A DNA stretch of 41,456 nt, from positions 1-41,456 of IMG/VR virus record IMGVR_UViG_3300027852_000079. One strand, given 5' to 3'. The stretch is from a virus. Below, piece after piece: positions 1 through 41,456 of this stretch (position 1 is its first letter; each line of letters starts with the position of its first letter). The position numbers were made by a program, and so were the translations under genes. The notes below the pieces were generated by a model. It saw only the letters and a list, made by a program, of their open reading frames with translations. It made no database searches and was not told where the DNA came from.

Positions 1-99
1 CTGTCGCTCGAGGGCTTGCTGTCGCTCGAGGGCTTGCTGTCGCTCGAGGGCTTGCTGTCGCTCGAGGGCTTGCTGTCGCTCGAGGGCTTGCTGTCGCTC
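1..99. repeat. 18-bp tandem repeat, 5.5 copies, running off the left edge
   Basis: The unit ctgtcgctcgagggcttg is repeated exactly five times at 1-90, followed by half a copy to 99. The array probably continues outside the window. It lies in frame in the ParB-like gene and adds a hexapeptide (KPSSDS) per unit, so copy number can change without breaking the frame. The copies are identical, which indicates recent expansion. Confidence 0.95.
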
Positions 100-815
100 T
101 TCGCTTGTGATGAACCCCTCTTCTTCACAACACCAGCCTTAGCCTTGCTGACCGCACTTGCTGATGGCTTCTTTGGAGGCTTCCCTGTCGCCTTGCTCTT
201 CTCCTCTGACGCCTTGACAGCATCGTCCATGGCCTGCTTCTGGTCATCAAGAGGGAGGGTCTTGAGTTCAAGAGCTGCAGTGAATGAGAGGTCTCCATCC
301 CAAACCTGCTGTTGAATACTTGGATGCAGGGAAAGGACATCCACCCACTGACCGATCGCTTGCTTCGACACATCAAAGACGTCAGCGACTTCCCGAAGCA
401 CAAAACCATCTTCCATGAGTTCTGCAGCGAGTGTCACCCGGTCCTTGACTGATATCTCCCGCCGGTGCTCGTTGAGAGCCCCCTTAATAGCCTTCAGATT
501 GGCATCTGAAGTGTTGACGAAGCTGATCCCGACCTTGAGCCTGACCCTATCTGCGTCGGTCTTGGCCCTGTCCCAAGCAAGGCGGCAAGCCCTGATCCTC
601 CTCCTGCCATCGTCACAGTAGATCTTCTGCTCATCTCCCTTCCCAAACTTCTTGCAGACCACAGTCCCCACAAATCCGAGCTTTTCCATCACGCGGGCGA
701 GAGTCTCAGAGGGAGGCTCCCGGTTGCTTGAGCCGTCATAGCACGGATGAGACGGCCCATCTTTGGTATCCAGGCCTGCAATCAGGATTTCATGAGGGCT
801 AAATTTCGTTTTCAT
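1..815 (-). CDS. ParB-like partition/regulatory protein, 3' end beyond window
   Basis: I translated this from the ATG at 815; the frame is open to the left edge, so the C-terminus is missing. Residues about 69-80 (DGRRRIRACRLA) resemble the Arg-rich motif of ParB/Srx-fold domains. Residues about 115-165 form the ParB helix-turn-helix, including EVADVFDVSKQAIGQW. The tail is Lys/Ser/Pro-rich and then becomes a 6-residue repeat, KPSSDS, encoded by the 18-bp repeat at the edge. ParB-family proteins bind DNA and, in phages, serve plasmid-like partition or gene control; which applies here is not visible, and no ParA is seen. AAGGGAAG lies just upstream as ribosome-binding site. It is the last gene seen in the leftward early block and has its own candidate promoter. 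Confidence 0.8.
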   Translation of the reverse strand, partial: MKTKFSPHEILIAGLDTKDGPSHPCYDGSSNREPPSETLARVMEKLGFVGTVVCKKFGKGDEQKIYCDDGRRRIRACRLAWDRAKTDADRVRLKVGISFVNTSDANLKAIKGALNEHRREISVKDRVTLAAELMEDGFVLREVADVFDVSKQAIGQWVDVLSLHPSIQQQVWDGDLSFTAALELKTLPLDDQKQAMDDAVKASEEKSKATGKPPKKPSASAVSKAKAGVVKKRGSSQAKSDSKPSSDSKPSSDSKPSSDSKPSSDSKPSSD

Positions 816-833
816 CGCTGAGCTTCCCTTTCG

Positions 834-852
834 GAGCCCGATTATAGGGCTC
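834..852 (-). promoter_or_regulatory. Candidate leftward promoter with -10 inside a palindrome
   Basis: On the minus strand a perfect TATAAT (846-841) lies inside an inverted repeat GAGCCC/GGGCTC (834-839 and 847-852), about 25 bases before the ParB-like start codon. No good -35 hexamer sits at 16-18 bases. A second small palindrome, CGTTGA-GCG-TCAACG (889-903), lies just upstream over the stop codon of the preceding gene. The overlap of -10 and palindrome suggests a repressible promoter, possibly autoregulated; that is inference. Confidence 0.35.
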
Positions 853-897
853 ATACAAAAAACGCAGGTTCCACCCTACGACAAAAGTCGTTGAGCG

Positions 898-1494
898 TCA
901 ACGCAAAGTTGCTTTACGCTTGCGATCATTGAGTGAGGTGTCTGACAGGATAAAATATTGACCAGGGCGCGGTCCATGGTTGCTCCACACAAACCAAGCA
1001 TATTCAGTGAAATCTGTACCCCTGCCATCGAATGACGGTCTCTGAGGCAACACATAGACATCAGGGTACGTTTTCCTGAGAAACGCAGATCTTTTATCTG
1101 ATCCTAGCCAGTTGAGCCGCAGGAGCATAGCAACAATGGGACTACGCACCAGAGATGCCTGTACGAAATCTATAGCTTGTGAAAACGGAGGGTTCGTGAT
1201 TATGACATCAAACTGCCCCTTGGATGGACCTAATCCGTCAAGAGACGGACAGTTGCACCATGTGTAGTCAGATATCAGATCGGCATCACACTCTGGTCTG
1301 ATATCCACCTTGGTCCAGCAAACATCATCCCTGACCTCGTTCACGGCCCGGACGATCGCTCCATCACCTACAGCTGGCTCCAGCCAGAAGCCCCCTGGAA
1401 GGTCCACAACTTCAAGGAGCCTGTGAACACACCACGAGGGTGTCGGGAAGAAGTCTATCCGCTTCTGATTATCCGCAAGCTTGGTCTTAGTCAT
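898..1494 (-). CDS. DNA adenine N6-methyltransferase, NPPF type
   Basis: A 198-residue protein with the SAM-binding motif I (LEPAVGDGAI, about residues 38-47) and the catalytic motif NPPF near residue 102, in the order motif I then motif IV. The N-terminal RIDFFPTPSW is typical of phage adenine methyltransferases of this small class. It should methylate the adenine N6 of a short DNA site, probably to protect the phage genome. I chose the ATG at 1494 because it overlaps the stop of the upstream gene as ATGA; a longer reading starting at 1548 would lie inside that gene. The target site cannot be read from the sequence. Confidence 0.85.
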   Translation of the reverse strand: MTKTKLADNQKRIDFFPTPSWCVHRLLEVVDLPGGFWLEPAVGDGAIVRAVNEVRDDVCWTKVDIRPECDADLISDYTWCNCPSLDGLGPSKGQFDVIITNPPFSQAIDFVQASLVRSPIVAMLLRLNWLGSDKRSAFLRKTYPDVYVLPQRPSFDGRGTDFTEYAWFVWSNHGPRPGQYFILSDTSLNDRKRKATLR

Positions 1495-2093
1495 GGCGTC
1501 AAGGTGTCGAGGTAGCCTTTCCCTCGCCCTCTCCGCACCTTCGGGCAACCATCAAACCCCACCCCGCTACTGGATCGCCTCTGATAGCAACGTTCACACA
1601 GTCCCCTTGCCCTATGAGAGCGTTCATTTGTTCCGCAATCACGACACCGTTGTGGTTTACCAAGCCCGCCCCATTCGCCATCACGAACCCTGGATATATA
1701 GTTTGGGGTATCTGCAGCGTTGAGAACCTCGATGATCCGATCGACGTCGTCAATGTCAAAGCCCCAGAGTCGTCCTCTGCCGCCATTACTTCGCTTCGCG
1801 TCAGCCGACGGGACACGACACTTATGAAGGTCCACGCCAGCGATCTTGGCTGCTATAACGATCGTCTTGGGTCCGTATCCGGTTTGTTCACAGACCTCTT
1901 TCATGGATATGCGCCCTCGCATAGGTCGCCCTAGTTTCAAAAGATCTGCATGCCAAATCACACCCCCAAAAGATCTTCCTAATCTCTTAGATATTGATTC
2001 AACGGTTGACTTACCCCACCTAGCAACCAAGATTCTTTCTTCCTCTTTTGTCCATCTCTTCCCGTGTCTTTGAGTCTTCTTCTTTCTTTTCAT
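1491..2093 (-). CDS. DNA-binding protein with Myb/SANT-like and C4 zinc-finger motifs
   Basis: 200 residues. The N-terminus (WTKEEERILVARWGK...ISKRLGRS, about residues 14-42) has the spacing of a Myb/SANT-type helix-turn-helix. A second segment near SMKEVCEQTGYGPKTI looks like another helix-turn-helix. Residues about 148-168 hold CRDCG...GLCERCY, a four-cysteine zinc site. A DNA-binding regulator is likely, but the target is unknown. It is translationally coupled (ATGA overlap) to the adenine methyltransferase. Confidence 0.7.
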   Translation of the reverse strand: MKRKKKTQRHGKRWTKEEERILVARWGKSTVESISKRLGRSFGGVIWHADLLKLGRPMRGRISMKEVCEQTGYGPKTIVIAAKIAGVDLHKCRVPSADAKRSNGGRGRLWGFDIDDVDRIIEVLNAADTPNYISRVRDGEWGGLGKPQRCRDCGTNERSHRARGLCERCYQRRSSSGVGFDGCPKVRRGRGKGYLDTLTP

Positions 2094-2096
2094 AGC

Positions 2097-2375
2097 TTAT
2101 TGGACCTTCTTGAAGCTATACCTAAAACCATTGCGCCCACCCGGAAGAGGCTTCCCTATCGCATTAAGCTCCCTTCGTTCCTCCTCCCTTCTCAAGCGGC
2201 TTTCAAGCTGACGTCCCTTTCTCCTCTGTTCTCTGTCGAGGACATGGAGCGGTATCAGCTTCCCCCTTTCGTTATGCGGTTGCATACGACCGGCCCAGTA
2301 AAGCCCACAGCAACAAATTCCAGCATCACCATAGTGATCCGGTCTCCATCCCACACAAAGATCATTCTCGCCCAT
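2097..2375 (-). CDS. Small unknown Cys/Arg-rich protein
   Basis: 92 residues, not recognised. The N-terminal half is rich in Cys, Gly and His (CCCGLYWAGR). The C-terminal half is highly charged and probably helical (REQRRKGRQLESRLRREEE). GGGGAAGGG lies 7 bases before the ATG. It ends 3 bases before the zinc-finger regulator and so belongs to the same transcript. Its start lies within a short upstream reading frame (2362-2424). Confidence 0.55.
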   Translation of the reverse strand: MGENDLCVGWRPDHYGDAGICCCGLYWAGRMQPHNERGKLIPLHVLDREQRRKGRQLESRLRREEERRELNAIGKPLPGGRNGFRYSFKKVQ

Positions 2376-2424
2376 AGATCAGCCCTTCCCCTTCTTTGGA
2401 TTCAACAATAGCTTCATCCGTCAT
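2362..2424 (-). CDS. Possible 20-residue leader peptide
   Basis: The ATG at 2424 is preceded by the phage's extended ribosome-binding sequence (GGAAGGGAAGAGAAAAGAAA) and opens 20 codons, MTDEAIVESKEGEGLIYGRE, ending in TGA at 2362. It overlaps the start of the next gene by 14 bases. It may be a coupling leader, or the real N-terminus of the 92-residue protein separated by a frameshift. Too short to be sure. Confidence 0.35.
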   Translation of the reverse strand: MTDEAIVESKEGEGLIYGRE

Positions 2425-2462
2425 TTTCTTTTCTCTTCCCTTCCTAGGCCCCTGAGAAGCTC

Positions 2463-2786
2463 TCAGAATCTCGCTCTATTCCCGTTGGTGATCCTGTCCA
2501 GAACAGTCCTACCGCGCCTCACAGACCTGTTGACGGAGCTTCTGTCCCCATCCTCCAACCCTTCAACGAGATCTTGAAGCGCTTCAAAGATCTCAGGATA
2601 CCTCTTGATGATCATGAACGAGTATTCAAGAAACTTGATCTCTCTCTCGACATAAAACCTAGCACCAATAGAACAACCACCCGGACCCGTTCCAGCTGCC
2701 ATCTGGTTTTGTAGATGTTGCAATCGCCTGTCGCCAGCTTCATACAAATCATCAGACGAAACGACCCGCTCCTGATTACCATTCAT
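2463..2786 (-). CDS. Unknown protein, 107 aa
   Basis: Not recognised. Predicted mostly helical, with FYVEREIKFLEYSFMIIKRYPEIF as the most hydrophobic stretch (not a membrane segment) and a basic C-terminus. GGAAGGAG lies 7 bases upstream of the ATG. Its start overlaps the end of the upstream gene by 11 bases, so they are probably co-translated. It lies beside replication-type genes, but nothing else ties it to replication. Confidence 0.65.
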   Translation of the reverse strand: MNGNQERVVSSDDLYEAGDRRLQHLQNQMAAGTGPGGCSIGARFYVEREIKFLEYSFMIIKRYPEIFEALQDLVEGLEDGDRSSVNRSVRRGRTVLDRITNGNRARF

Positions 2787-3420
2787 CCAAGATCTCCTTC
2801 CATTCGATTTGAGTAGACTCCACTACCTTCTTCTTTCCGCCCTTCCTGTCCTCGTAAAGCAACACATCAGACAGAACATCTGGATATCTGGAATGCCTTT
2901 CAGCTAGTCTCTGAATGTCCTCATTATTGGTTGGAGGACTGGACGCATGGAAGCCGTACTCTGTGCACGCAAATATCAGCAGCTCATAGGCTTTGTCCTC
3001 GTCTCCAGACAGTTGGCAATGCATGGCAGCACGGAGAAGATGCTCTATGCTCCCCCTCGCCCTTGCCTCACACAAGAGAACATCACCTCTCCACTGACCG
3101 AAGAGCTTCAAAAGTCGCTTGGTTTCCTTGGCGAGATCTTCCTGACTCTTGCCTTTGGCTTGCATGATGATTTCAAGCAATTCTAGGTCATCACTTGGTA
3201 AATCGGCATACCTCTCCGGCGCTACAGGTCTTGAAAACAATTTGAGATGAGGAACCGTCATCCTACGGTGTACACCAGCTAGTTTTTTCTCCCGATTATT
3301 CCCAAGTGGCGTGTTTTGGATAACGTCGATGATCTTGAAGAGATCAGCAACTCTTCGCTTTTCTAATTTCCCGTTGGATTCGGTTGAATTCTTCAACCTC
3401 TCCCTCCTTCCTGGCTTCAT
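2776..3420 (-). CDS. Unknown protein next to replisome-organizer-like gene
   Basis: 214 residues from the ATG at 3420, but this start overlaps the upstream gene by 77 bases. A TTG at 3396, preceded by GGAGGGAGAGG, or a later codon may be the true start. The protein is mostly helical and ends in acidic/aromatic residues (WKEILDEW). No motif is recognised. From its position directly after a replisome-organizer-like protein a helicase-loader or replication-accessory role is possible, but this is inference from context only. Confidence 0.6.
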   Translation of the reverse strand: MKPGRRERLKNSTESNGKLEKRRVADLFKIIDVIQNTPLGNNREKKLAGVHRRMTVPHLKLFSRPVAPERYADLPSDDLELLEIIMQAKGKSQEDLAKETKRLLKLFGQWRGDVLLCEARARGSIEHLLRAAMHCQLSGDEDKAYELLIFACTEYGFHASSPPTNNEDIQRLAERHSRYPDVLSDVLLYEDRKGGKKKVVESTQIEWKEILDEW

Positions 3421-3943
3421 CTGACTTATCTTCGAGTTCCTTGATCTTCCTGGCTACATCAAGAGAGGCGACATTTGAAGAACCCTCGCACCACTCTGCT
3501 TTCTCCAAGAGCTTCTCAACTTGATCATCAGACCTAAACATCGTCTTGGGCCAGTCATATCTAGTATCCTGGGGATTCGCTCCTGAATAGAAAGGGTCTT
3601 GAGTAGCCCAGAGCGTGATGTGTTTGAGTTGCTCGATACTGAAACTTGCCAGGCGAGATCTTATGACAACGATTCGATTCTTGGTTAGTTTTGCCCTCGG
3701 TCTCTTTGTAGTTTCTCGCCAGTGCTCAAAGACCTCTTTGACCTCTTGCATAGATGGACCAAGGAGTGCTGATGGAGCCTTGGAAGCTTCCTTGTGTGTT
3801 CCACCCTTGGATATCCGATCTAGCCACTGTGAGCCCTTCTGGAGCCTCTCGGATGCATTCTTGGAATCAAGGCTGTTATCGAGCACGCCTTGGACGATCT
3901 TATTCATGGCAAGCGCAAAAGAAACCTTCTGTCTGTCCGTCAT
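3344..3943 (-). CDS. Replisome-organizer-like protein (phage replication C-terminal domain)
   Basis: 199 residues. The segment from about residue 75 (HWRETTKRPRAKLTKNR..., IRSRLASFSIEQLKHI...., YDWPKTMFRSDDQVEKLLEKA) follows the pattern of the C-terminal domain of phage replisome organizers and DnaD-like replication proteins: a basic stretch, a helix with RxRL, then RPxTLF-like and a final helix. The ends are Lys/Glu-rich coiled coil. Such proteins bind origin DNA or the helicase loader. The N-terminal winged helix of full-length organizers is not evident, so this may be a shortened form. AAAGGG lies before the ATG. Confidence 0.55.
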   Translation of the reverse strand: MTDRQKVSFALAMNKIVQGVLDNSLDSKNASERLQKGSQWLDRISKGGTHKEASKAPSALLGPSMQEVKEVFEHWRETTKRPRAKLTKNRIVVIRSRLASFSIEQLKHITLWATQDPFYSGANPQDTRYDWPKTMFRSDDQVEKLLEKAEWCEGSSNVASLDVARKIKELEDKSDEARKEGEVEEFNRIQREIRKAKSC

Positions 3944-3953
3944 ACCAACCCTT

Positions 3954-4364
3954 TCAGAGCTGCTCGATCAGTGATCTGTTTGCTTCCAGAACCTTGCCGA
4001 GCAGCTTGTCATACCTCCTAAGGGTATCACAGTTCCATTCGGTCAAGTAATAGGTCAGTTCTGACTCGTCACGAATGATTACTGTGTATCCTCCGTCGAT
4101 GCAATCCACGCATCTAGGTGGATTGAGAAGGTTCCAAGCCGCTTCGTTGTCCGACCGATCTATCAACTCAGAACCCCTACAGATCTCGCTGATAAGCCTG
4201 TCGACTTGTCGTATCAAAACAACTTCACTGAGTTCTGCTCTGATAGCTTGTGACCCCTCAAGATCGATGGATAGTTGATATCCACCATCTTCCACACCCA
4301 GCCATACAGGAGCCCTCAGGTGGAGATGACAAAGATCGAGAAGTCTCATTACTTCCTTATTCAT
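3954..4364 (-). CDS. Unknown protein, 136 aa
   Basis: Not recognised. Acidic, with one CVDC pair in the middle (RCVDCIDGGYTVII) that could be half of a metal site or structural. AAAGGAACG precedes the ATG. The start overlaps the end of the DPPW methyltransferase by 8 bases, so it is probably co-translated. Confidence 0.65.
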   Translation of the reverse strand: MNKEVMRLLDLCHLHLRAPVWLGVEDGGYQLSIDLEGSQAIRAELSEVVLIRQVDRLISEICRGSELIDRSDNEAAWNLLNPPRCVDCIDGGYTVIIRDESELTYYLTEWNCDTLRRYDKLLGKVLEANRSLIEQL

Positions 4365-5100
4365 CTTGGTTCGTTCCTTTCTCCACCCGGCAACAAAACG
4401 GCTCTTCGACTTTCATGGGAGGATCTGAAGAGAACAAAACCCCTGGGGACAGGCGATCAACTGTTTCTTCACAATAGGATTTGTGCTCCTCTATCCCTAC
4501 CGCCCTTCGCCCATGGTCTATCGCAGCTCTGAGGGTCGTTCCTGAGCCACAGAATGGGTCCAGCACGACATCTCCGGGTTGCGTCAGATTGGCTACCAGC
4601 CAGGCCACATGCGTCAGGTACCTGACAGCAGGATGACCCTTGCCACGCCTGCTCTTCCATCCGATAGAAGACCGACTAGCAATCTTCTTGCCGGGGATCA
4701 GGGTCATTCCATCTGGTGACTCGTGAGACCCGAACACATAGGCTATGTCTCCACTGTTCAAGACAGTTCCACTATATTTTGGCACAGAATATTCGAGGTT
4801 ACATTGCCTCACAAATGGCATGCTCTCCGGGATGGCTCCGAGTATCCTGGGATCGCTTTGACACCCGAGGTGGATCACAAGGCGCCTGGCAAGCCTGGCA
4901 AGATCCGGACATACGGAAGCAAAGAGAGCAAAAGGAGAATGGCACTTCCAAGAATCCAGGAGATCCTTGGGTCCATTGGGCCACGGTGGATCTGTAATGA
5001 CGACAGTGTGTGCAGGATTGAGACACATCTGATTGAGAACAACTCTCGCGTCACCATGATAGAGAGTCACTCCTGCTTGCTCATGGAAGGGCTCAATCAT
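4357..5100 (-). CDS. DNA methyltransferase, DPPW type (amino-methylase)
   Basis: 247 residues from the ATG at 5100, which overlaps the upstream stop as ATGA; the longer open frame to 5286 lies inside the upstream gene. The catalytic motif DPPW (residues 37-40) precedes the SAM-binding motif DPFCGSGTT (181-189), the order of beta-class N6-adenine or N4-cytosine methyltransferases. VAWLVANLTQPGDVVLDPF is the usual lead-in. A role in protecting phage DNA from restriction is likely. The base and site methylated cannot be read from sequence. Confidence 0.85.
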   Translation of the reverse strand: MIEPFHEQAGVTLYHGDARVVLNQMCLNPAHTVVITDPPWPNGPKDLLDSWKCHSPFALFASVCPDLARLARRLVIHLGCQSDPRILGAIPESMPFVRQCNLEYSVPKYSGTVLNSGDIAYVFGSHESPDGMTLIPGKKIASRSSIGWKSRRGKGHPAVRYLTHVAWLVANLTQPGDVVLDPFCGSGTTLRAAIDHGRRAVGIEEHKSYCEETVDRLSPGVLFSSDPPMKVEEPFCCRVEKGTNQDE

Positions 5101-6026
5101 GGCTTCACCACCGGGAACTCTCTGATCAGGAGATCTTCTCGAGTTTTCACCTTCCCCGGTGATTGCTTGAAGAAAAATGGAACCCCAGCATTGAAACATT
5201 GATCCCTGATGAGACGAGCCCAAACAAACCACCAGCCATCCATACCTCGAGGCTTGGGTCCGGTCTCGCCCCCACATATCACCCAATCAATGCCCGTTGG
5301 GGCACCTACAGTGAAGGGCAAAGAATCTTCGACATAGCCCTTTTTTCGGCGTAATACATCAATTAAGATCGCATTGAGTCGATCACCGTATGGAAGACGA
5401 GAGAAGTCAATGGGTCCGAGGAGTGGCTCACAGCTTACAAACCGAATAGCAGCCGGGGCATGGATCAATGATGAGATACGCTCGTCAGCGCGCTCCTGGT
5501 TCTCGGCTGTAACGCCAAGCCAAACATTGGGCAGTGGCCATCGCGCGTTAGGATGCCTGATGTATTTTGATACATGCTTGCTAACATGATGGAGAAAGAG
5601 CTGATGAATTCTCCACTCTCTAGTGTCTGCTGAGAATATTCTCTTTCCATCTCCCTCTCTCTTTTCTACCCACTTGAACCACTCTAACATCCTCTCTGGC
5701 CTCTTAGTGAGGACTTGAAAGATATGCTGTGGGCACTGCGCCATAACCCCGAAAACCGATGCTATGAACATATTAGAGATGTCTGCATGAAAGAGATCGC
5801 CCATTGAACAAACAAAGATCTTTCTTGGCTTCTTCCATCGAAGTGGAACTTCAAGTTTGTCTGGGTGTGGCGTAACGTCAAACCCTGAGCCCTGAGGGTA
5901 CCCAAAGCGCCCGTTGAGCCGTCGCGCCATCCTTTGAGCATAGCAATTCTGACAGCCCTCTGAGGTCGGCTCACAGCCCGTCACAGGGTTCCACGTTTCA
6001 TCCGTCCATTGAATCTTAGTACTCAT
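5097..6026 (-). CDS. Phage Gp37/Gp68 family protein (DUF5131)
   Basis: 309 residues from the ATG at 6026. The N-terminus IQWTDETWNPVTGC and the Cys set C18, C25, C28 (TGCEPTSEGCQNCYA) are the signature of this family. Further conserved blocks are FVCSMGDLFH, VLTKRPERM, PNVWLGVTAENQ, RFVSCEPLLGPI and WVICGGETG. The cysteines resemble a radical-SAM-like iron-sulfur site, but the reaction is not established. The start overlaps the upstream gene's stop as ATGA, and the stop overlaps the methyltransferase start in the same way, so three genes are coupled. Confidence 0.9.
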   Translation of the reverse strand: MSTKIQWTDETWNPVTGCEPTSEGCQNCYAQRMARRLNGRFGYPQGSGFDVTPHPDKLEVPLRWKKPRKIFVCSMGDLFHADISNMFIASVFGVMAQCPQHIFQVLTKRPERMLEWFKWVEKREGDGKRIFSADTREWRIHQLFLHHVSKHVSKYIRHPNARWPLPNVWLGVTAENQERADERISSLIHAPAAIRFVSCEPLLGPIDFSRLPYGDRLNAILIDVLRRKKGYVEDSLPFTVGAPTGIDWVICGGETGPKPRGMDGWWFVWARLIRDQCFNAGVPFFFKQSPGKVKTREDLLIREFPVVKP

Positions 6027-6610
6027 GACTTCACCACCTTGAAGCTGATCACCCAGACCCAGGGAGAAGCCTCCCAATCCCTATCAAGCCAAGTCTCGAT
6101 TGCTTTCCTCGTTTGTGTTCCGTTTCCATGGATCTTTTTCCACAGAGTTTTGTATTCTTCCCTTGATGAAACTCCCTCAGCCTTGGCGTCTGACTCGGTG
6201 ATGTCGTGGAGCCGCTCAATCCGGATCTCAGTGATTTCGAGAGTGATTCGTGAAGCTTCACGGGGGCAAAAGATAGACTGCAAAAAGTCTCGTTTCCATC
6301 GCCACGGACAACCCCACGATTTATCTGTTGCTGGCTTCGTCACATAAACCCATTGGCCATCAGAGGAATATGTGGCAAATCGAAGGAGGGACGGACTCAT
6401 ACCAACCTTGAGCCCTTCCTTGACCCACAGACTATCACCGACAATCCCATAAGGGCATAACCCCGATATCTGATCTTTACAAACCCTATGATTGTCCGAA
6501 TTTAGACCATGTTGCCAGTCACCCTTGATGACTCTCCTGGTTTGCGTCTTGCGACCAGCCATGATGGCGCGCACCATTTCATCAGTAAACGGAATAGGTC
6601 TCTCTGTCAT
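6023..6610 (-). CDS. ASCH/PUA-like domain phage protein
   Basis: 195 residues from the ATG at 6610, preceded by the extended ribosome-binding sequence GGAAGGGAAGACATC. The N-terminus PIPFTDEMVRAIMAGRKTQT and the block GDSLWVKEGLKV match the phage proteins usually annotated as morphogenetic or ASCH-domain proteins, here with ITLEITEIRIERLHDI further on. ASCH folds bind RNA or modified nucleotides; the phage role is unknown. This family is often found beside Gp37/Gp68 proteins, as here. Confidence 0.85.
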   Translation of the reverse strand: MTERPIPFTDEMVRAIMAGRKTQTRRVIKGDWQHGLNSDNHRVCKDQISGLCPYGIVGDSLWVKEGLKVGMSPSLLRFATYSSDGQWVYVTKPATDKSWGCPWRWKRDFLQSIFCPREASRITLEITEIRIERLHDITESDAKAEGVSSREEYKTLWKKIHGNGTQTRKAIETWLDRDWEASPWVWVISFKVVKS

Positions 6611-6663
6611 GATGTCTTCCCTTCCTAGTTCCAGATACACGTGAGAGGGCGGACAGAAGCGCT

Positions 6664-6924
6664 TTACTTGGCTTTGATGGCTACCAGGAGCCGTCCTTTG
6701 ATATCGGCTTCAAGGGCGTCGAGGAGCGCGCTGACGCCTTCATTTGTGATCCCCTCGGGAAGCTTGCTGATAAGCCCCCTGGCCTGGCAGACGCGCCGGT
6801 GAGCGACGAGCACCGAATCCACCAAGCTGCTTTGCTTGTCGGATTTTCTGGCATCGGAGAGGTATCCCCTGGCCTTGTTCACGTTTTCTTCAATGACACT
6901 GATCGTTCTGATTCTCTCAGCCAT
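6664..6924 (-). CDS. Unknown helical protein, 86 aa
   Basis: Not recognised. Predicted all-helical, with many Lys, Arg and Ala. GAAGGTGG precedes the ATG, and the start is 2 bases after the end of the upstream coiled-coil gene. It looks like a small early protein of the same transcript. Confidence 0.65.
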   Translation of the reverse strand: MAERIRTISVIEENVNKARGYLSDARKSDKQSSLVDSVLVAHRRVCQARGLISKLPEGITNEGVSALLDALEADIKGRLLVAIKAK

Positions 6925-6926
6925 GG

Positions 6927-7322
6927 CTATTTACCACCTTCTATAAACGGAAGTTCCTTCTGGTCGGTAGCCCCCATAGTCTTCTCGAAGGTCTCAAGGG
7001 CTGCGTCATGCTCAGCTTTGGCATGGATATAGTTGGCTTGACCGTCAGACCTCTTTCTCTTCAGAAGGTGATGAGCCCTCTGAATCTTCTCGAGAGCCTT
7101 CACAGCGCTCTTTCCATCATGGCTGGCCTTGATAGTATCCTCCATATCTTCCAAGGCCTGTTTTGGTTCGCTCAACTTCTTGCTGTTCGCTGTTTTGAGG
7201 TCGCGCTCTTTGTCTTTCCACTCCTTGAATGTTTCCCTGACTCGCTTGAGCTCTGCTTCCGCCCCAAACTCGTCATCAACAACAGTCAGAGCTGATTCTT
7301 GATTCTCTGCTTTCTTCGCCAT
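6927..7322 (-). CDS. Unknown coiled-coil protein, 131 aa
   Basis: Highly charged and probably coiled coil from about residue 20 to 120. It has a C-terminal QKELPFIEGGK. The tail QKELPF resembles the clamp-binding-like ends (QxxLPF) of some DNA-replication partners; that is a tentative reading. AAGGAGACACC precedes the ATG, a strong ribosome-binding site. Confidence 0.65.
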   Translation of the reverse strand: MAKKAENQESALTVVDDEFGAEAELKRVRETFKEWKDKERDLKTANSKKLSEPKQALEDMEDTIKASHDGKSAVKALEKIQRAHHLLKRKRSDGQANYIHAKAEHDAALETFEKTMGATDQKELPFIEGGK

Positions 7323-7345
7323 GGTGTCTCCTTGGCGCCAGGGCC

Positions 7346-8434
7346 TCAGGGCTCGTTGATGCCTGTCATGGTGTCGATGATCCTACTATCCCTAACAGCT
7401 CTCCTGACCCGTCTCAGGAGCACCGGGGGCTTATAGTTCTCATCAAACCCAACAGCTTCAGCAACTTGATCCATCAATTGGTACATGAATTCTTTGCTGC
7501 TTGCCCTTTTTTTACACTCCTTCTCTAGAATAGATGCTCTGGTTCTCGCCTCGTTCAATTCCCTTTCGTGATTGACAGAAATGATCCGACTAGCGTCTTC
7601 CAGAGTTCCAGCCAAAGCCTTGGAATTGAAGATCTCCATGGATTGATCGGCGATCGTTTTCTTCAGTTCCTCAATTCTCTTCTTTGTCTTTGCTGTAGAT
7701 TTTTTCTTGAGAGCCTTCTCCACCTCTTCCTTGATGTCACCTAAAGTCGGGGGGTATTCGCTCTTGATATTGAGTTTGTCCTTCATTTCGATCCGGAAAG
7801 CCATAATGTCTGGAGACTCGGGAGCCTTGGCGTTTTGTCTATCCCTGAGAGCAGCTCCATTGACATAGTGTTTGATTGAATCCCATGGAAGGAGATGGCC
7901 ATCTTCACTGATCGCCGATGAAAGCATGGTGCGCCACTTGAGATCGCAGCCACTAAGTTCTTTCTTTAGACCGTCAGTGACATCATGAAGCTTTGCAAGA
8001 ATTTTGCGCTGCTCTTCATCGGTGGCTTTGAGCTTCATGACCTCACGAAGTATCTCCCTCGAGTCCAAGCGACATTTTCCGCCATCCCCAACCAAAACCT
8101 CAGTGATTGCTGTTCTGAAACCCTTATCCACCATAGTTTCATTGATTGGTATTTCCTTGACTCCAAGGCAACTCTTGGCATGAAGCTTGATTCCTTCCTC
8201 GATCTCGTTCCATTCCATCACTTGAATTGCCTTATCAGAAAATGGATTGAGGCACCGAGTCAAAGAGGCTCTTCTCTCTATATCTTCGTAGTCTGGCGTT
8301 TCCCGGCTCTCAGAGCGCCTCTGACGGCTCTCCCGGTTTATCCTTACTATGGTTTGCCTTGCCTCTTCGGACATCTCCTGGATAGTGGTTGCAGCCATGG
8401 CCAGCTTCTCTTCCCATTGTTCCCAGTTCATCAT
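7346..8434 (-). CDS. Unknown large coiled-coil protein, 362 aa
   Basis: Not recognised. Alternating helical and coiled-coil stretches, with a Lys-rich segment (EKALKKKSTAKTKKRIEELK, about residues 235-254) that could bind nucleic acid or a partner. The start is ATG ATG at 8434; GGGAGG lies 5 bases before it. It follows a tiny membrane-protein reading frame by 9 bases. No catalytic motif is visible. Confidence 0.7.
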   Translation of the reverse strand: MMNWEQWEEKLAMAATTIQEMSEEARQTIVRINRESRQRRSESRETPDYEDIERRASLTRCLNPFSDKAIQVMEWNEIEEGIKLHAKSCLGVKEIPINETMVDKGFRTAITEVLVGDGGKCRLDSREILREVMKLKATDEEQRKILAKLHDVTDGLKKELSGCDLKWRTMLSSAISEDGHLLPWDSIKHYVNGAALRDRQNAKAPESPDIMAFRIEMKDKLNIKSEYPPTLGDIKEEVEKALKKKSTAKTKKRIEELKKTIADQSMEIFNSKALAGTLEDASRIISVNHERELNEARTRASILEKECKKRASSKEFMYQLMDQVAEAVGFDENYKPPVLLRRVRRAVRDSRIIDTMTGINEP

Positions 8435-8443
8435 GGTTCCTCC

Positions 8444-8551
8444 CTAGTAAATCCATCCAAAGCATCGCAAGACCTTCACGAGACCATAGAGGATCATCAG
8501 GACGACTAACGCACCGATAAACGCGATGCTGGATTCAACGGTCTTGGTCAC
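8444..8551 (-). CDS. Small single-pass membrane protein, 35 aa
   Basis: A GTG start at 8551 opens MTKTVESSIAFIGALVVLM and continues to a TAG at 8444. Residues about 8-28 form one strong hydrophobic helix followed by a basic end (VLRCFGWIY). ATGGAAGA lies 5 bases before the GTG. It overlaps the end of the upstream gene by 17 bases and is followed closely by the next gene. Size and topology fit a small phage membrane peptide (holin-, anti-holin- or exclusion-like), but nothing proves a function. Confidence 0.5.
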   Translation of the reverse strand: MTKTVESSIAFIGALVVLMILYGLVKVLRCFGWIY

Positions 8552-8990
8552 GAAAGTCTTCCATCGCGTCAAGTCGAAGGAGTACATCGTGGACAGACCC
8601 AACGACATTCTCTGATCCGGCCATGAGATACATCAATTCAGGTTCATTCTCTTCTTCGAGCAGGACGACACAGTATTTGCCATCGTTGGCGGCCCATCCA
8701 AGCTCAAGGTGAGCACTTTTCCCGCAAGGCATCACGAGGACACAGGCATCGCATTCTTCAAGCGCCTTCATATCGGTGTTGAAAGCCCTGATCGCAATCG
8801 GATGTTCTATAATCCTGCGAGCATCGGTGGGGGAAAGGTTCTCCCACCATGGTGCAAATTGAGACCAGGCAAAGCCTGTACTTTCAGGTGGATTTCTGAA
8901 ATCGTAAACCTCATGACCTGCCGATCTCAAGGCTTTGACAACTTCCGGTTGACGAGCACAGCGCCAGCTTGACGCAACGTAGATATTCAT
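8535..8990 (-). CDS. Nucleoside 2-deoxyribosyltransferase-like protein
   Basis: 151 residues. The N-terminal NIYVASSWRCARQPEVVKAL and GHEVYDFRNP, the central DMKALEECDACVLVMPCGKS, and the SAHLELGWAA block follow the Rossmann-like nucleoside 2-deoxyribosyltransferase family. In that family the Asp of the D-A-C-V-L-V strand and the Glu of the H-x-E-L-G block are active-site residues. It may act in nucleotide salvage or NAD-like metabolite handling. The extended ribosome-binding sequence GGAAGGGAAGAACTC precedes the ATG. Confidence 0.75.
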   Translation of the reverse strand: MNIYVASSWRCARQPEVVKALRSAGHEVYDFRNPPESTGFAWSQFAPWWENLSPTDARRIIEHPIAIRAFNTDMKALEECDACVLVMPCGKSAHLELGWAANDGKYCVVLLEEENEPELMYLMAGSENVVGSVHDVLLRLDAMEDFRDQDR

Positions 8991-9039
8991 GAGTTCTTCC
9001 CTTCCGAGCCTTCATTGTGTACGACGAACAGCGTAGGCG

Positions 9040-9381
9040 TCAAGGACCATAGACCGTCAGTGGCTTATCGGCCCTTCTTGCGAGCGCCATGGTGCTCTTC
9101 GTGCCACGCGACCCACCGTCCCAGAAGGCTATGATGGAATCTGCAGCCTTGACGACCTCTGCATTCCTGATGGGTCCTGCGGCCTTCCCATAGCGTTTCC
9201 AGTCTGCATGGTATACCTCGACATCAAGACCACGAGATCGGGCTGCTTGCTCTGCCCAGGTGTCTACACCCTGGGCGCCGCCGCTGACCACGATAGTTCC
9301 CTCTGGTAAGGCGCGAACATAGGCTTCCACGCGACGCCGATTCGGATAGCCCCTGCTACCAACGATGGCGATTCGACTCAT
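9040..9381 (-). CDS. SLOG-family protein (DUF2493-like)
   Basis: 113 residues. The N-terminal RIAIVGSRGYP, the GGAQGVDTWAEQAAR block (34-48), EVYHADWKRYGKAAGPIRN, and AFWDGGSRGTKSTMALARRA are the hallmarks of the SLOG nucleotide-binding fold. These small phage forms are thought to bind nucleotides or signals. The ATG overlaps the stop of the upstream gene as ATGA. Confidence 0.85.
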   Translation of the reverse strand: MSRIAIVGSRGYPNRRRVEAYVRALPEGTIVVSGGAQGVDTWAEQAARSRGLDVEVYHADWKRYGKAAGPIRNAEVVKAADSIIAFWDGGSRGTKSTMALARRADKPLTVYGP

Positions 9382-9719
9382 GATGACTTGACCTCTTTCT
9401 TCCTGGCGTATCTGATGCGCCCCTTGATGCGCTTCTCTTCAACTCTGAGGGCTTCTATTTTCTTCTCGAGTCTTTCCTTGTCGTTCCTCAGTCCCTTGAC
9501 TCCTATGATCAGCCTATTCCATTTCCGCGCCATGATAAGATGCGCTTCGAATGGGTCTATCTCATTACCACAGCGCTTACATACCACTGTCCGTGAGTCT
9601 TCGTAGAGAACGAATGGGGTATGGGTACAAAAGTTCTTTTTCGCCCTATTCCTGATCGTGACTGGAAGGTCTCTAGACTCGAAATCAACCTTGATCACCT
9701 TGCTGTCATCGTCTGTCAC
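9378..9719 (-). CDS. Unknown protein with C/H metal motif and coiled coil
   Basis: An ATG at 9740 gives 120 residues, but a GTG at 9719 is better placed behind TAGGGG (5-base spacing) and does not overlap the broken gene upstream, so I use it (113 residues). CTHTPF and VVCKRCG give a Cys-His and Cys-Cys set that could bind zinc. The C-terminal half is coiled coil (KERLEKKIEALRVEEKRIKG) and basic. Function unknown; coupled to the SLOG protein. Confidence 0.65.
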   Translation of the reverse strand: MTDDDSKVIKVDFESRDLPVTIRNRAKKNFCTHTPFVLYEDSRTVVCKRCGNEIDPFEAHLIMARKWNRLIIGVKGLRNDKERLEKKIEALRVEEKRIKGRIRYARKKEVKSS

Positions 9720-9727
9720 TTCAACCC

Positions 9728-9950
9728 CTATGCATCCCATGGATCTGTTGACTGCGGATTGTAGGCGTCATCATCCAATGGAATCGTCTCAAGGCCCTTC
9801 GAGGTACGATGGATTCGATTCCATTGGATGATGACGCCTACACAGAGGCTCTTTCTTTCCTTCAACCCGGATCGATGGAACCTTGTCAGGATTGAACTGC
9901 AAAGGCATACGACAGGCCACACAGTAGCCGTGCATCATCATGTAGGACAT
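9728..9950 (-). pseudogene. Frameshifted small phage zinc-finger protein
   Basis: The ATG at 9950 (overlapping the previous stop as TGATG) opens MSYMMMHGYCVACRMPLQF, continues through FNPDKVPSIRVEGKKEPLC, and ends at TGA 9789 after 53 residues. The expected continuation, WNRIHRTSKGLETIPLDDDA, lies in the +1 frame from 9826 to 9728. From memory of this common phage family (FNP..VPSIR..G..EPLCR....WNRIHR.S.GLE.IPL..DAY), the two parts are one protein, so one extra base near 9827 breaks it. The shift sits inside one arm of a perfect 27-bp inverted repeat. A sequencing error or programmed frameshift are alternatives. Confidence 0.7.
9760..9842. repeat. Perfect 27-bp inverted repeat with 29-base loop
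   Basis: Positions 9760-9786 are the exact reverse complement of 9816-9842. Both arms are coding parts of the frameshifted zinc-finger gene. This is too long and perfect to be chance. There is no T-run after it in the leftward direction, and it sits in mid-gene, so it is not a terminator. Confidence 0.97.
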
Positions 9951-10192
9951 CACTCAAGCCCTTTCCTCACTAGCTCAACCCAGGCATCCTCGATCTCCTT
10001 TTGGATATCATCATCAACATCATCCCAGGCTTGCCTGAGTCCACGACGATCGGTCATATCAGCAAGGATCGCCTTGATGATGTTGTGAGATGTTTTGGAG
10101 AGCCTCAGCTTATCAAGCTCCATCACAGCCCTCACAGCCCTTGCCTGAGCCGCAGCAAGCTCTTTCTCGATCTGATCACATTGATGAGTCAT
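9950..10192 (-). CDS. Unknown helical protein, 80 aa
   Basis: The ATG at 10192 has AGGAAGG 12-18 bases upstream; another at 10213 would add seven basic residues. The protein begins MTHQCDQIEKELAAAQARA and is a predicted helical bundle with an acidic C-terminal half. Its end overlaps the start of the broken zinc-finger gene (TGATG) and its start overlaps the end of the gene upstream, so the three are coupled. Not recognised. Confidence 0.65.
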   Translation of the reverse strand: MTHQCDQIEKELAAAQARAVRAVMELDKLRLSKTSHNIIKAILADMTDRRGLRQAWDDVDDDIQKEIEDAWVELVRKGLE

Positions 10193-10703
10193 CGACCTTT
10201 TCCTTCCTCTCACACAGAAGAATATTCAACACCTCAGTCATCTGTTCATACGCTCCGAGTCGTCGATTTGATGAATCAATAGTGTTGTCGAGACGCTCAG
10301 GATCGTTTATCTCCAGGATTTCAACAGCGTGTAATCCATCTACGAGGCGACTCACCGTAGTGAGACGACGACGATCCAACAGATTCGCTCTTCTCCTCTC
10401 CTCGCATTCACTCACAAGCCCTGTCATACACCGGATGGAAGCATCAATAGTATCTTCACCAGGAACCTTCTCAACGTCGTGGTTGTCACGAATGTAAGCA
10501 GTGAGTACACATAGCCTCTCGCTGTTATAGGCAGCAATACGACTCAGTACACCGCAGGCATCCCTCTCCCTCTCAAGGGCGATCTGTAACTCTTCGATCT
10601 GATTACCGAGATCAGCTTTCCTTTCTCTGAGACCAACAATCTCCTCTTGCAGGCAATCGCTCTCTCCACCAGTTGTTTGCACAGCATCCTTTTCATCTCT
10701 CAT
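10176..10703 (-). CDS. Unknown coiled-coil protein, first gene of the leftward early block
   Basis: 175 residues from the ATG at 10703, behind GAGGAAAGGAAAAG. A long coiled coil covers about residues 15-60 (EEIVGLRERKADLGNQIEEL) and further helices follow. Acidic overall. No motif recognised. As the first gene after the divergent control region it should be among the earliest expressed, and a candidate promoter lies 50 bases upstream. Confidence 0.7.
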   Translation of the reverse strand: MRDEKDAVQTTGGESDCLQEEIVGLRERKADLGNQIEELQIALERERDACGVLSRIAAYNSERLCVLTAYIRDNHDVEKVPGEDTIDASIRCMTGLVSECEERRRANLLDRRRLTTVSRLVDGLHAVEILEINDPERLDNTIDSSNRRLGAYEQMTEVLNILLCERKEKVDDSSM

Positions 10704-10753
10704 GTCTCTTTTCCTTTCCTCTTGCCACACCCCGCCTAAACCGTGGCTTGTCC

Positions 10754-10759
10754 ATTATA
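10754..10759 (-). promoter_or_regulatory. Candidate -10 of the leftward early promoter
   Basis: A perfect TATAAT on the minus strand, about 50 bases before the first leftward gene, in the context GAAGCTCCATATAATGG. No clear TTGACA is found at the right spacing; a GTTTTTGG run lies 14-21 bases upstream, similar to the GTTTTTTG before the ParB-gene TATAAT. It may need an activator or be recognised by a modified polymerase. Confidence 0.35.
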
Positions 10760-11300
10760 TGGAGCTTCACGCCAAAAACTTAGTGGTACCCCTTCTCCGT
10801 CTCTCCCCCTGCCACTTGAGGGGAGTCTAGCTCAGGGGGCTATAGGTGGAGAAGCTCCCCCCTCATATAGTCTCCCATGGGCCGGGTTTTCGCATGGGCT
10901 GCTTGTCCAGTCATGAGAGGGGAGGGCCACCGGCAGCCATTTATATTGACCAACGCACACTGCCCAAGCGTCATGTGAAAGGCGGTGGGCAAACCTGGAC
11001 CCCAACCCTGCCAGCTGGTCTACAGCCTTATCAGGGGGCTCTGAGGAGCATGTGTGGGGATTTTCCAGAGTTCCCGGTAACCTTTCTGCCCGGCAAGTTT
11101 CGAGCTGCCAAGCAAGGGACAGAGTACACCGGTTCACGGCATGATTGCAAGTGGGCTGATTTAGGGGCTTAGATGGACGAATGCCCCACGGCTCGAATCA
11201 TGGGGCATTCAAAAAGGTTACCGGGTATGGTATGACGATTCAATTATGGTGATTACGCTGAGGAGCGTCAAGGACAAAAACGCTGTTCATCGTAAAAAAG
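10760..11300. other. Gene-poor divergent control region with inverted repeats
   Basis: No convincing gene here; the longest frames on both strands (10846-11172 plus, 10832-11137 minus) have no good ribosome-binding site or protein-like sequence. The region is GC-rich and folded: a perfect 10-bp inverted repeat GAATGCCCCA/TGGGGCATTC (11179-11188, 11201-11210), a 12-bp inverted repeat CCCGGTAACCTT/AAGGTTACCGGG (11073-11084, 11214-11225), and shorter stems near 10816-10885. It could hold operators, a replication origin, or a small RNA. None can be shown from the sequence. Confidence 0.5.
11179..11210. repeat. 10-bp perfect inverted repeat, operator-like
   Basis: GAATGCCCCA and its reverse complement are separated by 12 bases. 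A's follow on the plus strand, and there is no T-run on either strand after the stem, so it is not an intrinsic terminator. It sits between the arms of the wider 12-bp inverted repeat 11073-11084/11214-11225. Confidence 0.7.
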
Positions 11301-11468
11301 TCACTGCTCGTGCTCTTCCTCGTCATATGTGGCATCGACGGGGTGAGGGACATCGTCATGGACGAAGACGTAGCCCTGAAGCTCGCCATCCTCGTCAAAG
11401 ACCGGCTCACCTGCGAGCTCGCGCTTGCACCAGAGGCACCAATATGAAGCTCTTCCATAGCAGGGCAT
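11301..11468 (-). CDS. Small zinc-ribbon-like protein, 55 aa
   Basis: The ATG at 11468 is preceded by GAGGTAGTC. The protein begins MPCYGRASYWCLWCKREL and contains a CxxC pair and then GYVFVHDDVPHPVDATYDEE; the His residues could complete a metal site. The C-terminus is acidic. I recall similar short phage proteins but cannot name a function. It stands alone, leftward, inside the control region. Confidence 0.6.
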   Translation of the reverse strand: MPCYGRASYWCLWCKRELAGEPVFDEDGELQGYVFVHDDVPHPVDATYDEEEHEQ

Positions 11469-11941
11469 GACTACCTCGAATGAAAGTGACTTTGCTTGAA
11501 AGAAAAAGGGCTCCGACCTTTCAGGCTCCCTACCCACCGCGCGGATGGATAAGGTTTACCGTAATGGGTCGAAGCCCTCTTGCCCTGAAGCCCTCTTCTT
11601 CTCCCGAGGTCCTTAGGCCACTCGGGAAGGCTCGGTGCCAAGCCCTATGCCTTCCCCGAGCGGACCCGTCGGTCTCTTGGATGATAGCTGGGAGTTGGCC
11701 TTATGAAGCAAGCCTGACACCTCTCAGAGCCCTGGTCAAGCTATCTAATGCAAGGGGCTTCCACCCTTTGCCCACAGGCGTCATAGCCTTGATCAGAGGC
11801 TCTTCTTGAGCTCTCCTGTGGTCTGGAGCCTTCACAAGGTGGTCCTGGGCTTCACCAGGGTGCAGTTTTCCAGCTCCAACAGCATGGCTGATCTCGCCAC
11901 CTCTCGCTGATCCAACTGTTGCTGATGATACACCTCAGGGC

Positions 11942-11971
11942 TTGCCATGTCTACGCTATTCATCGTATGAT
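11942..11971 (+). promoter_or_regulatory. Candidate rightward early promoter
   Basis: TTGCCA (11942-11947) and TATGAT (11966-11971) are 18 bases apart, five of six matches to each sigma-70 box. Transcription would begin near 11978, giving a leader of about 50 bases before the first rightward gene at 12031. Confidence 0.5.
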
Positions 11972-11998
11972 GGGTCTCAGCGCCTCTCCACTGAGGCC

Positions 11999-12030
11999 AG
12001 GAAGGGAAGACAATCATAGGGAAGACAACC
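11999..12030 (+). promoter_or_regulatory. Duplicated extended ribosome-binding site with one dead start
   Basis: AGGAAGGGAAGACAATCAT ends in ATA where the other copies have ATG, and is at once followed by a second, shorter copy, AGGGAAGACAACC, before the real ATG at 12031. The first copy matches 12769-12787, which leads the gene at 12786 with an intact ATG. A small tandem duplication with decay of the first start codon is the simplest reading. Confidence 0.55.
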
Positions 12031-12323
12031 ATGAGGAGAGTATCGACTGAAACACAGGTAGGCAGCGCTGTTTGCGTCGCTACCCCGCTGTCCGATGGAA
12101 CACACTCGCTACATCTTGGCCGGATCGTCGAGGTGACTCCGACAGAGATATGCCTTGAGCAGGTCACCTGGGTTGGGGCGACTGGTCGTCACCATAAGTT
12201 TTTTGCCGGTGATTACGACAAAAACACGGAGCTGGAGGTTTACCCTCCGACCATTATCAAGCGGCTGCCCAGGTGGGGAGACGAGGTCACCGACTGGCCG
12301 TACCCTCTGCCAACGGAGAGCCG

Positions 12324-12327
<4 letters not shown>
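12031..12327 (+). CDS. Conserved-looking small phage protein, 98 aa
   Basis: First gene of the rightward block, behind GGGAAGACAACC. The sequence SLHLGRIVEVTPTEICLEQV followed by TWVGATGRHHKFFAGD resembles small phage proteins of unknown function built on a compact beta fold. Not assigned further. Its stop overlaps the next start (GTGA). Confidence 0.7.
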
Positions 12328-12743
<416 letters not shown>

Positions 12744-12785
12744 CCGCCACGGAGATCGGCCTCTCGCTAGGAAGGGAAGACAATC

Positions 12786-13046
12786 ATGAGGAACTCGTAT
12801 CACCTGAAAAACTTGTTCATCAATGAAGATGGGGAACTCGTATCAAAGACAATCGACGGTACTCTTGAGCAAACACTCAAGGACGAGAGAGACTCTTTTT
12901 TATCAACGGCTTTGAGTTACCTAGTCGACGCTTATTTTATCCAGAAGGCTATGGATGGGGCTGAGGTCAAAACACACGACCGGATCAAGGCGTTTGAAAC
13001 ACTTCAAGAGTGCCTTGATGAACTAGTTACCAAAAACTTCGTCTGA
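12786..13046 (+). CDS. Unknown small helical protein, 86 aa
   Basis: Begins with ATG at 12786 behind the extended ribosome-binding sequence GGAAGGGAAGACAATC. Predicted helical, acidic, with KAFETLQECLDELVTKNF at the C-terminus. Not recognised. The sequence right after the hexanucleotide array supports translation of this gene independent of the array. Confidence 0.7.
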   Translation: MRNSYHLKNLFINEDGELVSKTIDGTLEQTLKDERDSFLSTALSYLVDAYFIQKAMDGAEVKTHDRIKAFETLQECLDELVTKNFV

Positions 13047-13061
13047 GGAAGGGAAGACATC

Positions 13062-13259
13062 ATGACACCGCTCTTCATCCTAGAGAATAGCAAGAAGATC
13101 AAGGCGCTGGAAGAAGCACTGGGGGTCGCTTTGAATCGTATCGAAGCCCTTGAGAAGGGACATGAGCAACTCCCAACCCGGATCGAAGATCTCGATAAGC
13201 CGGAATCTCATTTGAGGGGAAAGACATACGATGGAACCAGAGATCCAAATCATCGCTAA
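13062..13259 (+). CDS. Unknown small coiled-coil protein, 65 aa
   Basis: Behind GGAAGGGAAGACATC. ILENSKKIKALEEALGVALN and NRIEALEKGHEQLPTRIEDL show heptad-like spacing of a short coiled coil. Not recognised. Its end overlaps the start of a 22-residue frame. Confidence 0.65.
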   Translation: MTPLFILENSKKIKALEEALGVALNRIEALEKGHEQLPTRIEDLDKPESHLRGKTYDGTRDPNHR

Positions 13260-13299
13260 CATACAGGGATTCACATCAGTGGAGTATCGAATCTGGTGA
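13231..13299 (+). CDS. Possible 22-residue peptide
   Basis: ATG at 13231, behind GAGGGGAAAGACATACG (a shortened form of the early ribosome-binding sequence), opens MEPEIQIIANIQGFTSVEYR and ends in TGA at 13297, which overlaps the GTG start of the next gene (GTGA). The overlaps on both sides suggest it is translated for coupling. Confidence 0.4.
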   Translation: MEPEIQIIANIQGFTSVEYRIW

Positions 13300-13469
13300 G
13301 GGCGATGGGCCATGCCAGGGTCCGTGCTGTAACAAACGTGATTGAGATCTTCATCAGGTGGGCCAAAGAAGCCCAATCACATGGTGCTCATGAGGAAGCC
13401 AGGGTGCTTTTCTGTTTGGTCCTGATGATCACCGGGCAGTCCCTTTTGAAGGAGCCTGAACAGCCATGA
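13296..13469 (+). CDS. Unknown small protein, 57 aa
   Basis: GTG at 13296 overlaps the preceding stop, and an ATG nine bases on (13305) is the alternative. The frame runs MGHARVRAVTNVIEIFIRWA and EEARVLFCLVLMITGQSLLK to TGA at 13467, which overlaps the next ATG (ATGA). The central hydrophobic stretch FCLVLMITG is too short for a sure membrane helix. Fills what would otherwise be a gap in a tightly packed block. Confidence 0.6.
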   Translation: MRAMGHARVRAVTNVIEIFIRWAKEAQSHGAHEEARVLFCLVLMITGQSLLKEPEQP

Positions 13470-13927
13470 GAAACAGTGTAGAAGAGTTCTCAATGGGCGA
13501 TGCTGACGAATCCGTCAATATCTATCGCCATGGTGCGGTCGAGAGCATCGTCAGAGAGCTTATCGGTAATGACGACTTTGACGCCGATCCCGCATGGAAT
13601 ATCCAATATTATTACCATGGGAGGCACAAGAGTTGCCCCCTCTCTGAATACCTGAAAATGATCGGAGCCCGAACACATTGGGGGTTTGCGAGGTCCAAGG
13701 GTTCACAAATTCCATCTATACATATTTGGTTCACCGAAAATTGTACTTTCTCTGACCTCCTGTCCATGCTGGCCCATGAATACGCTCACATTGAATATCC
13801 AGATCATTGCAAGGCTCCAGATGCACCCTACATAAATGACCCTGAGAAGCGCTCGAACAGCTATGCGGACGTTGCCATCAAGGCCTGGAAAACAGCCAAG
13901 GAACTATGGAAGGGGGCTTCACGATGA
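13466..13927 (+). CDS. HExxH zinc metallopeptidase-like protein (ImmA/IrrE-like)
   Basis: 153 residues. LLSMLAHEYAHIEYPDH carries the zinc-binding HExxH (104-108) in a helix, followed after about 25 residues by EKRSNSYADVAIKAW, which could supply the third ligand. This matches the layout of ImmA/IrrE and SprT-like small metallopeptidases, which in mobile elements cut repressors. The partner repressor is not evident here, so the target may be host-encoded. ATGA overlaps at both ends. Confidence 0.7.
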   Translation: MRNSVEEFSMGDADESVNIYRHGAVESIVRELIGNDDFDADPAWNIQYYYHGRHKSCPLSEYLKMIGARTHWGFARSKGSQIPSIHIWFTENCTFSDLLSMLAHEYAHIEYPDHCKAPDAPYINDPEKRSNSYADVAIKAWKTAKELWKGASR

Positions 13928-14109
13928 CAAGTGACTTTGCGATCGGTGATGAGATCATTGTAGAGGCTACTGGAGAAAAGGGCAAAGTGATCGATATTCA
14001 GATGAGACATAACCCATATCTATACTTCATCCTGATCACGGACCGTGGGGAGAAGTTTACCGCTTGGTTCTTCGCAGCTGACCTCATGAGACCTGATGAG
14101 GTCTTTTGA
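13924..14109 (+). CDS. Small SH3/KOW-like protein, 61 aa
   Basis: The ATG at 13924 overlaps the upstream stop (ATGA); an earlier in-frame start would lie inside the peptidase gene. The sequence FAIGDEIIVEATGEKGKVID followed by RGEKFTAWFFAADL has the beta-strand pattern of a small SH3/KOW barrel. Function unknown. Confidence 0.6.
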   Translation: MTSDFAIGDEIIVEATGEKGKVIDIQMRHNPYLYFILITDRGEKFTAWFFAADLMRPDEVF

Positions 14110-14139
14110 ACTCATGAAACCAAGATCTCAAAGGTGGTC

Positions 14140-15417
14140 ATGAATGGCTTGGCTCTATGTGCCGGGGTTGGAGGTCTTGAACTCGGAATCAAGCTCGCCG
14201 GCCCAGGATACCGAACCGTTTGTTATGTCGAGGGGGAAGCCTATGCCGCCAGCATCCTTGTTTCGCGCATGGAAGATCAGACCCTGGATACAGCGCCTAT
14301 CTGGTCTGATCTTCGATCCTTCGACGGCCGCCCATGGCGTGGACTCGTGGATATCATCACTGCGGGATACCCATGCCAGCCGTTCTCGGCGGCAGGCAAG
14401 CGCCGAGGTGCAGACGATCCTCGCCACCTGTGGCCAGAGGTGGCGAGGATCATCGCCGAGACAGGGCCTGCTTTGGTCTTCTGTGAGAACGTCGGCGCTC
14501 ATCTGTCCCTCGGCTTCGAGCAAGTCAGCGAGGACATGGAAAGCCTGGGTTATCGGGTTGCGGCTGGAGTGTTCACGGCGTGGGCTATCGGCGCGCCCCA
14601 CATCCGGGAGCGGCTCTTCTGGCTCGCTACCTACACCGACGTGTGCCATGGAGACGATCCAGGACATGGAGCAAGCGCGCTATGCGGGGGACGACCCGAG
14701 GCGGCCAGCCTATCGGGACTGCCTGCCGACCCCGACTGTCCACGGCAACCACAATCGCAAGGGGGTGAGCCCAACATCTGGCGACGGCCTGGCCGTCGCA
14801 CTGGAACGTGGGACTGGCGGGAGGCTCCACCCGCCGTTTGTGGAGTGGATGATGGGGTGGCCTGTGAATTGGACCAGGGTGTGAACTATGAACGGTGGAG
14901 AGAGGAAGCGATGTGCTCATTGTGGGGAGATCATTCTGAACAAGAACTGGAAAGTGGCGAAATACTGCTCCCGGAAGTGTTCTGGGGAGAGCGCAAAACA
15001 CAAGAACCCCAGCAAGGACGCGATGAGGAAAAGGGCACAACGATCGGTACCCCTGGACCGGTGCGAGGTTTGCGGTACGACAGAGCGGCTTCAGAGGCAT
15101 CACCCGGATCTAGCCAAGCCGGACACGGCGATCGTGCTCTGTCAGGGGTGCCACACGACGACGCACACCGACGGGGGAACATGGGGGAAGGGACCGGAAA
15201 AAACGCGTGTGTGTGTGATCTGCGGCGCGACGTTTTTCCACGGGAAGACAACCACAAAGACGTGCGGCCCGAAATGTCTCGTCGAGTTAGGAAGAATGAA
15301 TGCTCGTCGTCGATGGGATGCCAGCGAGTGGACCGGATCAGAGCCTGTGGAAACGGAGTCGTACCGCAGGTGGCTGCACGAGCATTCGTTGAGTTGCTTG
15401 GTGAATTGCATGAGTGA
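14140..15417 (+). CDS. DNA cytosine-C5 methyltransferase carrying a 153-codon insertion
   Basis: 425 residues from the ATG at 14140. Motif I is LALCAGVGGLELG (4-16), motif IV PCQPFS with catalytic C79, motif VI ENV (116-118), motif VIII APHIRERLF (152-160), and the C-terminal motif X DRIRACGNGVVPQVAARAF. Before the last block, GVDDGVACELD is the expected lead-in and should join DRIRACGNG directly. It is instead separated by 153 codons of non-homologous sequence from the insertion 14876-15334. Because 459 is a multiple of three and has no stop in this frame, the enzyme still reads through; whether it is active is unknown. AAAGGTGG precedes the ATG. Confidence 0.85.
   Translation: MNGLALCAGVGGLELGIKLAGPGYRTVCYVEGEAYAASILVSRMEDQTLDTAPIWSDLRSFDGRPWRGLVDIITAGYPCQPFSAAGKRRGADDPRHLWPEVARIIAETGPALVFCENVGAHLSLGFEQVSEDMESLGYRVAAGVFTAWAIGAPHIRERLFWLATYTDVCHGDDPGHGASALCGGRPEAASLSGLPADPDCPRQPQSQGGEPNIWRRPGRRTGTWDWREAPPAVCGVDDGVACELDQGVNYERWREEAMCSLWGDHSEQELESGEILLPEVFWGERKTQEPQQGRDEEKGTTIGTPGPVRGLRYDRAASEASPGSSQAGHGDRALSGVPHDDAHRRGNMGEGTGKNACVCDLRRDVFPREDNHKDVRPEMSRRVRKNECSSSMGCQRVDRIRACGNGVVPQVAARAFVELLGELHE
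14144..14884 (+). CDS. Overlapping +1-frame ORF inside the C5 methyltransferase
   Basis: ATG at 14144 opens 246 codons (MAWLYVPGLEVLNSESSSPA...) in the +1 frame. The distal part, LPTPT...GDGLAVALERGTGGRLHPP and FVEWMMGWPVNWT, matches sequences I recall from phage proteins annotated as methyltransferases. The same bases in the main frame give GVDDGVACELD. The proximal Ser/Arg-rich part is familiar from many predicted phage proteins starting MAWLYVPGLE. It may be a genuine overprinted protein or a conserved shadow of the methyltransferase. The insertion adds a TGA here, truncating it. Confidence 0.4.
   Translation: MAWLYVPGLEVLNSESSSPAQDTEPFVMSRGKPMPPASLFRAWKIRPWIQRLSGLIFDPSTAAHGVDSWISSLRDTHASRSRRQASAEVQTILATCGQRWRGSSPRQGLLWSSVRTSALICPSASSKSARTWKAWVIGLRLECSRRGLSARPTSGSGSSGSLPTPTCAMETIQDMEQARYAGDDPRRPAYRDCLPTPTVHGNHNRKGVSPTSGDGLAVALERGTGGRLHPPFVEWMMGWPVNWTRV
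14876..15334 (+). mobile_element. 459-bp intragenic insertion with TGGACC at both edges
   Basis: TGGACC occurs at 14870-14875 and again at 15329-15334, exactly 459 bases apart. Removing one copy plus the intervening sequence joins GVACELD to RIRACGNG in the main frame and GWPVNWT to GSEPVET in the +1 frame, restoring motifs in both. The inserted DNA carries a zinc/HNH-like gene. A six-base target duplication or a homing-type event is inferred; there are no terminal inverted repeats. Confidence 0.6.
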
Positions 15418-15427
15418 TGAAGAATGA
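14888..15427 (+). CDS. Zinc-finger/HNH-like protein, C-terminus fused to the methyltransferase tail frame
   Basis: 179 residues. Three metal-binding-like units: CAHCG...KYCSRKC, CEVCG...RHHPD...LCQGCHTTTH, and CVICGATF...TCGPKC. The middle one has the Cys/His/His/Cys spacing of degenerate HNH nucleases, with the Asn position unclear. About the last 33 residues (WTGSEPVETESYRRWLHEHS) lie downstream of the insertion and are the +1-frame reading of the methyltransferase motif X. Its TGA overlaps the next ATG (ATGA at 15424). Likely a homing-type or DNA-binding protein; activity is unproven. Confidence 0.7.
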   Translation: MNGGERKRCAHCGEIILNKNWKVAKYCSRKCSGESAKHKNPSKDAMRKRAQRSVPLDRCEVCGTTERLQRHHPDLAKPDTAIVLCQGCHTTTHTDGGTWGKGPEKTRVCVICGATFFHGKTTTKTCGPKCLVELGRMNARRRWDASEWTGSEPVETESYRRWLHEHSLSCLVNCMSDEE

Positions 15428-16266
15428 AACCTCGCTCACAGTCCTCCGTTATCGTCCATGACAGCCAAGGGAGGCCAACCTATCCAAGGGTCAAGACTTT
15501 CAACAGAGCCCCATCTGAGTGCCAATGGTGCGGTCAACTGCTAGCTCCTGGTGATGGCCGCGTCTGGTGGTGTAACCCCTCCAATGCTGTCTGCTCTGAC
15601 CCGAGCCATCAGATGGAAGGCGGTCCACATATTTCATGTGATGGTCGATGTGATTCTGAGCTTTACCCAAGTCTGATCCAAAAAAAGGTCAAGGAGAAAC
15701 TCCGGGAGCTCAATGATGTGTTCAAAGTCCTTTTCCTCATGAAATCTGTCCGGAGATACCGAGCATCCCTCGATACCAAGTCCACCTTACCCGAGAATCC
15801 ATCCTCAGCGCCTTCTGAGCCCGTCCCCCGCACATCGACACCTCTGGAAATTGAAAGCCCTGAGACCCCATTGGCGGCCCAGGAAACGCATATCCATGAA
15901 ACTTTCGGGTCTACAAGGATCAAATGCCATGCGATCCTTGTGAAGCTCGAAACTGGTCAGCGTCCAAAAGAATGTTCTAGCCTTATGGTCGCCTTCAAAG
16001 CCGGAGCTGGAACCATGATCTATCAATGTGGGTCATGCAGGGCTATTGCTGACGTCAGATCATGCTGTGGTCTCCGTGAAACATGTGAACCACCCAACTA
16101 CTCGCCGGCGAACACGTGCCCTTCCTGCGGCCGGGAGCGCCTCCCTAAGCGCAATATCTATGATGAGTACGAGATGGACGTTTGCCTCAGGGACGTCCTC
16201 CTGAATCCAACTGATCAAGAAATGATCGAACACGAACACGCAATAGAGGCCGAGAAAGCCTCATAA
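15424..16266 (+). CDS. Unknown protein with several zinc-type Cys clusters, 280 aa
   Basis: ATGA overlap with the preceding gene. CQWCGQLL (about residue 33), a WWCNPSNAVC segment, CGSCRA..., SCCGLRETC and NTCPSCGRERLPKR are pairs that could form two or three zinc ribbons. The middle (about 110-155) is a Pro/Ser/Glu-rich linker. The last 30 residues, MDVCLRDVLLNPTDQEMIEH and on, are duplicated downstream (16833-16925). Function unknown. Confidence 0.7.
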   Translation: MKPRSQSSVIVHDSQGRPTYPRVKTFNRAPSECQWCGQLLAPGDGRVWWCNPSNAVCSDPSHQMEGGPHISCDGRCDSELYPSLIQKKVKEKLRELNDVFKVLFLMKSVRRYRASLDTKSTLPENPSSAPSEPVPRTSTPLEIESPETPLAAQETHIHETFGSTRIKCHAILVKLETGQRPKECSSLMVAFKAGAGTMIYQCGSCRAIADVRSCCGLRETCEPPNYSPANTCPSCGRERLPKRNIYDEYEMDVCLRDVLLNPTDQEMIEHEHAIEAEKAS

Positions 16267-16279
16267 GGAGACCGAGATG
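16169..16279 (+). repeat. 109-bp direct repeat, copy 1
   Basis: Covers the last 31 codons of the 280-residue gene, its stop, and the ribosome-binding site and ATG of the next gene. It matches 16828-16938 with two differences that I can see (G/A at 16184 versus 16843, C/T near 16273 versus 16932), at an offset of 659 bases. Confidence 0.9.
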
Positions 16280-16816
16280 GACAACACATACACGAAAAAG
16301 CCCGTAGCAATCGAAGCCTATCAGATGACCACTGATAGGCGTCAATATCCTATGGATTGGCCTTCATGGCTTTTCCAAGCTTTTACACTCAAACCAACAA
16401 CGCCAGGTTCTATATATGCAGCCAACCCCCACGACGACGAGAGCGAATTGATGATCATGACACTAGAGGGTGAACACCGGGTTAGCTTTGGTGACTTCAT
16501 CATCAAAGGCGTCAAGGATGAGTTGTATCCATGTAAACCAGATATCTTTGAAGCAACCTACTCGAAAGGCTCTGATACTCACGACACTGAGCGTTTGTTC
16601 GTGCTTCTGGTCAAAACCATCATAGAAGAGTCGTATATGTCAATGGAACAATCCGATCATCTGGAGATTGAATTCCATAGGTTGGAGGCCACCGAGCGTA
16701 TGTTAGCTGAGGAGAGCAAGGAGGATTTCGGGCACCGACAGTGTGAACTTGATTTCACGGCTGACGTGTATGAAGCTCTGGGTCAATTGATGAACTATCG
16801 AAAGTTGCACGGCTAA
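16277..16816 (+). CDS. Conserved phage protein (KPxxIEAxQ family)
   Basis: 179 residues behind AAGGAGACCGAG. The N-terminus KKPVAIEAYQMT, DWPSWLFQAF, LMIMTLEGEHRVSFGDFIIK, and GVKDELYPCKPDIFEATY are the full set of blocks of a widespread phage family of unknown function. The C-terminal 70 residues, mostly helical, are an addition to the usual domain. Confidence 0.85.
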   Translation: MDNTYTKKPVAIEAYQMTTDRRQYPMDWPSWLFQAFTLKPTTPGSIYAANPHDDESELMIMTLEGEHRVSFGDFIIKGVKDELYPCKPDIFEATYSKGSDTHDTERLFVLLVKTIIEESYMSMEQSDHLEIEFHRLEATERMLAEESKEDFGHRQCELDFTADVYEALGQLMNYRKLHG

Positions 16817-16827
16817 GAAAGAAGGAA

Positions 16828-16938
16828 ACGAGATGGACGTTTACCTCAGGGACGTCCTCCTGAATCCAACTGATCAAGAAATGATCGAACACGAACACGC
16901 AATAGAGGCCGAGAAAGCCTCATAAGGAGACTGAGATG
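16828..16938 (+). repeat. 109-bp direct repeat, copy 2
   Basis: Near-identical to 16169-16279. It ends exactly at the start codon of the next gene (16936), as copy 1 does (16277). The duplication thus carried an intergenic expression signal with the end of a gene. Confidence 0.9.
16833..16925 (+). CDS. 30-residue peptide from gene-end duplication
   Basis: ATG at 16833, behind GAAGGAAACGAG, encodes MDVYLRDVLLNPTDQEMIEH and continues to EHAIEAEKAS; it is the C-terminus of the 15424-16266 protein with one change (Cys to Tyr). A ribosome-binding site is present, so it could be translated, but it is most simply a by-product of the duplication. Confidence 0.45.
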   Translation: MDVYLRDVLLNPTDQEMIEHEHAIEAEKAS

Positions 16939-17160
16939 TACAAGTGTCAGCGATGCCAACGAACCGTAGGGCCAAACATACCCGACCATCGGTTCAACTC
17001 CGAGACTATGGAGGTAACATACCCAGAGCGATATTATGAGGACAGAGACAATCTCATTCATGATCGCGGTGGGAGTTGGTATGAGACTGTTGAGACAGTC
17101 AACCTCGGTAAGAAGAGGGTATTCCCCAAACCCCCAGAGATGTTGGAGGCTACCCAATGA
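16936..17160 (+). CDS. Small CxxC protein, 74 aa
   Basis: Behind AAGGAGACTGAG. MYKCQRCQRTVGPNIPDHRF starts with a CxxC pair and a nearby His; the rest is acidic and aromatic (VTYPERYYEDRD). A zinc-binding small phage protein is likely. ATGA overlap with the next gene. Confidence 0.65.
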   Translation: MYKCQRCQRTVGPNIPDHRFNSETMEVTYPERYYEDRDNLIHDRGGSWYETVETVNLGKKRVFPKPPEMLEATQ

Positions 17161-17666
17161 ACAGCCAAAATGAGAGAGAAATCCATGAATTCGTTGACTG
17201 GTGGTACTCTGACATTGGGCACTTCGTCAGACTGAAAGAAGGGGAAGAAGCTGGAGGTATCCAAGTCAACTGGAAGCAAGCCCTTGGCTACATTAGACAG
17301 TTTATAAAACTATCAACTACACCAACGGCTGTAGAAGCCACTCCACCTTCCTCCCAAGAGCCCTGTGATCCCTCTGGACCAGAAAATGAGACTCAGGACC
17401 CGGCTGAGAGCCGAGCAAAGAGGGATGCTGCATTTGGGGACGTCATTGTATCTGTTCAGTCCGTAGAGCCTCAGGGGGGCTCTCAGAGCCAGCAATGGGC
17501 AACAATGGATGACCTACTCGCTCTCACCGAGAGAATCTGCAAGCTTGAGTCGTGGGTCCATAGTCTTAGACAATATAGTAAGGACCAAGAATTCGCAGAC
17601 TCGAACAAGCAAGGAAAGGCAAAGCTTACCCCAAAAGACGCAGTCTATGAACTAGATAAGTACTAG
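17157..17666 (+). CDS. Unknown protein, last gene of the rightward block
   Basis: 169 residues. An N-terminal compact part (EFVDWWYSDIGHFVRLKEGE) is followed by a Pro/Ser/Glu-rich linker and a C-terminal helix. Not recognised. It ends 22 bases before the end of the convergent late gene; no clear terminator lies between. Confidence 0.65.
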   Translation: MNSQNEREIHEFVDWWYSDIGHFVRLKEGEEAGGIQVNWKQALGYIRQFIKLSTTPTAVEATPPSSQEPCDPSGPENETQDPAESRAKRDAAFGDVIVSVQSVEPQGGSQSQQWATMDDLLALTERICKLESWVHSLRQYSKDQEFADSNKQGKAKLTPKDAVYELDKY

Positions 17667-17688
17667 ACAGGACGTCTAAGGCAGGACG

Positions 17689-18534
17689 CTAGGGGCCAAA
17701 GTTACTTTTCACCCATCCTGAAACGTCCTGCTGAACCCTCGATTTCGACTTTACACCGACAATCCACTTTGAGGACCAACCTCGGATAGACGTGATCCCA
17801 GCGTCCACCGTCGAAGCAAGAGCGAGGTCAAGGGCTTCACCCACGGTATGCCCCGGCCACTTCTGCTGATAGAGGGCTTGCCCCACACATAGCTGTACAT
17901 TGCCCTCACGTACCCCTAGAACGCGCCTTCTGATCCTGGCGATGTCTGAGACCTGGCGACGCCCGGGGCCGTAGCGGCTCTTCCAGGGCACCTTATTGCC
18001 CTTCCAGTCAATCCTGGTGGAATACATCTGATAGTAGACCCGATCAACGTAGGGAGCGAGGGTCGCTCGTTCTGTCGCCTCCCTATGGCCCATGTGTGTT
18101 GTGAGCTCGATCCGGATATCGAACCGATCACGGAGTTCAAAGAGACGCTCTAAAAGATAGACAGCGGCATGGTCCAGTGTTTCAAATGACCCGTCAAGAT
18201 CGTCTGTCTGCCAGGTCATCTCTGTATCAAGCCCGATCGCTGCAATCCCGAAGGAGCAGATCGCCTTGAGGTCGGCAATCATGGCATCAATGACACTCTT
18301 CCGCGGGGTGGGCCAACCAAGGACAACGGCCTCGACGTCCCATGAGATCGCGAGATCACAGAACGTCTTGATTCGCTCCATTGAATACTGAAGATCCCAG
18401 GAGCGGGCCATGGAGTCGATCATGAGATCGGCTGTCTGAACACCATGGGCTTTGAGAGCCTCCCAATATTCCGGTTTCCGCACGAGGCGCCATGGGTCAT
18501 CAATCCAGAGTCCGAAGTCACTTTGTGCGCTCAT
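17689..18534 (-). CDS. Glycoside hydrolase-like TIM-barrel protein, possible lysin
   Basis: 281 residues from the ATG at 18534 behind GAGGAGAAA; a longer frame from 18585 would overlap the upstream gene. Successive strand-helix units (DLMIDSMARSWDL, VEAVVLGWPTP, IAAIGLDTEMTWQTD, IRIELTTHMG, VDRVYYQMYST, ITSIRGWSSKW) follow a (beta/alpha)8 barrel of GH25-like or DUF1906-like type, with acidic residues at strand ends (LDTEMTWQ) as candidate catalytic groups. It is the last gene of the late block, a usual place for a cell-wall hydrolase. No signal peptide is seen. Confidence 0.45.
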   Translation of the reverse strand: MSAQSDFGLWIDDPWRLVRKPEYWEALKAHGVQTADLMIDSMARSWDLQYSMERIKTFCDLAISWDVEAVVLGWPTPRKSVIDAMIADLKAICSFGIAAIGLDTEMTWQTDDLDGSFETLDHAAVYLLERLFELRDRFDIRIELTTHMGHREATERATLAPYVDRVYYQMYSTRIDWKGNKVPWKSRYGPGRRQVSDIARIRRRVLGVREGNVQLCVGQALYQQKWPGHTVGEALDLALASTVDAGITSIRGWSSKWIVGVKSKSRVQQDVSGWVKSNFGP

Positions 18535-18541
18535 TTTCTCC

Positions 18542-19237
18542 TCATCTCCAAAGTCGTAGTGAGAGATATACAATCGGCTGATCACCTGATATTGCTTCGG
18601 AATGGTAGGTAATACGGATCAGAAGACCAGGCTGGATTTCCTCTGCACCATCCGAAACGACAGATATGACCCCGGATGGTGGCATGTAGACACCTTCATC
18701 ACCGTTCTCTCCACCGTCACCGAATAACGCTAACTCTTGTTGAGTGTCCGGGTGCACCAATGCAAAACGAGCCCAATCTCCATCTGATGCGTTATGGACC
18801 TCTGCGCTTATACCCTGCATCCGCATCACTTCACCAAAGGAGATATCGAAAATAGTATCTGCATTCAGAGTCGCCACCAATCTTCTGCTGCGAATGAGAA
18901 GATTGCCTGATGTTTCGCCGGTCGGTCGTAGCATGACAGGCTTGACACTGCCAGGCTCGACGGTTTCATCTTCGACAATGGCTACAACCCAACCGTCCAC
19001 ATCAGCGGTTTGAAAAGCATCGGCATAGCCAGGAAGCAGAGCACATCCATAATGAAAATTCACGAGCAATGGAGAACCGTCAACCATTTTGAAAACACAA
19101 AAGTTTTCTAAATCACCAGAGATGGCAGATAAACAAATCTTGCAGGTTGATGATTGCTCTCCGGACCAGTTGTTCTCATCACCCAGCATGGCCTTGGCCG
19201 CAGGCAACAAGTACCCATCAACGCTGTATAGATTCAT
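18542..19237 (-). CDS. Unknown late protein downstream of fibre gene
   Basis: 231 residues. Beta-rich, with four Cys in the first 65 residues (CKICL, NFC, FHYGC) and a second beta domain. The start overlaps the fibre gene's end (ATGA). Position suggests a fibre-associated or capsid/tail decoration protein, but I do not recognise it. Confidence 0.6.
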   Translation of the reverse strand: MNLYSVDGYLLPAAKAMLGDENNWSGEQSSTCKICLSAISGDLENFCVFKMVDGSPLLVNFHYGCALLPGYADAFQTADVDGWVVAIVEDETVEPGSVKPVMLRPTGETSGNLLIRSRRLVATLNADTIFDISFGEVMRMQGISAEVHNASDGDWARFALVHPDTQQELALFGDGGENGDEGVYMPPSGVISVVSDGAEEIQPGLLIRITYHSEAISGDQPIVYLSLRLWR

Positions 19238-20841
19238 AAAACGCCCTCAAGCAATGGTTCGGTAAATGGCTCAGGAGCCGGTGTTGGTGTAAGTATCGCC
19301 CGATCACTAAGCATGTTTCGCTGACGATTGATGCTGCGCACGTCCCGATCATAGAATTCAATATCTGTATTATTACTTAGATCACCTGAATTATAAGCGT
19401 CAATCCCTATGCCCCAGGATGCATCTGCGTATCGTATATTGCAGGAGAATACTCCTTTGTTCTCAACGACCTGTAAACCCCACGGAGCAGGTGTCAAGCT
19501 GCGTTGTGCACGCAATTGAGGCATAGAGGTCTCGCTCCCGATGACCTGCACCCTATCCCATTCATATAACATCTGCGGAGCCAAGGTCTGTCTTCTGAAG
19601 TTCCAAGTAGCTCCATAGCTTTCAATCAGGCATTCAATAGCACCCCAGCCTTCAATAAACTGAACTGGCCTGCTATTGAAGGCTTCGGTAAATAGAATTA
19701 CTCGGTTATATGTCTGGTAGTCCTGTCCACCTGAATAGACACGGGAAAGTCGATGCTGAATGAAGATGATGAGCCCACCGCCAGAAGGCGCCTGCCACAG
19801 TATGATCGTACCATCGCCTGGATCTACTACAAGGTGGGCTGTGGCAGATGCATAAGAAAAGAAGAAGCTCACCATGGCACGGAACACATGGGTTCCATCG
19901 CCCAACCTTAGTGTCCATGTAGCATTCGGAAATGCTGCAGTATCTGTGGTGAAATTACCTTCTATCCACATCTGAGCGGTATTTGTGTCGAGATCCATTT
20001 CGGCTACGTTCGCCGTCACTTCATCACAATAGATCTTCAGGTTGCCCATGAAGTAATGGCGTGAGCCGCCACCCATCCTGAACACCTGCCCGTCTGCCAT
20101 ATATTCTATCTCTACCGTACAGTTGCTCTCCCATGTCCTTGCGATCAACTCAACCAGCGAACTCCCGATGATAAAACGAAAGAATTGACAATTCACTATT
20201 CCACCGACCGGCATGGATTCACCGGTTTCGTAGTAATAATAAAGCGCACCATCACCATCCATGGTTCCGGTGAGAGATTCAAACGACCCGTCAAGGTCAA
20301 TCCGGTTTCCGCTGGCGATCGTCATTGTCCCGGAGATGCGCAACTCCTGGCTAATCCAGGCAACCGATAAACGAGTCCCGGAGAACGTGTAAGAACCGGA
20401 TACAAGGAAGTTTTGATAGGTCGCGGCAGATGGATCGTTGAGCTGATAGGTCCTGCCTATGCCGGAAAACTCACACGTCGGATCAATGCCTGTACCAGTT
20501 CCAACGGCAAAGGTCCCACCCGTCTTGAGCCAGTCACCCTTGAATTCAACAGTCCACCCTCCCCCGCCAGTTGGACCAAAATAGCCACCTTGCTCCACAA
20601 AGTCACCGTTGATGACCCCGCCCTGATCCAGGATAAGCAACTCCGTCATCGCTGCGAGAAGTGTCAAATTTCTACATGCGATGGGAGCGGTGGACCAACA
20701 AAGAACAAAACCATTACCGTCTAGGAAAACGTCATCTATAGATGTTGGGACTCCGGCGCCCCCGACTCCCCCGCTCACAGCTGACCAATTGTTGGTATCA
20801 AACCAATTCTGATCAACTCCGACCCACCAACGATCTGGCAT
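19234..20841 (-). CDS. Tail fibre/receptor-binding beta-helix protein
   Basis: 535 residues. The N-terminal RWWVGVDQNWFDTNNWSAVS and GGAGVPTSIDDVFLDGNG form a module common at the start of beta-helical surface and phage fibre proteins (W..G..NW....NW......G...P...DDV). The body is glycine- and beta-strand-rich with repeated turns. A C-terminal part, PAPEPFTEPLLEGVL, is proline-rich. Likely a fibre or tailspike that touches the host surface. No hydrolase active site is visible. Confidence 0.6.
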   Translation of the reverse strand: MPDRWWVGVDQNWFDTNNWSAVSGGVGGAGVPTSIDDVFLDGNGFVLCWSTAPIACRNLTLLAAMTELLILDQGGVINGDFVEQGGYFGPTGGGGWTVEFKGDWLKTGGTFAVGTGTGIDPTCEFSGIGRTYQLNDPSAATYQNFLVSGSYTFSGTRLSVAWISQELRISGTMTIASGNRIDLDGSFESLTGTMDGDGALYYYYETGESMPVGGIVNCQFFRFIIGSSLVELIARTWESNCTVEIEYMADGQVFRMGGGSRHYFMGNLKIYCDEVTANVAEMDLDTNTAQMWIEGNFTTDTAAFPNATWTLRLGDGTHVFRAMVSFFFSYASATAHLVVDPGDGTIILWQAPSGGGLIIFIQHRLSRVYSGGQDYQTYNRVILFTEAFNSRPVQFIEGWGAIECLIESYGATWNFRRQTLAPQMLYEWDRVQVIGSETSMPQLRAQRSLTPAPWGLQVVENKGVFSCNIRYADASWGIGIDAYNSGDLSNNTDIEFYDRDVRSINRQRNMLSDRAILTPTPAPEPFTEPLLEGVL

Positions 20842-20842
20842 T

Positions 20843-21640
20843 TTACTGTCTCACCACTAATTCGAGTTTGAGAGATACAGTTTGAGGCGCAACAAAACGT
20901 AATTTAAAGTAAACATTCTCACCACCCTCCATATTGAGTAATGAGAATCCTCGAAACTCTGATACCCGGACAAGGCCGGAATTGATCGGATGAGCTCCTG
21001 CGATGTCTTCGGCGATCATTGTCGGAGCTATGGCTGCCAGCCTGGCAAACTCATCACCATTGACCGCATCTAGTATCAAAACCAAATCATTTGGCGAAAA
21101 GTCGGTGTAGTCATCAGGGATGATGCTTGTATCGCTTCCGGTAGTTGCTGTTGCCAACTCAGTGTAGACCATTTTGGCCTGTGATCTCCACAGTGCATCT
21201 GGGCCGCGCATTGCTGCCCTTTCATAAAAGGTATATGTGGCATAAGCATCAAAGGGGGCGCCCGGATCTTCATCAATGTACAGCCGTCCCCTGACAACCT
21301 CCTGTACTTGTCCACTGATGGGGATAATGGCCACCTCTTCGTTGCTGGCGATGAAGTCAAGATCGATAGTGCCAAGCACTTCAATGTGGCCTGGATAAAC
21401 AAACACCCCTGCTGCCAGCAAATCAGCAAGGATCGATTCAAGCCTAATCTCCTGATTGATGGCAGAACGAAAGTTATCAACCGTTTCTGTCATCGCTGAC
21501 GTATAGGTAATCAGGGCGCACCCTGCCTGCCTCAAAGCAACGATGTCATAGTGAGAATCACTTGCTACATCTCCGGGCTCCAGATGTATTCTCTGACCAC
21601 GGTGAAGCCCTTCAAACCTCTGTAGGACGAGATATTCCAT
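20843..21640 (-). CDS. Unknown structural protein with small-domain N-terminus
   Basis: 265 residues. The first 50 residues (LVLQRFEGLHRGQRIHLEPG, then SHYDIVALRQAG) are homologous to the whole of the next gene. The remaining 210 residues are a beta-rich domain (GTIDLDFIAS, VYFKLRFVAPQTVSLKLELV) of a type seen in fibre tips. Located between fibre genes. Confidence 0.6.
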   Translation of the reverse strand: MEYLVLQRFEGLHRGQRIHLEPGDVASDSHYDIVALRQAGCALITYTSAMTETVDNFRSAINQEIRLESILADLLAAGVFVYPGHIEVLGTIDLDFIASNEEVAIIPISGQVQEVVRGRLYIDEDPGAPFDAYATYTFYERAAMRGPDALWRSQAKMVYTELATATTGSDTSIIPDDYTDFSPNDLVLILDAVNGDEFARLAAIAPTMIAEDIAGAHPINSGLVRVSEFRGFSLLNMEGGENVYFKLRFVAPQTVSLKLELVVRQ

Positions 21641-21645
21641 GTTGC

Positions 21646-21855
21646 CTAGTTTCCGAGATTGCGAACGAGTCGCCCTGCTCCAGCACCGACATTGGTACCC
21701 ATGTCAGCCTTGTATGCGATGAGAGATGCCCCCCCGTCTCTCAATAGCTGAATGTCATAATGGGAGTCATCAACGATCGTCCCCGGTCGTAGCCTCATCA
21801 TGGAGCCATCAAGAACACCCTCAAAGTGCTGGAGAATTACATAGCTGGCCATCAT
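21646..21855 (-). CDS. Small paralogue of the neighbouring N-terminal domain, 69 aa
   Basis: ATG ATG at 21855/21852 behind GGAGTTGA. VILQHFEGVLDGSMMRLRPG and SHYDIQLLRDGGASLIAYKA match the start of the 265-residue protein next to it in length, order and the fixed SHYDI. A short all-beta domain with an acidic tail. The two probably arose by duplication. Confidence 0.6.
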   Translation of the reverse strand: MMASYVILQHFEGVLDGSMMRLRPGTIVDDSHYDIQLLRDGGASLIAYKADMGTNVGAGAGRLVRNLGN

Positions 21856-22445
21856 TCAACTCCATTTGACTGCTGTACCAGACGATTCAGCAAACGTCGA
21901 TCATAGGGCCTGAGCCGTTCCAAGTCTTCCTCACTGAAAACGACTTTGGCATCACCGTGACCATTCTTGACTGCCTCCCTGGTTTCCTTTGACTCGCTCC
22001 GTACGGTCTCTATCATCTCTATTTTGGTTGCATGGAGATTGTCTTCCAGGACGTCAATAGCCTTGGTATGGGTGTCGACGATGGTCTTGGTATTGGTCAA
22101 CTCAGTTCCAAGTCTCGTATCCTCAGATTGACCAGTCGTGATGAAGGTTCCACCAGACCCTACGACCAAGGCGACAATGCTCATGATCCATGTTCGCCAC
22201 TTCCTCAGCGCTGAGACCTGCTCGGTGATTTTGGCGGAGCTCCTGACGAGTTCTCCCACAGCTTCGATTTCGTCAGGGTGTGAGCAGGCATGAGGGGGTT
22301 TGTTCTCCAGGCTTGCGAGCCGCTCCTTGACGCCTTCAAATCCTTCCCCTATGCGACCATCGAGATTTGAAACGGAACTTGTCAGATCAAGGATGATGCT
22401 GTTTGGAATAGGTGTGGAGGGTCCGTCTGTTCGGGTCTTGGTCAT
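21852..22445 (-). CDS. Single-pass membrane protein with coiled coils
   Basis: 197 residues. One hydrophobic helix at about 85-103 (WIMSIVALVVGSGGTF) lies between an N-terminal helical part (cytoplasmic by the RKWR before the segment) and a C-terminal coiled coil. Such a layout is found in haemolysin/XhlA-like or holin-accessory proteins and in phage adhesion anchors. It overlaps the start of the small paralogue (ATGA). A lysis role is possible but unproven. Confidence 0.55.
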   Translation of the reverse strand: MTKTRTDGPSTPIPNSIILDLTSSVSNLDGRIGEGFEGVKERLASLENKPPHACSHPDEIEAVGELVRSSAKITEQVSALRKWRTWIMSIVALVVGSGGTFITTGQSEDTRLGTELTNTKTIVDTHTKAIDVLEDNLHATKIEMIETVRSESKETREAVKNGHGDAKVVFSEEDLERLRPYDRRLLNRLVQQSNGVE

Positions 22446-22477
22446 GGTGGAATGGTAGCACGAGATGGGGATGTGGA

Positions 22478-23977
22478 TCAGAAGCTGATCCCGTACAATC
22501 CAGCCTTATGTTCATTGAGCGCGACGTTTGCCGCATTCCACACAATCCCTGCCATATTCGTATCAACAGCGCTCACTACTAAAGTGAGCGCCAATGATCC
22601 ACCCGATGGCTTGATCTCAAAAAGATACTTGTGGAGATTGCGAAAGCTCCCGAGGGATCGGTGACTGAGACCAAGCGTGAAGCCTGTCCATTGAACATTC
22701 GCGGCCAATCCTACAGCCGTCACATCAAGGACGACGCTCTCCATGAAGCATTTCAGGGTACACCCATATGGGACGTCCTCTGTCCCACCTGGCCCCGTCA
22801 CAGCAAGGTTGTGGGCTCCATTTTGATATGTGTTGGCCTGGGTCATTGGGAATCCCCCAGCGCCCTGTTCAAACTCCGTGGCATCCACGAGTCCATCACC
22901 ATTTGACGAGACATCAATCGCCCTAATGAATGTAGTCCCACCGTCAGCCCTGAAATAACCAACATGGACACCATCTCCGGCCGCAACCACTCCTCCTAAT
23001 GGATCTGGTACGGTGAACTGAGCAGAGTTTCGTCCTTCATCTGTTGGCCACACTCGTGTTGCAACCAGCACACCTCTATGATCAAGATCTGACCCATAAA
23101 GATTTGAAGGCATCCGGTCTGTTGGACCTTTTGCAAGATAGAGGTACCACCAATAACCGTCCTGGGCTATCTGGGCTATGTATGCAGGGTCAACAAAAGA
23201 AGCATTGCGAATCTGAATACCTGTCTCGCTGTGGGCATAAAGCCTCACCCCGTCGATTTCACCAACCAGTGAGAAATCCGGGGTATCCGCTCCGTTTTCA
23301 TTATGGAAGCGCTTCTTTGTCGCCTGGCATACAAACTCATCACTTTTCAGAGGGACCAGATCGGATATCTGAAGCGATAGTTGCACCACGTCATCGTCAG
23401 CGATAGCACCTCCACCAGCTGGCCTGTAGAGCGCCCCAAGTGCTGCATAGCCAACGTCAGCGGCTGGTATCGACGTCGCTGTCCCTTTCTTCCAGGCGGT
23501 CTCTACCTGGTTTTCATAGCGCTTATCGAATGGGCCACCGGGAGCAAATGTCCCCAGGGCCGGATTGAAGATGTCCCTGTTTTCGACCAGAGTCGCGACC
23601 TGTACAACCCTGGCCTGGAGAAGCCACCAAGCACTCGTTGTGTCCCACGGATCTGTCAGCGTAGCTGTGGCAAGATTCAACCCGAATCGATAGTCAGAGT
23701 CGAATGAGCCAGCAGCTGGAACATCCGGAGGATTGGCTGCAACGTCCTGGGCCAGAACTCCAACAGACATCACAGGAACTCCAAGGCTCAACTGCAGAAA
23801 GAGACCCTCGGATATGTGTGTGTAGGTTTGAAGTGTCGGTAAGCCGCCCATCACGGCGTCCCTGGCACGGGACCGCAACGCCTCTACCATTGATCGTGCA
23901 AGCATCTCTTCAGCAGTCACGATATCTGTTGACACCGCTCGCTCGAGTGTACTGATAGGAATTCCATCCTGAATCAT
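22478..23977 (-). CDS. Probable tail fibre or baseplate-distal structural protein
   Basis: 499 residues, AAGGAGAAGG before the ATG. An N-terminal helical part (RAVSTDIVTAEEMLARSMVE) is followed by beta-rich sequence (QYSIS-type repeats, DDVVQLSLQISDLVPLK, VGLAANVQWTGFTLGL). It lies directly downstream of the baseplate genes, the usual place of fibre genes. The exact family is not recognised. Confidence 0.5.
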   Translation of the reverse strand: MIQDGIPISTLERAVSTDIVTAEEMLARSMVEALRSRARDAVMGGLPTLQTYTHISEGLFLQLSLGVPVMSVGVLAQDVAANPPDVPAAGSFDSDYRFGLNLATATLTDPWDTTSAWWLLQARVVQVATLVENRDIFNPALGTFAPGGPFDKRYENQVETAWKKGTATSIPAADVGYAALGALYRPAGGGAIADDDVVQLSLQISDLVPLKSDEFVCQATKKRFHNENGADTPDFSLVGEIDGVRLYAHSETGIQIRNASFVDPAYIAQIAQDGYWWYLYLAKGPTDRMPSNLYGSDLDHRGVLVATRVWPTDEGRNSAQFTVPDPLGGVVAAGDGVHVGYFRADGGTTFIRAIDVSSNGDGLVDATEFEQGAGGFPMTQANTYQNGAHNLAVTGPGGTEDVPYGCTLKCFMESVVLDVTAVGLAANVQWTGFTLGLSHRSLGSFRNLHKYLFEIKPSGGSLALTLVVSAVDTNMAGIVWNAANVALNEHKAGLYGISF

Positions 23978-23993
23978 TTTACTAGCCTTCTCC

Positions 23994-25286
23994 TTACGGG
24001 ATCGTGTCCACTGTGACCACTAACCAGGGTACTCCAGCCCCAAGCGTCTTATTGACTTCTTGAATCATATTTTCCATATCGTTATAGAAATCCAGTGGAT
24101 ATCCGTCATAGAACATCCAATCAAAAGCATCGCTTGGGTGTACTCCGCCAGGATGCTGATCGAATGGGGCCCCAAAGTCGCCATACCATCCACGCTCAAC
24201 AACAACATAGAAGCCACGGTATTCAAATCCATTACCCTGCCAAAGGTGTTGACGACCCAAAATCCAGTTGTAGGCTTCCGGATCGTCATATGGGAATTCA
24301 CCCCAGGCAGCACCTGTGAAGTCGATGGGGTGCCTCGACTCCAGGACCCTGAAAGCAACAGGGATTGGCGTCAGGATGCGACTCACAGCCCGATAGATAG
24401 CATTGGGTGCGATGGTGTCAGGCAAACTCCTGAGGCGCTCACGATATACATCATCGCTCTCACCGATGCCCCTCCCCATGTCTCGCTCAGCACCGGAAGT
24501 GTCCAGCATCGGGGAAGTCCCACCTGTAAGGTCGATTAGGAACTCAGCAGTAAACCCAAGCTCAACAAAACTCACGACCTCACAAGCACCAGCACCCGCA
24601 ACCAGAGTGGGACCACCGACAACGACGGTGCTGGTAGGCTCATCAAACGATTCGATCCTTCTCGGACCCAACCCAATGTTTGGACCAGAAGTAAAGCGAA
24701 CCCAAGAGTTGACGTCTCCGTCATCAAATTGATCATCTACTCCGGAATCCGTTATCTCATTCGCAACCGTTGTCGTGATCCCGGAGAGGGTCTTAGTGAT
24801 ACGCTCCAGGAACGCCACAGAGCGCCCCTCAGAGGCTCCAACGTTCCCATGGTATCCGACCCTCACCGATCTGATATAAACGGCGTGAGGGCCGTTCTTG
24901 CCCTCCGCAATGATGTAATCAGCCGAGACCTCTACCTGGAACTCATCAACGACGTTGCCACCAGGTCCAACGATCTGAACGATCAGAAGATCACCCTCAA
25001 GCAATATCACATCTCCATCTGTTGGAGAGGCGCGGGTTATGCTGAGTCTTCCGGTCGCTTGAACCCCACCGGACCCTGGTGGTGATGACTGAATCGAGTG
25101 AAGATAGATATACATCGCCTGGGTCGATACATCGACGGCCACAGAGGCTCGCTCCAGCATCGTGGCTATCGACTGATAGACATCAAACCCGGCTCCGTCA
25201 TCCTCGTTTTCAAGTGGTTCAAGATATGCCTCATCAACTGAGGCCCTTAGGACGTTGAGGAGTTGATCTGCGGTCAATGCGGTCAT
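23994..25286 (-). CDS. Baseplate protein, second gpJ/gpI-like
   Basis: 430 residues. The block GRGIGESDDVYRERLRSLPD, then IAPNAIYRAVSRIL, resembles the conserved segment of gpJ/Mu gp47-type baseplate proteins, but the N-terminus (TADQLLNVLRASVDEAYLEP) is of another kind, as in gpI-type proteins. Long beta-rich central part. The start overlaps the upstream gpJ-like gene. Probably forms the baseplate wedge with it. Confidence 0.55.
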   Translation of the reverse strand: MTALTADQLLNVLRASVDEAYLEPLENEDDGAGFDVYQSIATMLERASVAVDVSTQAMYIYLHSIQSSPPGSGGVQATGRLSITRASPTDGDVILLEGDLLIVQIVGPGGNVVDEFQVEVSADYIIAEGKNGPHAVYIRSVRVGYHGNVGASEGRSVAFLERITKTLSGITTTVANEITDSGVDDQFDDGDVNSWVRFTSGPNIGLGPRRIESFDEPTSTVVVGGPTLVAGAGACEVVSFVELGFTAEFLIDLTGGTSPMLDTSGAERDMGRGIGESDDVYRERLRSLPDTIAPNAIYRAVSRILTPIPVAFRVLESRHPIDFTGAAWGEFPYDDPEAYNWILGRQHLWQGNGFEYRGFYVVVERGWYGDFGAPFDQHPGGVHPSDAFDWMFYDGYPLDFYNDMENMIQEVNKTLGAGVPWLVVTVDTIP

Positions 25287-26410
25287 GCCGGAGTCACCAA
25301 ATCATTGCTGGTTCTGATGATCTGACCAGTCGTTGGAACAACATCACCCGTTGGGGCGACGACTGCATCATCAGCCACCAAGACCCCTGTGACTGACTTT
25401 GCGGCTTCGATGATGACAGCGACCTCTAGTGTTTCACCAGGTCTCAGGCCATTGACAGCAGCCACCACAGCAGCTCTGACATTTGACCATGCCGCAACGG
25501 TATCAATCCCAGCTTCATAGCTCAGATCAAGAGACACCGGCTGATATGTTGGTGTTGCACCATAGACAGTGACGACAATCCCACCACATCTATATTCCAT
25601 CAACGCGAGGTCTACAGCAGTGTTCAGTAGCGTGTTCGACTGTCCGTTGACATCAGCTATGTACAGGAAAATGAATCCGTTGGGTACGCCCATCGGCTGT
25701 GAAAGCTGCTCTTCAGCAAAAGCCTGGACAACCCCAGGAACACTCAGAGCCCCAAACTCGATTGCTGAAAGAGTACCCCTCCGAACAGTCTTCCAGAATT
25801 GCCTAGCAATTGACCTATATGATTCATCGCTCTGGGTGTCTGTCCCGCCGGCCCCAACTTCAAGGTTCGTGAGCAATAACGTCGGATCAGGCTTCTCCGT
25901 GACAAACGATGTCACTGTCCCTATCGCGACATTCCCAGATGTGCCTGCCTCAACAGCCCGTCCAGAAACGGTCACAGGACCCAGGGTTGCAACCCCGAAA
26001 ACAGCTGGTTCCCGGAGTTCAAACCGGACACCACCGGTCGTCTGTACGATGGACCCTGTGAGGTATGTTACCGCTCCAGCGACCAGAGATGTCCTCGTGA
26101 AGGTCAGAGGGCAATAGGCAGGAGAAGCCGTCAGACGGGCCAGATAGGGCGAGTAACGGTCAGCTACCCAACGATCAAGCGCCTCTCCTGTGGCCCCATC
26201 AAGCGTCAGATCTGATAGCCCCCGGCCAAGCTGGCGCATAACCTCCTCAACCATAGCGCTTGTTGCACCGATGACGAGGTTGATATCGCTTCCCGGGGTG
26301 TAGACCTGCTCTGGCGTTATGCGCTTCCCAACGGGTCGCGTCTCAGCTCTGACCAGGAGATCGTTTGCGCCCACCTCAAAAAGTTCAGCTCTGCTCGGAA
26401 GATCAGGCAC
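25283..26410 (-). CDS. Baseplate J-like protein (gpJ/Mu gp47 type)
   Basis: 375 residues. DLTLDGATGEALDRWVADRY, the GAGGTDTQSDESYRSIARQF block, GTLSAIEFGALSVPGVVQAF, and the C-terminal domain with beta sandwich follow the baseplate J family, which forms the wedge around the hub of contractile tails. Overlaps both neighbours (ATGA at 25283 and an 8-base overlap with the gp25-like gene), as usual for baseplate operons. Confidence 0.85.
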   Translation of the reverse strand: MPDLPSRAELFEVGANDLLVRAETRPVGKRITPEQVYTPGSDINLVIGATSAMVEEVMRQLGRGLSDLTLDGATGEALDRWVADRYSPYLARLTASPAYCPLTFTRTSLVAGAVTYLTGSIVQTTGGVRFELREPAVFGVATLGPVTVSGRAVEAGTSGNVAIGTVTSFVTEKPDPTLLLTNLEVGAGGTDTQSDESYRSIARQFWKTVRRGTLSAIEFGALSVPGVVQAFAEEQLSQPMGVPNGFIFLYIADVNGQSNTLLNTAVDLALMEYRCGGIVVTVYGATPTYQPVSLDLSYEAGIDTVAAWSNVRAAVVAAVNGLRPGETLEVAVIIEAAKSVTGVLVADDAVVAPTGDVVPTTGQIIRTSNDLVTPA

Positions 26411-28259
26411 TATCTCCTCCTATCGGCGTATCAATCGTGAGCGGTCCATATTGGTCTATCACATTGAGGCGTAACTGAACTACCCCAGGGACTATCTGAC
26501 GCACAACAGCCCTGACCGAGACAACACCTGGCTCTTCAGCCACCTGCGTCTCTGCATTCTGTTGCAGCTTCCGGAGTTCTGACGGACGCAAAAGCGACTT
26601 TGCGCCAGGGTAGAGGCCATAATCCACCAGGAAGGCAAAGCCACCGGGAGATGTGGTGCAGCGTCGCAATATCCGCTTTTTGAGGTATTGTCTCCTGGTC
26701 TCAACTGCTAGGTCCCCCGTTTCGTCAACAGACAGGGTTCCGAGGGTTGCCCCTTCAGCGTCTCGAGAGACCTGTGGGTTTTTGAGATCATAGGCATCAG
26801 TCCTCTCAAACATGAGAGGGATCGGCTCGAAGTCAGCACCAAACGCCACAAATGATCCAGTGGCAGGTGATGGAAAAAGTGTGTCACCGTCATCTGTTTC
26901 GATCCCAGCAATGCTCACGAAATACGTCTCACCCTCAACAAGCTCTCCATCGAACCACAGGCGCACAACACCATCACCCTCATGTGTCACAGCCTGCAAG
27001 AGCCTCTCAGGGAATGGTGAGACAGGTCCTGTGATGGTATAGGCATTCAAGTATGAGGCGTCTGTGGGGTCTACGGGGTCAAGGAATTTGGGATCTTTGT
27101 CAAAGTTAACATCCACGGTATTTAGCGAGGTTTGCTCAATTGTCTCGACAGTGAAGGCCAGCGTTGGAACATGACCCAAAACAGTGACGCTGATTGGATA
27201 TGTGTTTGCTGATGCTTCCCACTCAATGTGCCCATCAGGGCCAACCTCAACCCAGACATAAGCGTTTTCTTCAGCATCAAGAACCACATGCCTCGTCCCC
27301 CTTGGCTGTGATGCTGTATCGTCTGATGGGTGCGTCGGATCAGTGGTGTCTCCGCTCCCTCTGAATGAGAGCGAAATGAGGGTGCCAAGATCTGCAACTC
27401 CTGGCCTGGAAACCTCGAGATAGGCAACCCCTGCTATTGCACCATCGACAAGCCCTGTCACGTCAAGGTCGCTGGTGCCAATGGATGTTGGTGGGACAAC
27501 TGCTGTGGCTATCACTACGTTGTCGACCGTCCAGTCTTCAAGATACCCGTGGACCCAAATATCGGCTGTCGCCGAGAAGACCCAAAATGCTTGCTCGATA
27601 ACCCCCAAGGAACTCGTTGGAACCAAAATCTGAACAGGGTGCACTGAATTCAACTGAGGATTCGATGGACCTCTGGGCGCCCCCCCATTCGACTGGTGAG
27701 GAAGAAGAGAACCTCCATCAGGTCTTATATAGATAGAGCGGGCATTGGATGTCCCAGAATCCCACGCATATTCAAGAATGACAATTCTGCCACTTGCTCC
27801 GATGATACTAGACAAATCAACGTCTTGAAACGGTCCAGGAGATCCCCATGAGACAGCAGGTAATGCCGTCGCTGAGAAGTCTTCTGGTCCTAATGCTTCA
27901 GCATTGTGGTCTGTGACGTCATACCAACCCAGCAAATAAACCTTTGTGGCATTACCTGTGCTTTGAATCCATTGAACAACAGAGGCAGCGTCAGTAAAAA
28001 CAATACATCCAAAAACGTTACCGATATCAGCAAAGATGGTGAATCCCCCACCACAGCCCCTGAGAGCCTGATTGAAAGGGTTTCCTATCGAGGTGTTTCC
28101 TTTTGGTCTAAATTCACAATATTCACGATCAGCAGCGAGCTCAACAGCAAATCTCCCAGTGGAACCTATCAATGACGACAGATCGAGATCGGTAAAGGCG
28201 ACAGGAGCTGCCCCATCAAAAACTGGCGTCATTGCTGTTGGATTGCGGTGGTAACTCAC
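26403..28259 (-). CDS. gp25-like baseplate wedge protein with long adhesin-like N-terminus
   Basis: 618 residues from a GTG at 28259. The C-terminal ~120 residues (RRQYLKKRILRRCTTSPGGF, FLVDYGLYPGAKSLLRPSEL, VSVRAVVRQIVPGVVQLRLN) fit the gpW/gp25 lysozyme-like wedge fold. The family normally is 110-150 residues long. Here about 480 residues precede it: three tandem modules beginning DLDLSSLIGSTGR, DVDLSSIIGASGR and DLDVTGLVDG, and an Ig-like part (VETIEQTSLNTVDVNF). This is a fusion; the N-terminus may decorate the baseplate or contact the host. Confidence 0.7.
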   Translation of the reverse strand: MSYHRNPTAMTPVFDGAAPVAFTDLDLSSLIGSTGRFAVELAADREYCEFRPKGNTSIGNPFNQALRGCGGGFTIFADIGNVFGCIVFTDAASVVQWIQSTGNATKVYLLGWYDVTDHNAEALGPEDFSATALPAVSWGSPGPFQDVDLSSIIGASGRIVILEYAWDSGTSNARSIYIRPDGGSLLPHQSNGGAPRGPSNPQLNSVHPVQILVPTSSLGVIEQAFWVFSATADIWVHGYLEDWTVDNVVIATAVVPPTSIGTSDLDVTGLVDGAIAGVAYLEVSRPGVADLGTLISLSFRGSGDTTDPTHPSDDTASQPRGTRHVVLDAEENAYVWVEVGPDGHIEWEASANTYPISVTVLGHVPTLAFTVETIEQTSLNTVDVNFDKDPKFLDPVDPTDASYLNAYTITGPVSPFPERLLQAVTHEGDGVVRLWFDGELVEGETYFVSIAGIETDDGDTLFPSPATGSFVAFGADFEPIPLMFERTDAYDLKNPQVSRDAEGATLGTLSVDETGDLAVETRRQYLKKRILRRCTTSPGGFAFLVDYGLYPGAKSLLRPSELRKLQQNAETQVAEEPGVVSVRAVVRQIVPGVVQLRLNVIDQYGPLTIDTPIGGDSA

Positions 28260-28261
28260 GA

Positions 28262-28975
28262 CTAATCACCATTTATCCGAGTTGAGAGATATGTCTGGCT
28301 TGCAGCTTTGAACTGCACTAGTGCCACCTGAAACTGTGTCAAGGTTATAGGATCTAATGCAACGGTTGCCGTCCCGAGGTTGACAGGAGCAACAGCTATT
28401 GCCGCCGCAAACTCCCCCAAGGCATCTGACAGATCAGCCAAAGCGTCAGCGAGATCGTCACCCCGAACGAAAGGCTGATCAGCGTCGGCAGTCCCGAAAA
28501 CCATCGAATCAGCCGTAACGCGAAAGTTACGCCACTCCTCGTCAAGGTCTTCATCAGGAGCAACCATGATGTGAGTGACCATCGCGAACGCTTCATCGAT
28601 CGTGTCTCCATTGACTTCGGCAGGAGCTCCGGCGTCATCAGTGTTGTGGAGCTGTCCGATGATCACAGAGTCTTCATTCGGATCCCCGGATGGAAACAGG
28701 ACGACCACAAGACCACCTTGCCTTGGTGGCCTGTGGTGGCCCACATCGACCCCCTGAGCGTCCGAAGTGACTCTACATGCCAGAGGGAGGAGGGACCCTG
28801 CAAACGGCCCTGAGACGGCCGTCACGTCGCATAGCCACCCCAATATGTCATCCCATACGGTTGCATCAGGATCTTCATCGACTCGACCGATAGCGATCCA
28901 GCAACGTGGATCGATTCCAGGTCCAGCGATAGCCTCCCTAAATCGTGATAGATCGAATGCCCCTCGACGTGTCAC
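28262..28975 (-). CDS. Baseplate spike/assembly protein gpV-like
   Basis: 237 residues, GTG start overlapping the hub gene stop, behind GGGAGGAG. The OB-fold-like part GDPNEDSVIIGQLHNTDDAG with GLVVVLFPSGDPN and the following AEVNGDTI segment match the gpV/gp5 N-terminal OB domain of spike proteins. The usual C-terminal beta-helix spike is weak or replaced by a helical region (DLADALADLSDALGEFAAAI). Position between hub and gp25-like genes supports the call. Confidence 0.7.
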   Translation of the reverse strand: MTRRGAFDLSRFREAIAGPGIDPRCWIAIGRVDEDPDATVWDDILGWLCDVTAVSGPFAGSLLPLACRVTSDAQGVDVGHHRPPRQGGLVVVLFPSGDPNEDSVIIGQLHNTDDAGAPAEVNGDTIDEAFAMVTHIMVAPDEDLDEEWRNFRVTADSMVFGTADADQPFVRGDDLADALADLSDALGEFAAAIAVAPVNLGTATVALDPITLTQFQVALVQFKAASQTYLSTRINGD

Positions 28976-30735
28976 GACTCCTCCCTTACGGTGATGAAGT
29001 TCATGAAATCAATTCCGAGGTTGATCCCATTGTTCGCTGAATAACGGATCATCGTCTTGGAAACTCGAAATGCGGTCTGGAAACCAGTGGCGTCTTGCAG
29101 CGACGCAAACCGGTCAGCAACGCGCCTATCCCATCCAAGCGACATGAGGTAGTCTCGCCGGCGAGAGCGACTCATGGCCTGAATGCGGGCATTCGTAACG
29201 GCTTCTCCGGAGTTCTCGGATTGCTCATCACGTTCATCAGCTTGGACCATGAGCAACTCAATGGCATCGCCGGCATCGAGGTCCAAGAGATCTGCATCCT
29301 CCGGAGGGCTGTCATAGGACCAGATATCTTTCGTGGTAAAGGAACCCGTGATCTCCTGGCGCCCAAGCTGCTCAAAGGCGTTCCGGGCGATCCTCTCCAG
29401 GACACCAGGGTCAGTGACACCTGACACGCTCATATGGCGTATGGATTCATCAGGAGTTGAGCCACTCGGAGGAACTCGGTTGGCCCTGCTTGGCCGGGGT
29501 GTCGCGTCAAGGCCGAGAACTCCGCTCGAGCGCTGTCCAGCGGCTACCGGATAGCGCCCCCATATGGCCCTCCCTCGCTCGGAGTCATAACACCTCACCT
29601 CAATCGTTGGGACCGTGATACCAAGAAGTGACCGCTCAAATCTGAGTTGCTCAATGTTGCGACCATAAACCATCCTGGTTATCCCGATGGTTTCGTACAG
29701 CGTTCTGGGCTCGATGATCATCAATCGAAACCCTCGCATCACAGGAAGAAAACCCGTCGCTCTCACGACGTCCGTGATGTGATCCCACGCTGTCATCTTA
29801 TCGCCAGATGTCCTACCCCTCGTGGTCCCTCCACCTCTCCTTGTTCGACGTCTCTGGGGGAAAGCAACTCCTGGTGTCGGAACCTCACCTTCCCCGAAGA
29901 AAGCAACCTCTATGCCGTCAGTCGTCGGACCGAGGCGCCTCAGAAATTCCTGAATCCCCTGATCGATCGGGAGGGTAAGATCGATGGTTTCGCCCCTCCC
30001 CAAATCCCTATCCCTGATAGGAGCGCTCATATCCCGACACTCGAAAACAAGGATGTCGCCCTTGTCCGAATAGTCGACCGCCCAACTGTCGACGAAGCCG
30101 AGGAACTCTGTTGCTCCTGCATCGTCAGCCTGGATCACCGACGTCAACGAGCCATCGGGGCGCGTCGCGTTTTCAGACACCCCGGATTCATAATCCCTAG
30201 CCTCCCTGGAACCGATGACAAGCTGCACATGTGCAGCCCTGATGATCCGAGGGTCAAGCGGAGCGTCCACCCAGGAGATCTCAATCGTTGATGTGTCCGC
30301 CTGAGCTAACCCGTTTCGTTCGATCGTTGCTGACCTTGGGTAGATATTTCCTATCACCGTCAGATCATCAGGAGGGCTTCCTGCGACGCTCTCAGGAGCG
30401 TTCCCTTGTTCAGCTTCCTCAACCTGGCGAGCCTCTTCCAGGATGTCCTGTTCTTCATAGATGAGATCTGTGAGTTGGGATTGATATTGCTCCGGAGCAA
30501 GGCTGTCACGCCTGGTCTGAAGAGCTCTCCTTCGTTCCTGATTCTGGGCTAACCTCTCTGACGAGGAATCGCTCTCAGAGGCCGTGGGGGCCGCTGGTGG
30601 GAGTTCAAAGAATGGATCAGGGATCGCTGTCTCAAAGTCTGGCTCAGGAAGGAGAGCATCAAGTGCCGAGGTGTCTTCAAATTCCTCAACCCTGATGGTC
30701 AGGCGTACAACGGCTGATGGTCGATAGGTCGTCAT
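28972..30735 (-). CDS. Tail hub protein, gpD/gp27-like
   Basis: 587 residues. The blocks GFVDSWAVDYSDKGDILVFE, MSAPIRDRDLGRG, and the C-terminal GVLERIARNAFEQLGRQEIT with ITGSFTTKDIW are typical of late-control gpD-type hub proteins. An N-terminal 120 residues are coiled coil and Glu-rich (EEQDILEEARQVEEAEQG), an insertion relative to the family. It sits next to the spike gene, as expected; ATGA overlap with the upstream gene. Confidence 0.75.
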   Translation of the reverse strand: MTTYRPSAVVRLTIRVEEFEDTSALDALLPEPDFETAIPDPFFELPPAAPTASESDSSSERLAQNQERRRALQTRRDSLAPEQYQSQLTDLIYEEQDILEEARQVEEAEQGNAPESVAGSPPDDLTVIGNIYPRSATIERNGLAQADTSTIEISWVDAPLDPRIIRAAHVQLVIGSREARDYESGVSENATRPDGSLTSVIQADDAGATEFLGFVDSWAVDYSDKGDILVFECRDMSAPIRDRDLGRGETIDLTLPIDQGIQEFLRRLGPTTDGIEVAFFGEGEVPTPGVAFPQRRRTRRGGGTTRGRTSGDKMTAWDHITDVVRATGFLPVMRGFRLMIIEPRTLYETIGITRMVYGRNIEQLRFERSLLGITVPTIEVRCYDSERGRAIWGRYPVAAGQRSSGVLGLDATPRPSRANRVPPSGSTPDESIRHMSVSGVTDPGVLERIARNAFEQLGRQEITGSFTTKDIWSYDSPPEDADLLDLDAGDAIELLMVQADERDEQSENSGEAVTNARIQAMSRSRRRDYLMSLGWDRRVADRFASLQDATGFQTAFRVSKTMIRYSANNGINLGIDFMNFITVREES

Positions 30736-31811
30736 GCAACCTGTCCCTCACGGCGCGGAACCAGCACCCTCGTTCCAGCGGGGTGGACACTGCCGATTAG
30801 GCCGTTTGCATCAGCAAGGATCGTCCAGTCATCAGCGGAGCCGTAGTATTCCAGCGCCAGATCGCGCAAGGTCTGTCCCTCACGGAGTTTCTCATCAGCC
30901 AGATAGTCTGATACTGCCCGATCTCTTACAGCTTCACGAGCCTCTACAGCGGCCACAGCAAGAGCCACCAGGAGGTAACTCATATCGCGACCCCAAGTGC
31001 CACCGGCAAGCAAGCTGACAACATCGTCAGTAGGTACGAGACCCAGGGGTGGAGGGTCTCCGAGGAACTGACGCATCAACGATGTCTCGCTGACAACCAC
31101 AGAAGCGTATGACGACACCCCCTGAAATTGAGACATCGGCACAAAAGGAACGCCACCGATCGCTGCGACCGAAGTGATGAGGTCCAGTGTCACTGAAGCG
31201 ATCGAGACACCAAGCGCGATCGACTGTGCCACGATATTCGGGAACAGCCCCCCTGGCATGTCAGAGAGCCCAGCGTTGAAGTCTGAGAGCGCTGTTGAGA
31301 GATCGGTTGTGTCTGTCGTCGAGTCGCTCGAAGCCGTCGCAAAGGGCGACGGAACAAACGATCCGATCTGAGACCATTCAAATGAGATCACCCATTCAAC
31401 GACGTCCAGACGATGCCAACTGGGCTCAAACCGTTTCATGACACCGCGTCTGACCTCTGGCCCCCACCTCACCTCGACGTAGTTCCCAGAGCGCCTCAGG
31501 GTGTGGAAAATGTTGACGAGGTCTTGGACAGTCGGTGTCGTACCAGGCGGTACGATCGAATCAAATCCGCTAAGGGCAACCATCGCCCTGGCTCCGATGA
31601 AGAACCGATCCTTCAATCTTCCCCTGATCTCAGCAGTCGTTTCATCAGGACCGAGGACCTGGATCGTTGCGACAGGGTTTCCAGGATAATGGGTCCTCTC
31701 TGTCCGCTGCTCTCCTGGAAGAGCCATCGGACGATAGGGAAGAGCCCGGTCGCTCAATTCCACAGAGCGCCTTGAGCCTGTGAGTTCCTCTATAATGAAG
31801 GGCTCTGTCAT
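30732..31811 (-). CDS. Baseplate/tail protein with C-terminal LysM-like domain
   Basis: 359 residues. The N-terminal part has RFEPSWHRLDVVEWVISFEW, like the region of hub-associated tail proteins. The C-terminus, EGQTLRDLALEYYGSADDWT with ILADANGL...GTRVLVP, is a LysM-like domain (about 313-355), as in phage baseplate gp53/gpX proteins. It follows the leftward promoter at 31958-31986 with a 140-base leader and is the first gene of its transcript; GGAG precedes the ATG. Confidence 0.75.
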   Translation of the reverse strand: MTEPFIIEELTGSRRSVELSDRALPYRPMALPGEQRTERTHYPGNPVATIQVLGPDETTAEIRGRLKDRFFIGARAMVALSGFDSIVPPGTTPTVQDLVNIFHTLRRSGNYVEVRWGPEVRRGVMKRFEPSWHRLDVVEWVISFEWSQIGSFVPSPFATASSDSTTDTTDLSTALSDFNAGLSDMPGGLFPNIVAQSIALGVSIASVTLDLITSVAAIGGVPFVPMSQFQGVSSYASVVVSETSLMRQFLGDPPPLGLVPTDDVVSLLAGGTWGRDMSYLLVALAVAAVEAREAVRDRAVSDYLADEKLREGQTLRDLALEYYGSADDWTILADANGLIGSVHPAGTRVLVPRREGQVA

Positions 31812-31868
31812 AAATGGAGAATAGCACGTTGTCTCTATCCCACACTTGTCACTGAGTCCTGATGGAAC

Positions 31869-31887
31869 CGTTCACTCCAGGTGAACG
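31869..31887. promoter_or_regulatory. 19-bp palindromic operator-like site, copy A
   Basis: CGTTCACTCCAGGTGAACG. The stem extends one more pair (CCGTTCAC/GTGAACGG, 31868-31888). 15 of 19 bases match copy B at 31994-32012. The two sites flank the candidate promoter. Confidence 0.5.
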
Positions 31888-31957
31888 GCTGTGATGGTCA
31901 AGGAGTGCTGGGTACTATCCCGGGATTTGGGCTATATCTCGGCCGTAAGTGCCTTGA

Positions 31958-31986
31958 ATCATATGCCACGGGAAAACACTGGTAAA
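31958..31986 (-). promoter_or_regulatory. Candidate leftward promoter of the hub/baseplate transcript
   Basis: On the minus strand TTTACC (31986-31981), 17 bases, then TATGAT (31963-31958). The -10 is the same as that of the candidate rightward promoter at 11966. Transcription would start near 31951, giving a 140-base leader. Two copies of the 19-bp palindrome lie on either side. Confidence 0.5.
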
Positions 31987-31993
31987 ATGTAGG

Positions 31994-32012
31994 CGTTCAG
32001 CTGAGGTGAACG
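31994..32012. promoter_or_regulatory. 19-bp palindromic operator-like site, copy B
   Basis: CGTTCAGCTGAGGTGAACG, eight bases upstream of the -35 of the candidate promoter and just downstream of the tape-measure stop. It shares CGTTCA and TGAACG with copy A at the same spacing. No T-run follows it leftward, so a terminator role is less likely than an operator role. Confidence 0.5.
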
Positions 32013-32025
32013 GATTGACCTACCT

Positions 32026-34170
32026 CTACCTGGTCAAGGGATTTACAAACGATGTCTGTGTGCGAACGACAGCTTCACGAGACATCCCCTCAACAAAGTC
32101 AAGCCAAATTCGATCGGGATTGGCTTGCCTGAATTCCTGGCGAACGTTGATCGTCGAACCTCTCATATCAACGTTTGTTGATGGTCGCTCAGGAGGCGCC
32201 CCACCTGTCCCGGTCGTTCCCCATTCAGATGTGGCTCTTGGACGTCTGAATGCTTCCTGTAGTTGATCCCACCATGACCCGGCTGGCCCTGGCTCCGCTG
32301 GCTCTCCACCTGCTATGGAGAATTGCTCCATATTCAGACTGGGGACATTGAGGCCAAGCGAAGAGACAATCTCTGCTATAATGCGAAAAAGTTGACTGAT
32401 GAAATCAGCGATTGCCCGTGATGCGGCGAGCAGATTGATCGCAAACTGGTGCATCGGTGGAACTATCCGATCCGTCAACCATCCAAGAATTCCAGCAACG
32501 ACCCTCGCAGTGCTACCTAGCCCCCTCAGTGTTCCAGACAGCGAAGCAAGCCCTGGGATGATTACAGTTGCGATCATTGAGCCAAGAACAACCAAGAAAG
32601 GCTCAATAAATTCCCAAGCCGCCACGAGAAGCACCCAGAAATCTGAAGCTGCACTTCTCAAATCTGCCATGACCGGCTCGAGTGCCGCCCAGATATGAGA
32701 TCCAACCCTCTGGAAGGTAGCGTACACCGTAGCTCCGAGAGTGAAGATGGCAGCTCCAACTCCAATAACGATTGGGATAATCCAGGACAGAGCTGCACCT
32801 GCTGCTGCAATGACGGCTGAGAGTGCTCCCCCGCCAGCTGCTGCTGCGGCTCCCCCTCCACCAGCTGCTGCAGCTCCCCCTCCTATCCCAAGCATACCAG
32901 CCAGTCCTGAAAGGCCGCTGATAGCCGATAGTGCCCCACCAAAAGCCATGAACATTGGCCCGACGATCTTCGATATTACAGTGACAGCGACAATCCCCTT
33001 AGCGATTGCTTTCATTGCTGGCATGAGCTCCCGGACCCTAGCGATCATGGAGTCAATCCTGATAACGATATTATCCATGTTCTCGCCAATGGTCGTGAAA
33101 ACACGATGGACCCGATCAATGACATCAGTGAGGACATTCCCAACGGATGCACCTAGGTATTCCATGACGTTTTCCAGGTTGTCTCTGTAACGGAGCAACC
33201 AGTCATTCACTCCTCTCAAGGCATCCCTGACTACTACAAATGCAGGACCACCGAAGATCCTTGAAAAGTTCTGCATGATATCTGAAAAAGCACTCGTGAC
33301 ACCGATCCATGTCGATCCAAAGGCTTCTGCGGCTGGACCACCAAGGCGCTCGAAGATGTCCATGAGACGAGCTGCAGCTTGTGCTGGTTCTTCAAGGGCC
33401 ATCTCGTTCCACTCCCGAGTTGACTCGGTGATCATCCTCATTGATCTAAGAAGTCTGAACGTCTTGACGTCTGTCCCAGCAACACCAGACGCCATCATGC
33501 TGATATCACGCCCAACCTGCGGAAGATCGATCCTGAGGGCTTGGGCCACACTCAGGGTGTTCTGTGACATCCTGAGGATATCGTTCATGGCGACCCCAGC
33601 GTTTCTCATGGGACCATAAGCCATCGTGAAAACATCAGCGACTTCCTGAGCTGTACCAGGTGATTCGATAGCGATGTTCTGGATCTCACGATACAAACCA
33701 TGCGCTTCTTGTCGGGCTCGACCAAAACTGAAACCCTCAACTTCAGACATGATCGTTCCGAGAGACAGGGTCAGCGTCTCAACAGTCGAGTTGGCCTGAC
33801 CAGCATATTGAACGAAGTCCCGCAAGACATTGGTGACAGCTCGTACCCCTAGATAGGTCCCTGCCATGGCTGTTAGACCACCAACAACCCTCCCGATCCC
33901 AAGAGAGCTCCCCCTCAGCCGACCACCCAAACCACTAAAGGCCCCTGAAATAGCATTGAGAGATGAACGTGCCCTGGACTTCGCTCGCTCGAAATCTCGG
34001 GCAACCTTGGCAGCTGCCCTCTCAGCTGATTTTTCCACCTTCTTGGCTGAAGCTGCAGCCTTATCAAGCTCCTTCTTGAATTGCTTGATTTCCTTTTCTG
34101 CTTTTTTCGTTTCTTTGGTGAGCTTTTTCGCATCAAGGGTGAGCTCAGCCTTCACATCATAATCAGCCAT
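32026..34170 (-). CDS. Tail tape measure protein
   Basis: 714 residues. A basic coiled-coil N-terminus (KKLTKETKKAEKEIKQFKKE) is followed by the tape-measure conserved region (GAFSGLGGRLRG, AGQANSTVETLTLSLGTIMS, TAQEVADVFTMAYGPMRNAG), then several hydrophobic segments at about 390-500 (MLGIGGG and Ala/Gly runs, IIPIVIGVGAAIFTLGATVY) and a Ser/Gly/Pro-rich end. Tape measures set tail length at about 1.5 angstrom per residue, which would give a tail near 100 nm. Its place after the chaperone and before the baseplate genes fits. Confidence 0.9.
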   Translation of the reverse strand: MADYDVKAELTLDAKKLTKETKKAEKEIKQFKKELDKAAASAKKVEKSAERAAAKVARDFERAKSRARSSLNAISGAFSGLGGRLRGSSLGIGRVVGGLTAMAGTYLGVRAVTNVLRDFVQYAGQANSTVETLTLSLGTIMSEVEGFSFGRARQEAHGLYREIQNIAIESPGTAQEVADVFTMAYGPMRNAGVAMNDILRMSQNTLSVAQALRIDLPQVGRDISMMASGVAGTDVKTFRLLRSMRMITESTREWNEMALEEPAQAAARLMDIFERLGGPAAEAFGSTWIGVTSAFSDIMQNFSRIFGGPAFVVVRDALRGVNDWLLRYRDNLENVMEYLGASVGNVLTDVIDRVHRVFTTIGENMDNIVIRIDSMIARVRELMPAMKAIAKGIVAVTVISKIVGPMFMAFGGALSAISGLSGLAGMLGIGGGAAAAGGGGAAAAAGGGALSAVIAAAGAALSWIIPIVIGVGAAIFTLGATVYATFQRVGSHIWAALEPVMADLRSAASDFWVLLVAAWEFIEPFLVVLGSMIATVIIPGLASLSGTLRGLGSTARVVAGILGWLTDRIVPPMHQFAINLLAASRAIADFISQLFRIIAEIVSSLGLNVPSLNMEQFSIAGGEPAEPGPAGSWWDQLQEAFRRPRATSEWGTTGTGGAPPERPSTNVDMRGSTINVRQEFRQANPDRIWLDFVEGMSREAVVRTQTSFVNPLTR

Positions 34171-34176
34171 GGCTCA

Positions 34177-34497
34177 TTATCTCCAAGGCCAATTAGCTGG
34201 CCCAGCTGTTGGCCCCCACAAAGGTTGATATGCCGATCTCGTGCCAACCCTTATGAGAATAGTCACTCCTCGACGGACAACAACAGGATCAGGAATGGCG
34301 CGACCATCAACGAGACGCCCACCAACAATGCGTTTCTTGAGGTCTTCAAAGGCCGCAGTCAGGGCTCTCGCTGTAGCCTCAGAACCACCACGATCGGGAT
34401 GTCCATCAAACATCTTCTTTCTGCAAGCTCGACAGAGGTCTTCAGCGGTGTCTCCTGGCTTCACACCAAGCAGTTCCCAAGGGTCTGAAGTGTTCAT
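34177..34497 (-). CDS. J-domain (DnaJ-type) protein inside the tail cassette
   Basis: 106 residues. DPWELLGVKPGDTAEDLCRA followed by KKMFDGHPDRGGSEATARAL is a J-domain with the HPD motif at residues 33-35. The C-terminal half is beta-rich and ends in PLWGPTAGPANWPWR. J-domain proteins stimulate Hsp70/DnaK. Between tail assembly chaperone and tape measure genes, it may bring host DnaK to tape-measure or tail assembly. It does not look like a regulator. No good ribosome-binding site is visible. Confidence 0.75.
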   Translation of the reverse strand: MNTSDPWELLGVKPGDTAEDLCRACRKKMFDGHPDRGGSEATARALTAAFEDLKKRIVGGRLVDGRAIPDPVVVRRGVTILIRVGTRSAYQPLWGPTAGPANWPWR

Positions 34498-34617
34498 AGC
34501 TCAAATATATCACTTGTTGGCGCCAGAATCGCCCCTGAGGGCTCTTGTGGTTCACTGTTGGATATTGGGACGTCCGGAGCAAACGTCGCTTAGGAGGGCT
34601 CTCAGAGGCCTTTGCGA

Positions 34618-34935
34618 CTATCGTTTGAAGGTGGGGGCTCCGAGTTCCCTTCCGCCATCTTCCCTGTCCACGATGTAAACACCAGGAACAAAGGTGAGGG
34701 CTTCAGCGACAGCGTATGACCCATCCGGGTTGCGTTGTTGAGTCGTCACCTGCACAACACAACCAGCCCCACCCCTGATCTGCATAGCCTTCGTGCTCTT
34801 CATCCAACCCTCGCTTTCGGAGCTGGCCTTGCTAAGGAGATGGAACATATCGCCATATCCAAACACCTCAAGATCCCTCACGGTTCTCTTTGCTTTGTTG
34901 GCATCGCTGTTATTGAGTGTTTTCGGGATGGTCAT
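34618..34935 (-). CDS. Small late protein between chaperone and J-domain genes
   Basis: 105 residues from ATG 34935 behind AAAGGA; a TTG at 34944 is another start. The sequence KSTKAMQIRGGAGCVVQVTT and YAVAEALTFVPGVYIV is beta-rich. Not recognised. Same transcript as the tail cassette. Confidence 0.6.
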   Translation of the reverse strand: MTIPKTLNNSDANKAKRTVRDLEVFGYGDMFHLLSKASSESEGWMKSTKAMQIRGGAGCVVQVTTQQRNPDGSYAVAEALTFVPGVYIVDREDGGRELGAPTFKR

Positions 34936-34949
34936 TTTTTTCAATCCTT

Positions 34950-35258
34950 TCAGTCCTCAAAAGTTTCTATTGGTAGACCAGATGCTTTTTTCTCTTCTTC
35001 GAGCAACTTTGCAAGAGCCTTCAGATACTGCCGACGCTCCCAGGTCGGCAAATTCATGGCTCTGTCATATCCGGATCGTCCGTATCTCGTCATGAAAGCT
35101 ACTCTTCCGAAGATGTCCTCAACGAGGTTTGGTCGCCACTCTTCCCAGTAACGAATAACCTCAAGCCAAAAAAGACAAACAAAAAAACCATCTTCCGCGT
35201 TTGGCTTTCTCAGTTCTGGATCACCTTCGCTGCGGATAGGGAGCGCGCCATAAAACCC
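34950..35258 (-). CDS. -1 frame extension of the tail assembly chaperone (GT-type product)
   Basis: After the slippery heptamer at 35258-35252 the -1 frame is open for 100 codons (YGALPIRSEGDPELRKPN... LEVIRYWEEWRPNLVED..., NLPTWERRQYLKALAKLLEE) to TGA at 34952-34950. An in-frame TGA in the -1 frame lies two codons before the slip site, so no long independent frame extends upstream. The first ATG (RVAFMTRYGRSG) is 53 codons in. The predicted fusion is 166 + 100 = 266 residues, as lambda gpG/gpGT and many others. Confidence 0.7.
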   Translation of the reverse strand, partial: GFYGALPIRSEGDPELRKPNAEDGFFVCLFWLEVIRYWEEWRPNLVEDIFGRVAFMTRYGRSGYDRAMNLPTWERRQYLKALAKLLEEEKKASGLPIETFED

Positions 35259-35749
35259 GCGCCTTCACCCGAACAATAGGTCATGTAGGCAATTCCGACG
35301 GTCAACCGACCATTGGTCCGGAAAAGTTCCCACAGAGTTCTGCGTTCGTCGGTTGTGAGAAGGCGACCATTGAGCGTCCTCAGCGCCTCTTTCCCGAACG
35401 CAACAGAGAGCGCCTGTTGAGAAATCGAGAATTCCTCAGGTCTCTCACCCTGCTCGTTTCCCACAGACACGTTGATACCGCCTGCGGCCTGATAGGCTCG
35501 AAGTTCCTGAGCACTATCCAGCTCTTCGATTCCGATCTTGACTTGCTCTGTCAAAACCCCTTCCAGGCATTGGGCAGGCCAGATCGGGAACTCAACAAGC
35601 GTTCGTGGAAGACCCTTGGCATCTTCACCACTTGATGAGGATACCCTCGCCATGATCCTATCGATCTCAGTCGGGCTGTAAGAAGGTTCCGCTTCCTTGA
35701 CCTCTTCCTTGGGTGATTGTTCTGAACGTGGCAGATGATGTTGTCCCAT
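35210..35749 (-). CDS. Tail assembly chaperone, zero-frame product
   Basis: 179 residues behind GAGGATAG. Charged N-terminus, then SPTEIDRIMARVSSS, LVEFPIWPAQCLEGVL, and FGKEALRTLNGRLLTTDERR. The place between tube and tape-measure genes, the size, and the overlapping -1 frame extension identify it as the tail assembly chaperone, which holds the tape measure before tube polymerization. The sequence itself is not strongly diagnostic. Confidence 0.7.
   Translation of the reverse strand: MGQHHLPRSEQSPKEEVKEAEPSYSPTEIDRIMARVSSSSGEDAKGLPRTLVEFPIWPAQCLEGVLTEQVKIGIEELDSAQELRAYQAAGGINVSVGNEQGERPEEFSISQQALSVAFGKEALRTLNGRLLTTDERRTLWELFRTNGRLTVGIAYMTYCSGEGAGFMARSLSAAKVIQN
35252..35258 (-). promoter_or_regulatory. 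Predicted -1 programmed frameshift site GGGTTTT
   Basis: In the chaperone's zero frame the codons are G GGT TTT, which is an ideal XXXYYYZ heptamer. Both tRNAs can re-pair at GGG TTT. It lies 40 bases before the zero-frame stop (35212-35210). Confidence 0.65.
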
Positions 35750-35857
35750 TTTCTATCCTCGTGTGTGAGAGGGTTGTGTGAGGTGCCCGGGCTCAAGCGG
35801 TCACACGCAGGGAAGGAGACTTGCCCCACCACAAGTGCCCGAGCATGCAAAGCGACT

Positions 35858-36289
35858 TTATGCCGCGATGATCTGATAGTCGTCTGAGGAACCTTCGAGC
35901 GGGAATGTCACATATTCGGCTTTGCCACCGATCCCTATCTCAAGGTTACCAAACTTGCAGTCTGGAAGGATGACCCTCCGGTTTCCGTCTGGGAAACGAA
36001 GAGTCGTAACGATCTGGATAGAGTCTGTGATCGTCCCTCTCGTGATCTGATTGATCCGATCCACGAGATCGAGGATCTTCGCTTGCCTTGAATGGGCCGT
36101 CAGCTTGAACGAGCAACCCTTGAAGTCGTCGTCCTTCTGCTCGGTGGTCTGTCCCAGATAGCCTTCAGACTGAACGTCTCGCTCGAAGGTGACGGTCATG
36201 TCCTTGACATCTGTGAACTCGTCTCTGACGCCTGTGATGGCGCTGACGACGTTGACCGATGTTTGCTGTCCTTTGAGTTTACGTGCCAC
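35858..36289 (-). CDS. Tail tube protein
   Basis: 143 residues from a GTG at 36289 behind GGAGG. The pattern of SVNVVSAITGVRDEFTDVKD, VTFERDVQSEGYLGQTTEQK, and the IQIVTTLRFPDGNRRVILPD strand repeats fit contractile-tail tube proteins (gp19/FII-like). It follows the sheath gene, as in all such cassettes. Confidence 0.8.
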   Translation of the reverse strand: MARKLKGQQTSVNVVSAITGVRDEFTDVKDMTVTFERDVQSEGYLGQTTEQKDDDFKGCSFKLTAHSRQAKILDLVDRINQITRGTITDSIQIVTTLRFPDGNRRVILPDCKFGNLEIGIGGKAEYVTFPLEGSSDDYQIIAA

Positions 36290-36302
36290 GGTTCAACCTC
36301 CT

Positions 36303-38495
36303 CTACGCCGCTTCGGCGATGACAACGCCTTCCCCTACTTCGCTGTCAATAATTAGTGTGTCCATCGATGAGAGCATCCTGATCCTGACCTTCCAGGAGA
36401 AGATCCCGAGGGCTTCGTAATCAGGATGTGAATCGGTATTTTCCTCGATCTCATAAGCGCTGATTCGCTGGGAGTTTGGGTCCTTCCGAGACAGCCACTG
36501 CTCAAGCAAGCCGACCATGGAAGACAATGCTCCGGCCCTTCTGGCGTCCGATCCAAGCTTCTTGGAATAGGGCTCCAGCAAGAGGCCCAAAGAGTCCTGG
36601 GAATAGTCGGCAAACGCCCGACGCTTCTGGGTGGTTCTCCCTGCTGTCAGGTCGGTTGTCACGTCGCTCTGGAAGGTCAGTGACCCACCACGCTCCACCT
36701 TTGGTACACAAAGCCCAGCGTCCTTGAAGGCGGTGTACAGGGCTGCGTTATAGGTCTCGGTGACCACCTCGAGACCGTCAAGGAAGGTCAGGAGACCAGT
36801 GTCCTGGCCGATGTTCTGTTCGGGATTCAGGGCCGTCCTGAGATATGCCAGTGGTCCATCACCCCGGATCGTGATCTGCCCATCAGCCGTGAAGCCGACT
36901 CCACCTGCGGTCCCAAGCGAGGCGATCTCAGGGATGGTCTGGAGAAAACCCCTGTGGGTATAGAACACCCGATCGGAGCGGAAGTTGTCCACTTGAGTGA
37001 TCGCCGTTGCTGCAGCCAGACCAAGCGCTGACCCTGTGATGAACTTCCGTCCGAAGCTACCCGAATTGGAAGCATCGATAGCGTTTTGACGACCCTGTCG
37101 AACGATGTTATCTGAGCGTCTCGCACACAGAGAGACGTTGACCTCTCTGGCAGCGCTCTCAGGGTCAAGAGATGAATCCCAGGCGTCTGCATACCTAGCG
37201 TCCACCTGAGCCTCTGTGAGGGCTGCTGTGAGGTTGCTTGGGTTCGTGACCTCAACCATTCTCCCGGTTGGGAGATCAACAAGAGTCGTCACGGTTCCAC
37301 CAGCGGCTCCTCCGAGCGTCCCAACGTCATTCCCTGGTCTGACCTCGACATCCTGGGTCGCGTCATTTGGGTCTGCTACGGTACCCTCTGGCCATGTGAT
37401 CGTCCTCATGACCGTCCACTCGTCACCACCGGCGTTCTGAACTCTGGTACCGGCAAGAACTGAGAAAGCATCACCAACGTTGGCGGTGACGGGCGTCCCT
37501 GTCGTGAATCCCATGGAAGTCGCTGGTGTCCCGACAACATCGTCAACTTGCACGGTACCGCTTGATGAGCCCGTCCGATAGACAACGACTTGACCAGTGA
37601 CAGCGTCAACCTGAGCCTTACCATTGATGGCAAGAACAGCAGCAGACTCAATCAGAACGACCATTTCAGCGCCGGTAATATCGTCGACATTGGCAACGTT
37701 TCCGGTGCCAGGTGTGGTGGCTGCAGCATGCCCGATGGCTGCCAGAGCACCAACTGTGACGTCTCTGAGGGTGAGACCCCCACCGGTTCCGGCTTGGATG
37801 CCGACCAAATCGATCTCACCAGCATTGACGGCGGCACAGGTATAGCCCATGAATGCGTTGATTCGAGCTACAACTTGCGCAGCTGTCTGGTCTCCGACCT
37901 GGAAGGTGACAATCACCTCTGGAAGGGCATCCACTTGAATGCCGATCTGCTCGCCACCAACAAACGCTGTTGGTCCGGGAGCAAAGCCAGCACCTGGAAC
38001 GGTGGCCACAACCGCTGAAAGAGCCGTTGAGTTTGCAGGCCCACCTGAGTCAGTCGTCACAGACATCTGATCGCCGTCTGCGAGGGCAAATGTCTGTGAA
38101 TCGCTCCTGAGAGCCGCGGCAAGAGTAAACCGGACATCACCGACTGAGGTGTCAACTCTGACGATGATACGCCGTGGTGGCTGCAAGCCCTGAAGCTTGA
38201 TCCAACCATTGCCGTTCCAGCTTTCGGTCAGATGGATTCGAGCACAGGGGTTCTGGTGGAGAAGCGACCCGTAGGTGTATCCAAATCCACCGAACCTCGT
38301 CTCAAGATCTTCATCACCGAAGATCTCTGTCGGAGTCTCGAAGTCTCCATCTTCAAACTCGGCAACGCACATCAGCACGCCGTTTCCGGCACCCTGAGAA
38401 GGAGTGCTAGGTGTTCTGTCGATGAGCCAGATTTGTTCCAGGGCTGTGAGCTGCTCGACTGTCGGGCTATCTGTTGACCGAACTACAAACGGCAT
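36303..38495 (-). CDS. Tail sheath protein, long form
   Basis: 730 residues. GGPANS... insertions apart, the C-terminal part (RGDGPLAYLRTALNPEQNIG, TYNAALYTAFKDAGLCVPKV, QTTQKRRAFADYSQDSLGLL, GALSSMVGLLEQWLSRKDP) is the sheath C-terminal domain. The family is usually about 400-660 residues, and this one has extra beta domains in the middle (residues about 130-340). Of two ATGs, 38495 is preferred, 3 bases after GGAGGA. It overlaps the upstream stop as TGATG. Confidence 0.8.
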   Translation of the reverse strand: MPFVVRSTDSPTVEQLTALEQIWLIDRTPSTPSQGAGNGVLMCVAEFEDGDFETPTEIFGDEDLETRFGGFGYTYGSLLHQNPCARIHLTESWNGNGWIKLQGLQPPRRIIVRVDTSVGDVRFTLAAALRSDSQTFALADGDQMSVTTDSGGPANSTALSAVVATVPGAGFAPGPTAFVGGEQIGIQVDALPEVIVTFQVGDQTAAQVVARINAFMGYTCAAVNAGEIDLVGIQAGTGGGLTLRDVTVGALAAIGHAAATTPGTGNVANVDDITGAEMVVLIESAAVLAINGKAQVDAVTGQVVVYRTGSSSGTVQVDDVVGTPATSMGFTTGTPVTANVGDAFSVLAGTRVQNAGGDEWTVMRTITWPEGTVADPNDATQDVEVRPGNDVGTLGGAAGGTVTTLVDLPTGRMVEVTNPSNLTAALTEAQVDARYADAWDSSLDPESAAREVNVSLCARRSDNIVRQGRQNAIDASNSGSFGRKFITGSALGLAAATAITQVDNFRSDRVFYTHRGFLQTIPEIASLGTAGGVGFTADGQITIRGDGPLAYLRTALNPEQNIGQDTGLLTFLDGLEVVTETYNAALYTAFKDAGLCVPKVERGGSLTFQSDVTTDLTAGRTTQKRRAFADYSQDSLGLLLEPYSKKLGSDARRAGALSSMVGLLEQWLSRKDPNSQRISAYEIEENTDSHPDYEALGIFSWKVRIRMLSSMDTLIIDSEVGEGVVIAEAA

Positions 38496-39208
38496 CATTC
38501 CTCCAGTTGCTCGTCATATGGCCCGGGATCGACCGGGTCATGCACACAAGCAACGGCTCTGATTGACTGAATAAGCGTTGCTCGCCTTAGCGAGACAATA
38601 GCACAGTTTGCTGCAACAACGCATCTCAGACGACGCTCGTTGCGTTGAGAGAACATCCCTGAATCATCAAAGCGAGTCTTTCCTATCGCAAACTCACATG
38701 ATTGACCAAAATACAGATCAGGACCCTCCACCACGATAGCCGAGCGTCCCTCTTCCGGCGAGAACATCGATGAGAGAGCTCCCTCTATTGCTTGCCTATC
38801 GGGGTCCTTGTCTGCCCAGAAATCGACTTGGAAGACGGTTTCTGCTTCCCCTGTGACCCAGAGACACGTCTGAGGTGGTTCACCCGTCCACCCAACCATG
38901 TGATCAAACGATCCAAGGGTATCCTCCAAGGGAGTCGGGCTGATGCATTGATCGTGATCGGTTGAATCAACTTCCCCGATAGAGGCGCAAGGATAGTCCA
39001 ACTTTTCCTCAGGACGGGGGAAGTGGTCCAGAACCTTGTTCAGATGGAAGTCACTGTCGCGTGGGTCTGAGCCACCATCAACACTGAATTTGATGGTCAT
39101 GAGGTATGCGGCAAGCGCCTCTCTCATTGCCACTGTCGGCCCCATTTTACCAGGGAAGGCCTCTGGCATTGAAGGAACGCCCGACCGGACGATGTCACCA
39201 ACGGCCAT
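38495..39208 (-). CDS. Probable tail terminator or head-tail connector protein
   Basis: 237 residues. The sequence LAAYLMTIKFSVDGGSDPRD, FPRPEEKLDYPCASIGEV and QVDFWADKDPDRQAIEGALS resembles tail-terminator-type proteins (parts of each side of the sheath). Position directly before the sheath gene, after the HK97 gp10-like gene, fits. The function is inferred from context. Confidence 0.55.
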   Translation of the reverse strand: MAVGDIVRSGVPSMPEAFPGKMGPTVAMREALAAYLMTIKFSVDGGSDPRDSDFHLNKVLDHFPRPEEKLDYPCASIGEVDSTDHDQCISPTPLEDTLGSFDHMVGWTGEPPQTCLWVTGEAETVFQVDFWADKDPDRQAIEGALSSMFSPEEGRSAIVVEGPDLYFGQSCEFAIGKTRFDDSGMFSQRNERRLRCVVAANCAIVSLRRATLIQSIRAVACVHDPVDPGPYDEQLEE

Positions 39209-39212
39209 GATT

Positions 39213-39701
39213 CTATTTTACACCGATCTCTCGAAGTTCAGCGACAATCTCTTGCTTGATAATTTTCTGGCGCTTGAATTCCTTGATCGCTCTGGCCATA
39301 AAGTGTCGCGGCTTGATACCCTGCTTATTCATCTTCCTGGCAATCCTGAGCGCGATCTCCATGGCCTCTTCCGGGCTATCAGCCAAGCCCTTTCGATAAG
39401 CCCAATCTGCCAGGGGCTGTAGAGGCGGAAAGTGAGGACGGGCTCCGTATTCCATGAAAGCAGCATGGGGCGCGTCTGCAGACACGATCGCCCCCTTCGG
39501 TGTCGGAGTAGTCTTCACTGATCGGGTGAGCTCACCGGTGTCTTCCGGGGCATAGGGTTGGGTATTCTTGATGGAGTCAACAACCATGCCCTCGAGACGA
39601 TATGCTGCAGACTGTAACCCTCGCAAAGCAGCTTCCTCGGCTTCTTCGCCCATTTTCCCGATATCAGCTGCGAAGCGCCCTATGCTCACTTTTTTTGCCA
39701 C
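39213..39701 (-). CDS. HK97 gp10-like head-tail/tail completion protein
   Basis: 162 residues from a GTG at 39701. TQPYAPEDTGELTRSVKTTP, VSADAPHAAFMEYGARPHF, and KPRHFMARAIKEFKRQK are the hallmarks of HK97 gp10-like proteins (APxDTGxLxxS...YxxxxEFGTxxxxxxPFLxPA). Confidence 0.85.
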   Translation of the reverse strand: MAKKVSIGRFAADIGKMGEEAEEAALRGLQSAAYRLEGMVVDSIKNTQPYAPEDTGELTRSVKTTPTPKGAIVSADAPHAAFMEYGARPHFPPLQPLADWAYRKGLADSPEEAMEIALRIARKMNKQGIKPRHFMARAIKEFKRQKIIKQEIVAELREIGVK

Positions 39702-39813
39702 GACTCACCATAATCGAGGGATCGTTCGGCACGAAAAATAGAAACTCCTTCGGATCATCGCCAGACACGATCCCTAGTTTTACGAGGTGTGCCGTCTCTC
39801 TGACGGTCTCCAT
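39664..39813 (-). CDS. Possible small gene bridging connector genes
   Basis: ATG 39813 opens 49 codons (METVRETAHLVKLGIVSGDD, PKEFLFFVPNDPSIM) in a frame that overlaps the end of the upstream gene by 59 bases and the start of the next by 38. The composition looks protein-like, and it covers the only gap between these genes. There is no good ribosome-binding site, so this could also be a readable shadow. Confidence 0.3.
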   Translation of the reverse strand: METVRETAHLVKLGIVSGDDPKEFLFFVPNDPSIMVSRGKKSEHRALRS

Positions 39814-40345
39814 CGGCTCGCCTAAGGACAACCCTCCAATCAACCTTGGTTGGGCGCCTCTCCGGAGCCTTGGCCAGCATGAATCGCTTTCTCCTGGTTG
39901 TTCCGTCACGTTGGTCAATCCGTTGCTCAATGAAGACCTCGTCAGCGTCATCAACGGCAACACCAAAGAGGACATCAATCTCGTCCTCGGTCAGACGAGG
40001 TGAGAGACCTGTCAGGACAACATCACCTCGCTCAGCAGTGCCCCCAGAAGCCAGCTCACGGTCCATATATCCCAGGGGCTCTGTCCTAGGTGTCGGGACA
40101 ATAGCGACGTCTCTGACGGTCTCAGCCGCCCCACGGCCTATCTCTCCGCCACTCCACCGAACAGTCACTGAGTGATAGGTGTATGGACGAGCACCCAAGT
40201 CGGTTGCGATCTGACGGATACCGTCAACAATGCCTTCCAGGCCTCCCACAAGTGAGCAACCCGATGGAGGTCTTTCACTCAGATTGCTGTCATAGATCGG
40301 TGGGGCTGGCCCGCGAGGATTCTGAGTGTGATCATCAGATGACAT
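39755..40345 (-). CDS. Probable head-tail connector, 196 aa
   Basis: Not surely recognised. IEGIVDG-like helix then YTYHSVTVRWSGGEIGRGAA and ERGDVVLTGLSPRLTEDEID suggest a compact beta/alpha domain; the C-terminus is Arg-rich. The start overlaps the upstream stop as TGATG. The position between small connector genes is the reason for the call. Confidence 0.5.
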   Translation of the reverse strand: MSSDDHTQNPRGPAPPIYDSNLSERPPSGCSLVGGLEGIVDGIRQIATDLGARPYTYHSVTVRWSGGEIGRGAAETVRDVAIVPTPRTEPLGYMDRELASGGTAERGDVVLTGLSPRLTEDEIDVLFGVAVDDADEVFIEQRIDQRDGTTRRKRFMLAKAPERRPTKVDWRVVLRRADGDRQRDGTPRKTRDRVWR

Positions 40346-40743
40346 CAGCCCACGACTTGACCGTTTCGTGATCCGCCAATGTTGCTGCGGTACGGATTGA
40401 GAGCCGCCCCAAAGTCGTCTGCCAACTGTCGCTTCCAGTGCTCCATCTCACCTCGAAGAGACGGTATCTCCTCAGGGTTGAGCGTGATATCTCCGATCTT
40501 TGACGCTTTCAGCCTACACCGGGCATCGCCTATCTGATCCTCAATACACTTCAGCTCGGTCAGATCCCGACGTACCAGGTTGTTGCCTTCATCGCTGAGT
40601 CGATCAATCGCATCGTTGATATACCAGTTTGGCTCGATATGGGTTGGGAATGGAACACTCCACATGAGCGCTAGGTCTTCCCAGTTTTGGAAACCAAGAT
40701 ATCGACGCACCAAAGACCGCTCCTGCTCGTTTAGGGCTGCCAA
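40345..40743 (-). CDS. Probable head-tail connector, 132 aa
   Basis: Mostly helical: LNEQERSLVRRYLGFQNW and INDAIDRLSDEGNNLVRRDL resemble the helical bundle connectors (gp6-like) that sit under the portal. GAALNPYRSN near the end. No signature residues. Coupled to its downstream neighbour. Confidence 0.5.
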   Translation of the reverse strand: MAALNEQERSLVRRYLGFQNWEDLALMWSVPFPTHIEPNWYINDAIDRLSDEGNNLVRRDLTELKCIEDQIGDARCRLKASKIGDITLNPEEIPSLRGEMEHWKRQLADDFGAALNPYRSNIGGSRNGQVVG

Positions 40744-40747
40744 CCTA

Positions 40748-40987
40748 TTACTCCTTGATCCCCTTCAAGCGCCCTCTCATCTTCGCAAGACGAGCTCTCC
40801 TCTTCCGTCGCTCTTCATCCCTTGGTGACGGTCCAGGACCCTTCTCTGGCTTTCCTGCCTTCTCAGCAGCCTTGCGAGCAGTCGACAGGGCTATTGCAAC
40901 AGCCTGTCCTTTCTTGCGTCTGGTGAGGCGCTCTCTGGCGATGTTTTTGGAGATCGAACGCCTGCTATATCCCTTCTTGAGTGGCAT
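40748..40987 (-). CDS. Small basic protein, 79 aa
   Basis: AAGGAGGGTGCACC precedes the ATG. MPLKKGYSRRSISKNIARER followed by QAVAIALSTARKAAEKAGKP is the sequence of a widespread small phage/environmental family with the pattern MPLKKG.S...IS.NI. It is rich in Lys and Arg and may bind nucleic acid. Function unknown. Confidence 0.75.
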   Translation of the reverse strand: MPLKKGYSRRSISKNIARERLTRRKKGQAVAIALSTARKAAEKAGKPEKGPGPSPRDEERRKRRARLAKMRGRLKGIKE

Positions 40988-41000
40988 CGGTGCACCCTCC

Positions 41001-41456
41001 TTATCTCTGGGTACCCACCGGAATCACGATACCGCCAGCTTGCCGAACAGCTTCGACAGAAATCTGATGATCGAAGAACTCTTTCCCTTTCTTCATTGGA
41101 ACGACGTTCCCCCTGATAGCCATCCTGATGTCATTGGTGAGCCTGTATTTTCCACTCAGCTGGTCTGCAGACCCCCGGACCTTCCATTGTACGAGACGGA
41201 CCTCTGATACCAGGTCACAGTCCACAGCATGGCCTGCAATGCCTGCCGTGATGCTTGTGCTGTTCGTGATGAGAGTGATCTCCTCTTTCCCCTTATCCCC
41301 TTTCAGGAATGGATCTGAATCTGGCTGGAGTGGCAAACCAGTTGAGTCACCACCGACGATAGCGTTCAGCACGTCTTTCGGAGAAAGGACGATCTCTTTT
41401 GGCTGAGGAGGTGGCTTGAATGCTGCCTTGACTGGCGCCTTGACCTCGGCAGGCGG
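41001..41456 (-). CDS. Partial structural-module protein, 5' end beyond window
   Basis: The frame is open to the right edge, so the N-terminus is outside. A Pro/Ala/Lys-rich stretch leads into EITLITNSTSITAGIAGHAV, VRLVQWKVRGSADQLSGKYR, and HQISVEAVRQAGGIVIPVGT. A GTG at 41372 could also be the start, but the sequence before it is coding-like. It lies in the head/connector area; not recognised. Confidence 0.5.
   Translation of the reverse strand, partial: PPAEVKAPVKAAFKPPPQPKEIVLSPKDVLNAIVGGDSTGLPLQPDSDPFLKGDKGKEEITLITNSTSITAGIAGHAVDCDLVSEVRLVQWKVRGSADQLSGKYRLTNDIRMAIRGNVVPMKKGKEFFDHQISVEAVRQAGGIVIPVGTQR

Follow-up and report, generated by a model that had tools for sequence, protein, structure and literature searches.

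The window, that is, the whole 41,456-nt stretch of viral DNA that was analysed, carries on its plus strand a cytosine-C5 methyltransferase locus in which two long reading frames overlap. Both frames open, by direct reading, at the twin starts ATGAATG (14140..14146), with the ATG of the frame-0 product, alpha, at 14140 and that of the +1 product, beta, at 14144. The +1 frame upstream is closed by a TGA at 14141-14143, and a Shine-Dalgarno-like AAAGG (14130..14134), also found by direct reading 5 nt upstream of the ATG of alpha and 9 nt upstream of that of beta, is the putative ribosome-binding site for the two starts. The alpha subunit (14140..15417, frame 0) contains C5-methyltransferase motifs I to VIII, with the catalytic PCQ near 14371-14379, before an insert and motif X after it. 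The beta subunit (14144..14884, +1 frame), identified by its PHROG match and by a phase flip in its homologues, consists of a weakly constrained N-terminal half followed by a target-recognition segment and motif IX, after which the insert truncates it; its ORF spans 246 codons and ends with a TGA at 14882-14884. The motif IX-like LHPPFVEWMMGWPVNWT of beta (14825..14875) overlaps the alpha peptide GVDDGVACELD, and the same segment lies in frame 0 of single-chain relatives. An initial annotation made from the letters alone had read GVDDGVACELD in frame 0 and FVEWMMGWPVNWT in the +1 frame within 14830-14876; its coordinates and peptides were both correct, the two strings lying at 14842-14874 and 14837-14875. 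The insert of 459 bp, or 153 codons (14870..15328), is evident from a IX-to-X register of 425 nt versus -34 nt in 180 loci, and holds most of an ORF for an HNH endonuclease (14888..15427), which is in the beta frame, matches PHROG 1271 HNH at 6.6e-11, and has homologues at the same site. Past the insert, frame 0 reads (R)VDRIRACGNGVVPQ, which includes motif X of alpha, DRIRACGNGVVPQ (15331..15369, frame 0 again), assigned by direct reading and by its register against homologues. The +1 frame there reads WTGSEPVETESYRRW, from 15329. The initial annotation had given this peptide as the +1 reading after the insertion, downstream of a +1 ORF whose 246 open codons were borne out, but that ORF stops at 14882-14884, and WTGSEPVETESYRRW is the C-terminal end of the HNH ORF, outside beta.

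Several other features accompany the locus. The stop of the HNH ORF, or beta tail, overlaps the start of the next gene as ATGA (15424-15427), and through it the beta frame may also be coupled to that downstream gene. Upstream of the methyltransferase, a small protein (13466-13927) with HEYAH, an HExxH metalloprotease-like string, is without a PHROG match. Another, unrelated DNA methyltransferase is encoded on the minus strand at 4357-5286 (PHROG 67, 6e-25). Approximately 48 copies of the hexamer GACGAG occupy 12452-12737 and read as D/E-rich acidic or R/P-rich protein depending on frame and strand, possibly as a contingency or spacer repeat, and an 18-bp unit, CTGTCGCTCGAGGGCTTG, is present in 5.5 perfect copies at the extreme end of the record (1-99).

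Alpha matches the Pfam DNA_methylase family (PF00145, 3.3e-33), in a match that extends no further than motif VIII, as well as PHROG 363 (1.1e-55) and M.HhaI. Beta, 246 residues with PTPT strings and LHPPFVEWMMGWPVNWT, matches PHROG 1008 (7.4e-16), as do all 40 of the 40 homologues tested, whereas no Pfam or NCBIfam model matches it and a PDB search with beta gave no match. These assignments agree with the proposal of the initial annotation that two tails placed in different classes are readings of the same nucleotides, and named records annotate alpha, beta, or both. For beta alone, AlphaFold gave a poor model (mean pLDDT, 58.8), unfit for fold search. In single-chain phage relatives, LPTP strings, EWMMGWP, and GNGVVPQQ follow in that order in one frame, and the AlphaFold model of one of them, L222 (pTM 0.67), aligns with M.HhaI over 450 alignment columns with a TM score of 0.61 by target length and a high rmsd. 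Because of these relatives and the match of the L222 model to M.HhaI, the +1 segment of beta is predicted to be the counterpart of the target-recognition region together with motif IX.

Relatives of the +1 protein were found in at least 483 viral stretches and in 333 stretches in bacterial genomes, and the bacterial-genome loci that were kept are mostly alphaproteobacterial. Most of loci L001-L199 were retrieved by scanning with an alignment and with the +1 and frame-0 proteins. A separate beta alignment excluded proteins of annotated records. In a profile tally of these loci, which were largely fetched with the +1 protein, 192 of about 200, including the window, have the IX-like segment in the +1 frame and motif X in frame 0. 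Motif X shares its ORF with motifs I to VIII in 188 loci, and the distance from the end of the IX profile to the X profile is the -34 nt noted above in 180 loci. Where the frame-0 protein served as the seed in the first set, 11 of 12 loci show the same placement of IX in +1 and of X in frame 0. A second set, seeded with a single-chain methyltransferase, comprised 79 loci: in 50 of them IX falls in +1 and X in frame 0, another 11 are of the single-chain kind, and in 9 the +1 frame carries both motifs. In many second-set loci the +1 ORF starts within alpha, and full-length overlap thus belongs to the wider subfamily of the window. The overprinted layout is widespread in phages and prophages. In addition, in three phage C5 methyltransferases (L230, L233, and L237) one ORF carries motifs I to VIII and a second, overlapping one in +1 carries the target-recognition domain, IX, and X, a split that resembles M.AquI.

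The insert of the window is bounded by two copies of TGGACC, at 14870-14875 and 15329-15334, which are 459 bp apart, and the junction is ambiguous within this string. The insert-free loci L001 and L040 read uninterruptedly across the junction. In the beta frame the insert reads RV, TGA, 3 nt, and the ATG of the HNH gene, whose protein has flanking cysteine pairs like those of zinc ribbons and whose ORF end (15329-15424) runs through the former beta tail. The window HNH has no close relative among named phages or plasmids. In the alpha frame the insert comprises 153 codons without a stop, where 4.9 stops are expected over the HNH codons (P = 0.0015). With 153 extra residues before motif X, the alpha of the window may be impaired.

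HNH genes occupy the same IX/X junction in five lineages, including the window, and alpha is open in all five, with no stop in any insert against 2.8 to 4.9 expected in each (P = 0.0015, 0.027, 0.018, 0.02, and 0.01). Each of the insert lengths, 459, 405, 489, and 486 bp, is divisible by three. Locus L115, on the same contig as L204 and with L205 alike, has a 405-bp insert at this junction with a related HNH (45% identity), which starts 3 nt after the beta stop, behind AAGGAG. The alpha-frame reading to the left of this HNH, at L115:2137-2200, is SFSVWQRRMRNALYWL, which resembles the beta tail located downstream in +1 and suggests a duplicated, frame-shifted flank that arose during insertion. 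L203, a distant methyltransferase, has another HNH at the junction, with TAGATG. L250 and L265, from the frame-0 search, have inserts of 489 and 486 bp with a different HNH subtype and gaps of 27 and 9 nt. The five HNH lineages are scattered, and insert-free relatives exist.

Since the HNH gene adjoins the methyltransferase and is coupled with it, and HNH restriction enzymes exist, it could encode the cognate restriction enzyme of the methyltransferase and not a homing nuclease. This is distinctly unlikely, because the HNH gene is absent from nearly all relatives, lies within a gene at one conserved junction, and has phage HNH endonucleases as its best PHROG matches. A self-splicing intron or an intein, the removal of which would restore both frames, would account for the conserved insert site, and HNH genes are frequent in group I introns. 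The HNH ORF nevertheless takes up nearly the whole 459 bp, the insert lengths are multiples of three with alpha open in five lineages, and inspection of the alpha-frame insert revealed no intein motifs, which makes splicing very unlikely. An Rfam search of the window and L115 gave no intron match up to E = 1, with one unrelated weak antisense match, and a group I intron was rejected on the lack of a catalytic core in that search.

Taken by itself, the window has a +1 frame whose openness is only mildly unusual under synonymous permutation of alpha (P = 0.035). Over 188 loci, the same permutation predicts 324 stops in the +1 frame versus 7 observed, all of which fall in three loci with internal beta starts. 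Over motifs I to VIII the +1 frame has 0 stops versus 195 expected, and between VIII and IX alpha has 0 versus 420 expected, while the control third frames keep stops (526 versus 720 expected and 765 versus 651 expected). With one representative for each of 23 clusters, the corresponding counts are 0 versus 49.7 for +1 over I to VIII and 0 versus 52.6 for alpha over VIII to IX. In the AT-richer loci L009 (51% GC) and L035 (48%), the +1 frame is open where 5 to 6 stops are expected. The starts are also paired: in 163 of 169 loci, an alpha start precedes the start of beta by 4 nt (146 loci) or follows it by 2 nt (17 loci).

Difference rates at alpha codon positions were compared in 73 disjoint pairs, alpha position 1 being beta position 3. 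Over motifs I to VIII, alpha positions 1, 2, and 3 differ at about 0.08 to 0.11, 0.05 to 0.06, and 0.20 to 0.26, and in the tail at 0.128, 0.062, and 0.234, so that position 3 is the most variable in both regions. From VIII to IX the rates are 0.287, 0.109, and 0.093, and over motif IX they are 0.113, 0.054, and 0.064. Between VIII and IX, alpha position 1 is the most variable in 72 of the 73 pairs, with 148 of the 188 loci forming one cluster and the only three pairs outside that cluster in agreement; since this is beta position 3, selection on the segment acts mainly through the beta protein. The phase flips are abrupt: one falls at most 15 nt from where VIII ends, the other at most 15 nt from where IX ends. 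A patch 75 to 105 nt before the end of IX has alpha-type phase and may reflect the PPGPGDxxxW string that several alphas contain. Constraint on the beta tail beyond IX is of the alpha type only, and a stop there should cost beta little, which may be why the IX/X junction tolerates insertion. Changes at alpha fourfold sites over motifs I to VIII alter the +1 protein less severely than expected (z = 8.5 when those that create stops are excluded), and stop-creating +1 changes number 0 versus 83 expected. This mildness indicates that the N-terminal half of beta is itself under weak constraint. For alpha between VIII and IX, the mirror test gave z = 2.5.

The path of constraint from alpha to beta and back to alpha matches exactly what would be seen if a single polypeptide were made by programmed frameshifting, from frame 0 to +1 after VIII and back before X. 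Such a path, however, needs two shifts in opposite directions, and it leaves no reason for the unconstrained frame to stay open, as it does; the twin starts, and the internal-start members with upstream +1 stops, fit two products instead. A programmed double frameshift, rejected because both frames are open and the starts are paired, is therefore highly improbable. Least probable of the readings considered, and rejected in its pure form by the phase test, is that the +1 frame is a conserved but untranslated shadow of a GC-rich methyltransferase gene: the only mildly unusual openness of the +1 frame in the window alone, the dominance of alpha constraint over motifs I to VIII, and the mirroring of LALCAG by the N-terminal WLYVPG are in its favor, but the VIII-IX segment is constrained in the beta and not the alpha frame in nearly every pair, the +1 frame lacks stops across 23 clusters and in L009 and L035, and the same motifs are ordinary protein in single-chain relatives. 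The initial annotation had left the choice between a true overprinted gene and a conserved shadow open, naming +1 stops in homologues and a lack of +1 constraint beyond that of the main frame as signs against the gene. The homologues yielded neither the stops nor the lack of constraint, and the comparative tests favor the former option; the shadow option retains a part, in that beta over motifs I to VIII is weakly constrained and comes near to a shadow kept open. On this comparative evidence, the +1 frame is taken to be a true overprinted gene.

The preferred reading, to which we give a probability of roughly 0.87, is a two-polypeptide cytosine-C5 methyltransferase made from overlapping frames, laid out like M.EcoHK31I, with an HNH gene at the IX/X border. 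Motif placement, constraint switching, the openness of both frames, the paired starts, and the inserts are all directly visible in the sequences. Alpha would supply the cofactor-binding and catalytic motifs I to VIII, plus X, and beta the target-recognition segment and IX. A single ribosome-binding site may load ribosomes at either of the starts, 4 nt apart, and the two products would associate and jointly methylate DNA, probably shielding phage DNA from host restriction. A gene for a putatively homing HNH endonuclease has been inserted at the IX/X border, where the needed part of beta is complete and alpha gains only a loop; the small cost to beta of losing what follows IX may explain the tolerated junction. 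As the HNH lies in the beta frame, 3 nt past the beta stop, ribosomes finishing the truncated beta could reinitiate on its ATG, and alpha would be translated unspliced through the insert as far as motif X. Reinitiation requires short stop-to-start distances (PMC10666635), and four of the five lineages fit, whereas the 27-nt gap of L250 fits poorly. It is somewhat more probable than not that HNH genes repeatedly land at the IX/X border of overprinted phage C5 methyltransferases, take over the beta frame, and gain translation through reinitiation after the truncated beta, alpha being kept as one long unspliced frame. If true, mobile genes would settle inside a double-coded enzyme without splicing, and the translation of hidden HNH genes would have a concrete answer.

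Current annotation often covers only one of the two frames. Ten named loci were checked, nine in phages and one an E. coli prophage-like locus; seven have only alpha annotated (ABMM1, S9-5, BUCT711, where it is truncated, Zerg, Mel-JY01, PS-1, and E. coli PT62), two have only beta (Alfacinha3 and Ssp-JY39), and one, Paenibacillus Bloom, has both. In Acidovorax phage Alfacinha3 (L030), the gp46 "cytosine-specific methyltransferase" is the beta frame, and the catalytic alpha frame is unannotated. With one frame annotated in most named loci, methylation capacity is misread. The two-frame design was already known from one old bacterial enzyme, as was the kind of insert from the ShiLan domain. A literature search that covered few subscription papers found no account of a phage-wide spread of the overprinted design, and as far as searched, what is new is the phage spread, the paired start codons, the mapping of where constraint switches, and the HNH in the beta frame. 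Same-strand long overlaps selected in both frames are rarely documented in DNA phages, and the overprinted methyltransferase is one that hundreds of viral contigs and bacterial genomes share. Its alternating constraint offers a clean test bed for two frames sharing one DNA, and its stowaway HNH genes offer a testable route to the translation of hidden mobile nucleases.

Lee et al. in 1995 reportedly described the small gene of M.EcoHK31I as nested inside the large gene in another frame. In M.EcoHK31I, which recognizes YGGCCR, the large polypeptide holds motifs I to VIII and X and the small polypeptide motif IX, and the predicted target-recognition domain is in the large subunit (PMC3404938). 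By comparison with this published description, the large polypeptide here likewise has I to VIII and X without IX (192 loci, including the window), and the small polypeptide with IX is encoded in the other frame of the same DNA. The present enzymes differ in that constraint on the VIII-IX target-recognition segment falls mainly on the beta frame, for which reason they are described as working like M.EcoHK31I, as a variant and not a proven member; in addition, they are phage-borne, and the subfamily of the window starts beta together with alpha via twin starts. In M.AquI, motifs are also divided between two polypeptides, the small subunit having both IX and X (PMC3404938), whereas here X remains in alpha; the nine second-set loci with both motifs in +1 look M.AquI-like. 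The single-chain phage C5 methyltransferases (L013, L222, and Gordonia phage JKSyngboy gp4) share the same motifs, EWMMGWP (IX) and GNGVVP (X), but have every motif in one frame. The ShiLan domain is an out-of-frame HNH gene in a phage methylase, with the host frame open, no intron or intein, and a disjunct distribution (PMC11855218). The paper proposes leaderless initiation for want of a ribosome-binding site, makes no mention of cytosine or a subunit, and leaves the mode of translation open (PMC11855218). The insert of the window is similar in that its HNH lies in the +1 frame of alpha, adds no host-frame stop, and has no detectable intron or, by inspection, intein; it differs in that the host is an overprinted C5 enzyme and the HNH lies in the beta frame, starting beside the beta stop.
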